From: Haliscomenobacteraceae bacterium
Lineage (GTDB): Bacteria; Bacteroidota; Bacteroidia; Chitinophagales; Saprospiraceae
Assembly (NCBI GenBank): GCA_947501115.1
Contig: CANMVX010000006.1
Coordinates: 61,587 to 125,586, forward strand
DNA: 64,000 nucleotides
Reading direction: 5' to 3'
A program made the translations under genes and the position numbers. A model generated the notes under the pieces. The model made no database searches, was not told the DNA's origin, and saw only the letters and a program-made list of their open reading frames with translations. Below are positions 1-64,000 of this stretch, in pieces (position 1 is the stretch's first letter; the number at the start of each line of letters is the position of its first letter).

Positions 1-106
1 TAGAATAATGGGCGTTTTGTACTTGAGATTGTGTAACGAGAACTACAGCCAGGCAATAAATGATGGCTAATAGATAGACGCTAAAGTTTTTTATCCTCTT
101 TCTCAC
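1..106 (-). CDS. 5' end of an exported protein, cut by the window edge
   Basis: An open frame starts at a GTG (positions 104-106) and runs off the left edge; 35 codons are visible. The peptide begins MRKRIKNF, then a hydrophobic stretch (VYLLAIIYCLAVVLV), then polar residues (TQSQVQNA). This is the pattern of a Sec signal peptide. A good Bacteroidota promoter lies immediately upstream on the same strand (111-140), so the transcript would have almost no leader. No ATG is available in this frame, so the start is uncertain. The function cannot be inferred from this fragment. Confidence 0.4.
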   Translation of the reverse strand, partial: MRKRIKNFSVYLLAIIYCLAVVLVTQSQVQNAHYS

Positions 107-110
107 AAAG

Positions 111-140
111 CAAATATAGGTGTTTATTTATATTTTCAAA
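111..140 (-). promoter_or_regulatory. Bacteroidota-type promoter
   Basis: Read on the minus strand there is a TTTG (-33-like, 140-137), 18 bases, then TATATTTG (118-111), which fits the TAnnTTTG -7 consensus of this phylum. It lies between the Gfo/Idh gene and the truncated exported-protein gene. Transcription would begin at or within a few bases of the proposed GTG. Confidence 0.5.
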
Positions 141-149
141 AATTATAAA

Positions 150-1076
150 TTAAGATGGACTGGATTTAAGATTATTGATAATCTGTTGAGCAAGTTGCAA
201 AGCTTTTAACCCATCATTTACTGTAACAACGGGCTGTTTCTTATAAAATATGGCTTCTGCAAAGGAGCGCAATTCTTCCTTCAGGGCATTATGATGTAAG
301 AAAACAGGCATTTCTATTTCAGTATTTAGAGATGAAAGGGAGAAAATCTGGCTTTTTTTCTCTAAAAAATCCATGCTAATGTATGCATCAGGTTGAAACA
401 AACGCATTTTCCTCATTTTTTTCATCGAAATTCTAGAGGAGGTTACATTGGCGACTGCACCATTTGCAAATTCAATTCTTGCATTGGCAATATCGGGGGT
501 AGGACTCAAAATAGCCACCCCATTAGCTCTGATATCTGTGATTTCGAAGGGGATAAGTTGCAAAATAAGATCTAAATCATGTATCATCAAATCTAAAACT
601 ACTGAGACATCAGTACCCCGTGCATTGAATGGAGCCAGTCTATGTACTTCGATAAACATTGGATGTAATCCGAGATCTTTGACACTTAACCAGGCGGGAT
701 TGAAGCGTTCAATATGTCCTACCTGAACTACGGGGTAAGTTTGTTTATCATTGAACCAGTTTTTTAAGTATAACGCTTCCTCCAGCGTATCCGTTATCGG
801 TTTCTCAATGAACAAATGTTTATCACGGGATAAAACCTGTTTTGCATAAAAATAATGAAAAGAGGTTGGGACAGACAAAATAATGGCGTCAGAAGCTTCA
901 ATTAAGGAAGCTGCATGGTTAAAAGAGGTCCATTGGGATAAATCAGGCGATGATTCTCCAATTTGTGGGTCATTATCGTAATATCCTGCGACGGTGAACC
1001 ATTCAGGTAATTCATTGAGTTGTTTTAATATTAACTTCCCTAAATGACCTGCACCAATGACTCCAACTGTAATCAT
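150..1076 (-). CDS. Gfo/Idh/MocA family NAD(P)-dependent oxidoreductase
   Basis: A 308-residue cytosolic oxidoreductase. The N-terminus is a Rossmann fold with VGVIGAGHLGK at residues 4-14. The family EKP motif follows (LFIEKPI, near residue 90), and the C-terminal alpha/beta domain carries an HDLDL segment (near 166) in the position of the catalytic His/Asp region. Members oxidise or reduce sugars and sugar-like alcohols; the substrate here is unknown. It is the last gene of the long minus-strand operon starting at 7854, 8 bases after the preceding small membrane protein. That context (fatty aldehyde and acyl-CoA enzymes) does not match a typical sugar role. Confidence 0.85.
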   Translation of the reverse strand: MITVGVIGAGHLGKLILKQLNELPEWFTVAGYYDNDPQIGESSPDLSQWTSFNHAASLIEASDAIILSVPTSFHYFYAKQVLSRDKHLFIEKPITDTLEEALYLKNWFNDKQTYPVVQVGHIERFNPAWLSVKDLGLHPMFIEVHRLAPFNARGTDVSVVLDLMIHDLDLILQLIPFEITDIRANGVAILSPTPDIANARIEFANGAVANVTSSRISMKKMRKMRLFQPDAYISMDFLEKKSQIFSLSSLNTEIEMPVFLHHNALKEELRSFAEAIFYKKQPVVTVNDGLKALQLAQQIINNLKSSPS

Positions 1077-1084
1077 AGCCGCGG

Positions 1085-1393
1085 TTATTCTCTAAAATAC
1101 ATTAAAACAGCCCCCAAGAGGGTGATAAGCACCATTAAAACAGAGGCCATTTTAATGGCTAATCTTATGTATTTTGAGAAATCTCTAATAGCTTGGGCCT
1201 GATTTGGATAACGTGGGACTACATCTTTTTCCAGTTTATCTGGATGAAAAACATCCATCGCATTGAATTCCACCTTATGACGAACCAGGATTTGATAGTT
1301 ATTTAAAACCTTGACACGAAAATAAAAGGATAAGAAAAGCATGCTTAAAAAGAGCAGCGTAATGATGATAAATAGGGTAAGGAATAAACTCAT
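1085..1393 (-). CDS. small two-helix membrane protein, unknown function
   Basis: 102 residues with an N-terminal membrane helix (about residues 4-26), a polar middle rich in charged residues (about 27-77) and a second helix near the C-terminus (about 78-98). I do not recognise a family. Its start overlaps the stop of the upstream gene by 4 bases (ATGA arrangement), so the two are probably translationally coupled and may form one membrane unit within the oxidation operon. Confidence 0.6.
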   Translation of the reverse strand: MSLFLTLFIIITLLFLSMLFLSFYFRVKVLNNYQILVRHKVEFNAMDVFHPDKLEKDVVPRYPNQAQAIRDFSKYIRLAIKMASVLMVLITLLGAVLMYFRE

Positions 1394-1767
1394 TTATTTA
1401 AATCTTTTTCTTTTTTCCAACCTGAACTTAATCCGGCAGCAATAAGAAGATGTAACGAACCTGCCCGGGCGTCAGGATTATAAATAAACTGACTTAGACT
1501 AAGCAGGGTATGAAAAAGGATGAGTAAAATAATCAGTCCATTTCGTTGGGCGCTTCCCGGAACTTCTCGTAAGGCCCAAAAAGAAATAGCTACAGGAAGA
1601 AGGGCTGCAGAACCATACATAGCCAATAACATTTTCGGTGTATTTTCACCGTGTAAAGGCTGTAAGGCGGAAATAAATTTCAAGTATGAAGGGAAAAACC
1701 AGCATAAAATGGCTATTCCTCCTTCTAAAACAATGGTGGTGTAAAGTAATATTTTAACAATTTTCAT
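1390..1767 (-). CDS. small four-helix membrane protein, unknown function
   Basis: 125 residues with about four hydrophobic segments (roughly 5-25, 45-65, 75-95 and 100-115) and a short basic C-terminus (KKEKDLNK). It has no recognisable catalytic motif. It starts 4 bases after the SDR gene and overlaps the next small membrane gene by 4 bases. Co-transcription with the lipid/aldehyde enzymes suggests a membrane-anchoring or transport role, but this is inference only. Confidence 0.6.
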   Translation of the reverse strand: MKIVKILLYTTIVLEGGIAILCWFFPSYLKFISALQPLHGENTPKMLLAMYGSAALLPVAISFWALREVPGSAQRNGLIILLILFHTLLSLSQFIYNPDARAGSLHLLIAAGLSSGWKKEKDLNK

Positions 1768-1771
1768 TGGC

Positions 1772-2566
1772 TCATTTTCTATTTTCGCGAAGGTAATATG
1801 CAGACATCCAAATAACGACAGCTTCGGGTAATCTTTTCATAATTGATAGTAAAAAAGATAGGCCTTTACCTGGAACAACCAGATTTTTGCCATTTTTCAT
1901 ACCCTTAAGAATATCTCTAACTACAGTGTCAGGCGTTACCACCATCCAGTTTTTGAAGGTTCTGGACTTTTCCATTCCCGCGCGTTCCATAAATCCTGTG
2001 TTTACCACAGGCGTAGGACAAACGGCCATCGTACGAACAGCAAACCCAGCTTCTCTTAATTCAAAATCAATAGATCGGGTAAACTGTAAAACAAAACTTT
2101 TGGTTGCACCATAAGTTCCTAAACGAGGGTTTGGCTGGAAGGCTGAAATGGAGGAAATGTTTATAATCCAACCACTATTGCGCTGAATCATTTCTTTCAA
2201 AAAATAACGGGTTAACTGGTAAACATTCAACATGTTTAACTGAAGCATTTTAAATTCGCTCTCCTGATCTGTTTCCCAAACATACCCGTAGGTGCCAAAT
2301 CCAGCGTTATTTACCAGAATATCAGGAACAAAATCGGCATTTAAGGCCGCTTGATATACAGATAGGGCACTTTCCGGAAGCGTCAGGTCAATTTCAAGCC
2401 CGAAAACTTGCAGATTTGGAAAATCTTTTTTAAGATTTTCTATAGCCAAAGGTAGTAATCCGTCTTCCTTAGCCACTAAAAACAAAGCGTTCCCTTCTCG
2501 TGCAAATGCTTTGGCAAGTTCAAGACCAATGCCTTGGGAACCACCCGTAATGAGCATTTTTTTCAT
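1772..2566 (-). CDS. short-chain dehydrogenase/reductase (SDR)
   Basis: 264 residues, the usual length for a classical SDR. It shows the cofactor motif ITGGSQGIG (residues 6-14), the NNAG structural motif, an active-site Ser (SSIS) and the catalytic pair in YGATK. The C-terminal part is hydrophobic (LLSIMKRLPEAVVIWMSAYY), as in membrane-associated SDRs that act on lipid substrates. It probably interconverts an alcohol and a ketone or aldehyde with NAD(P)(H). It lies 6 bases downstream of the aldehyde dehydrogenase gene, so a paired alcohol-to-aldehyde-to-acid route is plausible. The substrate is not shown by the sequence. Confidence 0.85.
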   Translation of the reverse strand: MKKMLITGGSQGIGLELAKAFAREGNALFLVAKEDGLLPLAIENLKKDFPNLQVFGLEIDLTLPESALSVYQAALNADFVPDILVNNAGFGTYGYVWETDQESEFKMLQLNMLNVYQLTRYFLKEMIQRNSGWIINISSISAFQPNPRLGTYGATKSFVLQFTRSIDFELREAGFAVRTMAVCPTPVVNTGFMERAGMEKSRTFKNWMVVTPDTVVRDILKGMKNGKNLVVPGKGLSFLLSIMKRLPEAVVIWMSAYYLRENRK

Positions 2567-2572
2567 GTAAAA

Positions 2573-4003
2573 TCAAGACAATTTGAAGGCAAGAAAAGAA
2601 ACCAGTTTCTGTTTAAATCCATTATAAGGAGGATAAATAAAGGATAGGGTTCCAAAATTTCTTTTAACTATACCCCGCTCATTGGAGAAATCAACAAAAG
2701 AATGAAATCCCATCGCTTTGCCAAGCCCACTGTTATTAACGCCACCGAAAGGGAGTTCCGGATTCAGATAACCAAGTAAATAATCATTTATTACCGTTCC
2801 ACCTGAGGATGTTTTACTAATTATCTCGTTGATGAATGCGTTGTTTTTTGAGGCAACATAAAGAGATAGTGGTTTAGGCTTTTCGTAAATAATCTCTACC
2901 ACTTCATTTATATCCTTGAATGTCATCATAGGCATAACCGGTCCGAAAATTTCTTCCTCCATGATTTTCATATCATGAGAAACATTTCCAAGGAGGGTGG
3001 GGGAAATAAATCGTTCTGTTTCATCAAATTCTCCTCCGGCCAGCACTTTGGCACCTTTAGAGATTGCATCATCGAATAACGCTTTTATTCTGTTAAAATG
3101 CCTATTATTTATGATCCTGCAATAATCAGGAGAGTTTTTAATTCCTTTATTTTCAGGATTATAAAATGCACTTATACTTTTTTGATAGGCTTTAGTAAAC
3201 TCTTCAGCGACGCTTTCCTCAACTAATAAATAATCCGGAGCGATGCATGTTTGGCCATTATTAAAGTGTTTTGCCCACACACATTTTTCTGCAGCCTCAG
3301 ATATTGGTGCTGATTTTTCAATGATGGCAGGTGATTTTCCTCCCAGTTCCAGGGTAACGGAAGAAAGGTGCTGGGCAGCTGCGGCCATCACCACTTTTCC
3401 AATTTGAGGACTTCCTGTGAAATAAATATGATTAAAAGGCAGGGATAATAGTCGGCTTGCCAGAGAGGCATCTCCTTCCAAGACAGTAACTTCATCTTTT
3501 GGATAAAGTTCTGATAGCATATTATTAATAAATTGAGCCGTGTGCGCAGCTAGTTCTGATGGTTTTAAAAGAACTGTATTTCCAGCGGCTATGGCATAGA
3601 TTAAGGGAAGAATGGACAGATTAAAAGGGTAATTCCATGGAGAAAGGATCAGGCAAACTCCTTTAGATTCGTATTTAATCCATGAGGAAGTTCCAACGAG
3701 GGTGATAGGTGTATCCACAACTTTGTCAGCCATCCAACGTGAGAGATTTTTTTTAACATGAGTTATTTGCTGAATAATAGCACTTATCTCGCTACTCATA
3801 ACTTCCACTGGATGTTTCTTGAAATCGGCATATAAAGCGTTTTCCAACAATGTAATGTTTGCCGGGGTTCTTAAATAGGCTTCCAGTTTTTTTAATTTGT
3901 CGATTCTTTCCTGAACAGATGAACGGGAAGTAATGCGAGCCTTCGATTTTAAATTTTGGAAAACTAACTGAAGATCGTCAGTGGTATTTGTTGAAATAGT
4001 CAT
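2573..4003 (-). CDS. aldehyde dehydrogenase, class 3-like (fatty aldehyde type)
   Basis: 476 residues, full length for the ALDH3 group. It has the substrate/cofactor signature PWNYPFNL (near 123), FTGSPQIG (near 195), the general base Glu219 in LELGG, the catalytic Cys253 in GQTCIAPDY, and EEEIFGPV. The C-terminal PPYNGFKQK resembles the ALDH3/FALDH tail. ALDH3 enzymes oxidise medium- and long-chain aldehydes to fatty acids with NAD(P)+. The acyl-CoA ligase gene 37 bases upstream would activate that acid to its CoA thioester, so the two steps fit together. The length and all key residues are intact. Confidence 0.9.
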   Translation of the reverse strand: MTISTNTTDDLQLVFQNLKSKARITSRSSVQERIDKLKKLEAYLRTPANITLLENALYADFKKHPVEVMSSEISAIIQQITHVKKNLSRWMADKVVDTPITLVGTSSWIKYESKGVCLILSPWNYPFNLSILPLIYAIAAGNTVLLKPSELAAHTAQFINNMLSELYPKDEVTVLEGDASLASRLLSLPFNHIYFTGSPQIGKVVMAAAAQHLSSVTLELGGKSPAIIEKSAPISEAAEKCVWAKHFNNGQTCIAPDYLLVEESVAEEFTKAYQKSISAFYNPENKGIKNSPDYCRIINNRHFNRIKALFDDAISKGAKVLAGGEFDETERFISPTLLGNVSHDMKIMEEEIFGPVMPMMTFKDINEVVEIIYEKPKPLSLYVASKNNAFINEIISKTSSGGTVINDYLLGYLNPELPFGGVNNSGLGKAMGFHSFVDFSNERGIVKRNFGTLSFIYPPYNGFKQKLVSFLAFKLS

Positions 4004-4040
4004 GTTTTTACTTTTTTTTATAAATATATGTTATTTTAAA

Positions 4041-5729
4041 TCATTCCCAAATGATAGGGAGAGGAGATTGGCTCCAATCCTCAAATTTATGGCTAAATAA
4101 CTGATTTAAGCGATGTCTCTTTATTTTCAGTGTTGGAGTTAATATGCCGTTTGAAACATCCCATGGTTCTGAAATAATAACGACAGAGGATATTTTTTCA
4201 AAATTTGAGACTTTTTGGTTAACGGCATTGAGTGTATTTTGCAATCGCATGTTTATATCTTCTTTGGGTAAAGTTTGAGCAAATTCTGATAAATTTATCA
4301 GGGCTAATGGCTGAGGAAGTCCAATACCAACGACACAAACCTGTTCAATCAAATCATTGACAGCAAATGGAAATTCAAGGGTAGCAGGTGAAATAAATTT
4401 TCCTTTTGCTGATTTAAACGTTTCTGAAATTCGTCCGGTAATGTATAGATAACCCTCATCATCTATTTTTCCCATATCACCGGTATGTAACCAATTATTC
4501 TCAATGACTGCGTTAGTTAAAGAATCGTCCTCGAAATAGCCCCTCATTAGCCAGGGAGCTTGCATTAATATTTCGCTGTTTTCCGGGTCTATTTTTAACT
4601 TAACGCCAGGTACAGCCTTACCCACCGTGCCATTTTTTTGAATATTTTGTGGCATGAGCGTACAGCCTCCGCAGTTCTCAGTCATCGCATAAACCTCCTG
4701 AATAGGAATGCCTAATTTGTCAAAAAAAACTTTTAAACTATCTGAAGCGGGAGCAGCGCCAGTTAGCCGGATTTTAGCATTGGAAAGACCTAAGTTTTTC
4801 TTTAGCAAATATTTTAAAAAATCACCCAGAAAAGGAATTTTCACCAGGTTAAATAGCAATGGTTCAGGTATCTTAGAGACAATACCCATTCTAAATTTTG
4901 TCCAAATTCTTGGAACAGCCATAAAAACAGTTGGCTGTGTCTGTTTCAGATTAAAAATAAAAGTTTGCAGGGACTCTCCAAAGGAAATACTTCCGCCGGT
5001 GTGTATCGCGGCAGCGGCGACAATAAGCCTCTCTGCAATATGATTTAAAGGCAAGTAGGAAAAAAAACGATGATACTTTGTATGGGCGAGACCTAAAAAG
5101 TTGGTTTCTTTTTCTAATTGCATAAGAGAAGCGGGACCATCAAAATCGATCATAACCCCTTTAGGCTTACCTGTAGTTCCTGATGTAAAAAGAATGGTCC
5201 AAATATCCTTTAATGCAGGCACCGGTTTACCCCTCATTGGCTGATACCTATTTATCAGAATATCCCATTGAAAGCCATTGGAAACTAAACTATTACCTGC
5301 ATAATGGGGAAATGAAATTATCGGAAGATCTGCGGGAACCCCCTTTTGCTGGTTTTCCCAATCATCTAATTTACCTACAAAAAGGAGTTTTATTTTACCA
5401 GCTTCAATAACTTCTGATAATTGATCAGCCGTTTGATTCGGATAAAAAGGGACAGAAATCAGACCGGACATCATCAGCGCAAGATCAGTAATAATCCAGT
5501 GGTAACAATTTTTTGAAAGGATGCCAACATTATCGCCGGGTACCAAGCCCATATCAAGGAGCGCAGCGGCCATTCTCCTTGCCTGAGATCCTGTTTCTTT
5601 CCAACTTATATCCTTCCATTTTTTACCTTCGGGTTGACGAAGAAATATTCGATTGGGTTGTAATTCTTCCCATTCATAAAAATATTCCAGCAAGGATAAC
5701 TTGTTTGTGTTAAGGGTTGTATTTTCCAT
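4041..5729 (-). CDS. long-chain fatty acid-CoA ligase (AMP-forming)
   Basis: 562 residues of the ANL superfamily. The P-loop-like motif is FTSGTTGKPKGV, the fatty-acyl ligase signature is seen as YLPLNHIAER, the A5 motif as VYAMTENCGG, and the hinge region as WLHTGDMGKIDDEGYLYITGR followed by a catalytic Lys (KSAKGKFISP). The overall pattern is nearest to the FadD15/bubblegum type of acyl-CoA synthetase. It makes acyl-CoA from a free fatty acid, ATP and CoA at the inner membrane. It lies between the enoyl-CoA-reductase-like SDR (41-base gap) and the aldehyde dehydrogenase (37-base gap). Confidence 0.9.
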   Translation of the reverse strand: MENTTLNTNKLSLLEYFYEWEELQPNRIFLRQPEGKKWKDISWKETGSQARRMAAALLDMGLVPGDNVGILSKNCYHWIITDLALMMSGLISVPFYPNQTADQLSEVIEAGKIKLLFVGKLDDWENQQKGVPADLPIISFPHYAGNSLVSNGFQWDILINRYQPMRGKPVPALKDIWTILFTSGTTGKPKGVMIDFDGPASLMQLEKETNFLGLAHTKYHRFFSYLPLNHIAERLIVAAAAIHTGGSISFGESLQTFIFNLKQTQPTVFMAVPRIWTKFRMGIVSKIPEPLLFNLVKIPFLGDFLKYLLKKNLGLSNAKIRLTGAAPASDSLKVFFDKLGIPIQEVYAMTENCGGCTLMPQNIQKNGTVGKAVPGVKLKIDPENSEILMQAPWLMRGYFEDDSLTNAVIENNWLHTGDMGKIDDEGYLYITGRISETFKSAKGKFISPATLEFPFAVNDLIEQVCVVGIGLPQPLALINLSEFAQTLPKEDINMRLQNTLNAVNQKVSNFEKISSVVIISEPWDVSNGILTPTLKIKRHRLNQLFSHKFEDWSQSPLPIIWE

Positions 5730-5770
5730 CTAATCTACAAGAAACTGGGGATTTAGAGTTTGAAATGAGA

Positions 5771-6544
5771 TTAAAGCAAATAGGGGCTACCGTGTAAATG
5801 TTGTCCTCCGTCCAAGTAAATAGTGTCACCAGTCAGATAATCAGCGGCTTGTGTACTTAAAAAAAGAGTCAGTGAGGCCACTTCGTCCACTCGACCCAAT
5901 CTCTTTGCTGGAATATTTTCTGCCAGACCATGTAACATTTGTGGTGGATAGTTGTCCAGTCCGGATGATAAAATGATCCCAGGTGCTATGGCATTAATTT
6001 GTATATTGTATTTACTCCATTCAACGGCCAGCGATTTAGTTAGATTATCCACACCAGCTCTCGCGGCACCGGTATGAACCATTCCTGGAAATCCTCTGTA
6101 AATGTTCACGATAATAGTAACAATTTTTCCTTCTTTTTGTGGGATGAAAAATTGATTTGCCATGGTCTGTGTCATAAACCAGGTGCCATTTAGATTATTA
6201 TTAATGACAGCGAGCCAGCCTTTTTCACTAATATCTTCTGCGGGCGAAAGGAATTGGCCACCCGCGTTATTTATTAATATATCTAATCGACCCGTTTTTT
6301 CTTTAATGAAATTGGCTAAATCTAAGATTTGTGCTGTTTCCCTAATATCTGTTGTTTTCTCAAAACATGTGCCCAGAAGGCTCAATTCCTCTATGGCCTC
6401 CTTTAATTTGGCTTCTTTTCGACCACAAATAAACACTGTTGCCCCTGCTTTTAGAAACTGAGCGGCAATTTCTTTACCAATACCCGATCCGCCACCTGTC
6501 ACTAAAACAGACTTATTTTTAAACAAATCATCTCTGAAAATCAT
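5771..6544 (-). CDS. SDR, trans-2-enoyl-CoA / 2,4-dienoyl-CoA reductase-like
   Basis: 257 residues with the cofactor motif VTGGGSGIG (residues 15-23) and NNAGG. Where classical SDRs have YxxxK this protein reads GAARAGVDNLTK, so the usual Tyr is absent. This replacement is typical of the peroxisomal trans-2-enoyl-CoA reductase and 2,4-dienoyl-CoA reductase groups, which use a different arrangement to reduce unsaturated acyl-CoA with NADPH. The neighbouring acyl-CoA ligase agrees with a CoA-thioester substrate. Its start overlaps the end of the flavin monooxygenase gene by 4 bases. Confidence 0.8.
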   Translation of the reverse strand: MIFRDDLFKNKSVLVTGGGSGIGKEIAAQFLKAGATVFICGRKEAKLKEAIEELSLLGTCFEKTTDIRETAQILDLANFIKEKTGRLDILINNAGGQFLSPAEDISEKGWLAVINNNLNGTWFMTQTMANQFFIPQKEGKIVTIIVNIYRGFPGMVHTGAARAGVDNLTKSLAVEWSKYNIQINAIAPGIILSSGLDNYPPQMLHGLAENIPAKRLGRVDEVASLTLFLSTQAADYLTGDTIYLDGGQHLHGSPYLL

Positions 6545-7854
6545 ACTGTTTCAAATTTATTTTTTCTTAATTCTTTTTTTAATTTATTCATAAAAGACTG
6601 ATAATGCACTTCTATGGTGTGTCTTTTTGCTGAAAGGAATTCTTTTGAAATGTCATTTGCATCCTTTTCTGCTAATGATTTTACATCACCCTCTGGCTTC
6701 CATTTTTTCATAATATACTTCGCCGCTAATTTAGCCTGATAATCACTTAAAGGCCAAACAGCGCCTTGTGGTTGAAATAAACCTATGAAAATCAAGTTCT
6801 TATAATCAGGGTGAAACATTCTCAAATAGAGAGGCACGCTATCTCCCTCTTCCCACTGAATGAACTGTTTACTAAAAAAGGGAAAACTAATTTTATAACC
6901 CGTAGCCGCTATGATAGTATCAAAATTTTCATGTTTACCATCCTGAAAATATACTTCTTTATCTTCGATTTTTTTGATGCCAGTCCTTGGAGTAACCTTT
7001 CCGTGTCTTATTTTATATAAAAGTTCAGAATTTAAGGTTGGATGAACCTTAGTCACTGCAAAATCTGGCTCGGGTAACCCGTAATCTTTATATCGCCCAA
7101 CCTGAATAAAAACAGCTAATCGCCTGAGAGGATTGGATATAAAGGTGGGAAGCCAGGCCATGCCTTTGTTAAAAGTATCAGTAGGTTTTCCAAGGAAAAA
7201 TTTGGGAATGATATATTGAGGATTTCTAACAGAAATGGCGGTGTATTCAGCCACTCGGCTTATTTCAACCGCACAGTCACATCCTGAATTTCCCGCTCCA
7301 ACGACTAAGACTTTTTTTCCCGAAAAGGGTTTATTTGTTTTATAAAGGTGGGAATGTATTAATTCACCTTTAAAAGAGGTAAGTTCCTCTGGAATTCTCG
7401 GTTTTGAATGATGACCATTGGCAATAAGCAGGTAATCAAACGTTTTAATTTCGCCAGTACTCAAGGTGAGTTCCCATCGTTCATTCTCCTGGACTTTTGC
7501 CTCAATGACCCTCGTATTAAATTGAATGTGAGGGAATAAATTAAAATGGGTAGCATAATCATGAAAATAACGCCAAACTTGTTGGTGTGATGGATAATCC
7601 GGATAATTTTCAGGCATAGGGAAATCCTCAAAGGAGGACATCGTTTTCGAACTTATTATGTGGGTGGTTTCACATACACTGGAATGAGATTCCTTTTCAG
7701 AAAAAAGCCAGTTACCACCAATTTGATCATTTTGTTCAAAACAGATGACTTCGCCAACTCCGGCTTGAACCATGTTTTTTAAGGTCGTAAGTCCTGAACA
7801 ACCAGCCCCAATGATGGCAATAGATGGTTTATTAGGGTATTCTTTGCTTAACAT
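6541..7854 (-). CDS. flavin-containing monooxygenase
   Basis: 437 residues. The FAD site is IAIIGAGCSGL (residues 12-22), the NADPH site is VVGAGNSGCD, the FMO signature FxGxxxHxxxY is present as FKGELIHSHLY, and the later ATGY motif is intact. Such enzymes oxygenate N or S atoms, or carry out Baeyer-Villiger oxidation of ketones using O2 and NADPH. This is the first gene of the eight-gene minus-strand operon. With the acyl-CoA ligase, enoyl reductase and aldehyde dehydrogenase that follow, an oxygenation of an alkyl or ketone lipid that feeds aldehydes and acids downstream is a reasonable inference, not proven. Confidence 0.88.
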   Translation of the reverse strand: MLSKEYPNKPSIAIIGAGCSGLTTLKNMVQAGVGEVICFEQNDQIGGNWLFSEKESHSSVCETTHIISSKTMSSFEDFPMPENYPDYPSHQQVWRYFHDYATHFNLFPHIQFNTRVIEAKVQENERWELTLSTGEIKTFDYLLIANGHHSKPRIPEELTSFKGELIHSHLYKTNKPFSGKKVLVVGAGNSGCDCAVEISRVAEYTAISVRNPQYIIPKFFLGKPTDTFNKGMAWLPTFISNPLRRLAVFIQVGRYKDYGLPEPDFAVTKVHPTLNSELLYKIRHGKVTPRTGIKKIEDKEVYFQDGKHENFDTIIAATGYKISFPFFSKQFIQWEEGDSVPLYLRMFHPDYKNLIFIGLFQPQGAVWPLSDYQAKLAAKYIMKKWKPEGDVKSLAEKDANDISKEFLSAKRHTIEVHYQSFMNKLKKELRKNKFETV

Positions 7855-7976
7855 TGTTATTTACTTGTTTTTATCCGCTTTCATAAATATGGTAAAAATT
7901 ATCTAAAAAAGAAAGGCTTTTTACATTCTGACACATTTTTATTACTTTTAATTTTCACAAACCTTATTTTATTATT

Positions 7977-10568
7977 ATGAAGCAACTATTTATCTCATTT
8001 CTATTGTCTCTTACTTTTTTAGGTGGGTTAGCAGGACAAAAAGTACCTTTATCGTATTATTTGCCTGAAATAGAATACCAAGCAAATATTCCTACTCCTG
8101 AAGCATTTTTTGGGTTTCAGGTGGGTGACTGGCATCTTTCACATGACCAGCTTTTGTCCTACCTCAAACACATTTCTTCGCTTTCTTCTAAAGCGAAATG
8201 GGTTGAACATGGCAGAACGTACGAGGGAAGACCTTTGATTCATTTGGTTATTACCTCGGAGGAGAATCACAAAAATCTGGAAGCTCTTCGTTTAAAACAC
8301 GTGGCTAATACGAATCCGGAGCAATCTGCAAAGTTGAATCTTGAGGAGGTACCGCTCGTTTTTTATCTGGGAAATGCCATCCATGGTAATGAAGCCAGTG
8401 GATTTAATGCCGGACCTTTGGTAGCCTATTATATGTTGGCTGGCAAAAGTCAGTCTATTGATAAATTCCTCGAAAAATGTATTCTCATTTTTGACCCTAG
8501 TTTAAATCCAGATGGTGCTCAACGCTTTTCTACCTGGGCAAATATGCATAAAAATGAAAATTTAACGGGCGATAATCAAGACAGGGAATATAATGAAACC
8601 TGGCCTGGTGGTCGTTCTAACCATTATTGGTTCGACTTGAATAGAGATTGGTTGTCCATGGCTCACCCGGAAAGCAGAGGTAGAATTTCCATTTTTCATC
8701 ACTGGAAACCTAATGTCTTAACAGATCATCATGAAATGGGTACCAATGCGACTTTTTTCTTTATGCCCGGTGTACCAAGTAGAGTAAATCCGAATACGCC
8801 AAAGAAAAACCAACAACTTACCGCTAAAATTGGTCAGTACCACGTTAAGGCTTTAGATAAAATTGGTTCTCTGTATTATTCCGAGGAAGGGTATGACGAT
8901 TTTTACTACGGTAAAGGTTCTACCTTTCCAGATGCTAACGGATGTATCGGTATTCTTTTTGAACAGGCCAGCTCGAGAGGGCATTTGCAACAATCGGAAA
9001 ATGGACCTCTTGCTTTTCCATTTACTATCAGAAATCAGGTTGTAACTGCGCTTTCTTCCCTGGAAGCTGCATCTGCCTTGCGTGTTGAGTTGTTAGAGCA
9101 TCAAAGAGAATTTTTCCAAAATGCAAAGAAGGAGGCCGCAGCAGATACGAGAAAGGCTATTGTTTTTGGTGATAAATTTGATCCGGCCAGAGTAAATCAT
9201 TTCATCGAAATATTGAGAAGACAGCAAATTAAAGTTCATCATTTGGCTAAACCAGTGGCGGTTGAAGGTAAATCGTTCGAGCCTTCTTCCTCTTTCATTA
9301 TTCCAATGGAACAGGATCAATATAAGCTGATATTAGGTGCTTTTCAGGTGTTAAACCAATTTGAGGATAGTATTTTTTACGATATCTCTACCTGGACTTT
9401 GCCTCATGCATTTAATCTTGCTTACCAGTATTTGCCGAAAGCTGGATTTGATAACGCCTTATTCGGTAAAGAAATCGTCGGTTTAACTCCAGATATGAAT
9501 CCTCTGCCAGCTGTATCATTGTCTCAGTATGCCTATTTAATGGAATGGGATAATTATTATGCGCCTAAAGCTTTGTATCATATTCAGAAGGCGGGAATCA
9601 GAACAAAAGTATTTAGAGAAGGAATGACGCTGGGAGATAAAAAATATCAACCGGGAACGATTATGATTCCTGTTCAAAACCAGGTATTATCGCCGGAAAA
9701 AATACATGCAGTCATTGCTGAAGCATCAAATAAAAGTAAGGTGGTTATTGAAGCTGTAAGTACGGGTTTTACCGTTAAGGGAAATGATTTGGGGAGTAAT
9801 GGTTTGACAACCCTGGAAATACCAAAGGTAGCTATTATCATTGGGGAGGGAACTACCTCTTCTACCGTTGGTGAGGTTTGGCATCTTCTTGACCAAAGAT
9901 ATGGCATGGTGGTCAATAAATTAGAGGTTAACAGGCTTTCAAGATCTGATTTGTCCAGGTATAATGTCATTGTATTAGGTGGTGGTTCTTACCAGGCGCT
10001 GGGTGCGGCTGGTGCAGCACAAATAAAGGAATTTGTCCAAGGTGGGGGTACCGTAGTAGGTATCCAAAACGCTATTAACTGGTTGAAAAGCCAAAATTTA
10101 GTATCTGTTACTTACCGCGAAGTTCCCGACGGAGAAAAAAAGCGCAGACCTTATGGCGCTATGACAGACGATTTGTTTTCCCTAGAAATTCCAGGTACTA
10201 TTTTTGAAGCCGATTTAGATATTTCTCATCCTCTTGGATTTGGCTACAGACAAGGTAAAATACCCGTTTTCAGAGATGGTGATTTATTACTTGAGCCTTC
10301 AAAAAACCTCTATGCAACCCCATTGGTTTACACACAAAATCCATTGTTAAGTGGCTATTTACCAAGAAAATATAATGGTAAAATGGGAGGTACAGCAGGA
10401 ATTATTGTAGGAAGTGTAGGTACTGGAAAAATAATTATGATGGCTGATAATCCTAATTTCAGAGAACATTGGTTTGGTACAAATAAGTTATTCGCCAACG
10501 CCATTTTCTTCCCTAAAGCTATAAGTAGCATGGGAACAGAATCGGCTCCCCGAACAGGAAACGAATAA
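7977..10568 (+). CDS. secreted M14-family zinc carboxypeptidase
   Basis: 863 residues starting with a signal peptide (MKQLFISFLLSLTFLGGLAG). The zinc ligands lie in HGNEASG (near residue 135, the HxxE motif) and in the later DHHEMGTN region. The substrate-binding stretch NPDGAQR and the catalytic Glu (GILFEQASSRG) are present. After the roughly 370-residue peptidase domain comes a long C-terminal half with a glutamine-amidotransferase-like segment (about 640-720). This long form is common in Bacteroidota. It probably trims peptides in the periplasm or outside the cell. It is transcribed divergently from the monooxygenase operon; a small hairpin follows at 10584. Confidence 0.88.
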   Translation: MKQLFISFLLSLTFLGGLAGQKVPLSYYLPEIEYQANIPTPEAFFGFQVGDWHLSHDQLLSYLKHISSLSSKAKWVEHGRTYEGRPLIHLVITSEENHKNLEALRLKHVANTNPEQSAKLNLEEVPLVFYLGNAIHGNEASGFNAGPLVAYYMLAGKSQSIDKFLEKCILIFDPSLNPDGAQRFSTWANMHKNENLTGDNQDREYNETWPGGRSNHYWFDLNRDWLSMAHPESRGRISIFHHWKPNVLTDHHEMGTNATFFFMPGVPSRVNPNTPKKNQQLTAKIGQYHVKALDKIGSLYYSEEGYDDFYYGKGSTFPDANGCIGILFEQASSRGHLQQSENGPLAFPFTIRNQVVTALSSLEAASALRVELLEHQREFFQNAKKEAAADTRKAIVFGDKFDPARVNHFIEILRRQQIKVHHLAKPVAVEGKSFEPSSSFIIPMEQDQYKLILGAFQVLNQFEDSIFYDISTWTLPHAFNLAYQYLPKAGFDNALFGKEIVGLTPDMNPLPAVSLSQYAYLMEWDNYYAPKALYHIQKAGIRTKVFREGMTLGDKKYQPGTIMIPVQNQVLSPEKIHAVIAEASNKSKVVIEAVSTGFTVKGNDLGSNGLTTLEIPKVAIIIGEGTTSSTVGEVWHLLDQRYGMVVNKLEVNRLSRSDLSRYNVIVLGGGSYQALGAAGAAQIKEFVQGGGTVVGIQNAINWLKSQNLVSVTYREVPDGEKKRRPYGAMTDDLFSLEIPGTIFEADLDISHPLGFGYRQGKIPVFRDGDLLLEPSKNLYATPLVYTQNPLLSGYLPRKYNGKMGGTAGIIVGSVGTGKIIMMADNPNFREHWFGTNKLFANAIFFPKAISSMGTESAPRTGNE

Positions 10569-10583
10569 TATACAATAGACATG

Positions 10584-10600
10584 TGACCCCTTCGGGGTCA
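10584..10600. terminator. short GC-rich hairpin after the M14 peptidase
   Basis: TGACCCC, loop TTC, GGGGTCA: a perfect 7-bp stem 16 bases after the stop codon. It has no run of T on the 3' side, so it may be an RNA-stabilising hairpin rather than a full intrinsic terminator. Confidence 0.4.
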
Positions 10601-10756
10601 GGACACTATTTAAAATTAATCTTTCGAATCAAACCAACGACGTTATAGTTAATCCTAGAAATCCTGAAAATCCTGATTCAAACAATTGGCTGCTGCGCGC
10701 ATAATTTCCAACGGAGAATAGGGTGCTTTGGAATAATATGTCCTGAAAATAATTTT

Positions 10757-10968
10757 GAATCAGGATTTACAGGATTTCCAGGATTACAGAGGACGTCTTC
10801 GTTTTTAAAGTAATGGTTATTCGTAGAGGATTACTTTATTTCCTTCTTTTCGCCGATGCGTAACGCATCGGCTAGGGGCTTTGAAATGAAAGCACCGTTT
10901 AATAATAAACCTCCCACCCAAACCAACGACGTTATGGTTAATCCTGGAAATCCTGAAAATCCTGATTC
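10757..10968. repeat. 212-bp foldback element, copy A1
   Basis: The left arm begins GAATCAGGATTTACAGGATT. The right arm ends with the inverted version, ...CCTGAAAATCCTGATTC. The arms are about 30 bp and are themselves built from roughly 9-base steps of AATCCTGNA. In the middle is a 9-bp-stem palindrome, GCCGATGCG / CGCATCGGC (10852-10872). No transposase is present. Confidence 0.8.
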
Positions 10969-11052
10969 AAACCAATGGCAGCTGCGCGTATAATTTCCAT
11001 CGAAGATTGGTTAGTTGCTTGCTTTTGTGGAATGTTTCCTGTAAATAATTTT

Positions 11053-11264
11053 GAATCAGGATTTACAGGATTTCCAGGATTACAGAGGACGTCTTCGTTT
11101 TTAAAGTAATGGTTATTCGTAGAGGATTACTTTATTTCCTTCTTTTCGCCGCTGCGTTACGCAGCGGCTAGGGGCTTTGAAATGAAAGCACCGTTTAATA
11201 ATAATCTTCCGAATCAAACCAACGATGTTATGGTTAATCCTCGAAATCCTAAAAATCCTGATTC
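11053..11264. repeat. 212-bp foldback element, copy A2
   Basis: Same length and layout as copy A1: left arm at 11053, right arm ending at 11264, central palindrome at 11148-11168. The palindrome reads GCCGCTGCG / CGCAGCGGC, so the A:T pair of copy A1 has become C:G on both sides, a compensatory change. Confidence 0.8.
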
Positions 11265-11337
11265 AAACAACTGGCTGCTGTGCGCATAATTTCCACCCAA
11301 GAATGAGAGCTTAGTATTTTATTTCTCCTATAATCGA

Positions 11338-11397
11338 AGGGCTGGCATCCTTTCGCGATGGTTGTTGCCCTTTCAGGGCTTGTTGGCTTTACAGCCC
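11338..11397. repeat. palindromic intergenic repeat next to ribE
   Basis: GGGCTG near the left end is matched by CAGCCC at the right end, and inside lies TGCCCTTTCAGGGC, a smaller inverted repeat. It ends 5 bases from the ribE stop codon and could serve as its 3' hairpin. It differs in sequence from the foldback elements to its left. Confidence 0.45.
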
Positions 11398-11401
11398 ATT
11401 T

Positions 11402-11995
11402 TTATAGCTTATATGCTGCCGCGTATCTTGCAATGTATTTCCCCAAAATATCAAATTCAAGATTTACGGGATCGCCTTCTTTTAGCATATTAAAACTCGT
11501 GTTTTCATAAGTGTAGGGAATGATGGCTACTTGAAAAGTAGATGAAGTAGGATTTATAACCGTTAAACTTACCCCGTTGATGCAAACAGACCCTTTATCA
11601 ACCAATAAATGTTTGTTCTCCTCGGGAAAATTGAAAGTGAAAATCCAGGAACCATCTTTATCTAATACACTTTTTACCACGCCCACGGTATCTACGTGAC
11701 CTTGGACCAAATGTCCGTCAAAGCGAGATAAACCAGACATGGCTCTTTCCAAATTGATAGATTCACCTATTTTCAAAGCACCCAAATTGCTTCTTAACAA
11801 GGTTTCGTCAATAGCAGTAACATGGTGTTTACCATTTTCTACAGCAGTAACGGTAAGGCAAACGCCATTGTGGGCAAGACTTTGATCTACTTTTAATTCA
11901 TTGGATATAGCAGAGGAAATGGTAAACTCTTTATTAGAGCCGTTCAGCCTGATTTCCTCCACTATGCCCATGGTTTCTATAATACCTGTAAACAT
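11402..11995 (-). CDS. ribE: riboflavin synthase, alpha subunit
   Basis: 197 residues with the diagnostic N-terminus MFTGIIE and two lumazine-binding barrels in tandem. Each carries its substrate loop (VCLTVT in the first, GVSLTVIN in the second). The enzyme dismutates two molecules of 6,7-dimethyl-8-ribityllumazine to riboflavin, and usually acts as a trimer in the cytosol. The length is normal. The gene sits 8 bases after the large type IX secreted protein gene and is probably co-transcribed with it, an unusual pairing of a vitamin gene with a surface protein. Confidence 0.95.
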   Translation of the reverse strand: MFTGIIETMGIVEEIRLNGSNKEFTISSAISNELKVDQSLAHNGVCLTVTAVENGKHHVTAIDETLLRSNLGALKIGESINLERAMSGLSRFDGHLVQGHVDTVGVVKSVLDKDGSWIFTFNFPEENKHLLVDKGSVCINGVSLTVINPTSSTFQVAIIPYTYENTSFNMLKEGDPVNLEFDILGKYIARYAAAYKL

Positions 11996-12003
11996 AAGTT
12001 CCT

Positions 12004-14820
12004 TTAATCGTTTCCGTTTTGTAATTCAATATATCCACTCAAGGTTCCTCCAAATGGAACAATACCATCGGTCTCATTTTCAAAAACCTTGCAAACATAA
12101 TAATAAGTGCCCGAGGGTAATTTTTGTCCTTGTAGCTGATTGCCATTCCAGTTTAGCGCCGGATCCGTCGTTTGAAAAACAAGTTGACCCCATCTGTTGA
12201 ATACCTTGAAATCAACAGAAGCAATAAAACATGACTTTCTTGGTGTAAAAAAGTCATTATTACCGTCATCGTTAGGTGTAAACGCGTTGGGAAGGTCATA
12301 AACAGGGCAATTAACGGAACAAACCTGGCTACTTGGCTTACTTTCATTACCATTATTATCGAAAGCTGTCAATCGGTAACACCCTGCAAGCCCATTTTTC
12401 GGTGCATGTCTGGTAGAACCAACATTGGCACCGGTGATTGTTTTAACCTTTTCCTCTGGTTTTCCAACACCAGGAGAATAATATAGGTAATAACCAGCAA
12501 TATCTGTATCGTTACAACCCGGCGTTTTAGTCCAGTTTAACTCATTACCCGTTGAGGCGATTTCATCACAATCGGGATAATTCCCCGTTTCGCAAAAATT
12601 ATTCACCTTCAAAACAGGTGGACAAGGAGGAACATTATCCCTGGGGGTAACACATATTTCCTGGGAAAAATTAGTTATCGGGTCTGGTAAGCCAGATACG
12701 CCATAGGTGCCCCAACTTTTAATCAGATAACAATAGGATCTTCCATTCGTCAGATTTTTATCGGTAAACGTTTTTAGATTGGTAAATCCGATAGAATCAA
12801 AAACACCGGCATTATTCTTCCTATAAATGGTAAATCCATAATTTTCCCAGGTTGTTTGAAAATTCCAACTAAGTAAAGAAGATTTATCTGACCCTGAACC
12901 TGTTAAAAATACAGATGAGGTAGGATTCGTAGTACCCTGAATACGATTATTTGGACCAGTTACAAGGGTTATCTTGTAAGAATAGGCATTTTTTTCGGTA
13001 TCCACCGAAGCATCTTCAAAACAAGTGTCCCTTAGGGTCGTAAAGGATAAAGCAGGGGTGCTTCTCCAAATTTCACTGAAAGTCGCTGGATTATTGCCTG
13101 TCCCTCTGGTTAAAACAAAGGTATAAGGCGGAGGATTATTGATGGTGTCTAAAACGTCAGCTTTTGGCCTGATCCAGCAGATTTTCATTAGCCCATTTAC
13201 AGCCGTTTTTTTAACATTTACCTCAATAGGTAGGGGTAAATCCCTTCCAAGTTGAATACAAATCTCTTCTGAGGGTAAACTTTCCACGAGGTTGTAAGCA
13301 TATTTACCGTTCGGCGTCGTTCTTGCAAATTCTGCGAGAATCCTGTAGCAATATGTTTTACCCGATTCGATGGATTTATCCTCATAAGCATATCGATTAT
13401 TTTGTATGTTAATGATACTGAAATCGGTTAATTGCGTATAACCTTTACCAGCAAGGCCGGGTTGACAAGTATCAAGAGGAAACTGGCTTGTATTTACTTT
13501 TCTCCATACTGTAAATCCTCTAAAGTAATTTCCTCCCACTGTATCACAGGCATAAGGTTTCCCCCAGCTTAGGAGAATTGATTGCGGATTACTTTTTACC
13601 TGAAGGTCTTTTGGTGGCGGACCTACCACTTTTATACGTACCGTTTTTAGAATAGCTAATCCGGAGGAATCGGGAAAAAAGTTGTCTTGAGCTTTGAAGA
13701 CGACAGAATAATACTGCTCTGAAATATGTTCACAGGAGGTTTTCCAGGTGAACACTTTGGTCACTGGATCTGGTTCAAAGAAACGGCCAGGTGGTAGAAA
13801 AGAGGCTGGACTCGGCTGAACCACAAATGGTCCTCCCAGGGCAGTAAGTTTTACTCTTTGATTTGTTTCAGTTAATGGTGCTGTTGCAGTAACCTCAAAA
13901 CGCAAAGTTTCTCCCGCAATGACGCATATTTCGTCAAATGGAACTTTAATTTCAGGGGGCAGATTATCGCAATTCTTTATAAGTATTTGCATATCCCGTA
14001 TGATGGTATCAATAGGTAAACCGTCACGGTATTCTACAATAATTATAGACAGATTATATTCACCTGCTCGCTGTGGAGCGTCCCATACAATATCGCCGGT
14101 AACAGGATTGAGGGTCAAATTATTTTTTGGACCCGGGCTTATATTACTTGGAAATATATAATTTGGTACAGCTAAACCTACATCTTGTAAAGGAACAGAA
14201 AAATGATAAGATAAACTATCTCCGTCACTATCATAAGCATTAGGATTGTGTATGAATTTCTGACCTACACAACCTATATCAATTGGAGGTTGTAAAAGTA
14301 CCGGTGTATTGTTACAACCCTGGAATTGAGGATTTGGAAAAGAGTAGGTGGTCTGGATGTGAAATCTGATTTGTTCAGAATTGGGATAATTAACATTTAA
14401 AATACCTCCATTTCTATTGGGATCTGTGGTTGAAATAACATAAGTACCTCTGGACGGAAAGGTATGAAAAGCGATGTAAATATTCCTTTTAGTATCATTT
14501 TCAAGAGGTTCTCCCTTTGGAACGCTTCCACCTCCGTTAGATCGGCCTACTTTTTCGCATTTTCCGTCACCCCAGCAAATGAAAAGTGTATCTCTGTCTG
14601 CCTGAATACTACTGGTCTTTGTATAGGTAGTAATCGTGGCTCTAATAGTAAGACTGGAGGTACAATCGCCTACTTGTGAAATAGAGATTTCTCCTGCTCT
14701 ATTATGGGTAGCATATATGTTAGGAATAAATGTTACAAAAAGGACGAGTAAAAAAAGACCCCTTTGAAGGACATTATTCCGAAAGTCTGACTGGAAAAAA
14801 CAGGTGAATTTATTCGGCAT
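12004..14820 (-). CDS. type IX-secreted surface protein with gliding-motility C-terminal domain
   Basis: 938 residues. A signal peptide (hydrophobic stretch LFLLVLFVTFIPNIYA, about residues 22-37) is followed by THNRAGEI, an N-terminal motif common in Bacteroidota gliding-associated proteins. PKD-like and fibronectin type III-like segments fill the middle. The C-terminal 90 residues (DLPNAFTPNDDGNNDFF ... NRWGQLVF ... GTYYYVCKV) form the CHU_C domain that directs export by the type IX secretion system. It probably acts as an adhesin or structural cell-surface protein; its ligand is unknown. The gene is directly upstream of ribE. Confidence 0.88.
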   Translation of the reverse strand: MPNKFTCFFQSDFRNNVLQRGLFLLVLFVTFIPNIYATHNRAGEISISQVGDCTSSLTIRATITTYTKTSSIQADRDTLFICWGDGKCEKVGRSNGGGSVPKGEPLENDTKRNIYIAFHTFPSRGTYVISTTDPNRNGGILNVNYPNSEQIRFHIQTTYSFPNPQFQGCNNTPVLLQPPIDIGCVGQKFIHNPNAYDSDGDSLSYHFSVPLQDVGLAVPNYIFPSNISPGPKNNLTLNPVTGDIVWDAPQRAGEYNLSIIIVEYRDGLPIDTIIRDMQILIKNCDNLPPEIKVPFDEICVIAGETLRFEVTATAPLTETNQRVKLTALGGPFVVQPSPASFLPPGRFFEPDPVTKVFTWKTSCEHISEQYYSVVFKAQDNFFPDSSGLAILKTVRIKVVGPPPKDLQVKSNPQSILLSWGKPYACDTVGGNYFRGFTVWRKVNTSQFPLDTCQPGLAGKGYTQLTDFSIINIQNNRYAYEDKSIESGKTYCYRILAEFARTTPNGKYAYNLVESLPSEEICIQLGRDLPLPIEVNVKKTAVNGLMKICWIRPKADVLDTINNPPPYTFVLTRGTGNNPATFSEIWRSTPALSFTTLRDTCFEDASVDTEKNAYSYKITLVTGPNNRIQGTTNPTSSVFLTGSGSDKSSLLSWNFQTTWENYGFTIYRKNNAGVFDSIGFTNLKTFTDKNLTNGRSYCYLIKSWGTYGVSGLPDPITNFSQEICVTPRDNVPPCPPVLKVNNFCETGNYPDCDEIASTGNELNWTKTPGCNDTDIAGYYLYYSPGVGKPEEKVKTITGANVGSTRHAPKNGLAGCYRLTAFDNNGNESKPSSQVCSVNCPVYDLPNAFTPNDDGNNDFFTPRKSCFIASVDFKVFNRWGQLVFQTTDPALNWNGNQLQGQKLPSGTYYYVCKVFENETDGIVPFGGTLSGYIELQNGND

Positions 14821-14922
14821 CGTTCTATTATTATGCGTTTATTCCAATATACAAGTTTATTGGTTAACGCCGATTATTTTTTTATATAAATAGAAAAATG
14901 AATGCTTTAGTTCAATATTTGA

Positions 14923-15807
14923 TTAATCGCTGAATCTATTTAAACATTTTTGTAAAGCATCCCGCCAATGTGGAATGTCTAATCCGAAAACTTCCTTGAA
15001 ATGTGACTTATCCATAGCACTAAATGGCGGTCGCGGTGCTGGTAGGGGAAAAGAGGTAGTCCTAACGGGAGTGATTTTAGTCGAATAACCTCGATATTGC
15101 ATAATAGATAGAGCAAAGTCATACCAGCTGCAAATACCTTCGTTTGAGTAATTGAATATGCCTTTTGCTTCCCCGGCTTTTCCGTTGTCTATAATGGTTA
15201 ATAGCATATTTGCTAAATCATAGACCCAGGTTGGAGAACCAATCTGATCAAAAACTACGTTTATTTCCTCTCTTTCTTTGCCTAATCGATCCATCGTTTT
15301 TACAAAGTTTTTACCATGTTCCCCGTAAACCCAGGAAGTGCGAAAAATTAAATAGTCTGCACTGATTTGTTTTACCGCCTCTTCTCCCGCTAATTTAGAT
15401 CGGGCATAAACACCTTTGGGTTGGGGTAAATCCTTTTCTGTGAAAGGCGTATTTTGTAAACTATGGTAAACGTAATCTGACGAAATGTAGATAAACTTTG
15501 TATTTTTTGAGGATAAATACTTTGCCAAATGCTTAACTGCCAGGGCATTCACCTGAAAACATAATTTTACTTCTTTTTCAGCCAGATCTACTGCCGTATA
15601 AGCTGCCGCATGGATATAATAATCATAATGGGTGTCTAATAATTCATTAGGCCAGGCTATTTCTTCACCCTTGGTACCTATTTGTGAAAAATCGAGTTGG
15701 CCTCTGTCCAGAAAATCAATCTTAAGATCAGGAAAGAGAATGGAGGCTTCTTTTAAAGCTTTTCCTAGCTGTCCGTTTGACCCACTAACTAAGACTGATT
15801 TTCTCAT
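14923..15807 (-). CDS. rfbD: dTDP-4-dehydrorhamnose reductase
   Basis: 294 residues, an extended SDR. The cofactor loop is VSGSNGQLGK near the N-terminus, the catalytic motif is YARSKLAGE, and the FRTSWVYGEHGKNF stretch is typical of RmlD. It reduces dTDP-4-dehydro-L-rhamnose to dTDP-L-rhamnose, the last step in making the activated sugar for polysaccharides. Its start overlaps the end of rfbC by 4 bases, so the two are coupled. rfbA and rfbB are not in this window. Confidence 0.92.
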   Translation of the reverse strand: MRKSVLVSGSNGQLGKALKEASILFPDLKIDFLDRGQLDFSQIGTKGEEIAWPNELLDTHYDYYIHAAAYTAVDLAEKEVKLCFQVNALAVKHLAKYLSSKNTKFIYISSDYVYHSLQNTPFTEKDLPQPKGVYARSKLAGEEAVKQISADYLIFRTSWVYGEHGKNFVKTMDRLGKEREEINVVFDQIGSPTWVYDLANMLLTIIDNGKAGEAKGIFNYSNEGICSWYDFALSIMQYRGYSTKITPVRTTSFPLPAPRPPFSAMDKSHFKEVFGLDIPHWRDALQKCLNRFSD

Positions 15808-16367
15808 GGGATAAAAGGTATTTCAGCAGGGGAATGATTCCCTAAAAGGGGAAGAATAGTATCTTTTTCAGACAAAATAAGCTGCGAAGCGGCAAATCCC
15901 CAGTCTATTTTCAATTCCGGGTCATTATATCTTATGCCCGCTTCCGCATTTTTATGATAATAAGTATCGCATTTGTATAAAATAACAGCAGTAGGACTCA
16001 GCGTTAAAAATCCATGGGCAAAACCTTTGGGAATATATAATTGCCGGTGATTATCTTCACTGAGAACAACACTATATGACCTTCCGAAGAAGGGTGAATT
16101 TTCTCTCAAGTCAACAGCGACATCTAAAATTTCTCCCCTTAATACGCGAATTAATTTAGATTGAGAAAATTCACCCGTTTGGTAGTGTAATCCACGAAGG
16201 ACGCCCTGAGTAGATCTTGATTGATTGTCCTGGATAAAAGCGCTATGAATTCCTTGTTTTTTTAAAAAATCATCGCGAAAAGCTTCAAAGAAATACCCTC
16301 TATCGTCAGGATAAACAGTGGGTTCGAAAAGCAAAAGTCCCGAAATAGGCGTTTCAAAACACTTCAT
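15804..16367 (-). CDS. rfbC: dTDP-4-dehydrorhamnose 3,5-epimerase
   Basis: 187 residues, full length for the RmlC cupin. The diagnostic motifs are GVLRGLHYQ (with the active-site His), KLIRVLRGEILDVAVDLR, and YIPKGFAHGFLTL. It epimerises the 4-keto sugar at C3 and C5 before reduction by the downstream rfbD product. The gene is separated by only 18 bases from der, so the rhamnose genes may share a transcript with it. Confidence 0.94.
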   Translation of the reverse strand: MKCFETPISGLLLFEPTVYPDDRGYFFEAFRDDFLKKQGIHSAFIQDNQSRSTQGVLRGLHYQTGEFSQSKLIRVLRGEILDVAVDLRENSPFFGRSYSVVLSEDNHRQLYIPKGFAHGFLTLSPTAVILYKCDTYYHKNAEAGIRYNDPELKIDWGFAASQLILSEKDTILPLLGNHSPAEIPFIP

Positions 16368-16385
16368 AATCTTATAAGGACATCC

Positions 16386-17687
16386 TTATTTTTGTCTGAA
16401 CAATATGTGAATGGGAACTCCGGTGAAATTAAAATGTTTACGCATTTGATTTTCCAGGAAATTCCGGTAATGGTCTTTAATGTGAGTAGGGTGGTTACAG
16501 AAAAATACAAAAGAAGGGTTCCTCGTTGGCAGCTGAGTAATATATTTTATTTTAATATATTTTCCTCTGTGTGCTGGTGGAGGCATATTTTCTATAATCG
16601 GTAGAAGGGTGTCGTTTAACTCCGAGGTCTTTATCTTTCGTGTCCTATTTTCATAGACAGACAAAGCAGCTTCGAGCCCTTGAAAAATTCTTACTTTTTC
16701 AGTAGCCGAAATAAAGAGGATGGGAACGTCGGTAAAAGGAGCGATTCTTTCACGAATTTCTTTTTCCAAATCACGGGAAGTATTCGTCTCTTTATTTATT
16801 AAATCCCATTTGTTAATGAGGATGACAATACCTTTTTGTCTTTTTTGAGCCAGGGCAAAGATATTAACATCTTGCGATTCCATACCTAGGGTAGCGTCAA
16901 CCAATAAGATACAGACATCACATTCCTCCATCGCTTTAATAGCGCGCATAACTGAATAAAATTCAAGGTCTTCATGTACCTTTCCCTTTTTTCTTATACC
17001 TGCGGTGTCTATGAGAATAAATTCCTTACCAAATTTCTTGTAATGACTATCTATGGCATCGCGGGTAGTTCCGGCAATTTCGGTAACAATATTTCTATCT
17101 TCTCCCAAAAAAGCATTGGTTAGCGAAGATTTTCCTGCATTTGGCTGACCGACAATGGCAAAACGGGGAATTTCATCTGTGGGCGCTTCTTCTTCATGAA
17201 TATGCTCCACCACGGCATCCAGAATTTCCCCCGTTCCTGATCCTGTGATGGAAGAAAGGAAGAAGACATTTTCGAAACCTAGGGCATAAAATTCATTAGC
17301 CTCTAACAAACGGGTACCGTTATCAACTTTATTGATGGCCAGGAAAACAGGTTTATCTGTTCTTCTCAACATATCAGCTACCTCATCATCAAGGTCAGTG
17401 ATACCGGTAGTTACGTCAACCATAAAAATAATGGCTGCTGCTTCGTCGATAGCAATTTTCACTTGCGTTCTGATGGCCGATTCAAAAATATCTTGGGAAT
17501 GCTTAACAAAACCGCCAGTATCAACGACGGTAAAATTTTTACCGTTCCAGTAACTTGGACCATATTGTCTGTCTCTGGTTACGCCTGAAACGTTATCAAT
17601 AATGGCTTTTCTCTCACCAATTAAACGATTGTATAGGGTTGATTTTCCTACATTGGGTCGGCCAACAATGGCCACTATATTATTCAT
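16386..17687 (-). CDS. der: ribosome biogenesis GTPase Der (EngA)
   Basis: 433 residues with two tandem GTPase domains, the hallmark of Der. The first P-loop is GRPNVGKSTLYN (residues 8-19) with DTGG and NKVD; the second is GQPNAGKSSLTN (near 180) with DTAG and NKWD. The C-terminal KH-like domain ends KHFNFTGVPIHILFRQK. Der acts in maturation of the 50S ribosomal subunit and is essential in most bacteria. It lies 53 bases downstream of era, so two ribosome-assembly GTPases are in series. Confidence 0.96.
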   Translation of the reverse strand: MNNIVAIVGRPNVGKSTLYNRLIGERKAIIDNVSGVTRDRQYGPSYWNGKNFTVVDTGGFVKHSQDIFESAIRTQVKIAIDEAAAIIFMVDVTTGITDLDDEVADMLRRTDKPVFLAINKVDNGTRLLEANEFYALGFENVFFLSSITGSGTGEILDAVVEHIHEEEAPTDEIPRFAIVGQPNAGKSSLTNAFLGEDRNIVTEIAGTTRDAIDSHYKKFGKEFILIDTAGIRKKGKVHEDLEFYSVMRAIKAMEECDVCILLVDATLGMESQDVNIFALAQKRQKGIVILINKWDLINKETNTSRDLEKEIRERIAPFTDVPILFISATEKVRIFQGLEAALSVYENRTRKIKTSELNDTLLPIIENMPPPAHRGKYIKIKYITQLPTRNPSFVFFCNHPTHIKDHYRNFLENQMRKHFNFTGVPIHILFRQK

Positions 17688-17740
17688 GTTTGACTTTTCA
17701 AAAACTAAATGAAAGGGTAAAAATACGTATTATACCCCAA

Positions 17741-18637
17741 TTATCCTTCATAACCGAACTGCTTTAATGAGTGTTCATCATCGCGCCAATTCTCTCTTAT
17801 TTTAACGAACAGCTCTAAATAAACTTTAGAGGCTAAAAACTTTTCAATATCCATTCTCGATGCCTCACCCAGGGCCTTTAAGGAACTTCCTCCCCGACCA
17901 ATTAAAATGGGTTTCTGGCTTTTTCGGGAAGCAAAAATAGTAGCTTGTATCATTACAATGGGTTTTCCCGAGGTTGTTACATCTTCTTTGAAAGACTCCA
18001 CCCGAACTTCCACCGAATAAGGTATTTCTTGCTTATATTGAAGTAAAATTTTCTCGCGTATAATCTCTGCCACAAAGAATCGCTCATTTCTATCGGTTAG
18101 CTGATCAGCGGGGTAATATTCAGGGCCTTCAGGAAGATTTTCCTTGATAAAGGTCAATAAATCTTCCGTTTGGGTTTGCTTGAGGGCAGAAACGGCAAAA
18201 AAATGAGCATTGGGAAATATATTTCTCTTCCTCTCAATCCATCCTAAAATTTCATCGCGGGTGAGTAAATCTATTTTATTTAATACTAAAACTAAGGGGA
18301 TTTCTAGGGTATTTAACGATTCGTGAAGTGCCTCCAAACTATTGTCAGGTTCCGAAAACTCTGATACCCAAACTAATAAATCAGCATCCTCAAAGCTTCC
18401 CCGGACAGAACTGTTCATTGTTTTTTGCATCCTGTAGGCTGGATTATCAATGAAACCAGGGGTGTCAGAAAAAATGAGTTGAAATTTTTCGCCACTTAAA
18501 ATGCCTAGTATTCTGTGCCTTGTCGTTTGTGGTTTAGGTGTGATGATAGACATCTTTTCTCCCACTAAGGCATTCATTAGTGTTGATTTACCCACATTGG
18601 GTTTACCAATAATATTTACAAAACCGCTTTTAAACAT
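17741..18637 (-). CDS. era: GTPase Era
   Basis: 298 residues. The N-terminal GTPase domain has GKPNVGKSTLMN, DTPGF and NKIDLL. The C-terminal KH domain has the RNA-binding loop IGRGGSSLKALG. Era binds the 3' end of 16S rRNA and helps 30S assembly. All motifs and the length are normal. The gene is upstream of der on the same strand. Confidence 0.96.
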   Translation of the reverse strand: MFKSGFVNIIGKPNVGKSTLMNALVGEKMSIITPKPQTTRHRILGILSGEKFQLIFSDTPGFIDNPAYRMQKTMNSSVRGSFEDADLLVWVSEFSEPDNSLEALHESLNTLEIPLVLVLNKIDLLTRDEILGWIERKRNIFPNAHFFAVSALKQTQTEDLLTFIKENLPEGPEYYPADQLTDRNERFFVAEIIREKILLQYKQEIPYSVEVRVESFKEDVTTSGKPIVMIQATIFASRKSQKPILIGRGGSSLKALGEASRMDIEKFLASKVYLELFVKIRENWRDDEHSLKQFGYEG

Positions 18638-18670
18638 TTTGCAAAGGTAATCATTCGAACAACTTTAAAC

Positions 18671-19258
18671 CTACATTGAGGGTAAAGATTTTGTGGAACC
18701 TTCAATTCGCTCCTCCAGTAATTTGAAAATATAGGGTGGTTTGAATATTCGCCAGTTGAAAGTATTGTAATCTGTACCCATAAAAAACAGGTGATGGATG
18801 CGAGCATCTTTGAAATCGTTGTAAACATGTTTCGGCAGATTCAATAAGGTTACCCAACCTCCTTCCTCTGATACTTCTTCCACCCATTCCTGATAATAAT
18901 CGTCATCGCCACTGTGAAACGTTAATATGTTTTCTCCAATAAGTATATAATGGACAATACCCAAAGCTAACATTTTATCAATGATAGTTCTTTTTAAAAT
19001 CTGACAATCTTCCTCAATACAATCATTCCATTCGCCCAGGAATTCGATGATGGTAAATTTTAAATCATAATCAACCCATAATATTTTAAGATATAAGGTC
19101 TCCGAACCCATATCATCCCACTGCGGGTGGATTAAATAATTATAGATTTTATTATCAAAATAAAATTCGTTGTAAGTTCTATTAAAAAAAGGCGACCTTT
19201 CGTCTTTTGCTGCGGAATAATCATCTATCCATTTGAAAAAAGGTTCAATATCATGCAT
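18671..19258 (-). CDS. hypothetical protein, acidic and aromatic-rich
   Basis: 195 residues, rich in Trp, Tyr, Asp and Glu, with no signal peptide or membrane helix. I do not recognise a family. It starts MHDIEPFFKWIDDYSAAKDERSPFF and contains a run of aspartates (HSGDDDYYQEW). It is 33 bases upstream of era on the same strand and probably belongs to the same transcript. The even, uninterrupted frame and the conserved-looking hydrophobic spacing suggest a real cytosolic protein. Confidence 0.6.
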   Translation of the reverse strand: MHDIEPFFKWIDDYSAAKDERSPFFNRTYNEFYFDNKIYNYLIHPQWDDMGSETLYLKILWVDYDLKFTIIEFLGEWNDCIEEDCQILKRTIIDKMLALGIVHYILIGENILTFHSGDDDYYQEWVEEVSEEGGWVTLLNLPKHVYNDFKDARIHHLFFMGTDYNTFNWRIFKPPYIFKLLEERIEGSTKSLPSM

Positions 19259-19304
19259 ATCTTTAGGTATTTAATAATTTGAAATCTCCCTATTATAGTC
19301 AACA

Positions 19305-19820
19305 ATGATAAAAATTATAATCACTGGGCCTGAATCAACGGGAAAATCAACCCTGACCAAAAGTCTATCTAACTACCTCAAGGAACCTTTTGTTCCAGAA
19401 TTCGCGCGTTATTTTATACCTGCTTTGAAAGAATCATATACAGCTTCGCATCTGATGGACATGGCTCGGGGACAGCTTTTCTGGCATCAATTATATAGGT
19501 CAAATGCTAATAAAGTACTCCTTTGTGACACTGGCGTGGAAGCCATAGATATTTGGTTTCAATATCGTTTTGGTAGTATTGACCCACAAATACGGGCACT
19601 TTTTATAGCCGATGAAGAGTGTGTTTATTTAGTGTGCAAACCTGATATACCTTGGGAGGCAGACCCTATGCGGGAGACTCCACATCAAAGACCGCAAATA
19701 TTTGATTCTTTTATCTCTCTTTTAAATCAATTCGGAAAAAAATACTATATCGTTGAGGGCGAACATGAAGAGGATAGATGGCGCTGTACTTTGAGCCATT
19801 TGAACAAAATATTAATTTAA
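19305..19820 (+). CDS. NadR-like P-loop kinase (AAA_28 family)
   Basis: 171 residues. The Walker A is GPESTGKSTL (residues 8-17), followed by FVPEFARYF, a DTG motif in LLCDTGVEAIDIWF, and the characteristic PDIPWEADPMRE loop. These match the ribosylnicotinamide-kinase domain of NadR, without the N-terminal nucleotidyltransferase or DNA-binding domains. It may phosphorylate a nucleoside or a vitamin precursor; the substrate is not shown. It ends just before the TPP riboswitch and receptor, so a role in thiamin salvage is possible, although the riboswitch does not control it. Confidence 0.75.
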   Translation: MIKIIITGPESTGKSTLTKSLSNYLKEPFVPEFARYFIPALKESYTASHLMDMARGQLFWHQLYRSNANKVLLCDTGVEAIDIWFQYRFGSIDPQIRALFIADEECVYLVCKPDIPWEADPMRETPHQRPQIFDSFISLLNQFGKKYYIVEGEHEEDRWRCTLSHLNKILI

Positions 19821-19844
19821 TTTTTTTTACGCTTATTTTTTTTG

Positions 19845-19852
19845 TAATTTTG
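19845..19852 (+). promoter_or_regulatory. -7 box for the TPP riboswitch transcript
   Basis: TAATTTTG fits the Bacteroidota TAnnTTTG consensus and lies 7 bases before the 5' strand of the riboswitch P1 stem. A T-rich stretch precedes it, without a clear -33 TTTG. Confidence 0.5.
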
Positions 19853-19856
19853 CATT

Positions 19857-19941
19857 CTCTCATTTGGGGTGCTACCATTTTGGTACGCTGAGATTATACC
19901 CATTGAACCTGGCCGGGTAATTCCGGAAAGGAAAATGAGCA
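19857..19941 (+). ncRNA. TPP (thi-box) riboswitch
   Basis: The conserved thi-box is present: GGGGTGC (19866-19872), CTGAGA (19888-19893), ATACCC and GAACCTG, then the GGAAAGG end. The P1 stem is CTCATTT (19859-19865) with AAATGAG (19933-19939). Downstream, CTTTCCG (19967-19973) can pair with CGGAAAG of the aptamer, and ACCCCAATG (19975-19983) can pair with the 5' strand CATTTGGGGT. Both would compete with ligand-bound folding. It therefore likely turns off the TonB receptor gene that starts at 20018 when TPP is plentiful. Confidence 0.93.
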
Positions 19942-20017
19942 TCGTTCGCGGTGCCTGCTGAACGAACTTTCCGAACCCCAATGGATCGTTATTTTTAATT
20001 TTAATTCTTTATTAAAA

Positions 20018-22432
20018 ATGAAGATTCAATTTTCTATTTACCTCACCCTGGGTTTTTCCTTTTATTTGTTTTCTCAAGGTACTATTTCTGGAAACATTAG
20101 AGATGGCAGTGGAAATCATATTGAGGGGGTGTCTATTTCTTTAGAAAATGCCTCATTTGGCGTTGCATCCAATAGCAAAGGCGATTTTTTAATCGACAAC
20201 ATCCCTTTTGGTGATTACACGATAGTAATTTCTGCTATCGGTTACACTACTTATAAGGAAAAATTGAGGTTGACTGAAAAGCCAGTAAACCTTCGGGTAC
20301 TGCTATCTCCGGAAAGCTATTTGCTTAATGAAATTGGTATAGTTAGTACGCGCGCGACAAACGAAACCCCTGTAGCTTATCAGTCCATTTCAGCGGAAGA
20401 TATAAAAGATCATAATCAAGGTCAGGATTTACCCTATCTTCTGCGATTTACCCCATCGCTGGTAGTTAATTCCGATGCAGGTTCGGGTATTGGCTACACT
20501 GGCATGAGAATCAGAGGTGCTGATATTACCAGGATCAATGTGACGCTTAACGGTATTCCAGTGAATGATGCAGAATCTCATGGCGTATTCTGGGTGAATA
20601 TGCCCGATTTGGCCAGCTCTATCTCTGATTTACAAATACAACGGGGTGTAGGTACTTCTACGAATGGCAGTGGTGCATTTGGTGCATCTATTCATTTGAA
20701 TACCAACGTAAATAGTGAAAAAGCCTATGTTTCTTCTCAACAATCTTTTGGCTCTTTTAATTCATGGAAGAGAAACCTTAAACTAGGTACCGGAAATATA
20801 GGTAATGGCTTTTCATTTGATGCCAGATTGTCGAAAATTTCTTCGGACGGATACATTGACAGGGCTAAAGCTGATTTAAATAGCTTTTCCTTGTTTGGAA
20901 CCTGGAAACAAAAGAATTCAGTAATGAGGTTCTCTATTATTGACGGAAGTGAGCGGACCTATCAGGCATGGAATGGTGTTCCGCTCTCGCTGGAAGCAGA
21001 CTGGAATACCAGGACATTTAATTCTGCCGGAGCAGAAAGACAAGGTTCTCCTCATCCCGATGAGATTGATAACTACCGCCAAACGCATTACCAATGGCAT
21101 TACGATAGATTATGGTCATCGAAATTTACTTCCAATATTGCTTTACATTATACAAAAGGTAGGGGCTATTTTGAGCAATTTCGAAGTAATCAAGAGGCTT
21201 CGGATTATTCCTATTCCCTTCCTAAGGGCATAGATCCTACAACTATTATTGATGTGATCCGTCGTCGCTGGCTTGATAATGATTTCTATGGGGGTATTTT
21301 TTCGATTACTTATAAAAATGCTAAAATTCAATCTGTTTTTGGAGGCGCAGTGCATAATTATGAAGGTCAACATTTTGGAGAACTCACCTGGGCATCCATA
21401 GCCGGAAATACTTTCCCTGACCACAGATATTACGATAATTTAGCAACAAAATTTGAGGCAAATGCTTACTGGAAAAATAATATTGAGATTTTACCCAATG
21501 TTTCCGCTTGGACTGATTTTCAACTTCGACACATTAATTATCAATTCGAAGGATTTAATGATGCCGGCACCCGTATCCCTTCCGTTGAAAAATTAACTTT
21601 TTTTAATCCTAAAGCAGGTTTGTTTTGGGAATTTAAACCAAATTATAATCTGTTTCTCTCCTACGCTATCGCAAATAGAGAACCAAATAGAGACGATTAT
21701 GTGGATAATTTAAAGTCATCCAGACCAAAAGCTGAAAATTTACAAGACATAGAATTGGGATTTCGTGCCTCAAATAAGTCCTTTCAATGGGAAGTAAATG
21801 GCTTTTACATGAAATATAAAAACCTGCTGGTACAAACAGGCAGATTAAATGATGTAGGTGCGTATATCAGGGAAAATATGCCTGATGCTTATCGTATTGG
21901 GGTAGAATGGCAAGCCGGATGGCAAATAAACTCAGCTCTTGAAATAAAATCTAATCTGGCAGTGAGTGCTAATAAAATAGGTTCTTATACGGCTTTTATC
22001 GACGATTATGACGAAAATTGGGCATGGAAAGGACAGGTGGCTTTACCATTTACTGGCACAGATATTGCCTTTTCACCAGGAATCATCGCGGCGGCTGAAC
22101 TTAAATGGTCTCTTTTTTCTCATCTTCCGTTCTTTTTGGAAAATCCATTGGAGGTCATTTGGAATGCCAAATACGTAAGTCGCCAGTATTTAGACAATAC
22201 GGGGAATGAACAAAATGTAATTCCATCCTTCTTTGTTAATGATGCTGCCATCAGATTTCAGTTAAAGAAGAATATAACCCTTTCTGGGAATGTTTTTAAT
22301 GTGTTAAACCATCGTTATTTTAGCAACGGCTGGGTTTACAGTAGTTTCCTGAATGGTCAATTGCAAAGCGATATTGGCGTCTATCCACAAGCAGGAAGAC
22401 ATTTTTTCGTTGGTTTTGAAGTTGGATTTTAA
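20018..22432 (+). CDS. TonB-dependent receptor under TPP riboswitch control (probable thiamin or precursor uptake)
   Basis: 804 residues. A signal peptide is followed by a carboxypeptidase-regulatory-like domain (GTISGNIRDGSG to about residue 95), the plug domain (about 110-225, including GMRIRGADITRINVTLNGIP) and an outer-membrane barrel ending in a C-terminal aromatic residue (FFVGFEVGF). It moves a ligand across the outer membrane using TonB energy. The ligand is inferred from the upstream TPP riboswitch; such riboswitch-controlled receptors are known in Bacteroidota. It has no SusD partner. It is convergent with the barrel protein gene at 22434, one base away. Confidence 0.9.
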   Translation: MKIQFSIYLTLGFSFYLFSQGTISGNIRDGSGNHIEGVSISLENASFGVASNSKGDFLIDNIPFGDYTIVISAIGYTTYKEKLRLTEKPVNLRVLLSPESYLLNEIGIVSTRATNETPVAYQSISAEDIKDHNQGQDLPYLLRFTPSLVVNSDAGSGIGYTGMRIRGADITRINVTLNGIPVNDAESHGVFWVNMPDLASSISDLQIQRGVGTSTNGSGAFGASIHLNTNVNSEKAYVSSQQSFGSFNSWKRNLKLGTGNIGNGFSFDARLSKISSDGYIDRAKADLNSFSLFGTWKQKNSVMRFSIIDGSERTYQAWNGVPLSLEADWNTRTFNSAGAERQGSPHPDEIDNYRQTHYQWHYDRLWSSKFTSNIALHYTKGRGYFEQFRSNQEASDYSYSLPKGIDPTTIIDVIRRRWLDNDFYGGIFSITYKNAKIQSVFGGAVHNYEGQHFGELTWASIAGNTFPDHRYYDNLATKFEANAYWKNNIEILPNVSAWTDFQLRHINYQFEGFNDAGTRIPSVEKLTFFNPKAGLFWEFKPNYNLFLSYAIANREPNRDDYVDNLKSSRPKAENLQDIELGFRASNKSFQWEVNGFYMKYKNLLVQTGRLNDVGAYIRENMPDAYRIGVEWQAGWQINSALEIKSNLAVSANKIGSYTAFIDDYDENWAWKGQVALPFTGTDIAFSPGIIAAAELKWSLFSHLPFFLENPLEVIWNAKYVSRQYLDNTGNEQNVIPSFFVNDAAIRFQLKKNITLSGNVFNVLNHRYFSNGWVYSSFLNGQLQSDIGVYPQAGRHFFVGFEVGF

Positions 22433-22433
22433 G

Positions 22434-23030
22434 TTAAAAATTTACCGTAAATCCAAATCTGAAGGTGAAAGGGGAGATGTAGTAAAGCGTAGATTCCGGC
22501 GTCTGCAGGTTGTACAAGGCAACAATTTCGAATTTGGTGTTGCCTTGTCCACTACTATATCCACCTCCTACATAAACATTGTTTTGTTGCAACCTGTCGG
22601 TGTATAATTTTGGTCCATCGGCAGAAACAAAGGCTTGATTAGCTATTTCATATTCTGCATGAGCAAAGATGGCAGAGATAACTTTTACCCGGGTAAATAC
22701 ACCCACTCCCCAGTTTACGGGCGTTATTTTGTTGATAAAATATCGTCCGGAATACCTCGAGGCAAGAAAACTAACTCTGGGTCCAACGCTCCATCTTGGT
22801 AAAATCTTGTATCCAACCATTGGACTCGCTCCAAGTTGAAGCACATTTAAACCGGATTGTCCTGAAAACCCCAAATTTAATCCTCCGCCATACCAGATTT
22901 TTGTGGACACAACACTAGATTCCTTCGTTGGCTGTTTTTGATATTTTAATCCGGAACTTGCCTGTCCGCTTATATCCGATAATTTTAAAACAAAAATTAT
23001 TCCAATAAATAAACATCTTATAGCTTTCAT
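22434..23030 (-). CDS. outer-membrane beta-barrel-like protein, unknown function
   Basis: 198 residues with an N-terminal signal peptide (IRCLFIGIIFVLKLSDISGQ). The mature part has alternating hydrophobic and polar strands rich in Gly, Tyr and Arg, ending FRFGFTVNF, a typical barrel terminus. It resembles small OmpW/porin-like Bacteroidota proteins, but no family is certain. It is monocistronic as far as can be seen, divergent from the giant surface protein at 23171. Confidence 0.6.
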   Translation of the reverse strand: MKAIRCLFIGIIFVLKLSDISGQASSGLKYQKQPTKESSVVSTKIWYGGGLNLGFSGQSGLNVLQLGASPMVGYKILPRWSVGPRVSFLASRYSGRYFINKITPVNWGVGVFTRVKVISAIFAHAEYEIANQAFVSADGPKLYTDRLQQNNVYVGGGYSSGQGNTKFEIVALYNLQTPESTLYYISPFTFRFGFTVNF

Positions 23031-23170
23031 ATTGTTTGGTTTACTTTTCTTTTAGTTGTTGATTAAGTCTAATTCCAAAAAAGACTGTAATTTACACCTT
23101 CAATTGCAAAAACAGAAAGGAATAAATTTTATGGTCTGTCGTTATTATCCCATGTCACAATATTAATGCA

Positions 23171-26100
23171 ATGAGACATTATTTAGTTTTATTGTTCACC
23201 ATTTCGTTTTTTTTTAATGTAAAGGCTCAAAACTGCGGTTTTCAAGGGCCCAAACCTATTTATTTTGACTCCATTTTTGCTTATGATATCAATGTATTCG
23301 ATTATATAAAAGATGATTTATCGGGAGGTCAAAAAATTGATAGTATAACTTTGCGCTTTATCTCACCTGAATTATCAAAACTATCTATTTCGCTCATTTC
23401 GCCTAAAGGTGATACTGTTTTTTTAGTAGGTTCAATCAATGATTATGTTGATAATGATATTTTAGGAGGTATTTATAAACTAACTTTTATTCCAACCAGT
23501 ATATCAACGGATACTTTTCGATGGCAAAATGATTATCCTGGCATTCAACCCAATGGGGTGTATTTTCCATTCAAGAATGACTTACAGGGTTTTACTGGAA
23601 AGGTCAATGGTATTTGGAAATTACTCGTTAATACCAAAGGTGCTGAAAATGAAATCAGTGGTGATTTAAATAGTATTCGGGACGTTAAAATTCATTTTGC
23701 TATTGACGATGGGGACAATTGTTGTAAAGCCAATGCGGGAGAACTAAAGGACACCATCATCAACGCTTGTGCCGGCAATACAGAGCTTGTTACTTTGCCT
23801 GCGCCTATTTATGCCCGCACAACAGATATACCTGATACCACTTTATATGGTTACGGATACATGATTTATAGAAATGATACCGTTTTTGATGTGTCGTCCA
23901 ACAGAGATCTTAGAAATCTTCCTCCAGGAAGTTATAAAGCGAAGGGGTTTTCATTTATAAAAGACTCCATTTCTATTTTCAAATCTTTCATTGGGAAAAA
24001 AACATCTTCAGAGGTACTGGCTATTTTACAAAATCCAGCGACTAAAAAAGATACCTGTGGCGCTCTGTCAACCGGTGAGTACGTATTTAATCTCACCCCT
24101 ACCAACTGTGTTAAAAAGTTAACCTGGATACTTCCTAAAGGCGATAGTATCCTTTTTGATGGGAAGTTTCTTAAACAAGAAGGCGTTTATAAGCAGGTGA
24201 TTCCCAAAATAGGAGCCTGTGATAGCGTAACGGAACTTAATATTAAATTTATAGATTTCATTTGTCCAAAAGGGACATTTCAGGTGGGTGATTCTACGTT
24301 TAGAAAGGAAGGTACTTTTTTAGTTAAACTGAGGGCATTATCTGGTTGTGATAGTTTGGTTAATGTGAAACTTAAATACTATGGCAGAAATCTTAAAATT
24401 ATTTTGCCAGAGGACTTAACCTGTGTCAGAAATTCGGTTTCTATAGATGTCCGTGGAACAAAGTCAGATATTTACAATACTACCTTTGAATGGAGGAAAT
24501 TAGATGCCTCCATTGGTACCCCGATAGTTTTGGGCACTAATCCATTACTAACTGTTTCTGAGGCTGGTTTTTATCAGTTGAATATTATGTATAATGAGGA
24601 GAAGTTATGCACTGATACCTTGTTGCAGGTAATTGAAAATAAGGCTATTCCTCAAATAACAAAAGGTACTCTTTTACCATACACTTGCAAGGTAGATTCG
24701 GTCATTATGGGCGGTACTTTAACGTCCGAAGGAATTGAATTTAGCTATTTATGGTCAACCTTAGATGGTAAGTTGGGGTCAAAGAAAAATGAAAAATTTG
24801 CCTACGCCTTATCCCCCGGTAATTATAAATTTAAGGTCTCAAACATTATAAATGGATGTCGGGATAGCACAGATATTACCATTCAGGCAGATACCTTAAG
24901 ACCAGTGGCGTTAGGTGGTGGGGATAAATTCCTAACCTGTGCAATCAATACTGTGACCATAGGAAGTGCACTTTCAGATGGGGGTAGTGGATTTATTACC
25001 AGATGGAATATTATTCAATCAAATAATATCTCTTTTTTCTCCCAACCCACAAGAAAGACACAAACCTTAAGTTCTCCAGGTATTTTTAGGTATAATGTGG
25101 AGAACTCCAGAAATGGTTGTAAGGATAGTGTTACAGTAAATGTAGCAATGGATACACTGCTGCCAACCATCAGTTTACCCCTTTCTGATACCTTGAATTG
25201 TGTAACGGGTAATGCTACATTGAAACTTTCAGTGAGCAGTCTTAACAGAATAAGGTTCAGTTGGAAAGGAGAGCAGGGTGGGGTGATAGGAGCTGAATCG
25301 ACTTTGTTGCAACCGACCATTAAAAATGCCGGTTTTTATAGAGTTACTTTGCTTGATACAATCAATAGTTGTAGCAGAGAAACGGGCATTTCTATTACGG
25401 AAAATTGTAAACCTAAACTTTTTCCCAACAAAGCAGATTCAATTAATTGCGTTAGGGATATTGTAAATTATACGGCAGGAATAAGAAATTCAAATGCAGT
25501 TACCACTTATAACTGGAGTCCGTTCCCAGGAAATAATTGTTTGCTTAGCGGTCAGGGTACTACAAATATTAGCGTAAATTGCCCAGGGGTGTATCGTTTA
25601 ATTGCCACAAATACGGTCTTTAATTATTCGGATACCTTGCTTGTTGAAATTATGGAAGATAAGCTTAAACCTAACGTGGTTATAGCAAAACCTGATACCA
25701 TAACCTGTAATCAAAAGGTAATAAAAGTAGATGGTTCAGGTTCTTCCTCAGGCAGCATCTTTAAATACGTTTGGTTGAATGCCAATGGGGATACAGTTAC
25801 CACTTTACCCTCTTTTAATACTATAAAACCTGAGTTATACTCTTTAGAAATTACTAATAAACAAAATGGATGTTTCGCCACGGGGCAGGTAAATGTTTTT
25901 CAAGATGAAGCGTTACCCGTAATCAAATTTTTTAAAACTACTTATCCATGTAATCAGGATTCTTTTGCTTACGCACCACAGGTAATCCCTGTAAATCCAA
26001 GGTTTACCTATAAATGGAGTGGAACGGGCATTTATAAAAATGCAGATAGTTTGCAAGTCTGGATAAATAAACCAGGGAAATATTTCCTGGAAATTACCGA

Positions 26101-29100
26101 TCCCTCTCAAAATTGTATAGTTATTGATTCTGTTCAGGTGGACGATCAACCCTGTCCTCCCTGTCTAAAATTGATTGGAACGCCTGATACTTTAACTTGT
26201 TCCCGAAGAGAAACAACCCTGCAAGTTGATTTGTGCAGAACCTGCCTGAATTGTGATATTCGGTGGACAGGACCTGGTATTTTACCTGGTAGTGACTTTA
26301 GAAATCAACGGGTGGACAGACCAGGAACCTATACGCTAAGAGGATTGGCTGCCAATGGAAAGGAGACGACCTTTGAAGTGATGGTGATAGGAGATTTAGT
26401 ACCCCCACCTATTAAAGATCCAGAGAATTATACCTTGAATTGCTTGATTGATAAGGTCAGTTTATCAGCACCTGTTTTAAGACCTGACACAAATTTTCTA
26501 TATAAATGGCTGCCGCCTATCGGGGAAAATATAGCAGTATTAAACGAATATAATCTCCAGGCAACTTCAGCAGGATTATATCAGGTATATATTACAAATA
26601 AACGTAATTCGTGTATTAATTTTGCAGAGGTTTTGGTGCGCGTGGACCGGAATAAACCAAGAGCCAATGCAGGTGCCGATAAATTATTGACCTGTGCACA
26701 AACTCAGTTTAATCTGGATGGTTCTGCCTCAGCAAACGATAGAGATAGATTTACTTATCTTTGGGAAGGTAAAAATGGAGGCCGCGTTCTTGGTGGTAAG
26801 AGCACCCTCAATCCATTTATAACCGAGTCTGGGTCTTATTATCTTACTGTCACGGATGGCGTTAATGGTTGTTCGTCGGTAGATAGTATGGTGGTTTTAA
26901 AAGATAATAATTTACCCTTTTTACCTTCTTTCAATGATTCAACCTTGCTTTGTAAAAAAAGAGAATTAACTTATTTAGGAAAATTACCGTCTTCCACAGG
27001 ATTTTCGGGAAAGTGGTGCGAGTTGGATACCTTAGGAAATAGAACCAATTGTAGCAGCGATCTTAGGAAGGTGTTTTCTGCAGGGGGACTTTATCGTTTT
27101 GAAGTACAAAATACCTTGACGGGGTGTGTAAATGGTATAAGTGTTCTTATAAAAGAAGATTTTAATAGTCCCGCCGTTGACTATCCTTCCAGTGATACCT
27201 TAAGATGTAATAAGCCAATTATTCAACTTAAGCCAAATCTGTTTGGGGATACCCTGAATTATACGTTTAGCTGGATGGCTAATAGTGGCAGATCGATGAT
27301 TGAAAGGACAAATATTTCACCTCGTTTATTTAGAGAAGATATTTACCGGGTGCAGATCACAGAAAAGAATAATGGCTGTACCAGAACAGATACTATTTTT
27401 ATAAAAGCAGATTTAAATCAACCTTCTGTCAATGCAGGAAAGGATACACTACTCACTTGTCTGCATCCTGTTATAAAACTTCAAGGGGTAGCGAAGCCGA
27501 ATTCTACGTCAGGGGTAATTTCCTACAAGTGGTACTCTGAGAACAGTGTTATACAGTCAGGTGCATTGACAGCCAATGCCTCGGTAGATAAAACCGGACT
27601 TTTCTGGTTACTGGTAGAAGATTCGGGGAACTTTTGTCAAGCAGTAGATATCGTTCAGGTAGGAGATGGATTTAATAAACCAAAAATAAATTTGAATTTA
27701 GCGGATGGGCTTACCCTCAGTTGCAAAAAGGACGCTATTCGCCTGGACGCAACGCCTTCAGTAAGTGCTTATAATTTTCCCTTAAGATTTTTATGGAAAG
27801 AAAAGGTTGGGGGAAAAATTAGTTCTGTGCCCGATATGGCTGCCGTAAGTGTTACTCAAACAGGTACTTATGAAGTTAAAGTTACAGATCTTGTAACAGG
27901 GTGTGAATCGTTGTTACCTCTTGAGGTCATTGGCGATTTTGTTAAACCTGGATTTAAACTAATAGATACCGTCGCTCTTTCTTGTCGCGTTAAAGAGGTT
28001 TGGATGGCTCCTACGGCTATTTTCCCCAGTTCTGCTTTGTTTAAATGGATTCCTCCTTTGGATTTAAAGCCCATAGTAAATGGAAATCAACTCTTAGCCA
28101 GGGAGATAGGTTTGTATAAGTTGGAATTAACGCGTCCGGATAATGGTTGCTCTTTTACAGATTCTGTATTGGTGTATTATGATAACAGACCCATAGGATT
28201 AAAGGTAGAGGTACCCCAAACGTTGAATTGTTCCAGGACTCAAACGTTGGTAACTGTTAAAGTCCCTTCCAATCAGGCATATAGATATTTGTGGTCAACG
28301 CCCAACGGTGAAATATTTGGTTCTCCTAATGGTTCTTCTACACTGGCAAGGAAAGAAGGAAATTATAACGTAGTCGTTGAGGAGGTTTCTTCAGGTTGTA
28401 CAGAGGAGGCGTCGGTTCGGGTTATTTATTATGCTCCTGTGATTGATTCAGTCCAATATGATGTAATACCCCCTGGTTGCATTGGCGGACCAAAAGGGGA
28501 GTTGAAAATCAATAAAATATATGGTGGAACGCCTCCTTTTTCTCGTTTTTTAAGTAATTCCAGTTCATTACAGCGTCTTGAGTTAACTTCTGCAGGTCCA
28601 CAAATTCTCATTTTAATAGATTCCCTTGGATGTAAAAAGGAGTTTCCCTTTTTAGTTCCCGAGCCTATACTTCCAACAGTGGCTCTTGGAAATGATACAG
28701 TGATAGTAGCAGGGGACAGCTTGATATTAGGGGCAAATATTCCGATTATTCCCGGTGCAAACTATCGCTGGAATCCCTCCTTAAATCATTTGAATACAAA
28801 ATCTCCATTTATTCAGGTAGCGCCAGTTAATACCACTGTTTACAGGCTTGAAGTGATTTCTTCCAATGGCTGTAAAGCAACCGACGTAATTAATGTAAGA
28901 GTTACTCAGGATATTGAAGTATTTATTCCAAATGTTTTTTCACCTAATGGTGACGGTGTAAATGATTTTTTCACCATTTTTGCGTCTGAAATAATCACAG
29001 AAATTGCTTCCCTAAGAATTTACAGTAGAACGGGAAATTTATTATTTGATGGTAAATCTCTCGCTCCTGGCGATGAAATGATGGGTTGGGACGGAAAACA

Positions 29101-29206
29101 TAGAGATCAATATATGACCTCGGGTGTTTTCATTTATCAAGCTGTGGTTAAACGTCGGGATGGAAAATTATTCCCTTTACAGGGTACTGTTACTTTAGTG
29201 AAATAA
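23171..29206 (+). CDS. giant type IX-secreted repeat protein (2011 residues)
   Basis: A signal peptide (VLLFTISFFFNVKAQ) is followed by a proprotein-convertase P-domain-like region (about 30-180). A long array of about sixteen Ig/PKD-like repeats of roughly 80-90 residues follows. Each opens with a variant of LTCxxxxV (for example LTCAINTV, LNCLIDKV, LSCKKDAI) and ends with a strand like GxYxLxVTDxxNGC, giving a Cys pair per repeat. The last part is the CHU_C domain (IPNVFSPNGDGVNDFF ... GVFIYQAVVKRRDG) for type IX secretion and surface attachment. It is probably an adhesin or stalk-like structural protein. purC follows after 15 bases. Confidence 0.88.
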   Translation: MRHYLVLLFTISFFFNVKAQNCGFQGPKPIYFDSIFAYDINVFDYIKDDLSGGQKIDSITLRFISPELSKLSISLISPKGDTVFLVGSINDYVDNDILGGIYKLTFIPTSISTDTFRWQNDYPGIQPNGVYFPFKNDLQGFTGKVNGIWKLLVNTKGAENEISGDLNSIRDVKIHFAIDDGDNCCKANAGELKDTIINACAGNTELVTLPAPIYARTTDIPDTTLYGYGYMIYRNDTVFDVSSNRDLRNLPPGSYKAKGFSFIKDSISIFKSFIGKKTSSEVLAILQNPATKKDTCGALSTGEYVFNLTPTNCVKKLTWILPKGDSILFDGKFLKQEGVYKQVIPKIGACDSVTELNIKFIDFICPKGTFQVGDSTFRKEGTFLVKLRALSGCDSLVNVKLKYYGRNLKIILPEDLTCVRNSVSIDVRGTKSDIYNTTFEWRKLDASIGTPIVLGTNPLLTVSEAGFYQLNIMYNEEKLCTDTLLQVIENKAIPQITKGTLLPYTCKVDSVIMGGTLTSEGIEFSYLWSTLDGKLGSKKNEKFAYALSPGNYKFKVSNIINGCRDSTDITIQADTLRPVALGGGDKFLTCAINTVTIGSALSDGGSGFITRWNIIQSNNISFFSQPTRKTQTLSSPGIFRYNVENSRNGCKDSVTVNVAMDTLLPTISLPLSDTLNCVTGNATLKLSVSSLNRIRFSWKGEQGGVIGAESTLLQPTIKNAGFYRVTLLDTINSCSRETGISITENCKPKLFPNKADSINCVRDIVNYTAGIRNSNAVTTYNWSPFPGNNCLLSGQGTTNISVNCPGVYRLIATNTVFNYSDTLLVEIMEDKLKPNVVIAKPDTITCNQKVIKVDGSGSSSGSIFKYVWLNANGDTVTTLPSFNTIKPELYSLEITNKQNGCFATGQVNVFQDEALPVIKFFKTTYPCNQDSFAYAPQVIPVNPRFTYKWSGTGIYKNADSLQVWINKPGKYFLEITDPSQNCIVIDSVQVDDQPCPPCLKLIGTPDTLTCSRRETTLQVDLCRTCLNCDIRWTGPGILPGSDFRNQRVDRPGTYTLRGLAANGKETTFEVMVIGDLVPPPIKDPENYTLNCLIDKVSLSAPVLRPDTNFLYKWLPPIGENIAVLNEYNLQATSAGLYQVYITNKRNSCINFAEVLVRVDRNKPRANAGADKLLTCAQTQFNLDGSASANDRDRFTYLWEGKNGGRVLGGKSTLNPFITESGSYYLTVTDGVNGCSSVDSMVVLKDNNLPFLPSFNDSTLLCKKRELTYLGKLPSSTGFSGKWCELDTLGNRTNCSSDLRKVFSAGGLYRFEVQNTLTGCVNGISVLIKEDFNSPAVDYPSSDTLRCNKPIIQLKPNLFGDTLNYTFSWMANSGRSMIERTNISPRLFREDIYRVQITEKNNGCTRTDTIFIKADLNQPSVNAGKDTLLTCLHPVIKLQGVAKPNSTSGVISYKWYSENSVIQSGALTANASVDKTGLFWLLVEDSGNFCQAVDIVQVGDGFNKPKINLNLADGLTLSCKKDAIRLDATPSVSAYNFPLRFLWKEKVGGKISSVPDMAAVSVTQTGTYEVKVTDLVTGCESLLPLEVIGDFVKPGFKLIDTVALSCRVKEVWMAPTAIFPSSALFKWIPPLDLKPIVNGNQLLAREIGLYKLELTRPDNGCSFTDSVLVYYDNRPIGLKVEVPQTLNCSRTQTLVTVKVPSNQAYRYLWSTPNGEIFGSPNGSSTLARKEGNYNVVVEEVSSGCTEEASVRVIYYAPVIDSVQYDVIPPGCIGGPKGELKINKIYGGTPPFSRFLSNSSSLQRLELTSAGPQILILIDSLGCKKEFPFLVPEPILPTVALGNDTVIVAGDSLILGANIPIIPGANYRWNPSLNHLNTKSPFIQVAPVNTTVYRLEVISSNGCKATDVINVRVTQDIEVFIPNVFSPNGDGVNDFFTIFASEIITEIASLRIYSRTGNLLFDGKSLAPGDEMMGWDGKHRDQYMTSGVFIYQAVVKRRDGKLFPLQGTVTLVK

Positions 29207-29221
29207 TAACAAGCTGGTATA

Positions 29222-30157
29222 ATGAGTATAGAAAAAGAAAAAAGTAGGATGACCTTACCCAATATGACCCATTTTTACAGGGGGAAAGTCAGAGATGTTT
29301 ACACCTTTGATGATAGAATGTTATTGGTAGCCTCAGATCGAATTTCTGCCTTTGACTATATTTTACCCAAACCTATACCTTACAAGGGCCAGGTTTTAAA
29401 TCAAATGGCGGCTTATTTCTTAAATAATGCCAAAGATATTGTGCCTAATTGGCTCTTGGAGGTTCCTGCTCCAAATGCTGCTTATGGTCTTGCCTGTGAA
29501 CCTGTTAAAGTGGAAATGGTTATTAGGGGATATTTGGCCGGACATTCCTGGAGAGTGTATTCCAGTGGATTAAGAAATCTTTGTGGTGTTAACTTACCAG
29601 ACGGATTAAGTGAAGGGGATAAATTACCCCTTCCCATTATTACGCCTACCACTAAAGCAGATGAAGGACACGACGCTGATATTTCCAGAGAGGAAATTTT
29701 AGCCAGTGCATTGGTTCCCGAAAAAGTTTATGAGCAAATGGAGGTTTATACCCATGCTTTATTTGAAAGGGGGACTATGTTAGCGGCCAAACAAGGTTTA
29801 ATTTTAGTAGATACTAAATATGAATTTGGCCTTTATGAAGGTAAAATTTATCTGATTGATGAAATTCATACACCAGATAGTTCCCGGTATTTTTTGGCAG
29901 AAGGGTATGAGGAAAGGCAAACCCATGGTATAAGGCAAACCCAGTTGTCAAAGGAGTTTGTTAGAGAATGGCTTATGTTAAATGGTTTCCAGGGTAAGGA
30001 GGGTCAAACTATCCCCGATATGCCTGAATCTTTTGTAAATGAGGTGTCAGAAAGGTATATTCAATTGTTTGAAAAGATAACCGGATTGAGCTTTATCAAG
30101 GCGCCTGTTGAAAATTTAGAACAGACGCTTACCGATTTTTTACTTGGTAATTCTTAA
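29222..30157 (+). CDS. purC: phosphoribosylaminoimidazole-succinocarboxamide synthase (SAICAR synthase)
   Basis: 311 residues. Diagnostic stretches are [41 protein letters not shown] and [13 protein letters not shown]. The longer form (over 290 residues) matches the non-E. coli type. It condenses CAIR with aspartate using ATP in purine synthesis. It lies 15 bases after the giant surface protein and is probably read through from it, though it may have its own promoter inside that gene. Confidence 0.95.
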
Positions 30158-30416
30158 CGTCAACCATTGGGTTGAAGTTTCGAAGCCTGTTTATTAAGCT
30201 TAGCAGGAAATTTTCCTAATAAACTTAACTAGGTATTGAATGGATTTTTCAGATACACTTTTTTTTGCTTTTCCTTTTAAGTTATAGGTTTATTTTCCAG
30301 TCGATTTTATCTTTTCTATTTTTATATAAAGGTAATTGATCCGAGTAAAATAAATTATTTACCCGGATCAGTTACGATATGTACCTTATTTCGTACAAAT
30401 CTTATCTGGTCATGTA

Positions 30417-30878
30417 CTAATTATGGTAAGCTGCATTGTGTGCTAACATTCCACCACAACTTGAACATGCGGTAGCTATTCCAGCTCCTCCCGCACATCC
30501 TTTTGCACAGGTATAATGCCATACTCCCGCAGCGTTTTGCGCAGGTTCAGTAGGTGTCGCAGGATTAGGTGTAGGCGTAGGCGGCGGTGCAGCCTGATTT
30601 TGAGCATCATTGGCATGAAATGCCTGGTTATGTAAATAGGCTGTTCCACAAACTGGACAATTTCCTTGTGCCTCGCCACCACTTCCCTGACAATTATTTG
30701 GGCAAATGTAGTGCTGAACACCAGCCAAAGCACCACTTACTGGCATTTGATTAGTATTCGTTTGTGGGGAAGGTTGTGGCAATGTTTGTGCTGCTTTTTC
30801 GCGTATGGCACTATCGTTATCACAAGAAAAAAAAGAAATACCCAGGAAAAGGAATAATGGAAAAATGTAATTCTTCAT
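30417..30878 (-). CDS. lipoprotein with two zinc-ribbon-like metal-binding modules
   Basis: 153 residues. A lipobox-like signal (ISFFSCDND, Cys about residue 19) suggests a membrane-anchored lipoprotein. Two similar modules follow: HYICPNNC ... CPVCGTAYLHNQAFH and HYTCAKGC ... CSSCGGMLAHNAAYH, each with CxxxC plus CxxC and trailing His residues. They are joined by a Pro/Thr/Ala linker (TPTPNPATPTEPA). The modules resemble the heavy-metal-binding domain that often accompanies copper and other metal exporters. Here no exporter is adjacent. It is probably periplasmic or surface metal binding. Confidence 0.7.
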   Translation of the reverse strand: MKNYIFPLFLFLGISFFSCDNDSAIREKAAQTLPQPSPQTNTNQMPVSGALAGVQHYICPNNCQGSGGEAQGNCPVCGTAYLHNQAFHANDAQNQAAPPPTPTPNPATPTEPAQNAAGVWHYTCAKGCAGGAGIATACSSCGGMLAHNAAYHN

Positions 30879-30984
30879 AATTAATAATTAAAAGTTGTAA
30901 ATTAACACTGACCGAATAAAGGTAATATTTTATATTGGTAGATAAATGTCTAAAGATTAAACTTTCGACTTTATCTTAATTATT

Positions 30985-32265
30985 CTAAGGCAGACTTTTA
31001 AAATCTATATCGGGTTTTTGAGTGGATGGAGGTAAGCTAAAATTGCTGTTTAATGGGGTTGTGGAGTTGAAGAATCCCCCATTACGTAGAAAGAATGAGG
31101 CACCTTTTACTCCACCATCAGCATCTAATCTATATTGCCTTCTGGCAATATCATCGCCAGTGAATTTCGCCTTATGCAATGAATACCATTTTCCATTATC
31201 ATCCACAACCCATTGATTCTGGTATTGAACTTCCCTGTTTAAATAACCCAGTTCGTCATTAAAATTTTCAAGAAAAGAATGTGCCCTGGTGTACCAGGTA
31301 CTGGTCTGGGGTCGTAAAAAACTGGCGATTAATATCCACTTCGCATTTTCAGGATCTTTAAAATAAGCAGTATAGGTGGTATTCCCTTGATTATCAGGCT
31401 CCACAGAGGTTAAAAATTGGTAAGTAACACCAGATTTCCATGGATAAACAAGGTAGCTTTGACCACCAGACCCTTCGTTTCCAAATTCACCTGTATAGAC
31501 ACTTCCGCCTTTTTTCAATAATTTGATTTTCTGATTTTCTGGAATTTCCTTCGGATTATCCGTCGGGAAAGGACTCCAAACTGAAAATAAAATTCTTCGT
31601 TCTTTCAAACTATTCACCTGAATGCCAAAATATCCTTCCTTAAATCCATTAGACATAAAGTACGATCCTATGGGGTCTTTATCTTTTGGTATCGTCATTT
31701 CATTGTAAAACCATTTCACTTTTACATTTTCAGGCATTTCATAAGACAAATGGACAGAAGGTCCTCTTCTTCCCCAGTAAAATCGTTGATCGATGTTATC
31801 TCTGACAAATTTAAAATCATCCTTACCCTGAAAATAGATTTTCAAATTTTTTATTTTTGGAAAGGTTGCCTTCCCTTTTTCATTGGCTTTTATGTGGATG
31901 ATATTATACCCTTTTTTAAGGTTAAATGTACCTGCGCCGGAGATTTGGTTAGAAGATTTTTTTAGTACTATAGATTTAAATTTTCCTTCATTTAAGCTTA
32001 TGTCCAAAACATTTTTAGTTTGAACGGCAGAATATTCAATGGAAACAGATACTTTCCTGGCGGTTTCCGAATAAAAGTAGGTACTCCAAACACTTTCAAT
32101 AGCATTCCAGCTTTGAATACCATTTTTATCCAGTTGGTCGTTATTTGTGCCATTCGTTTGAAAGGTATTTCCCCCCATTGGCACGTCAATGAAAGTTTTT
32201 GACAAAGAGGGGGGCTGAAAGAATGCGAAATAAACGATTAAAAATGGTAGAAAGATAATTTTCAT
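30985..32265 (-). CDS. DUF3472 domain protein with N-terminal DUF5077-like domain, secreted
   Basis: 426 residues with a signal peptide (IIFLPFLIVYFAFFQPPSLS). The first part (about 25-150, with QSWNAIESVWSTYFYSETA) resembles DUF5077, a carbohydrate-binding-like sandwich. The second (about 165-390, with GYFGIQVNSLKERRILFSVWSPF) matches DUF3472. Such proteins are found in Bacteroidota glycan-degrading sets, but no activity is established that I know of. It is the last gene of a unit with the DUF1801 and dapA-like genes. Confidence 0.75.
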   Translation of the reverse strand: MKIIFLPFLIVYFAFFQPPSLSKTFIDVPMGGNTFQTNGTNNDQLDKNGIQSWNAIESVWSTYFYSETARKVSVSIEYSAVQTKNVLDISLNEGKFKSIVLKKSSNQISGAGTFNLKKGYNIIHIKANEKGKATFPKIKNLKIYFQGKDDFKFVRDNIDQRFYWGRRGPSVHLSYEMPENVKVKWFYNEMTIPKDKDPIGSYFMSNGFKEGYFGIQVNSLKERRILFSVWSPFPTDNPKEIPENQKIKLLKKGGSVYTGEFGNEGSGGQSYLVYPWKSGVTYQFLTSVEPDNQGNTTYTAYFKDPENAKWILIASFLRPQTSTWYTRAHSFLENFNDELGYLNREVQYQNQWVVDDNGKWYSLHKAKFTGDDIARRQYRLDADGGVKGASFFLRNGGFFNSTTPLNSNFSLPPSTQKPDIDFKSLP

Positions 32266-32284
32266 GAGGAGGTCTTTTGGGTGA

Positions 32285-32650
32285 CTATTTTTTCTTTTTA
32301 GCTAATTGTTCGACCAAACGAAATTGGACTATTTTAGTTACCAATGAAAGGGGAAGTTCTTGATTTACTGGAAATTGAATAGCCCCTTTTGATGTTTTGT
32401 AAGAAGCTAGTTCAGAGGAAAAATAAAGAATTGCAGCGGGTCCGGGATAAAAGCCAATGTGATTTTTGAAGGCAGCAAAATGTACAAGATTACCATTTAG
32501 AACAAAGGTAGGCATAGCATATTTTATGTCTTCGGTAGCTTCGGGTGCTGCCGTGGATATCGTTTCCCACATTTGAATAAGCAATGCCTGATATTTTGGC
32601 TCAAATTCACTGATGTAATCACCAATATTTTTTGCAATAGATTTTCTCAA
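32285..32650 (-). CDS. DUF1801 (YdhG-like) family protein
   Basis: 121 residues, a small cytosolic protein. The pattern KYAMPTFVLNGNLVHFAAFKNHIGFYPGP, followed by KGAIQFPVNQELP and a basic C-terminus (EQLAKKKK), is typical of the DUF1801/YdhG-type fold, some members of which are called iron chaperones. No catalytic role is certain. Its start overlaps the dapA-like stop by 4 bases, indicating translational coupling. Confidence 0.82.
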   Translation of the reverse strand: MRKSIAKNIGDYISEFEPKYQALLIQMWETISTAAPEATEDIKYAMPTFVLNGNLVHFAAFKNHIGFYPGPAAILYFSSELASYKTSKGAIQFPVNQELPLSLVTKIVQFRLVEQLAKKKK

Positions 32651-33537
32651 AGGAAGTTAGATTTAATGAGCAGATCTTTAATAGCTTGTTTTTGTGCATC
32701 AGCCAGTGGAAGTAGTGGGCTTCGGACAAATCCACCTTTATATCCTAACAAATCTGCCGCGTATTTTAATCCAGCCACACCAAAAGTTACAGTAATGGCA
32801 TGATTTATTGGGAAAATAGCCCTGTAAAGATTTTCTGCCTCATTCCATTTACCTTCATTTACTAAAGACTGAATTTCGACACATTCAGCGGGAAGGATAT
32901 TAGCCAGTGCCATAACGCCACCATTTATTCCAAGGGTTAAAGCAGGGTACCATAAAGCAGCAGTTCCTACCAACAAACTAAAATCAGATGAAATAATAGA
33001 TTGATATTGAATTAATTGACTAATATTTCCCGCACTATCTTTCATTCCAATGATATTTGGATGATCCTTAAGGGAAGCTAAAAGGCTACTACTTACATTA
33101 ACATGAGCAAATTTAGGCACATTATAAATAAGGATGGGAATGTCAACCTCGTCGGCTATTTTAAGGAAATGCTTCGTTAAGGCTGCGTCCGACATATTGC
33201 CTAAATAATAAAAAGGAGTGAGAATAAGCGCTGCCTGAGCGCCCCTTTCAGCGGCTTTTTGCGTCAATGAAATAGTTTCTTGCGTAGATTCCATACCCGT
33301 CCCAGCCATTAATAATCTATCTTTTGGCATAGATTCAGCTGTTTTTTCTACAAGTAAAAGCTTTTCATTTTCAGTTAAATAAACCGTCTCACTATTGGAC
33401 CCCAATACCAGATAGCCTGAAAGAGGTGTCTGGTTCCATTTTTCGAGGTTAAACAAATGACTTTCAATATCCAACGTGCCATCCTCTTTGAATGGGGTGA
33501 GCATTGGTGGAAAAACGCCGTTTATAGATAATTTCAT
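32647..33537 (-). CDS. dihydrodipicolinate synthase family aldolase/lyase
   Basis: A TIM-barrel protein of 296 residues. I take the start at the ATG at 33537 (MKLSINGVFPPMLTPF) because an upstream extension to 33594 adds 19 residues unlike the family. The Schiff-base Lys is in IGMKDSAG, the catalytic Tyr in LIYNVPKF, and the early GSNSET segment matches the phosphate/pyruvate loop. Members include DapA, N-acetylneuraminate lyase and 2-keto-3-deoxy sugar aldolases; the GSNSE variant and non-lysine neighbours suggest a sugar-acid or related aldolase rather than DapA itself. Confidence 0.85.
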   Translation of the reverse strand: MKLSINGVFPPMLTPFKEDGTLDIESHLFNLEKWNQTPLSGYLVLGSNSETVYLTENEKLLLVEKTAESMPKDRLLMAGTGMESTQETISLTQKAAERGAQAALILTPFYYLGNMSDAALTKHFLKIADEVDIPILIYNVPKFAHVNVSSSLLASLKDHPNIIGMKDSAGNISQLIQYQSIISSDFSLLVGTAALWYPALTLGINGGVMALANILPAECVEIQSLVNEGKWNEAENLYRAIFPINHAITVTFGVAGLKYAADLLGYKGGFVRSPLLPLADAQKQAIKDLLIKSNFL

Positions 33538-33644
33538 CTTTTTTGTACTAATATACAATCGTATGATTGATTTTTTAAAAAAATCATAGGTCATATTACA
33601 AAAAGGATATTATATTGGAGCAGAATTGCCACACAAACCTTTAT

Positions 33645-34847
33645 ATGTTAACTATTGGAATAATTCGGGAGGGTAAAAATCCTCCTGACCATCGCGTCGT
33701 ATTGAGTCCAGCTCAATGTAAATATCTTATTGACACTTTTCCTGTTAAAATAAAGGTGCAACCTTCAAAAAACAGATGTTTTTCAGATGCTGAGTACGAA
33801 AAAGAGGGGATTTCTCTTTCCTCCGATGTTAGTGATTGTGACCTTCTTATAGGTATAAAAGAAGTACCTGTTGAAGATCTTATTGCAGAAAAAAGATATC
33901 TGTTTTTTTCTCATACCATAAAAAAACAACCCTCAAATAAAAAGCTGCTTCAAGCTATTTTGCGACAAAATATTGAATTAATTGATTTTGAATTAATTAC
34001 AGATGCTAATAATCAAAGGTTAATAGCTTTTGGAGAATTTGCTGGAATGGTAGGCGCTCATAATGCTTTATTAACCTGGGGGAGGCGGACCAAACAGTTT
34101 TCTTTACCCAGAATGTATCAATTACAAGATTATCAGGAAGCGGTAGCAACTTATAAGCACATTCAGTGGCCTCCGGTAAAAATAGTGTTAACAGGCACAG
34201 GGAGGGTAGGACAGGGTGCAGCCAGTGTTTTGATGGATATGGGGGTAAGGAAAACAGATGCTGCTACTTTTCTAAGCCAATCTTTTGATGAACCTGTTTT
34301 TGTTCAATTAAAGAGTGAGGATTACTTGATGAGAAAGGATGGTAGTAAATTTAACAGAGAGCATTTTCATCATTTCCCTTATGAATACATAGCTAATTTT
34401 ACGCCGTTTAATGAAAAGGCAGATATTTTTATAAATGGTATTTACTGGAATTTTGAAGCGCCCGTATTCTTTACAAAAGAAGAAATGATGAAAGATACCT
34501 TCAGGATAAAAGTGATAGCAGATTTAACCTGCGATATTGCACCGGTAAGCTCCGTTCCATCTACTCTGCGAGCCAGTACGATAGAGGAACCTATATACAG
34601 CTATATTCCTGAAACTAACCGGGAATCTTACCCAACAGATGAAAAGGGGGTGGATGTAATGGCTATTGATAATCTTCCCAATGAACTTCCACGCGACGCA
34701 TCGGTAGCTTTTGGGAAAAAGTTTATTTTAGGGGTATTACCTGATATATTAGCTGGCAACACCCCTAAAATAGAAAAAGCTACCATAGCAAGAAAAGGGG
34801 CATTAATGCCATCCTTTTCTTACCTGGAAGATTATATAAAAGACTAA
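33645..34847 (+). CDS. saccharopine-dehydrogenase-like NAD(P) oxidoreductase (AlaDH/PNT N-terminal type)
   Basis: 400 residues from the ATG at 33645 (MLTIGIIREGKNPPDHRVVLSP); a TTG at 33615 in the same frame would add ten residues and is less likely. The N-terminal REGK...R motif and the nucleotide site VLTGTGRVGQGAASVL identify the alanine-dehydrogenase/transhydrogenase fold as used in saccharopine dehydrogenase (LYS1 type). The stretch CDIAPVSSVPSTLRASTIEEP also fits. It may form or split saccharopine or a similar opine. It is divergent from the dapA-like gene and convergent with the NYN gene. Confidence 0.75.
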   Translation: MLTIGIIREGKNPPDHRVVLSPAQCKYLIDTFPVKIKVQPSKNRCFSDAEYEKEGISLSSDVSDCDLLIGIKEVPVEDLIAEKRYLFFSHTIKKQPSNKKLLQAILRQNIELIDFELITDANNQRLIAFGEFAGMVGAHNALLTWGRRTKQFSLPRMYQLQDYQEAVATYKHIQWPPVKIVLTGTGRVGQGAASVLMDMGVRKTDAATFLSQSFDEPVFVQLKSEDYLMRKDGSKFNREHFHHFPYEYIANFTPFNEKADIFINGIYWNFEAPVFFTKEEMMKDTFRIKVIADLTCDIAPVSSVPSTLRASTIEEPIYSYIPETNRESYPTDEKGVDVMAIDNLPNELPRDASVAFGKKFILGVLPDILAGNTPKIEKATIARKGALMPSFSYLEDYIKD

Positions 34848-34848
34848 T

Positions 34849-35820
34849 TTACTCTAAAACAAAAACTTCTTCGGCGGTTAATCTGCCATTATCTTTGGCT
34901 TCAATTTTAAACTCAACGCGGTCACCAATTCTAAGTTCTTCAAAATCAAAGTCTTTAAGGCTTGAGAAATGGAAGAAAACGTTATCTGGTGGGTATTTAA
35001 TAAAGCCATAACCATCTTTGATAGATAAGACAATACTTTCGAACCTGTCTGTGTCGAGTTGAATGATATCATCGTGATCTTCCAGATTAATAGGAGGAGG
35101 AACAACCACAGGTTCAGTTGGCTCTAATGGTTTAGTACCAAACGCTTTATCAAATTGTTTTGGAACGAACAAACGGTTTAAGTCGAAATCACTTTCACTT
35201 GGATCGTCAATAATTTCGTGCATGGGCAGAGAGTAGGTTACCTCTTCCAATAAATCCTGAGACGTTCTGGTGCTGAATCTATGGCCCTCTTCATCGGTAT
35301 ATTCAAAGTCCCAACTTAGCAAAATGGTATGTTTACCCATGCCGTTTAGTTTACGCATCAAAGGCACATAGTCACTATCAGAACCAACCAAAACAACCAC
35401 GTCGAAATGATTATTAAAAGCCATTTCTATAGCCTCTAAAGAAAGCCATACATCGATACCTTTTTCCTGTCTTCTACCATTAATGATTTTTACAGGCAAA
35501 TAATGAGAGACGATCCCTTCTCCCATTAAAATATCGTCAAATACTCGTTCGTAATAAAGTAAATTTCCTCGTTGACTAGCTTCACTAGCACTCAATCTAC
35601 CTCTGAAATAATGAGAATCAACTACGCGGCAAAGGCGAACCTCTTTGTCTTCGAGTTGACTGATTTGTTGTCTGATATATTCATGAAGACCTTTTAAGCT
35701 TAATCTACTTCTTCTTTCATGAACATAATGATAATAGTTACTTACGTGGAGGAAATAATTTCCGTCGTAAAAAACACCGATTCGGGTTAGACTAGTTGAC
35801 CCATTTACAGCAGCAGCCAT
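34849..35820 (-). CDS. NYN-domain ribonuclease-like protein fused to a cold-shock domain
   Basis: 323 residues. The N-terminal PIN-like NYN domain shows acidic active-site residues in VFYDGNYF (near 13-20) and VLVGSDSDYVPLM (near 140), with a DVW/SLEA segment between. A Pro-rich linker leads to a C-terminal cold-shock domain (about 260-323: KDGYGFIKYPPDNVFFHFSS) that binds single-stranded nucleic acid. It is probably an RNA-processing or RNA-decay enzyme. It is the first protein gene upstream of ssrA, in the opposite direction. Confidence 0.85.
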   Translation of the reverse strand: MAAAVNGSTSLTRIGVFYDGNYFLHVSNYYHYVHERRSRLSLKGLHEYIRQQISQLEDKEVRLCRVVDSHYFRGRLSASEASQRGNLLYYERVFDDILMGEGIVSHYLPVKIINGRRQEKGIDVWLSLEAIEMAFNNHFDVVVLVGSDSDYVPLMRKLNGMGKHTILLSWDFEYTDEEGHRFSTRTSQDLLEEVTYSLPMHEIIDDPSESDFDLNRLFVPKQFDKAFGTKPLEPTEPVVVPPPINLEDHDDIIQLDTDRFESIVLSIKDGYGFIKYPPDNVFFHFSSLKDFDFEELRIGDRVEFKIEAKDNGRLTAEEVFVLE

Positions 35821-36005
35821 TTTTTAAATTGTTTAGGGTTGTGGATAGTTGTTTTCAGCCAAAATTAAAAATACCCTGTTCGCATAATTTTATCTTTAAT
35901 AAGATGCTTAAATTTTTAAGATTAAAGATTCTTTTAATACTTGGAAGGGTAAATCCAAACTTAAAATATTATTTATTCTTTAAGGTTAGCAAATTTATAT
36001 TTTTT

Positions 36006-36039
36006 TTTGAAGTTTGCAACAAAAAAAGGATTAATTTTG
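36006..36039 (+). promoter_or_regulatory. ssrA promoter
   Basis: TAATTTTG at 36032-36039 fits the TAnnTTTG -7 box. TTTG occurs at 36006-36009 (22-base spacing) and at 36013-36016 (15-base spacing). Transcription would start some 30 bases before the mature tmRNA 5' end. Confidence 0.55.
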
Positions 36040-36075
36040 TATATTGATTTATATTCTAAAGTGAATATCAAATAA

Positions 36076-36481
36076 GGGGGACGTTCTGGTATCGACAGGA
36101 TGGTGAACTTGTAAGTAAGCATGTCGAAACTTGATGGTTAGTTCCGTTATCAAATGGCCATCGAAAAACAACCGGCGAAAATAACTACGCCTTGGCTGCC
36201 TAATTTTAGAAATTAGTAAGCCTTTACACGAAACGCCTGCTATTTTCAGCTCAGCTGAGATAGCCTGCACGCCGCCTGAGAGAGCCTGCGTCTAGTGTAT
36301 CATCCAAAAAATCGGGCTGGTTTTTCTTTGTGGCTCATAAAGAAAAATAAGATTCAGAGCTGGGTCAGAAAATGTGTCTTTTGTTGTACCTACCTTCTGA
36401 TTGAGATCAAAAACGACAAATAAACATGTAGAAAGCTTACGGGTGCTGTTTTGGACGCGAGTTCGACTCTCGCCGTCTCCA
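36076..36481 (+). ncRNA. ssrA: transfer-messenger RNA (tmRNA)
   Basis: The 5' end GGGGGACGTTCTGG and the 3' end GAGTTCGACTCTCGCCGTCTCCA form the tRNA-Ala-like part: GGGGGAC pairs with GTCTCC, and the T-arm GAGTTCGACTC is clear. The CCA end is not encoded. The resume codon GGC is at 36174 and the tag reads GENNYALAA before a TAA at 36201-36203, the known Bacteroidota tag. tmRNA rescues ribosomes stalled on broken mRNAs and marks the protein for proteolysis. No smpB is in this window. Confidence 0.96.
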
Positions 36482-36895
36482 CAAAGAGTCCTTTATGACT
36501 CACTCGGATGTCTCTTATTAGGGGTCATTCATTCGCACACGAAGCGACTCCAAGATGTTGCTGGCAGGAATCAAACTTCCGTCAGAACTGCATCTAAGGG
36601 TCGCTTCGCTGGTTTTATAACCTACCGATTTATATAATCTATAATGAAAATGGTGTGGATAAAGTTCCATTTAAAATGGTTAGTTTTTTTTATCCTTTAC
36701 AACTTTACCCTTCCAAACAACCTCATTTAATCCATCTCCAGGCCGAATCTCATGACAAATGGGAATTTACAATCAGATATGAGGTCTTGTATGTCATTGC
36801 TACCTTTTGTGATAAAGGCAATTTCAGATATAGTCAAAACCTTTTAATCCTAAGGAATCTCTCCTGCCTCTTTCTATTTATATCCCTAGCTATGA
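36482..36895. other. 414-base gap after ssrA, no gene seen
   Basis: It holds a weak hairpin (GAGTC / GACTC, 36486-36501) just after the tmRNA and a long imperfect hairpin at 36540-36608 (own entry). Reading frames here (for example 36655-36915) have no start context, domain or clear composition of a gene, so I do not call them. Confidence 0.5.
36540..36608 (+). other. 69-base long imperfect hairpin downstream of tmRNA
   Basis: CGAAGCGAC at the start pairs with GTCGCTTCG at the end. Inside, GATG pairs with CATC, CTG with CAG and GGAA with TTCC, around the loop TCAAAC. Small internal loops separate the four stems, so the segment folds as one rod. It may be a structured RNA, the end of the ssrA transcript, or a remnant of an inserted element. 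Confidence 0.55.
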
Positions 36896-37759
36896 TCATC
36901 TTTTCAATAGTTTAGTGGTTATTTCTGGCAATATATCGTCCATACGGCTGAAGGCAAAACATTTGCTACCCAAATCTTTTAAAGAAGCACCAATATGATA
37001 CAATTGGATGTTGTCTAAAATAATAAACCGGTCGTGGCTGCTGCGATTTTCTACCAAAGTAATTTCAGGGTATTGTTGATTGTGCTTTTCTAAATCCTTT
37101 TTTAAGGCCGGGTTTATGCGGGTATGTACCGTGCAGGTTATCTGCTTTTTACGTTTGCTTAATAGCATCAAGGTGGTTTCATCTACATAATTATCAATTA
37201 CCTCCAGGCTTTTATTAGCTTTTTTGATTAAATCGCTGGCAAATACATGGGCATCAAAAAGTTGTCCTTCAAAGAAAATGCCTTGTTTGGCGGGTTGGTC
37301 TTTTTCCCATGCCTTTAGCAGTTGCTCTACTTTAGTGTCGGTTTGCAATTGTTTCAGCTCCACGCCTTCCAGACGTTGTATAACACCATGCAATTGCCCC
37401 AGGGTTTTGCGCATAGCTACGAATGCACGAGCAATGGCCACACTCACTTGATCAGCTTTTTCGCTTTTAATTACACCAGAAACGGCTCCCACTCCTTGTT
37501 CGGTAAACACCAATGGAAAAGAGCCACCCAAACTTTGTTTCGATGGTATCGCATTTTGCGATACCATATATTCAATTTCTGTCTCGCTCAATGGAAAGAC
37601 AAAATCTGGCGGAAACCGATTTGGGTTTCGTTTGATTTGTTCTCTTAGTCTTATTGGTTTAACTCCGTAAAATTGCGCAAGATCCTTGTCTAGTATAATT
37701 TGCACTTCCCTGATGGTGTGAATTTTATGCTGTATCGTTTCTGTATTAATCAATTCCAT
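36896..37759 (-). CDS. ORF6N-domain protein with phospholipase-D-like C-terminus
   Basis: 287 residues. The first 110 are an ORF6N DNA-binding-type domain (IREVQIILDKDLAQFYGVKPIRLREQIKRN, FVFPLSETE, FTEQGVGAVSG), usually found in phage and mobile-element proteins. A helical linker follows (about 115-160). The rest (about 163-287: FFEGQLFDAHVFASDLIKKA, IDNYVDETTLMLLSKR) looks like a phospholipase-D-like domain, with SSHDRFIILD in the place of the HxKxxxxD motif, Lys being replaced by Arg. It is an orphan next to ssrA, a common insertion site. It may regulate or process DNA; activity is unproven. Confidence 0.8.
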   Translation of the reverse strand: MELINTETIQHKIHTIREVQIILDKDLAQFYGVKPIRLREQIKRNPNRFPPDFVFPLSETEIEYMVSQNAIPSKQSLGGSFPLVFTEQGVGAVSGVIKSEKADQVSVAIARAFVAMRKTLGQLHGVIQRLEGVELKQLQTDTKVEQLLKAWEKDQPAKQGIFFEGQLFDAHVFASDLIKKANKSLEVIDNYVDETTLMLLSKRKKQITCTVHTRINPALKKDLEKHNQQYPEITLVENRSSHDRFIILDNIQLYHIGASLKDLGSKCFAFSRMDDILPEITTKLLKR

Positions 37760-38232
37760 GTTTCATTTTTTGTAGAAGGAATCACCATTGGAACCTTAAA
37801 GACTTTGTTTTTAAGCAATCGCTTGCTTTTATGTCATTTTCTAAGGGCACAATAGGTGACCTCAAGGCTTTTTTATCAACATTGCGTTTGCTTCCTACCA
37901 TACTAATCCCATTTTTATCAGGTACGCATTTACTTTACTTTCCAACCCGATAAGTTCCTAGTCATTAGCTTGCAATAAGATTTAGTAACGTTCCATCAAT
38001 CTTTAATTCGCGAGATTAAACGCTGGCTAATACATTCTATTTCCCCATAGAGGGCGGCTTATCTCATTGTAAGTTAAAGGATTTATTTGTCAAATAGTAT
38101 TTGAATAAGTCACAATATTTAATTTGAGTACCCAAGGTGGTGCTGAAAAACAAAAACAAGTTACTTTCAATCAAATAGCAAAGGGTTTCATGTATGAAAA
38201 TGTAACCTTTAATGAAGCATGAGATTAAAAAA
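37760..38232. other. 473-base gap, no gene seen
   Basis: AT-rich sequence between the ORF6N gene and the GH3 gene. It contains only short frames (the longest reasonable one is about 39 codons on the minus strand, ending near 37790) without family signs. I see no repeat or strong hairpin. Confidence 0.5.
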
Positions 38233-40275
38233 CTATTTATAATTCAGGCCAAAACCATAGGGAAATAACGTGTCTTTTTCAGGATATCCGGGTGCATCTG
38301 GATCTTGTTTTATAACCGCAGCACTTGTTTTTGCCAACGAATAAGGCAACCTTCCTGTTGGGTTAAATTTACCCATAATGATGTCCATAACGGCCGCATC
38401 ACCTACGCCAAAAGTAGCGAGTATTCCAGCAGCATGAAGTAAACCACTGCCTTCATCAAGCACATAAGGTTGGCGAAAGTCAATGGATAAAATGGTTTTT
38501 TCAGCACCCACTGACTGCATAACGGCTTGAATGTCCTCTAATGAAGGTGATATCTTCCATGACTTTGATTTTGCCATGTCTGAAAAGGAGAGAAAGTCCA
38601 GTTCTGTAGAGTCAGCACCTCCAAATCTTCTATCGCTCCCTCCGTCATTAGAAACTTGAATACGTATTATCGCAATATCTGTTTCTTTCGAAATGGCAGG
38701 CAATGTTTCTTTTTTCGCTTTATTATAATCGCCTGAGGTCACCTTGTAATTTGCCCATTCGCGCTCTTTGAATAGGGCAGTGTTCATTCCCATCGTAAAT
38801 ATTTTCAAAGTATCCTTACCTTTAGGTTGAGCCAGAGGGAGCGTCATCTTATTTTGTAGCAGCACAATTGATTTGCGTTGGGCTAGGTCAGCCTTTTGCT
38901 GGAAAGAAGGATTGCCCACCAGATACGCGGCACGATTTGGATCAACATAGGGGTTTTCGAATAAGCCAAGTTCAAATTGCTCTTTCAATAATCTCGTTAC
39001 AGACAGATTTACGCGACTTTCAGAAAGTTTACCCGATGTTACCAGGTCTAAGATTTGTTTATTATTGCTAAATCCAGAGAGAATATCCGTTCCGGCATCT
39101 ATGGCAATCAAAATCTGTTCATCTAAAGTCTTATCTTCTAATCCCCAGGCTCTTTCCCCAATAATGCCAGTATCGGAATTTACGTACCCCCGGAACTTAA
39201 GCAAAGTGCGCAATAAATCTGTTAAGATTCCTTTTGAAAAGGCCATCCCAACATTGTTTGGAAGGTATGGCTGACCTACCGGAATGCCATAATAAGCCAT
39301 AATAGACGAAGCACCTGCATCAATAGCCGCTTTGAATGGCGCCAAATGATAATCAAATTTACCCGCAGGATACACTTGGTTTTTTCCAAAAGTATAATGA
39401 GGATCTCCGCCGCCTTCTTGAGGGCCACCCCCTGGAAAATGTTTAATAGTCAACGCAATGCTTTTTGAATTCAGCTTTTCTCCCTGAAGATTTTTAATGA
39501 GCACTTTGATAATTTCAGTCGCCAGGTCACTGTCTTCGGTAAAGGTTTCATGTACACGATACCACCTGGGTTCTGTGGACAAATCAGCCATGTAACCATA
39601 CATGCCGCGTAAGCCAATGGCTCGCCACTTTTCCGCCATGATCTTAGCAAAGTCTGCAATGAGCGCCATGTCTCGGGTTGCAGCCAGCCCACTCTCTTTT
39701 GGCCAGGACGAAAATGACCCGGATTCAACATTTATGCCAGCGCGTGCGTCAAATTCAACATGATTTCGGGAATTAGATTTAAACAAAGCGGGGATACCCA
39801 GGCGGGTGCGTTCGGAAAGTTCCTGCACAGTATTCATAAATTGTGCTGCTTCAAATGGGCTGATTTGCGCTCCAGCAAAACCATTTCCCGCTCCAGTACT
39901 TACTGGATTACTTTTAATGGTATTTCTGAAAACAAACCGCGTCATTTTCTGCTTTTCAATCAAGTCCACAGCAGCATCAGTCATTTTTCCTTTTTCACCT
40001 GCATTTAGCGTGTTAATTAGTAGCATGCCCACTTTTTCTTCCAACGTCATCAGACTTACTAAATTCGCTACGCGCAAGTCCAATGGTTTACGCCAGTCTT
40101 CATAGACATCGAGGGAATTATTTTTGTTAAGATCCTTAAAATGGAACTGTTTTTCATGGAGAAGATTAACTGCCCTGTTTTCAATTGCAGGTTGGTATTG
40201 ATTGCTTTTCTGTCCAATGATTTTTCCAGCTAATAAGAGCATGAAAATGATACCGGTGAATATATTTTTTAGCAT
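38233..40275 (-). CDS. glycoside hydrolase family 3 enzyme, exported
   Basis: 680 residues from the ATG at 40275, which opens a proper signal peptide (MLKNIFTGIIFMLLLAGKIIG); a longer frame to 40338 is less likely. The GH3 N-terminal barrel shows IKHFPGGG and the nucleophile region GYVNSDTG, whose Asp sits after the expected Ser. The C-terminal GH3 sandwich includes SIVLLQNK and the final FPYGFGLNY typical of the family. Members release beta-linked glucose, xylose or N-acetylhexosamine; specificity is not clear. It is near the SusCD locus and may act with it. Confidence 0.88.
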   Translation of the reverse strand: MLKNIFTGIIFMLLLAGKIIGQKSNQYQPAIENRAVNLLHEKQFHFKDLNKNNSLDVYEDWRKPLDLRVANLVSLMTLEEKVGMLLINTLNAGEKGKMTDAAVDLIEKQKMTRFVFRNTIKSNPVSTGAGNGFAGAQISPFEAAQFMNTVQELSERTRLGIPALFKSNSRNHVEFDARAGINVESGSFSSWPKESGLAATRDMALIADFAKIMAEKWRAIGLRGMYGYMADLSTEPRWYRVHETFTEDSDLATEIIKVLIKNLQGEKLNSKSIALTIKHFPGGGPQEGGGDPHYTFGKNQVYPAGKFDYHLAPFKAAIDAGASSIMAYYGIPVGQPYLPNNVGMAFSKGILTDLLRTLLKFRGYVNSDTGIIGERAWGLEDKTLDEQILIAIDAGTDILSGFSNNKQILDLVTSGKLSESRVNLSVTRLLKEQFELGLFENPYVDPNRAAYLVGNPSFQQKADLAQRKSIVLLQNKMTLPLAQPKGKDTLKIFTMGMNTALFKEREWANYKVTSGDYNKAKKETLPAISKETDIAIIRIQVSNDGGSDRRFGGADSTELDFLSFSDMAKSKSWKISPSLEDIQAVMQSVGAEKTILSIDFRQPYVLDEGSGLLHAAGILATFGVGDAAVMDIIMGKFNPTGRLPYSLAKTSAAVIKQDPDAPGYPEKDTLFPYGFGLNYK

Positions 40276-40474
40276 TGAAATAGGGGTTAATGTCCAAATA
40301 AAAGAGCATATAAAGTAGGAAATTCCAAAATAATACAATAGTAATACTACAAATTTAAGATATAATTTGACTCAACCGGTAAATCTTGAAGTAACTTTTT
40401 AACCACAAAATAAAAGTTAGATTGACTAAGCCCACTTTTACAGCCTTAGGCCAGAAGAGCCTTTGTATAGGCCA

Positions 40475-41608
40475 TTATTTCAACCATTCACTAAAATTAT
40501 TTATGTTTATCAACTCAAAAGAAGCATCTGGATAGGCACTTTTCCATTGGGTAGGTATTTTAACTTTCTCTTCTTTCCATTTGAATTCATAGCCAAACAA
40601 GGAACCATCCCTTTCCTCGACCCAGTCAATTTCTTGTTGTTCATAGGTTCTCCAGAAATAATTGTTAGATGAAATCCTCCTATATTCCTGATATTTTAAT
40701 CTTTCGCTAATCATATAGTTTTCCCACAAAGCACCAATATCATTTCGTGCATGCAGGGGATTGAAATTGGCAATTACGGCATTTCTGATGCCATTATCCA
40801 GGAAATACCATCTTGAATTTTTAGTAATTTCTTTTCTTAAATTTCGACTAAATCCTTCAACTTTATGAAGAATGAATACTTTACTTAATAAGTCCAGGTA
40901 TTTTTCTACCGTATTTTTACTTATGCCTAATTGGATACCTAATTCTTGAAGGGACACTTCTCCACCAATTTGAAAGGCAATCAACCGTAAAAGATTAAAT
41001 ATTTTCTGGGAATTCTTAATATGCTCATATACCAATATGTCTTTAAGCAAATAAGAACTAATCATTTCGTTTAAATAATCTACTTTATCCTGGCGATCAG
41101 GCAGATGCAATAATTCAGGATAATTACCAAAAACCAGTCTTTCCCGAACCTTGTCCATTTTATTAATATTATTTTCAATCTGGGTATATTCATTTTCAGA
41201 CAGCGTATATAATTTAAAAGTGTATTTTCTTCCAGTTAAAGGTTCTCCGTCATTTTTATGTATGTCAAATGAGGATGAACCCGATATAATAATTCTAAGT
41301 CCTTCGATTTCATCAATCATAAGTTTGAGTTTCAGACCTATTTCAGGAATTTTTTGTGCTTCGTCAATGTAGAGTAGTTTACAGGTACCTAAAATCTGTT
41401 TATAATTTTCTATACTTCTTATAGAAAGTTTATCATGAACATTAATATCATCTCCATTTAGCCTAAGTATTGGTTCATTCACATTAGCAAGTATTTCTTT
41501 TACGAGCATCGTTTTTCCGACGCGTCGTGCGCCATATAAGATCACCACCTTGTTAGGTTGCAACTTTTTTAATATCAATTCCAATAACTCTCTGACTAAA
41601 TAAATCAT
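40475..41608 (-). CDS. AAA ATPase with DUF4143 domain
   Basis: 377 residues. Walker A is YGARRVGKTMLV (residues 24-35), Walker B is LLYIDEAQKI, and ISGSSSFD is the sensor-like motif. The C-terminal DUF4143 part includes the winged-helix-like LGISKNTVEKYLDLLSK and the restriction-nuclease-like FGYEFKWKEEKVK. This family is widespread and often strain-specific; proposed roles include defence or a stand-alone regulatory ATPase, but none is settled. It lies directly after the broken hipA, so it may have arrived by the event that cut hipA. Confidence 0.85.
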   Translation of the reverse strand: MIYLVRELLELILKKLQPNKVVILYGARRVGKTMLVKEILANVNEPILRLNGDDINVHDKLSIRSIENYKQILGTCKLLYIDEAQKIPEIGLKLKLMIDEIEGLRIIISGSSSFDIHKNDGEPLTGRKYTFKLYTLSENEYTQIENNINKMDKVRERLVFGNYPELLHLPDRQDKVDYLNEMISSYLLKDILVYEHIKNSQKIFNLLRLIAFQIGGEVSLQELGIQLGISKNTVEKYLDLLSKVFILHKVEGFSRNLRKEITKNSRWYFLDNGIRNAVIANFNPLHARNDIGALWENYMISERLKYQEYRRISSNNYFWRTYEQQEIDWVEERDGSLFGYEFKWKEEKVKIPTQWKSAYPDASFELININNFSEWLK

Positions 41609-41689
41609 AATAACGTCATTTTAATGACGCAATTTAGATAAATTTAGTCATACCATATAATTTATGGTCAGTTCACTGAAATTAATGGA

Positions 41690-41860
41690 TTATCGCACTA
41701 TATTGAATTGATTTTTAAGGGGTGAAATGTCTAATCCTCGATCTAAAAATTCCTGACTATACTTGAAAAATATATTTCTCTCACTAAGGACTAAGCTTCC
41801 CACTTCAAATATTTCTGTATCAAACAAAAGTTGAACGTTTATTTTTTTTACAGGCTTCAA
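41690..41860 (-). pseudogene. truncated hipA (N-terminal stump)
   Basis: An in-frame reading of 56 codons starts at a TTG (41858-41860) that overlaps the hipB TGA, the usual hipBA coupling. The peptide includes VKKINVQLLFDTEIFEVGSL and FKYSQEFLDRGLDISPL, which match the HipA N-terminal domain. After ISPLK, where HipA normally continues LPL, the sequence diverges and stops at 41690-41692. Full HipA kinases have over 300 residues, so the kinase core is missing and no downstream remainder is seen. The toxin must be inactive. Confidence 0.75.
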
Positions 41861-42147
41861 GTTCTGCGTTTTTTATCACTGAATAATCGCTCAATCTCTT
41901 TCATGTTTTCAAAGGGTTTCAGTATCGTATCAAAGTCGTCAAGCCTTCCCAGCACATCGATAAGCAGGAATAGAGACTGGATGGAAATCTGCCCACTTGT
42001 TTCAAAACGTTTTAAGCTACCTAAAGAAACACCTGAGCGGCGCGCTAATTCACTTTGGGTAAATCCAGCTTGTTTTCTTAATATTTTATGTCGCTTTGCC
42101 ATTTCCAGCATCCAGTCAGCTGGTTTTTTATTTAATCCATATTGCAT
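41857..42147 (-). CDS. hipB: HipB-like antitoxin, XRE-family HTH regulator
   Basis: 96 residues with a helix-turn-helix at about 20-62 (ILRKQAGFTQSELARRSGVSLGSLKRFETSG), and a C-terminal tail (FENMKEIERLFSDKKRRT) typical of HipB-type antitoxins. It would bind the hipBA operator and neutralise the HipA kinase. The partner is only a stump here (41690-41860), so this is an orphan antitoxin that could still act as a repressor. A perfect palindrome at 42159-42174 is the probable operator. Confidence 0.82.
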   Translation of the reverse strand: MQYGLNKKPADWMLEMAKRHKILRKQAGFTQSELARRSGVSLGSLKRFETSGQISIQSLFLLIDVLGRLDDFDTILKPFENMKEIERLFSDKKRRT

Positions 42148-42158
42148 AAAATAGATAA

Positions 42159-42174
42159 TATTTTAACTAAAATA
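42159..42174. promoter_or_regulatory. palindromic operator upstream of hipB
   Basis: TATTTTA-AC-TAAAATA is a perfect 7-bp inverted repeat with a 2-base centre, 12 bases before the hipB start codon. Antitoxins of this family usually repress their own operon through such palindromes. Confidence 0.5.
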
Positions 42175-42243
42175 CGCATTTTTATCGTAAATAGCTAATA
42201 TATTAATCTTTATAAAAAAGGTATTTTTATTGCATATTTAAAA

Positions 42244-43122
42244 TTAGGTATTGGAAAATTGTTTGGCGTATTGAGTAGGGGTCTTGCCTGTTATTTTTTT
42301 AAATGCATTATTGAAATTTACAAAATTATTGAAGCCGGCTTCGTAACATACCTGTGTCACCTGAAGCTGATTTTCACGTATTTTTTTACAAGCATACTCC
42401 ACCCTTATTTCATTTAGAAAATGAGAGAAGTTCTTTTTTGTCTTGTTTTTAAAATATCTGCAAAATGAATTGGCACTTAGATGAGCAACGCAGGCAATTT
42501 CATCAATTGTTATTTTTCTTTTAAAATGCTTGGCTGAAAAATTGTAAATGGCATTTATTCGTTCTGTTTCTTTGTCATTATGGTCCCCTTCCATTATCCT
42601 GGTGCCAAGTAACTCGTATTCGTTACTCGTTGCCAGCAAATCTAGCAGGGTGTATAAGGCTAATATCATGTTTCCTTTATCTGTAACCATCATTTTCTTC
42701 ATACTCTCAGTAACCATGGTTTTTGTATTTCCCATGATTCTAAGGCCTTTTTTCGATTTTTCCAGTAGCTGATCTATAGGCCTGTTTTCTAAAAGGGAGA
42801 GAAAATCTTTGCTAAAAATGGACGGATTAAAATGTATAACCAAAGCAGATACCCATAGATTAGGGTCACCACTGAAATATTTATTATCGCTGCGAAGGTA
42901 ATGCGGGCAATCGGAACCAATTAATAATAAATCGCCTCCTTCAAATCGCTGGATGCTGTCCCCAACAAATTGAGTACCTGTTCCCTCCTGTATAAACAAA
43001 AGTTCAACTTCAGGGTGATAATGGTATTGGTTATAGAAATAAGGTAAATAATCGTGGCGAATACTAAATGATTTTAACGTCGGATTGGCTACTTTGAGTA
43101 GATGAGCCTTTATAAATGGCAT
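42244..43122 (-). CDS. AraC-family transcription regulator with cupin sensor
   Basis: 292 residues. The N-terminal cupin-like ligand domain (about 15-110) shows HYHPEVELLFIQEG. The C-terminal double helix-turn-helix (about 190-290) shows ITIDEIACVAHLSANSFCRYFKNKTKKNF and VCYEAGFNNFVNFNNAFKKITGKTPTQYA. It is transcribed away from the SusC gene, with 126 bases between the starts, and is the natural candidate regulator of the glycan locus. No operator repeats could be defined. Confidence 0.9.
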   Translation of the reverse strand: MPFIKAHLLKVANPTLKSFSIRHDYLPYFYNQYHYHPEVELLFIQEGTGTQFVGDSIQRFEGGDLLLIGSDCPHYLRSDNKYFSGDPNLWVSALVIHFNPSIFSKDFLSLLENRPIDQLLEKSKKGLRIMGNTKTMVTESMKKMMVTDKGNMILALYTLLDLLATSNEYELLGTRIMEGDHNDKETERINAIYNFSAKHFKRKITIDEIACVAHLSANSFCRYFKNKTKKNFSHFLNEIRVEYACKKIRENQLQVTQVCYEAGFNNFVNFNNAFKKITGKTPTQYAKQFSNT

Positions 43123-43248
43123 GATAATAGGTTTTTAAGAGCTTACTATGCTAAAATACTTTATTTATTAGCAAATCTAGTTTAATTTACCCGAACTTAA
43201 ACTTGCTAACTTTAACTTATGAAGAATTAAATTTTAAACTCATTACCT

Positions 43249-46200
43249 ATGCATGCACAACCTAACTATCAGTCGGTGAAAATGATGTTATTGTCTGTCT
43301 TTTTGACAATCATTAGTTTTTCCGCGGTACAATCGCAAACAAAAACAATTACAGGTAAAGTAAGTTCGGCAGAAGACGGTGAGGTACTTTCTTTTGTGAA
43401 TGTTACTATTCAAGGCACAACGAAAGGTGTTGTTACAGATGATGCTGGAAAATACTCCATTGATGTTGACGGAGCCACTTCAGTACTTGAGTTTTCATTT
43501 GTTGGTTATGAAACGCAACTCGTGACGGTGGGAAACCAAGTGGTTATAAATGTTGCCTTAGCTGCCAGCAGTCAGCGACTGAATGAAGTCGTAGTTACAG
43601 CTCTCGGCATTACCAGGGAAGAAAAATCATTGGGTTATTCAGTAGGCAAAGTCAAAGGCGATGCACTTAGAACGGTTTCTCAGGAAAATGTAATTAATGC
43701 GCTCGCAGGAAGGGTTGCTGGAGTAACTGTGAACCAGACGAGTGTCGTAGGTTCTTCTACCAGCATTGTTATCAGGGGGGCAACCTCATTAACAAGTGAT
43801 AATCAACCTCTTTTCATTATTAATGGTGTGCCTGTTCAAAATTCTCTAAGTAATATGAGGGTGATGGGTAATAGAAATGAGGTCGATTATGGTAATCCTA
43901 TTTCAGATTTAAATCCAGATGATATCGAAAGTGTATCGGTATTGAAAGGCCCAAGTGCCGCGGCTTTATACGGCTCCCGGGCAGGAAATGGGGTAATTAT
44001 TATTACTACAAAAAAGGGAAAAAAGGGTGAGGCTCTTTCAGTAAATTTCTCTTCGAGCAATGTCTTCGAAACTCCTTATCGCTATCTTGATTTACACTAT
44101 AAATTTGCCAATGGCAATAGGGTGGGTCTTCTTGACGAAAGATCGGAATATTGGACAGGAATGGAACTCGATAAAGGTTTAAAGGCTGCGCAGTGGAATT
44201 CTCCGGTGGATGCAAATGGGGCTAAAGTACCCACAGAACTGAAATCGTTTCCTGATAACATGAAAAATTTTGTGCAAACAGGTATTACTTCCACTAACTC
44301 ATTGGCTATCTCAGGTTCTTCTGATAAAACAAATTACCGTTTGTCCTATACCAATATGTCTCATAGAGGTATGATTCCTAACTCGGATCTTTTCAGGCAT
44401 AACCTTTCTCTATCAACTACTTATGATTTGACCAAAAAGTTAAGGTTAAGTACGGATATAAATCTTACCAGATCTAATTCAAATAGCAGACCTTCCACTG
44501 GAAACCGTGGAGCAAATCCATTGGAAGCAGTGTATAACTGGTCTCATGTTGATGTTAGAGACCTTGCCTCCGTTTGGGTACCCGGACAGGAAGGCATTCA
44601 GCAACTTTCTCCAAGCAATAATATGGATAATCCTTACTTTATTGCAAATCACATGCTAAATGGTTTTTTAAGAGACAGGGCTTTCGGAAGTGTTAAAGCT
44701 GAATATAACTTTAATCCAAATTTAAGCTCTCAAATCAGAGCTAGTTTTGATACTTACACAGAAGAAAGAGAAACAAAGATTCCCTATTCTTATACACAAG
44801 AAAGAAATGGGGCGTATCATCTTCAAAATTTGGCCAATCAAGAGTCAAATATTGAATTCCTTACTACCTATAAGAAAAAACTGGCTAATTTTAGCTTAAC
44901 AGCAACGGCAGGCGGTAACATTATGCAGCAAAGTTTTTCCGATAATTATGTAGGAAGTGCTGGTGGTGTTGGTCTTATCGTTCCTAATCTATACAGAATC
45001 AGCAATATTTCAGCAGTAGGTATTCGTTATGCAAATGGTTCTTCAAGGAAAATGATTTATAGTTTGTTTTCCACTGCTTCTCTTGGATTTAAAGATCAGT
45101 TTTATGTCGATTTGTCGGCAAGAAATGATTGGTCCAGTACATTGCCTGCAGCGAATAGATCCTATTTTTATCCTTCAGTATCTGTTAGTTGGTTAGCAAA
45201 TACCACTTTCAATTTACCAGATTTTATTTCCTTGTTTAAAATTCGTGCGGGCTTAGCTCAGGTTGGAAATGACACCAATCCTTATGCCCTCGAACCAACA
45301 CTTGGCACTGAATCATGGGGAACGCTTGTTTATAATACCTACCCGGGAACACTCCTAAACCCAAATTTGAAACCTGAAATTAATACTTCCCGTGAAGTTG
45401 GTGTGGATTTTAATTTATTTAATAATAGATTGAGATTTGAAGGAACGTATTTCTATCAGGAAAATACCAATCAAATCCTGAATATCCAATCGCCTTCTTC
45501 TACCGGCTTTAATGCTAAACAGATTAATGCAGGGGTAATTTCAAGCCGTGGCTGGGAATTAATGATCGGTGGAACCCCAATTAAAGGAGAAAATGGATTA
45601 AGCTGGGATATTAATGTGAACGTTACCAGGATGAGAACCCGTCTTGAAAGCCTTACGCCTGGTATGAATTTTATCACGCTTTGGGATGATAATAACGGTG
45701 GGGCCCAAACTTACGTAGGGGAAGATATAGGTAACCTTTACAGCCGTGGATACTCTAAAGTTAAAGATCCTAAATCTCCTTATTATAACTGGCCAATTCT
45801 CACTCCTCAAGGTGCCTGGATTCCAGATAATTCCAGGGAAGGAAGGGTGAAAGTTGGAAATTTTAATCCCGATGCTATGATTGGTGTTCAATCGATGTTA
45901 CGTTATAAAAGATGGAATCTTTCAACAAGTTTTGATTGGAGAATTGGAGGTCAGTATCAATCTTTTACCTACAGATATGGTGGTTCCAACTGGAAATCAC
46001 AATTACAAATGGATAAATTAATTCCAGGGGGACTTTATACGCCTGATCAATTAATCGCTTTGTTAAAATCAGATCCAGAAAAATATATCATTCCTCAAAA
46101 TGGTAATTTCCCTCGCGTGGGTGGTTACACTCAGGCCGCCGGAGGTTTACCTAATCCTTTGGGAACAGCAACCAATTATGACGGTGTATTTATACCTGGT

Positions 46201-46578
46201 GTAATTCAAACTGCTCCTGGCGTATATACAGAACATTTAGGTGGACCTGGCACATCTGTCAGACCTGCGTCTAATCAGTTTGCCTGGAGTTACAATCAAC
46301 AAGTTACTTTTGACGCTGATTTCTTGAAAATGCGTGAATTAGCTATTGGTTATGACCTTCCAAAAATGAAGGGAATCAGAGCTGCAACGGTGTCATTATT
46401 TACCAGAAATTTAATTCTTTGGACCAAAGGTAGAAATGGTATTGATCCTGAAAGGGCTTTCCAGCTTACAGGTTCAAAACAGGGGGATACTCAAAATATC
46501 TTCAGACAAGGGATAGAATTGCAGAATGTAGAACCGTGGACCTTGTCTTTTGGAGCAAAACTTAACGTAACGTTCTAA
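43249..46578 (+). CDS. SusC/RagA-type TonB-linked outer-membrane transporter
   Basis: 1109 residues. The signal peptide (MMLLSVFLTIISFSAVQSQ) is followed by the carboxypeptidase-regulatory-like domain (TITGKVSSAEDGEVLSFVNV, about 32-105), then the plug opened by LNEVVVTALGI and containing SVLKGPSAAALYGSRAGNGVI, then the 22-strand barrel with a C-terminal aromatic end (GAKLNVTF). It imports an oligosaccharide or other nutrient bound by its SusD partner, encoded 36 bases downstream. The nature of the glycan is not evident. Confidence 0.95.
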   Translation: MHAQPNYQSVKMMLLSVFLTIISFSAVQSQTKTITGKVSSAEDGEVLSFVNVTIQGTTKGVVTDDAGKYSIDVDGATSVLEFSFVGYETQLVTVGNQVVINVALAASSQRLNEVVVTALGITREEKSLGYSVGKVKGDALRTVSQENVINALAGRVAGVTVNQTSVVGSSTSIVIRGATSLTSDNQPLFIINGVPVQNSLSNMRVMGNRNEVDYGNPISDLNPDDIESVSVLKGPSAAALYGSRAGNGVIIITTKKGKKGEALSVNFSSSNVFETPYRYLDLHYKFANGNRVGLLDERSEYWTGMELDKGLKAAQWNSPVDANGAKVPTELKSFPDNMKNFVQTGITSTNSLAISGSSDKTNYRLSYTNMSHRGMIPNSDLFRHNLSLSTTYDLTKKLRLSTDINLTRSNSNSRPSTGNRGANPLEAVYNWSHVDVRDLASVWVPGQEGIQQLSPSNNMDNPYFIANHMLNGFLRDRAFGSVKAEYNFNPNLSSQIRASFDTYTEERETKIPYSYTQERNGAYHLQNLANQESNIEFLTTYKKKLANFSLTATAGGNIMQQSFSDNYVGSAGGVGLIVPNLYRISNISAVGIRYANGSSRKMIYSLFSTASLGFKDQFYVDLSARNDWSSTLPAANRSYFYPSVSVSWLANTTFNLPDFISLFKIRAGLAQVGNDTNPYALEPTLGTESWGTLVYNTYPGTLLNPNLKPEINTSREVGVDFNLFNNRLRFEGTYFYQENTNQILNIQSPSSTGFNAKQINAGVISSRGWELMIGGTPIKGENGLSWDINVNVTRMRTRLESLTPGMNFITLWDDNNGGAQTYVGEDIGNLYSRGYSKVKDPKSPYYNWPILTPQGAWIPDNSREGRVKVGNFNPDAMIGVQSMLRYKRWNLSTSFDWRIGGQYQSFTYRYGGSNWKSQLQMDKLIPGGLYTPDQLIALLKSDPEKYIIPQNGNFPRVGGYTQAAGGLPNPLGTATNYDGVFIPGVIQTAPGVYTEHLGGPGTSVRPASNQFAWSYNQQVTFDADFLKMRELAIGYDLPKMKGIRAATVSLFTRNLILWTKGRNGIDPERAFQLTGSKQGDTQNIFRQGIELQNVEPWTLSFGAKLNVTF

Positions 46579-46613
46579 TTTAATTTCTCGAATAATCTTT
46601 AAAATTAACGGTT

Positions 46614-48302
46614 ATGAATATATTTAAATCTTTAACAAAAGTTTCACTCATCGCAGGTGTATTTCTGATTGCCTCTTGTGAAAGTCTGGATGAGATTAAT
46701 GTTAATCCCAATGGCGTGCCTACGTCTGAGGCAAATGCCAATCTTTTATTACCTGGTATCCAAAGGGGTATCGCCACAAGTTTGTTAAATCTGGGGTATC
46801 AGGAAATTGGTGGTACGGTGCAACATACGCAGAAAGACGGTTGGTGGACGGGTCACAATCAATATGAATGGGGCCTCGTTGACTGGAATGGCTGGTATGG
46901 CTTGCTTAGGACAAACAGATTTTTAGGAGAACGTGCCACTAAGGAAAATCTGGAATTTCACAACGGTATTCATTTGGCTATGCGTGCCTTAATTTTTGGT
47001 ACCATTACCGATCTTTGGGGGGATGCTCCATACACTAATGCCCTAAAAGGTGATCAGATTGGGGCAGATTTTGAATATCCCGCTTATGATAGTCAGGAAA
47101 TTATTTATAAAGGGGTAATTGCTGATCTTCAAGCAGCATCTAAAATTTTTGCTACTGGCAAAAACGTGGGTATTATTCCAAATTATGACTTGTTCTTTGC
47201 AGGAAATGCAACAAAATGGCATCAATTTACCAATTCTTTGTTGTTGAGATATGCCATGAGAATATCGTCTAAATTACCCGATTTGGCTAAATCTACTATT
47301 GAATCTGTTTATTCTTCAGGTGTTTATATCAAATCTGCAGCCGATGATGTAGCCATCAATTATATCGGTGCTTCATCTGCCGATTCCTGGCCAACAGCCG
47401 CTGATTTTGATGCAGGTTCTAACTTTAGAAGACTAAAACCCGCAACTACGTTGATTAACAAATTAGTAGCTGATAACGATCCCCGTCTTCCAATATGGAC
47501 CAGGCCGGTTCATTGCAGGTGGGTAGAGGATGTTACCCTTAATACTGCCGTCGATCCGTTCATTAGAAAAAATGGCGTTATTGTTAATGGCGTAAAATCC
47601 TATTCCGATGCAAGATATTTAACAGAAATCGCTGCCGGAGGGAAATTTACCAGGCATTATAATCCTACCTTATTAGGTAAAAAGTTAGATACAGGAAATT
47701 ATGTGGGTGTGCCACCAGCTGAACTTGAACCAAGTGAGTATAATTTAAACCCAACGCCTGGTCAACAAGTTGAAAATCAACACGTTTCCCAATTAGCCGA
47801 CGTTTATAGAAATAAATCAGGTGGAATTTTGCGCGCAAGGATTATTTCTGCATCGGAAGTACATTTTATTTTGGCAGAAGCTGCTTTAAGAGGATGGTCA
47901 GCTGGTGCAGCTAAGTCAAATTATGATCAGGCCATAAAGTTGTCCCTGGATACGTGGGGCGTGGGAAGTGGTTATAACGCATTTATCGCCAATCCGTCGG
48001 TAGCTTATAATGGTACTCTAAAACAGATCATTGAACAAAAATGGGTGGCTTCCTGGACCACAGCTACTGAGGCTTGGTTCGATTACAGAAGAACAGGTTT
48101 CCCTGAACTGAAGGTGGGTCCTGGTTCTCCTGAACCTGTCGTGGCTGTAAGATTTACTTATGGCAATAACGAAATTAATTTCAATGCTGAGCAGACTAAA
48201 AAGGCAATAGATAAATTAGAAGTGTCTTACGGTAAAACCAGAGGTAATAATAACCAATGGGGTAAATCCTGGCTTCTTCAAGGTACAGGAAAACCTTGGT
48301 AA
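46614..48302 (+). CDS. SusD/RagB-type nutrient-binding lipoprotein
   Basis: 562 residues with a lipobox at about residue 23 (LIASCESLDEINVNPNGVP). The opening NVNPN pattern and helical TPR-like scaffold (LLLPGIQRG, IKLSLDTWG near the C-terminus) match the SusD-like_2 branch. It sits on top of the SusC barrel and captures ligand at the cell surface. A strong intrinsic terminator follows 12 bases after the stop, closing the SusCD unit. Confidence 0.93.
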   Translation: MNIFKSLTKVSLIAGVFLIASCESLDEINVNPNGVPTSEANANLLLPGIQRGIATSLLNLGYQEIGGTVQHTQKDGWWTGHNQYEWGLVDWNGWYGLLRTNRFLGERATKENLEFHNGIHLAMRALIFGTITDLWGDAPYTNALKGDQIGADFEYPAYDSQEIIYKGVIADLQAASKIFATGKNVGIIPNYDLFFAGNATKWHQFTNSLLLRYAMRISSKLPDLAKSTIESVYSSGVYIKSAADDVAINYIGASSADSWPTAADFDAGSNFRRLKPATTLINKLVADNDPRLPIWTRPVHCRWVEDVTLNTAVDPFIRKNGVIVNGVKSYSDARYLTEIAAGGKFTRHYNPTLLGKKLDTGNYVGVPPAELEPSEYNLNPTPGQQVENQHVSQLADVYRNKSGGILRARIISASEVHFILAEAALRGWSAGAAKSNYDQAIKLSLDTWGVGSGYNAFIANPSVAYNGTLKQIIEQKWVASWTTATEAWFDYRRTGFPELKVGPGSPEPVVAVRFTYGNNEINFNAEQTKKAIDKLEVSYGKTRGNNNQWGKSWLLQGTGKPW

Positions 48303-48313
48303 ATGATATTTTT

Positions 48314-48354
48314 GAACTGGACTACGCTATCTTGTAGTCCAGTTCTTTCTTTTT
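48314..48354 (+). terminator. intrinsic terminator after susD
   Basis: GAACTGGACTAC and GTAGTCCAGTTC form a perfect 12-bp stem (48314-48325, 48334-48345) with an 8-base loop, followed by a T-rich tail (TTTCTTTTT). It separates SusCD from the propeller-toroid gene, possibly with partial read-through. Confidence 0.85.
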
Positions 48355-48379
48355 CCTAAAAAATGTCTAATAAACAAGT

Positions 48380-50599
48380 ATGAAAAAATATCTTTTTGGC
48401 GCCTTTCTTGGCGCCTTTTTTTTAACGAATGTCGTCTTCGCTCAGACGAAAATGGTCCAGCCTGTTTATCAGGATAAACCTTACCTACAAGACTATAGTG
48501 TAAAATATTATACTCAAAGTACTGAGGTTCAACTTGAATCTTCGCATAGTGACAGAAATGGCAATATCAGTGTTTTTTCTAATAATGGTTTGCTTATTCC
48601 TCATAATGGCCAGTTTTTGTACCCAGGTACTTTTCAAGCCGATAAAAAATATCGGACCATTGGCAACAAAACGATACAAGGGGCTTTTGCTTATAAAGAT
48701 CAATTTGTGTTAATCTATGATAAAGCCGTTTTTAGTAACGCCTGGGCTGGTTCTGTCTATTGTCACCATGAGCTTCCAAAGGCAAATAAAGGCGTGGGGG
48801 GTAAAAATTTTGATTTTTTGATTGCTTATGAAAATGATTTTCACTACGTAAGTGAATCTAAAACATGGTTTAAATCAAAATTAGATGAAAAAATACTGGA
48901 TATTCGTTATCAGGCGGGTACCGATTTATTCTGGTTACTTAGTGCGAAGGGCCTTTATAAATTTAATCCTAAAGCGAACACTAATCTCTTGGTTTATGGC
49001 GGTGCAGAACTAACCTCATTTGATATTCAGGGTAAAAATGCCGTGGTCGGAAGTAAGAAGGGGTATTTTGTCGTTGATTTAACTACGGGAAAGGCTTCCA
49101 GCTTAAATCAAAAATTACCTGTTACAGATATAACGGCTGTTTGCGTGATTGGTGATAGAATTTGGTTCGGTTCAACCAATGGCGCTTTTGCATCGCGGAA
49201 AGATGGAAAGTATGATTATTATCAGGGGGAACGCTGGCTTCCGGGAAACGTCGTTAAAAGTATTAATCCAGGTCCCAATAATAGTGTCCTTGTTGTTACC
49301 GATGCGGGCTTAGGTCAGATTTGTTTTAAATCGATGACCTTACATGAAAAGGCTCAGTTTTTCCAGCAACAAGTGCGTCAACGTCACATTAGAAATGGCT
49401 TTAATGCTTCGCTGTCAGGCATGGAAAAGGGAAATCTAAGTAGTGGATTTTTAGCGGACTCCGATAATGATGGACTTTGGACATCCATGTATTTTGGTGC
49501 CGAAATTTTTCGATACGCGGTGACTAAAGAGGCTGATGCCTTGGCAAATATCAGGGAATGCCTTGATGCTATGGAGCGTTTATATACGATTAATCCTATA
49601 CCCGGCTTTCCATCGCGGTCTTTTGAACGACGCGGATTTATTGAAAAATTAAGTGATCCGGAACGTTGGCAACATTCTCCGGACCCGGAATGGGATTGGA
49701 AAGCGACTACTTCTTCAGACGAGGTGATTGGTCATATTTTTGCCTTTGGTGCCTTAGCTGAATTAGTGCAGGTTCCGGATGTGAAATCCCGCGCTATACA
49801 ACTTATCGATACCGTAATGTCGCATATCATTAAAAATGACTGGTATCTCATAGATTACGACGGAAAACCTACCCTTTGGGGTAAATGGAATCCTTCTTAT
49901 GTGAATGGTTTTCCTACCAATGTAGGTGACCGGAAATTGAATTCCAGTAATATCGTTGCTATGCTTCAAACCGCTTATCGCTTTACCAATAAACCAATCT
50001 ATAAGGAGAAGGCTTTTGAACTCATGAATAAACATAAATATTATGAAAATTTAATGAGACCTATGGCATTTATAAGCATGGCTCCCGCAAATGCCGATGA
50101 TTATTCCAAATATCTTTCCGAATCGTGGAATCATTCCGATGATGAAATGTATTATATGGGCTATTGGGGGCTTTATAGATATGCTTTTAATGATACACTG
50201 AAAACGAGTTTTAAAAAATCTATTATTGACCATTTTCAAGCGGAACGTCCGGAAAAAGAAGGTCTTTGGAATATTTTTACTGCCGTAACGGGTACGCCTG
50301 ATTTCGATTTAAATGAAGGGGTTTGGTATTTAAAGGAACATCCCTTAGATCTTATCGATTGGGCCATTGCAAATAGTCATAGGGCAGATATTGAAAAAAT
50401 AGCGCCTAATTTTAGAAATCAAACCATCAAGGAGGTACTTCCTCCCGATGAACGTCCGGTTCAACGTCATAATGCCAATATGTTTAATCTCGATAGAAAG
50501 GGAGGTAACGGTGTTTCAGAACACAGCGCCGGTGATATCTGGCTTTTACCCTATTGGATGGGCCGATTCCTTGGGGTGATAAGTGCTCCAACAAAATAA
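48380..50599 (+). CDS. secreted propeller-toroid protein, copy 1 (putative glycan-active enzyme)
   Basis: 739 residues with a signal peptide (MKKYLFGAFLGAFFLTNVVFAQ). About 25-325 looks like a beta-propeller of short repeats (for example IWFGSTNGAFASR and YYQGERWLPGNVVK), as in ligand-sensor propellers. About 335-735 is helical with the motifs DSDNDGLWTS (near residue 360), SSDEVIGHIFAFG, LIDYDGKPTLWGKWNP and HPLDLIDWAIANSH, suggesting an alpha/alpha-toroid enzyme domain. The whole protein is paralogous to the product at 56922. I do not know a characterised family; glycan cleavage is inferred from the SusCD context. Confidence 0.8.
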   Translation: MKKYLFGAFLGAFFLTNVVFAQTKMVQPVYQDKPYLQDYSVKYYTQSTEVQLESSHSDRNGNISVFSNNGLLIPHNGQFLYPGTFQADKKYRTIGNKTIQGAFAYKDQFVLIYDKAVFSNAWAGSVYCHHELPKANKGVGGKNFDFLIAYENDFHYVSESKTWFKSKLDEKILDIRYQAGTDLFWLLSAKGLYKFNPKANTNLLVYGGAELTSFDIQGKNAVVGSKKGYFVVDLTTGKASSLNQKLPVTDITAVCVIGDRIWFGSTNGAFASRKDGKYDYYQGERWLPGNVVKSINPGPNNSVLVVTDAGLGQICFKSMTLHEKAQFFQQQVRQRHIRNGFNASLSGMEKGNLSSGFLADSDNDGLWTSMYFGAEIFRYAVTKEADALANIRECLDAMERLYTINPIPGFPSRSFERRGFIEKLSDPERWQHSPDPEWDWKATTSSDEVIGHIFAFGALAELVQVPDVKSRAIQLIDTVMSHIIKNDWYLIDYDGKPTLWGKWNPSYVNGFPTNVGDRKLNSSNIVAMLQTAYRFTNKPIYKEKAFELMNKHKYYENLMRPMAFISMAPANADDYSKYLSESWNHSDDEMYYMGYWGLYRYAFNDTLKTSFKKSIIDHFQAERPEKEGLWNIFTAVTGTPDFDLNEGVWYLKEHPLDLIDWAIANSHRADIEKIAPNFRNQTIKEVLPPDERPVQRHNANMFNLDRKGGNGVSEHSAGDIWLLPYWMGRFLGVISAPTK

Positions 50600-50607
50600 T
50601 AAAAAAA

Positions 50608-50639
50608 GAGGCTGTCTAAATGGATAGCCTCTTTTTTTT
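50608..50639. terminator. bidirectional intrinsic terminator
   Basis: GAGGCTGTC pairs with GATAGCCTC (one G-U), flanked by A-run on the left and T-run on the right, so it can serve both the propeller-toroid gene (+) and the convergent membrane protein gene (-). Its sequence is nearly the same as the katG terminator at 61516. Confidence 0.85.
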
Positions 50640-50644
50640 CTTGA

Positions 50645-51880
50645 TCAATGGATTTGAACAGCTATCCAGGCAGAAATGCCCAATATGACAATTATGACAC
50701 CTAATAATTTTACCGAATGGCTCACCTTTAATTCAGTAGGTTGAAAATCAGGGGTCAATTTTCCTATAAATGCAATAACAATAAGGTAATTTACCAAATA
50801 GAGATATTGCTCTATTCTGTAAGTACTGATAAATGCTCCGGTAATAATTAAGCTGAGAACGGTGTATAAAAGCCAATGAGAATAGAAAAATTTTTGGATT
50901 TCCAAAGGCTCAGTCATTCCTTTTTGTCGATATCTATTTATCCAGTAAGCGGCAATTCCTACGATAAGAATCAAAGTAAACCAACGGATAGAATCGTTAA
51001 TAAATGATGTATCACCCTGTAAAAGAGGGCTATATGTTTCTTCAATTTTTTTCCATACGAAACTCTGTTGCCATATAATGAATGGAATAATCAAGGCAAC
51101 CATACTTAAGTGGAATAGTTGTTTTGCAGGAAGTCTGGTTTCTTCCTCTTTTTCCCATTGGCCGCTTAAAACGCCGTAACATAGACCCGCTCCGCCAAAA
51201 AATCCTACAGAATATTCCATAACATTCCAAAAATTGAAATGAATTTTTGAAACCCAGCCTACCACCTGAAGGAAATTTCCAAATCCAAAGCCGAATCCGC
51301 CGCCTAAACCCGCATAAAGAGCAACTCTAAGCGCTGCATGATGATTATTTCTGTAAAGATGCCAATACAATGCGGCGCAAATACCAAGGCAAACGGCCCA
51401 TACTTCAGACCTCGGTGGATTCAAAAAGATACCAAGTTGTTCGACGATAAAGAAGTAGAATATAATTCCTCCAGCGGTCATTTCAAGAAGAAGTAAGCTC
51501 CATTGTATTGGTTTATTTTTTGTATCAGATAGCACAGCGCCCAATAATCCACCGCCCATAAATCCATGTAAACCACCCACTAAAAACAAGGTAGTAAAAC
51601 TATAATATGCCGTGTAAAAATCATCAGATTTGCCGTGACCGACCAATATCCCGTAGCTAATCATGCCACCAAGTCCCCAGCCAGCAGCGCCGGCAAAAGT
51701 GGCAATAAGTCCTTTTGCTATCCAGTCTTTCCTTTTTGCCAGTATTAAAACCGAGAGGGAACCAATAGCACCCGCCCAGGCAGCTCCTTGTTCATGTCCA
51801 AATTGGCCTCGAATGGCCCAAGCTGTTCCCAGTGCCATGCCAGCCAGCAACATGCTCCATACTATTTTTTTATTGTACAT
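50645..51880 (-). CDS. polytopic membrane protein, unknown function
   Basis: 411 residues with about ten to twelve predicted membrane helices, many Gly-rich (AGAAGWGLGGMISYGI, GGLHGFMGGGLLGAVL, AGLGGGFGFGFGNFL). It begins MYNKKIVWSMLLAGMALGTAWAIRGQFGHE; the GQFGHEQGA loop is notable. I cannot assign a transporter family. Its place between the propeller-toroid gene and the SGNH hydrolase, in a glycan locus, suggests inner-membrane transport of a breakdown product. That is inference. Confidence 0.7.
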   Translation of the reverse strand: MYNKKIVWSMLLAGMALGTAWAIRGQFGHEQGAAWAGAIGSLSVLILAKRKDWIAKGLIATFAGAAGWGLGGMISYGILVGHGKSDDFYTAYYSFTTLFLVGGLHGFMGGGLLGAVLSDTKNKPIQWSLLLLEMTAGGIIFYFFIVEQLGIFLNPPRSEVWAVCLGICAALYWHLYRNNHHAALRVALYAGLGGGFGFGFGNFLQVVGWVSKIHFNFWNVMEYSVGFFGGAGLCYGVLSGQWEKEEETRLPAKQLFHLSMVALIIPFIIWQQSFVWKKIEETYSPLLQGDTSFINDSIRWFTLILIVGIAAYWINRYRQKGMTEPLEIQKFFYSHWLLYTVLSLIITGAFISTYRIEQYLYLVNYLIVIAFIGKLTPDFQPTELKVSHSVKLLGVIIVILGISAWIAVQIH

Positions 51881-52059
51881 TTTTTGTAGGTTTTAGTGCC
51901 TTTAAGATAACCGATTATGATGGTTTTTTTATCTTTTTATACTTTTAAAAAACAAGCTTTTATTATTTATTAAAGTAGGATAGTAGCTTTATATGTAGTA
52001 ACTTACAAAAAAATAAACAAATTGATTTTCAGCTTGTTTGAACCATATTATCACCAGAA

Positions 52060-52782
52060 ATGCCTACTTTAATCTCTTTTAAGTCAGTTGTCGGGTTGTT
52101 TTTCCTTGTTTTTTTGCTCTCTTGCAAGAAAGACGACGAAGGAGTATCTCCAAATGAAACGGATGTTTTTAATGGAGAGGTAGTTAAGCCATTGACCTGG
52201 TTGGCATTAGGTGATTCTTATACCATTGGTCAGGGAGTAAAAGAACAGGAAAGATTTCCGGCACAGGCCGTTAAATTATTAGATGAAAGAAACTTTTTTG
52301 TTAATGAGTTGAATTATGTTGCGGTAACTGGCTGGACCACAAATGACTTAATGGTTGGATTAGATTATTACAAACCAAAATCTCATACTATCGTAAGTTT
52401 ATTGATAGGTGTGAATGACCAATACATAGAATGGGACACTATTGGGTATAGAGAGAGATTGTCAGTCCTTATGAAACGGTCTATTGTGCTGGCAAATAAT
52501 AAACCAAATCATGTCTTTGTTTTATCTATTCCTGATTATAGCGTAACCCCCTATGCCCGTTTTCTCGATGCTAAGGAAATTGCCCTTCAGATTAATCAGT
52601 TTAACCAGATTATTTATGAGGTGTCGGAAGAATATGGTTGTCCATTTGTCGATATTACCCCATTTACCAGGGAGGCAGAAAATAATCCGACCTTAATTTG
52701 CGATGATAATCTTCATCCTTCAGGTTATGATTATGCCAGATGGGCAGAAAAACTGGTAACCGCTATTCGGGGTGTTTTATAA
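52060..52782 (+). CDS. SGNH/GDSL hydrolase lipoprotein
   Basis: 240 residues with a lipobox at about residue 22 (LLSCKKDD). The block I nucleophile Ser is in ALGDSYTIGQG, block III is GVNDQY, and the Asp/His pair is in CDDNLHPSGYD, so the triad is complete. The family removes acetyl or other ester groups from carbohydrates or lipids; a carbohydrate esterase fits this glycan locus. The stop codon lies in the loop of a 19-bp terminator hairpin shared with the convergent lipoprotein gene. Confidence 0.88.
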   Translation: MPTLISFKSVVGLFFLVFLLSCKKDDEGVSPNETDVFNGEVVKPLTWLALGDSYTIGQGVKEQERFPAQAVKLLDERNFFVNELNYVAVTGWTTNDLMVGLDYYKPKSHTIVSLLIGVNDQYIEWDTIGYRERLSVLMKRSIVLANNKPNHVFVLSIPDYSVTPYARFLDAKEIALQINQFNQIIYEVSEEYGCPFVDITPFTREAENNPTLICDDNLHPSGYDYARWAEKLVTAIRGVL

Positions 52783-52803
52783 TTACCCCGAATAGTGGTT
52801 ACC
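52755..52803. terminator. bidirectional hairpin over the SGNH stop codon
   Basis: GGTAACCGCTATTCGGGGT (52755-52773) pairs with ACCCCGAATAGTGGTTACC (52785-52803), a 19-bp stem with one G-U and an 11-base loop containing the stop. The last codons of the hydrolase are part of the stem. It separates it from the convergent gene ending at 52811. Confidence 0.8.
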
Positions 52804-52810
52804 AAGTGTT

Positions 52811-54139
52811 TTATTTTTCAAATTCAATGACGTACTCAGAAAAATATTTGCCAAGATTAGAATATTTGAAGAAAAGTCGCGCTTTTTTACCAAGTTTCAA
52901 GCTGGTATTTTTTGCTGCAATATCCTCTTTTGTGTTCATAGGTTGAAGGGAAGGGTACCATAGAACATGACCAGGTTTTTGAACCAGAACCTGAGGTTTA
53001 GTCCATTTTTGAGAATGATCATCCTTGCCTAAATCCTTATGATAATTAAAGGAAATATATAGTTTATCGCCTATCCATGATTGTCCTTCTACATGACCCA
53101 TCAGCATGACCCAGCAATTTAAATAGGTGTTCCAACTTACGGAAGGACCCCAGTGAAATCCACCTGACTTAGATGATGCAGGCCCCCCGCCATTTACTAT
53201 TGGGATCTGTAAAGATTTGATAGGTTCACCGATACCGTCCCAGGGAGCATTAAATCCCGTTCCGTCCCAACGTTTTGCTTTTCCCTGCGGTTGATCGAGA
53301 TCTGAAATGAGCATTCTTGCCACACTAATGCATTGTCCTGAATGTTCTTTCTCAGGCGTATAGGTGGCAGGGTCATATATTCCGGGATAGCCGTATTCTC
53401 CATAAAAAAGATATAAATAATCACCCACGGCAACGGCAGAAGGATCACCGATTCCCCCAGCAAAAGTTTTAGATATATTATGTTTATTTAAAATCATCCG
53501 AGGTTGTTTATCTTCCAGGAAAAGACCTTTATTTTCCCAGTGCCAACCTCCGTCGGTCGATTTCATAACGCCAATTCTGGGTACAGCTGCGGGAGTAATC
53601 CTGTCAGTCAAGCCTAGTGGCCAGTCTTTATCTTGATATCCTTCCTTTGTTTCCGGATTAAAAGGCAGGGTTTCCGGATAGTTTTCATTATGATAAATGG
53701 CGTACAAGGTGCGACCAGAGGTATCATTTTGTGCTTGATAAACCGTTTCAAACCAAATGGCACCATGTAAACCTTTTTGTCCCAGAGGAGCATTTAGCGG
53801 TAGGGAAGGGGCTATATATTTATCTGCCGGAGTGCTAAAAACCTCATCTGCATTGAATCCAGAGGCAAATTTCAAATCTTTGGCATACCCCCAAACTGGA
53901 TCCTCTCCATATTTTCCGGGAAAAATCCTAAGCGTATCGCCAATCCAGGCTTCCGCCATATTGCAGTCAACAAAATTATTGAAATGAAAAGTATCAGTAG
54001 TTATTAACTTAAATTTTACCCCGTTAGACTGGTTAGTATTACCTTCATTTTCTTTGGACGAAGGTTGACACCCTGCCAGCATTATTACTAAAAATAGTAG
54101 ATTTTGGGCAGATAAATAAGGGCTGATTTTGTTTGCCAT
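52811..54139 (-). CDS. lipoprotein with DUF4185-like beta-propeller
   Basis: 442 residues; lipobox near residue 24 (IMLAGCQPS). Repeated patterns such as GGIGDPSAVAVGDYLYLFYGEYG and WNTYLNCWVMLMG resemble five-bladed propeller proteins (DUF4185 or GH43/sialidase-like folds) that bind or cut glycans. I see no definite catalytic set. It is the last gene of the glycan region before the cobalamin receptor and lies 27 bases after the receptor stop, on the same strand, so read-through from the receptor is possible. Confidence 0.7.
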   Translation of the reverse strand: MANKISPYLSAQNLLFLVIMLAGCQPSSKENEGNTNQSNGVKFKLITTDTFHFNNFVDCNMAEAWIGDTLRIFPGKYGEDPVWGYAKDLKFASGFNADEVFSTPADKYIAPSLPLNAPLGQKGLHGAIWFETVYQAQNDTSGRTLYAIYHNENYPETLPFNPETKEGYQDKDWPLGLTDRITPAAVPRIGVMKSTDGGWHWENKGLFLEDKQPRMILNKHNISKTFAGGIGDPSAVAVGDYLYLFYGEYGYPGIYDPATYTPEKEHSGQCISVARMLISDLDQPQGKAKRWDGTGFNAPWDGIGEPIKSLQIPIVNGGGPASSKSGGFHWGPSVSWNTYLNCWVMLMGHVEGQSWIGDKLYISFNYHKDLGKDDHSQKWTKPQVLVQKPGHVLWYPSLQPMNTKEDIAAKNTSLKLGKKARLFFKYSNLGKYFSEYVIEFEK

Positions 54140-54166
54140 AATTTTCTTGGTTTGAATATAAAAATA

Positions 54167-56104
54167 CTAAAACTTTAGATTTATTCCTCCAGAAATCATG
54201 AACGGAATGCTTTGGTATCCGTAAATATCAAAGAATTTTTTATTGAACAAATTCTGAGCATCAATGAAAAAGGAAACTTTATCACTCATTTTATATGACC
54301 CATATCCATTGAATATTGTGTATGGCTGTAGCACTACATCTGCCTGTTCATAACCTCCTATGTCATATCGTGCACTCAAAGTTTTGCTGCTTATGCTGGC
54401 AAATAGCTTAGTGGATATCTCATAATTTAAGGTTAAGTTCAACGTATGTGCCGGTCTGCGCAATAAATACGGATAAGTAATGGATTCTTTGTTTGTCTCC
54501 CTGTTTTGGGTCAATTCCTGTCCACTTAAATAGGTGTAATTCATATTTAAATGAAAGGATTTAGTTACATCAAAATTCGATTCAAGTTCAAGACCATTTA
54601 CTCGTTGTTCCACAAAATTGAAATACTTAAAGTCCACGAAATTATAGTCTATTCCAGAAGTTATCTGTCTAGAAAAAAAGACGCCTCTAAAAAACGATCG
54701 GGCAGATTTATATTGAGCCCCCACCTCGACATTTATAGCTTCCTCTGGTTTTAAATCCAGATTTCCAGCGTAAAAATCATATAATTGATAAATACTTGGT
54801 ACTTTGTAAGCAGAGGAAATACTTCCCATAATCATCCAATAATCATTACATCGAAAAGAAGGATTGAGCGTAAAAGTAGAATTTACGCCATAAATGGAAT
54901 GTTTATTAAATCTACCCCCTAATTCAAGTTGAAACGGATTTTTATCAGAGGAGTAAAGAATAGAACCGTAAACGGAATATTGGGAAATACGTGAATCTTT
55001 AAATTCATTTTCGAACGGACCAAAAGTGCTGACAGACAGGTATAAACTATTCATAGAAGAGGTACGCAGTTCACTACCCATTATGGCCGTTACGTTTTTT
55101 GAAATTTTGACGTTACCAAACAACTCCGTAAAATCCGAATTTCCGTTCAGAGAATGTGTAGAAAATAGGGGACTTCCTGCACTAAAATCTTTATCGTAAT
55201 ATCTATTATTATTTACCTTTTGATAATTTCCAGTTAGGGAAAACTTACTTTTTTTATAGGTAAATCCAGCGCCTGCAAAGAGCGCCTGATCTTCAGAGAA
55301 AAAATTTCTCGCGTCAGAAAAAGGCCCGTTATCTAAGTCAGTCTTGTAAAATCTGTGTTGGATAAAGGAGTTGAAAGTTAATGTTTTGTTGGGTTGATAG
55401 GCCAGGGATGCGCCAAAATTATTTCCAAATAGGGCATCGGTATCAAAACCTGAGGTGCCCGTACTGTCAAATGCGGAGGAGAATCCGGCACTACTTTGAT
55501 GATTAAAACGGGCAGTGTATTTAAATTTTCCAAGCTTACCCGACGCATTTATATTGCTTTTAAAAATGCCATAATTACCTGCTGTCATATTGGCGTTCAG
55601 GTGAACGAGTTTATCTATATCATTTTTGGTAGTGATTAGATTAATTACACCGCCCAAAGCATCACTCCCATAGAGTGTACCCTGAGCTCCCTTACAAATT
55701 TCAATCCGATCTATTTCATTCACAGAGAGAAGATTAAGATTAAATTCATTGTTAATCATGGAGGGGTCATTCATAGGAATTCCGTCTATTAAAATCAATG
55801 TTCTTCCGCTCGATGCACCTCGGAGAAAAACGGTTTGCGCACTGCCAGGATTATTGAGGGCACCGTTAACAATGAGACCTGCCTGCTCATTTAAAATTTG
55901 CATTACGGTTTTACCAGCATTTTTTTCCAGCTGTTCTTTTGAAATTATAGTTATTATTTTCCCCGTCGTACTTTGTTTTTGTTCCGTTTTATTAGCCGTT
56001 ACGATAACGGGATCAAAAAGGATAGAGGTGAGCGAGTCGAGTTGTGAAAAGACAACAAAAGGAATAGATAAGGCGGTTAAAAAACCAAACATTTTTTTAC
56101 TCAT
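54167..56104 (-). CDS. btuB: BtuB-like TonB-dependent receptor (cobalamin uptake)
   Basis: 645 residues from the ATG at 56104, which opens the signal peptide (MSKKMFGFLTALSIPFVVFSQ); a longer frame to 56152 reaches into the leader and is rejected. The plug (VIVTANKTEQ, ILNEQAGLIVNG, GSAQTVFLRGASSGRTLILIDG, YGSDALGGVINLIT) and barrel match vitamin B12 receptors, which lack the extra N-terminal domain of SusC types. The upstream cobalamin riboswitch supports B12 or a corrinoid as ligand. No btuCDF genes are in view. Confidence 0.88.
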   Translation of the reverse strand: MSKKMFGFLTALSIPFVVFSQLDSLTSILFDPVIVTANKTEQKQSTTGKIITIISKEQLEKNAGKTVMQILNEQAGLIVNGALNNPGSAQTVFLRGASSGRTLILIDGIPMNDPSMINNEFNLNLLSVNEIDRIEICKGAQGTLYGSDALGGVINLITTKNDIDKLVHLNANMTAGNYGIFKSNINASGKLGKFKYTARFNHQSSAGFSSAFDSTGTSGFDTDALFGNNFGASLAYQPNKTLTFNSFIQHRFYKTDLDNGPFSDARNFFSEDQALFAGAGFTYKKSKFSLTGNYQKVNNNRYYDKDFSAGSPLFSTHSLNGNSDFTELFGNVKISKNVTAIMGSELRTSSMNSLYLSVSTFGPFENEFKDSRISQYSVYGSILYSSDKNPFQLELGGRFNKHSIYGVNSTFTLNPSFRCNDYWMIMGSISSAYKVPSIYQLYDFYAGNLDLKPEEAINVEVGAQYKSARSFFRGVFFSRQITSGIDYNFVDFKYFNFVEQRVNGLELESNFDVTKSFHLNMNYTYLSGQELTQNRETNKESITYPYLLRRPAHTLNLTLNYEISTKLFASISSKTLSARYDIGGYEQADVVLQPYTIFNGYGSYKMSDKVSFFIDAQNLFNKKFFDIYGYQSIPFMISGGINLKF

Positions 56105-56221
56105 TGTAATGAAATTTAAGATGACACAATGAGCTCCCGGATAATACAACAAATGAAATATACCTCCCTTCAGAGGTAAACAACACTAGCAGCCTTTCTC
56201 CCGAAAGCTTGAACGCTTTTT

Positions 56222-56402
56222 CAAAAGGCAGGTCTTCTGGCTCATTTTAAAATAGACACCTTCCCATTTGAAAAACAGTGGTGTATCGTCTATTTCTTAT
56301 ATACTTGTTACAGCATATCAAAATTTACAGCTACGGGGATAGCTCCTGATTTGAACAGGATTCCCTTTTAATTCCGCTTGAACGGAAACCAATTGAGCCG
56401 CA
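56222..56402 (-). ncRNA. cobalamin riboswitch
   Basis: On the minus strand the B12 box AGCCAGAAGACCTGCC (56242-56227) is preceded by GGGAAGG and CCACTG, and further upstream by GAGCTATCCCCGTAGCTGTAA and AGGGAATC, all hallmarks of the class I cobalamin aptamer. It lies about 120 bases before the btuB start. High cobalamin should shut off the receptor. Confidence 0.94.
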
Positions 56403-56646
56403 AATCTATTTTTATTTTATGTCAATTTGGTTTTTTTTGAATGGAAAAATATTTAATTATTTAGGGTAATTTTCAAACCTTGATTTTTAAGATTGTCAGG
56501 GTAAAACATTATTTTTTTAGTTTAAACTGTGTAATTATATGGTAAACATACAATATATGAATCTATCGGGTTCAGACACCGAAGCAAAATGACCTGTTTT
56601 AGCTTGTATTGCACAAAAAAAAGTAGGGGGAAACAGATAAGATGGC
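56392..56646 (+). repeat. degenerate duplicate of the katG promoter region and 5' codons
   Basis: This stretch aligns with 59137-59372: both begin ATTGA(G/A)CCGCAAAT and share TTTTTAAGATTGT and TTAAACT, then an ATG and about 37 codons. The first copy has an insertion of about 40 bases. The true katG lies 2.7 kb downstream, with the second propeller-toroid gene in between. Confidence 0.8.
56539..56646 (+). pseudogene. decayed katG 5' fragment
   Basis: From the ATG at 56539 the codons read MVNIQYMNLSGSDTEAK, stop, PVLACIAQKKV, against [29 protein letters not shown] in intact katG. Codon 18 is TGC in katG and TGA here; a second stop appears at codon 34. The match keeps the same numbering through codon 28 and fades after codon 36. 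It cannot make a catalase. Confidence 0.8.
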
Positions 56647-56921
56647 GGCACAAGTGTTCCTGCTGGAATGGAATTACTTTTGTTGATAATCAGTTTTAAT
56701 TTAATTTGATTAAGGAAGGCCCAGGAACTACAACTTCATCAGGAGCTCTCGAAAGATTAGGCCGTTTTTTGAAAATGGGATTGAACTTACATGGAATGTG
56801 GTACGAAATGACTATATTAACAGGTGGAATATCATATCAAGTGCCACTTAAAATTAAAACGTTGGCCTAAAAGATGAGTTGGTATTATGGATTTTTGAAT
56901 GAACTATTAAAATAGTTTAAT
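56647..56921. other. 275-base gap with a short open stretch
   Basis: A frame from about 56711 to 56872 reads without a stop (for example GALERLGRFLKMGLNL and WYEMTILTGGISYQ), but has no ATG at a sensible place. It may be a gene remnant carried with the insertion next to it. No promoter for the gene at 56922 is clear; an A/T inverted repeat (ACTATTAAAATAGT) lies just before it. Confidence 0.35.
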
Positions 56922-59069
56922 ATGAATTATTGGGTAAGTTTTTTATTGTTTGGAAGTTTCATTATTAGTCCGATGCTCAAATTGAATGGACAAACGGGTG
57001 AAGACAAGTATTTACAAGACATAAAAACTGAAATTACACTTCCTCCCGAAGCAGGAAAAAACGTTATCAAACTTTTTTTAGCAAATCAAAGTGTGATTGC
57101 AGTTACCACAGATGGTGTTTTCCGCCACCGCAATGGTCAGTGGAGCGGTAAGCCAAATGGCACAGATTGGAGGACGGCAACCATTGATAAACAGGAAAAT
57201 GTCTGGCTGGCTACCACGAACTTTATTCAAAAGGAAAATTCTAGCGAAAAACTTACTTTACCGGAATCATCAAAAAACGACACCATTTTATGTTTGTTTT
57301 GGGAAGACGAGAAAACACTGAATGTAGGAACTACCGGCGGTTTGCTCATCTGGAACGGCCAATGGAACATTCAGCTTGAAATAAAGGTTAGGGTAAATTC
57401 GATTGCCTCTGATGCACAAAAACAACTTTGGGTTGCTACAAACAATGGGCTTTGGCGGCGTTCGGCGGGCAAATGGGTAAACATGGATGAAACCATGATG
57501 GACCCTGGAAATGGACGTACTTATTTTGCCCTTCTGCAACAAAAGGAGGGCTCTGAAATTTTGCTGAGCACGCCTTATTCAGTGGGATGTATTTCTGAAA
57601 CCGGTAACCACTGGGTGTTACGCGCTGCCGACGGACTACCTTACGGCCCTGTAAAAGTCATCGCGCCAGCAGATGGTTCTCTTTGGTTTGGAACCGACAG
57701 AGGGGTCATTAAAAAAGATTCGGCATGGCATTACTACAATGGAAAACGGTGGCTTCCGGATAATAAAGTGAATGATATTCTGCCTTTTGATTCCACAACA
57801 GTCTGGATTGCTACGTCTTACGGAATAAGCCAGATAAAGCAGGTGAAAATGACCTTGGAGCAAAAAGCCGATTCGATGCTTAACATCACTGAACGCCGGC
57901 ACAACCGTCTTGGATTGATAAATCATTCAAAACTGACGATTCCGGGCGATTTGAGCAGTAGCCGGATGGAAAACGAAGATAACGATGGACTTTGGACATC
58001 CTGTTATCTTGCCGCCCAGTGTTTCAGGTATGGTGCAACAAAAAGTCCCGATGCCAGGGACATTTCAGTTCGTACTTTTGATGCACTGGAAAGGCTCGAA
58101 ACCGTAACAGGAATTTCCGGCTATCCAGCACGTTCTTATGCCCAGGCAACAGACAGCGTAAAACAGTCTCGTTCGCCTCACCCTAAATTTTGGCGCTCCT
58201 CGCCTGATGGAAAATGGCAGTGGCTCGACGATACAAGCGCCGACGAAATTGTAGGACACATCTTTTCTATTACACTTTTTCATGACCTGGTTGCTGACCA
58301 AAATCAAAAAGAAAGGGCTAAAAATCTGATAGATAGAATTGTGACTCATATTGTGGATAATAATTTTCACATGATAGATTTCGATGGAAAGCCCACTCGT
58401 TGGGGAATATGGAATCCCGACTCGCTCAATCACTCAAAAAACTGGATGTTTGAGCGCGGATTGAATTCGCTTCAAATCCTTTCCCACCTGAAAACCGCGA
58501 TACATTTTACAGGTAAGGAAAAATTTGAAAAAGCTTATATCGAACTGATTGAAAAACATGGTTACGCTAAAAATGCTGTTCAGGCAAAAATTCACGGGCC
58601 TTTTGAAACAAGTCATTCCGACGATATTCTCAACTTTTTACCTTATTATAATCTTATCCGGTATTCAGAAAAAGAGGAGAATTTCCCCCTTTATGTTCAA
58701 AGTCTTGAACGTACTTGGAAAGTTGTCCGCCCCGATCGTATGCCGGTTTGGAATCTAATGGCCAGTGTGCTGCTTAAAAAAGATTGCGATGTAAAGGTAG
58801 TTATTGAAGAACTTGAACAATACCCGCTCGATTTAATTAACTGGACAATGGAAAATAGTCACCGCTGGGATTTGCAGCACGATTTACTGGCAGGTAGGTT
58901 TAATGTAAATCAGGCAGTAAAACCGGTGCCAACGCCCGAAAGTAACGTGTGGCGATGGAATAACAATCCGCGGCAGATGGATTCAGGATCGGGAGGCACA
59001 AGGGAAGAAGACGGCTCCTATTTTTTGTTTGCGTATTGGATGGGGCGATATTATGGTTTACTTAAATAA
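56922..59069 (+). CDS. secreted propeller-toroid protein, copy 2
   Basis: 715 residues with a signal peptide (VSFLLFGSFIISPMLKLNGQ). It shares the whole architecture with the product at 48380: propeller repeats (LWFGTDRGVIKK, YYNGKRWLPDNKVN) up to about 320, then a helical domain with NEDNDGLWTS (near 350), TSADEIVGHIFSI, MIDFDGKPTRWGIWNP, YPLDLINWTMENSH and a closing YWMGRYYG. The acidic DE pair before GH and the DGKPT loop are candidate catalytic or binding residues. Its codons look richer in G/C than the flanks by eye. It lies in a segment flanked by duplicated katG leader sequence. Confidence 0.78.
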   Translation: MNYWVSFLLFGSFIISPMLKLNGQTGEDKYLQDIKTEITLPPEAGKNVIKLFLANQSVIAVTTDGVFRHRNGQWSGKPNGTDWRTATIDKQENVWLATTNFIQKENSSEKLTLPESSKNDTILCLFWEDEKTLNVGTTGGLLIWNGQWNIQLEIKVRVNSIASDAQKQLWVATNNGLWRRSAGKWVNMDETMMDPGNGRTYFALLQQKEGSEILLSTPYSVGCISETGNHWVLRAADGLPYGPVKVIAPADGSLWFGTDRGVIKKDSAWHYYNGKRWLPDNKVNDILPFDSTTVWIATSYGISQIKQVKMTLEQKADSMLNITERRHNRLGLINHSKLTIPGDLSSSRMENEDNDGLWTSCYLAAQCFRYGATKSPDARDISVRTFDALERLETVTGISGYPARSYAQATDSVKQSRSPHPKFWRSSPDGKWQWLDDTSADEIVGHIFSITLFHDLVADQNQKERAKNLIDRIVTHIVDNNFHMIDFDGKPTRWGIWNPDSLNHSKNWMFERGLNSLQILSHLKTAIHFTGKEKFEKAYIELIEKHGYAKNAVQAKIHGPFETSHSDDILNFLPYYNLIRYSEKEENFPLYVQSLERTWKVVRPDRMPVWNLMASVLLKKDCDVKVVIEELEQYPLDLINWTMENSHRWDLQHDLLAGRFNVNQAVKPVPTPESNVWRWNNNPRQMDSGSGGTREEDGSYFLFAYWMGRYYGLLK

Positions 59070-59213
59070 TTAATTACTCATTTTTGCAGTCTTTTTATCC
59101 AGCGCCCATCTTAAAATATCAAATACCTTACTCATCATTGAACCGCAAATTATTTTTATTTACATTCAATTATGGTTATTTTCAACCATTCATTTTTAAG
59201 ATTGTTATCATGA

Positions 59214-61490
<2,277 letters not shown>

Positions 61491-61515
61491 TCAAATAAGT
61501 TATATTTTGTTAAAG

Positions 61516-61547
61516 GAGGCTGTCTAAAAAGGTAGCCTCTTTTTTTT
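61516..61547 (+). terminator. intrinsic terminator after katG
   Basis: GAGGCT (61516-61521) and AGCCTC (61534-61539) form the stem, followed by eight T. The sequence GAGGCTGTCTAAA is shared with the terminator at 50608, 11 kb away. Confidence 0.85.
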
Positions 61548-61768
61548 GGTTTTATAGGTAAAATTTACCCTACCACCTGGTTTTGAATCACGGATTTTAA
61601 GGATTATGGGATTTCACGGATTATATTATTCCATTATTGTAGGGGCGAATAGCATTCGTTTTCTCATGATCCAGGTGTATTTCCCTATTGTCGAAACAAT
61701 AGAACCCCACCATCAGGTCATCCATCCCATTAGGTTTCAATATAAATTTACCCCTAACGCCTGGTTTT

Positions 61769-62001
61769 GAATCACGGATTTTAAGGATTACTGGATTTCA
61801 CGGATGATAGGAGAGGACGTCTTCGTTTCTTGTATGATGTTTATTCGTAGAGTATTACTTTATACCCTTCTTTTCGCCGATGCGTAACGCATCGGCGAAA
61901 GGTTTGGAAATGAAAGTACCATTTAATAACAACCTCCCCACTCAAACCGGGGACGTTATGGTTAAACAGTGAAATCCTGAAATCCCTTAAATCCGTGATT
62001 C
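61769..62001. repeat. foldback element, copy B1 (variant arms, 233 bp)
   Basis: The left arm is GAATCACGGATTTTAAGGAT, and the right arm is its inverted counterpart ending ...CCTTAAATCCGTGATTC. Both arms carry the CACGGATTTTAAGG variant rather than the CAGGATTTACAGG type. The central hairpin has GCCGATGCG / CGCATCGGC extended by TTTC / GAAA (61873-61900). Confidence 0.78.
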
Positions 62002-62086
62002 AAACAACTGGCTGCTGCGCACATAGTTTCCAACGAAGATTAGGAGTGTTGCTTGCTTTTGTGGAATGTTTCCAGTAACTAATTCT

Positions 62087-62297
62087 GAATCAGGATTTAC
62101 AAGATTTTCAGGATTACTGATGACGTCTTCGGTTTTAGCGCAATGGTTATTCGTAGAGTATTACTTTATACCCTTTTTTCGCCGATGCGTTACGCATCGG
62201 CGAAAGGCTTGGCAATGAAAGCACCATTTAATAACAACCTCTCCACTCAAACCGGAGACGTTATCATAAATCCTGAGAATCCTGTAAATCCTGATTC
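62087..62297. repeat. foldback element, copy B2 (211 bp)
   Basis: Left arm GAATCAGGATTTACAAGATT; right arm ending ...CCTGTAAATCCTGATTC. The length agrees with copies A1 and A2. The central hairpin (62178-62205) has the TTTC / GAAA extension of copy B1 but loop TTA in place of TAA. Confidence 0.8.
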
Positions 62298-62719
62298 AAA
62301 AACTAGTAGCTGCTGCGCGCATAATTTCCAACGAAGATTGAGGAGTTGCTTGCTTTTTTGGGATAGGATGTTCTGTAAATAATTTTTGAATCACGGATTT
62401 TAAGGATTTATAGGATTTCACGGATTATGGATAACCTCTTCGTTTTTAAGATAGGGGTAATTATGAATGGTTACTTTTTACACGCCTATTCACAGATGCA
62501 AAAAAGCATCAATTTTTTTTAGTGTTCACTTTAATAGCATATCTTATTAATCAAAAAAATCAAAAAAATCAAAGTTCAGACAGGATCTGCATATTCAAAT
62601 AAAGGTCAACATTTTCCCTTTCCATCCATTTGGGGGGCTATTTTGAACAAATTCCTTTAAATTCGTCGAATTTAAAGGGATTTGTGGGTCTGTTTTAATG
62701 CTGAAACTTTAAATCCAAA

Positions 62720-62727
62720 TAGTTTTG
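62720..62727 (+). promoter_or_regulatory. -7 box upstream of the right-edge surface protein
   Basis: TAGTTTTG fits TAnnTTTG and lies 17 bases before the ATG at 62745. No convincing -33 TTTG stands at the right spacing. Confidence 0.35.
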
Positions 62728-62744
62728 TAACACAAAGGAATTAG

Positions 62745-64000
62745 ATGGTTTTTAGTTATCTGCAATTTTTTAATATTACTTCCACAAATTCACCTTCATC
62801 AGACATACAATGGGTATGTTTGTTGACAGGTGATATATCCACCGGGTATTCCTTTGAATCATGGTCTGAATGGTCTTTTTCACTAAAAGAATATACTTCC
62901 TTTAAATATTGGATTATTTCAACAATAGGCTTACTATTATTCCTTTTGTGTGTAATGTCTCCGGCTTCTTTAATAGCCCAGGACACCACGATGGTGAGTG
63001 CTGTTTCTTCAGGAGGAAGTTTAGAGAACACTGGAAATGGATCGATTGAATTTTCCTTCGGACAACTGCTTTATGCCAATGAAATAGCGGGTTCTTATCA
63101 TGTAAATCAAGGTATCCAACAACCATCTATCTACGAACTGACTTCGTCTGTGTCCTCCCTCTCCTGCGATAATTATATGCTAGATAATACGGTGTTGTTA
63201 AAGGGGGAAATATATAATGGCGTAGTCATTTTACCTTATCTAGGTGGAAATGGCGCTAATTATCTGGGACTAAATATACCTTCTTCTTTGGTTAATGGTC
63301 TGACAATGACCTTGCCAACAGGTAAATTAGCGAAAGGCAATGGCTCCATTGAATTGGTGCTTAAAGGGGTGCCTGCCGACACGGGGATTGCCCTGTTTAA
63401 TCTGGTTTTTGGAACTAAATCCTGTCCCATTAGCCTTCGCGTATATAGTCCCCAACCTGAATTATCTGTTTTGCTTTGTGATAACTTTTCTTTGTTTCCC
63501 TCAGCAGTGGGGAAAAATTTGGATTATTCCGGAGAAGTGAGTATCACCTATTCAGGGGGAAATAACGTAAAAACAGCGCCTGTTTCGTTGTCTTCCCAAG
63601 GGGTTAACGGACTTGTTTTAAAAGCGGATTCCCTTTTGTTGAATCAGACGGGTGGCGTACTAAAATATACGCTGCTTGGAAAACCTGGCAGTGCAGGTAC
63701 CGCCCTTTTTTCACTTAAGATTGGCGGAAAAGCATGTGAGGTATCTGTGAAGGTGCTGGATAGCAAAATGATTAAAGTGAGTGATTATTTCTCTCCAAAT
63801 GGCGACGGCGTCAATGATTACTGGTCCATTCCGGAACTGGATCTGCTGCCCGATTCCAGGGTATTTATTTTTGACAGATTCGGTCGGGTGTTGGTGGAGT
63901 ATGCCGGAACTGCTTTCCGTTGGGATGGATTGATTAACAATATCCCCGCTCCGGTAGATTCCTACTGGTACCTCGTAAAATTAAATGACATCGAAACGTT
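62745..64000 (+). CDS. type IX-secreted protein with gliding-motility C-terminal domain, 3' end cut by the window
   Basis: An open frame from the ATG at 62745 to the right edge, 418 codons visible, without any stop. Residues 1-55 are a polar, aromatic leader (MVFSYLQFFNITSTN...). A good signal peptide follows at about 56-78 (WIISTIGLLLFLLCVMSPASLIAQ in outline), so the real start may be later, but no other ATG or GTG fits in frame. The body has Ser/Gly-rich beta segments. From about residue 343 the CHU_C domain appears: VSDYFSPNGDGVNDYW, FDRFGRVLVEY, DSYWYLVKL. It is probably a surface protein. Confidence 0.8.
   Translation, partial: MVFSYLQFFNITSTNSPSSDIQWVCLLTGDISTGYSFESWSEWSFSLKEYTSFKYWIISTIGLLLFLLCVMSPASLIAQDTTMVSAVSSGGSLENTGNGSIEFSFGQLLYANEIAGSYHVNQGIQQPSIYELTSSVSSLSCDNYMLDNTVLLKGEIYNGVVILPYLGGNGANYLGLNIPSSLVNGLTMTLPTGKLAKGNGSIELVLKGVPADTGIALFNLVFGTKSCPISLRVYSPQPELSVLLCDNFSLFPSAVGKNLDYSGEVSITYSGGNNVKTAPVSLSSQGVNGLVLKADSLLLNQTGGVLKYTLLGKPGSAGTALFSLKIGGKACEVSVKVLDSKMIKVSDYFSPNGDGVNDYWSIPELDLLPDSRVFIFDRFGRVLVEYAGTAFRWDGLINNIPAPVDSYWYLVKLNDIET

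Follow-up and report, generated by a model that had tools for sequence, protein, structure and literature searches.

Between a Peptidase_M14 gene and a riboflavin-synthase-like Lum_binding gene of a Haliscomenobacteraceae bacterium lies a short array of tandem foldback elements (array A), which raises the question of what such elements are and what has spread them. The array sits within the window, the whole 64,000-nucleotide stretch of DNA that was analyzed, and the original prediction had described its members as 212-bp elements, MITE-like in look and without a transposase. That these tandem foldback elements are real is agreed on by Tandem Repeats Finder (10630-11302, 2.3 copies, period 296), by the inverted arms (81% complementarity over 52 nt), by step enrichment, by palindromes and by folding (single-strand z-scores of -8.1 and -8.2, one per strand). 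Scanning the whole 64-kb window for two steps of AATCCTGNA with at most 2 mismatches returned 16 matches, 10 of which fall within array A, when 0.26 were expected and 0 of 100 shuffles reached 16. The array is made of one partial and two full copies of a 219-base element, with spacers of 70 and 77 bases and direct repeats spaced by 289 and 296 bases (table 1, in which the positions of full and partial copies are given after conversion to window coordinates), and no ORF of at least 100 aa overlaps it. An element opens with TTTTGAATCAGG, and its left arm, built of CAGGATTNN steps, is followed by GACGTC, by the palindrome GCCGATGCGTNACGCATCGGC or one of its variants and by a GACGTTAT block; AATCCTGNA steps then form the right arm, and the element closes with CCTGATTCAAAA or something near it. 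Across 35 copies, the arms comprise 33 paired columns in which 92.2% of the cells are paired. Bounded by TTTTGAATCAGG at its start and CCTGATTCAAAA at its end, the core of the commonest class among the 53 distinct arm-bounded elements read in the loci covered measures 204 bases, and the predicted 212 was thus close.

Table 1. Coordinates of the arrays, their parts and the ATPase gene copies (window positions, except where contigs of the source genome G000 are given).
Feature	Coordinates	Strand	Remarks
Array A: two full foldback elements, a partial one, and spacers	10595..11310	.	Between the Peptidase_M14 and Lum_binding genes
Peptidase_M14 gene, neighbor of array A	7977-10568	+	Convergent with the Lum_binding gene
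Riboflavin-synthase-like Lum_binding gene, neighbor of array A	11402-11995	-	Convergent with the Peptidase_M14 gene
3' part of element	10595..10682	+	Model positions 132-219; ends with AATCCTGNA arm and TGATTCAAA
Array A full element 1	10753..10971	+	TTTTGAATCAGG arm, GACGTC, central palindrome, GACGTTAT, AATCCTGNA arm, TGATTCAAA
Central palindrome of element 1	10852..10872	.	GCCGATGCGTAACGCATCGGC
Spacer between elements 1 and 2	10972..11048	+	ggcagctgcgcg-type module, found beside other copies too
Array A full element 2	11049..11267	+	
Central palindrome of element 2	11148..11168	.	GCCGCTGCGTTACGCAGCGGC; compensating change relative to element 1
Lone GTGATTCAAA-type arm (array B)	61582..61621	+	35 of 40 bases as in the GxxExxY cassette arm at G000:C45
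Array B full element 1	61765..62004	+	Left arm 36 of 40 bases as in the GxxExxY cassette arm (C45)
Array B full element 2	62083..62300	+	
Array B partial element	62385..62502	+	Model positions 2-109
AAA_35-type ATPase copies in G000	C2:84302, C9:68007, C30:22405, C24:27065, C85:30, C24:1, C173:3, C40:1, C48:25576, C34:30571		

The window holds a second array (array B, 61582-62502), made up of two full copies, a third that is partial, and an arm on its own; some of the arms in array B are of the GTGATTCAAA type. Its neighbors are a katG-like peroxidase gene on one side and a CHU_C (type IX secretion signal) gene on the other. In G000, the 4.70-Mb draft of the source genome, the repeat unit yields 191 BLAST matches, many sites being counted on both strands because the element is near-palindromic, and a 25-base arm pattern allowing up to 3 mismatches finds 131 matches versus 0 for a reversed-pattern control; the outcome that would have spoken against the original prediction, an absence of copies outside arrays A and B, therefore did not occur. 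In the window and the other G000 stretches scanned, 58 arm groups, all intergenic, lie between genes (mechanically called ORFs) that are convergent in 24 cases, tandem in 25, divergent in 5 and unclassed in 4. The excess of convergent over divergent sites (two-sided binomial P 0.0005) bears out a location after genes. As for its wider distribution, the full element seems to be limited to one genus: 4 of 396 genomes of the order had it, all of them from that genus (two candidates were scored per genome), and the terminal pattern occurred in all 7 of its genomes (G000 included) versus 0 of 93 others. The element ends and the GACGTTAT block are present in MAGs named Saprospiraceae, which makes this family the probable host, and the arm step alone occurs in at least 112 stretches of bacterial and archaeal genomes, intergenic repeats with short steps like these being found in many environmental genomes. 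In eight MAG loci (L204, L218, L219, L223, L234, L282, L297, and L308), the elements are crossed by small open frames of 60-82 aa that are related to one another and are perhaps kept open by the 9-base step. Direct arrays in which an arm is joined to a module with a terminal hairpin such as GAGAAGACGCGAAGCATCGCGTCTCTACG, with a period of ~102-112 bases and, in the stretches read, no central GCCG palindrome, are also found in G000 (C30:15044-15380 and C25:30756-31094).

A candidate partner for these arms comes from the same genome. Among the G000 genes, in the part of the genome covered, no transposase was found between such arms. A GxxExxY gene on contig C45 is bounded by four left arms ~183 bases apart and four right arms ~138 bases apart, and the stretches between its right arms repeat the 3' end of the gene itself; its arm and an array B arm are identical at 36 of 40 bases. 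The corresponding cassette of the congener G048 has two left arms and one right arm. G000 encodes four GxxExxY genes (C45, C88, C7, and C11), of which only that of C45 is closely arm-bounded: the C88 gene has whole elements nearby and no matching arms within 250 bases, and the C7 and C11 genes have no such arms. The C45 gene is a full member of the GxxExxY family (TIGR04256/PF13366), its protein scoring 128.5 bits against TIGR04256 (five others: 126.8-148.1; family cut-off: 35 bits), and a Pfam scan lists PF13366 alone at E 0.001, with no match to PF04754 (Rpn). The GxxExxY protein has the conserved D, the E-x-K motif and the fold expected of a PD-(D/E)XK enzyme, and is a predicted nuclease. 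Its AlphaFold2 model is confident, and the structure closest to this model is SSO0001, which we take to be a Cas4 protein, followed at lower Z by restriction-enzyme, lambda-exonuclease-like and Holliday-junction-resolvase chains; a profile search for sequence relatives in the PDB returned nothing significant.

The association of GxxExxY genes with step arms extends far outside the genus. Among the arm-step stretches listed (at least 112), four GxxExxY genes from four unrelated groups adjoin arms, which are inverted in L231 and L256, direct on both sides next to the gene with an inverted arm further out in L259, and one-sided in L277. In both L259 and L231, the C-terminus of the GxxExxY protein is encoded by the arm. 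Leaving aside small ORFs inside elements, GxxExxY and an ATPase family discussed below are the only families with at least four members in these loci for which all members are arm-adjacent, and only GxxExxY is so across phyla. An initial scan with the AATCC step found a single arm cluster among 29 loci of other genomes, and missed the arms of other genera because step sequences differ there. We thus rely on a sequence-independent test of the flanks, a first version of which covered 30 of 33 loci, applied to a set that was not picked for arms (73 loci, of which 70 have a GxxExxY ORF and 67 have long enough flanks, some sharing a genome). Exact inverted flanks of at least 14 nt are found at 22 of the 67 GxxExxY loci, versus 0.49% of mispaired controls (n=2639) and 0 of 41 neighboring genes. 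By local alignment, flanks exceed the 99th percentile of controls in inverted orientation at 33/67 loci, in direct orientation at 22/67 and in either at 41/67, the remaining 26/67 having no significant flank match in either orientation; at the corresponding threshold, neighboring genes do so in 1/50 (inverted) and 2/50 cases. The median distance from the arm to the GxxExxY start is 84 bases, and that from the stop to the following arm 57. Their sequences differ between loci (CACGGAGTT, CACAGATTNG, CACTAAGGG, ACACATAGG, and AGGATTNT), the clearest cases sharing short steps: 9 of 22 arm pairs reach 14/18 matches at one lag versus 8 of 135 background windows, a step not being shown by this measure in the other 13.

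Plasmids contribute eight GxxExxY records (Fusobacteriota, Gemmatimonadota, Bacteroidota, Pseudomonadota, and Spirochaetota), five of which pass the flank threshold; a viral contig contributed one locus, which was excluded. By eye, step repeats occur on both sides in L499, L500, L501, L502, L504, and L505 (the ORF ends of L499 and L500 having been set by eye around the tblastn match), and a single matching block in L498 and L503. On the Sphingomonas parapaucimobilis plasmid (L502), the GxxExxY gene lies between fabD and fabG in the same direction, and on the Bacteroides finegoldii plasmid (L505) between radA and an FAD-dependent protein gene, again in the same direction, as if both had been inserted into operons.

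How the arrays behave over time was addressed in six congeners, in which orthologous sites were located from gene ends that are mostly 85-99% identical. Across 23 sites, an element or fragment is present in 60 of 90 congener sequences (the 30 misses include three short contig ends) and, counted by site, in one congener or more at 22 of the 23, with copy number, content and, once, orientation varying. At site A, one unit of ~288 bases is missing from G048; at site C4, all six aligned species share the outer left arm and differ in the interior; at site C24b, 65 bases between two direct arms are present in G150 and G048 and missing from G000. The empty sites that had been looked for in relatives come down to one clear filled/empty pair, site C25a, where 374 bases running from arm end to arm end are present in G148 and absent from G150, the remaining empty sites not being clean. 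No clear target-site duplication is visible at the C25a pair, and no fresh insertion of an element was seen in the congener comparisons. At site C30, the interior of G048 and G150 has the opposite orientation to that of G000 and G153; a simple inversion in place was rejected, and replacement of the interior is likelier, because the G150 copy is closest to a copy from another site (0.927, C24a of G048).

Mean identity amounts to 85.7% between copies at the same site in different species (65 pairs) and 89.1% within an array (13 pairs), against 78.5% for all other pairs (1353 pairs), and the nearest relative of the 54 full copies lies at the same site in another species for 24, in the same array for 10 and elsewhere for 20. 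From this pattern, it follows that many sites are inherited, and that exchange, duplication and loss at the arms continue there. Likewise, since congeners are mostly occupied at the same sites with varying contents, the arrays now evolve in place by arm-arm exchange, and their present form is best put down to unequal exchange and gene conversion between arms that followed an old insertion. The tandem arrangement, which the original prediction had found odd for MITEs, is thereby accounted for by local duplication, given the higher identity within arrays than between other sites and the variation of unit number between species at a same site. Some of the differences between species may be assembly faults, as drafts break at these repeats. 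Apart from this, the katG end and a GAF-domain gene lie on one contig, within ~2.3 kb, in G148, G151, and G150, and on separate contigs with different arrays beside them in G000 (window 61490-62745 and C52:3509-4119), which suggests a rearrangement (or a misassembly) with breakpoints in the arrays.

Taken with their shared arms, the elements are best read as MITE-like non-autonomous derivatives of GxxExxY cassettes. More specifically, and at a confidence that falls just short of even, we propose from these sequence comparisons that arrays A and B are clusters of non-autonomous foldback elements whose arms match those of the GxxExxY gene. The folded arms would be the likely cutting site of the predicted GxxExxY nuclease, and template-switching repair after cutting would copy, exchange and tandemly duplicate the elements; the proposal supposes a GxxExxY protein that is produced, that attaches to the arms or cuts them, and that was the driver of dispersal. 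A broader and more tentative proposal, which we would sooner doubt than assert, is that GxxExxY genes form unrecognized nuclease-driven mobile cassettes across many phyla, each with a Cas4-like PD-(D/E)XK nuclease and foldback arms of 8-11-nt steps, the arrays being arm-only offspring arising through nuclease-triggered template switching. We count against the cassette reading the armless genes (C7, C11, and 26 of 67 loci), the one-sided arms of L277, the direct arms of L259, the whole elements only at C88, the travel of an ATPase gene together with the element, and the fact that neither target-site duplication nor fresh insertion was seen; the elements may merely flank the genes by hitch-hiking.

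The ATPase gene (AAA_35 type, 520 aa) has 10 copies in G000, nine of which are 87-95% identical to the C2 copy (table 1). Seven of the 10 have an element ~100 bases upstream, that of C40 is cut at its upstream side, and those of C48 and C34 are without an upstream element; the C30 and C85 copies carry one internal stop each. These copies, flanked as they are too, fit an explanation that we regard as unlikely, though it deserves serious weight: the GxxExxY and ATPase genes would be cargo, and host recombination and replication slippage would move anything between arms, with no dedicated enzyme. Homology alone would suffice for the turnover seen at fixed sites, for the deletion of units and for replacements that resemble gene conversion, and elements adjoin many ordinary genes. 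However, hitch-hiking on a single host repeat family would not predict that, across many genera and phyla, GxxExxY genes carry step arms whose sequences differ. Arm adjacency of all members is also limited to GxxExxY and the ATPase among the families with at least four members, and across phyla to GxxExxY. Rather improbable, in our view, is an ordinary MITE derived from a DDE insertion sequence since lost from the genus. The form of a MITE, as originally proposed, did hold up (short size, within the 50-1000 bp usual for MITEs, no long ORF, terminal inverted repeats, copy number, intergenic sites, presence/absence between species); nevertheless, the C25a pair has no clear target-site duplication, no transposase with these ends was found among the genes covered, and the ends bound a nuclease gene instead. 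The ends of known insertion sequences are also fixed, unlike the present arms, in which the number of 9-base steps varies.

Spread as REPIN/BIME-type repeats by a REP-associated Y1 tyrosine transposase (RAYT or TIRYT) seems quite improbable as well. G000 does have three Y1_Tnp genes, the elements have a central palindrome and lie downstream of genes, which is also reported of GTAG and CGTC repeats, and RAYT-like genes with long TIRs (TIRtrons) are on record in the same source (PMC3733652). Yet a RAYT was rejected as mobilizer, the arm step and the palindrome being absent at all three Y1_Tnp loci (up to 1.5 kb of flank), and the Y1 (RAYT) gene of L087 (G000:C49) has a different repeat, GGGGCCTAGCCCCGNCATCTTCGTAACC, on both sides (1377-1404 and 1967-1994), which may be its own REP; strings similar to GGGGCCTAGCCCCGNCATCTTCGTAACC are found inside several arrays. 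Another candidate, a four-helix-bundle IVP protein (PF05635), was set aside with a single genome match below the family cut-off. Finally, that the elements are structural or RNA elements kept for function at transcript ends is very improbable. The convergent excess (24 vs 5), the strong folding and compensating changes at two central hairpin pairs speak for it, and cells with compensating changes (24 vs 16.3 in shuffles) and the covariation score exceed shuffles; the count of pairs with compensating changes, however, does not (5 vs 5.6), interiors are replaced or lost between species, and a terminator scan lists none inside array A elements. The RNA role once suggested is thus weakly supported. 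Over array A, Rfam gives no family at gathering score, and four miRNA-family matches below it.

Known systems offer partial parallels for these elements. The BrickBuilt MITE of Porphyromonas gingivalis, as summarized in PMC4596501, is likewise a short intergenic Bacteroidota element with inverted ends, tandem repeats and many copies; it is described with internal 23-nt tandem units and small inverted ends, whereas here the ends are 9-base steps, whole elements are in tandem and the ends bound a nuclease gene. REP/BIME/REPIN, RAYT and TIRtron systems, as outlined in PMC3733652, share palindromes, mosaics, a post-gene location and the notion of long inverted repeats around one gene family as the seed of dispersed arm-only copies, but the gene there is a Y1 transposase, whereas here a predicted PD-(D/E)XK nuclease lies between the arms and the Y1 genes of G000 are without these arms. 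As for the enzyme, Rpn (YhgA-like, PF04754) of E. coli is reported in the abstract of PMC5350276 as a PD-(D/E)XK nuclease, widespread in bacteria, that raises RecA-independent recombination, template switching being proposed. Rpn thus sets a precedent for a PD-(D/E)XK enzyme acting in this way, which by analogy might extend to GxxExxY at the arms; the two belong to distinct families (PF04754 vs PF13366), and that abstract does not mention flanking step arms. When open papers were searched by exact string and by family name, none turned up on GxxExxY function, its flanking repeats or the present repeats, nor did the open papers searched yield a mobilizing enzyme for short-step intergenic repeats. 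If the arms do belong to GxxExxY cassettes, a family of at least 7997 database clusters would gain a likely role, orphan repeats would gain a candidate enzyme testable in vitro, and a nuclease rather than a transposase would join the enzymes that seed MITE-like families.

Elsewhere in the window, a tmRNA gene (36077-36484, + strand) and a cobalamin riboswitch (56210-56408, - strand) both score above the Rfam gathering score.
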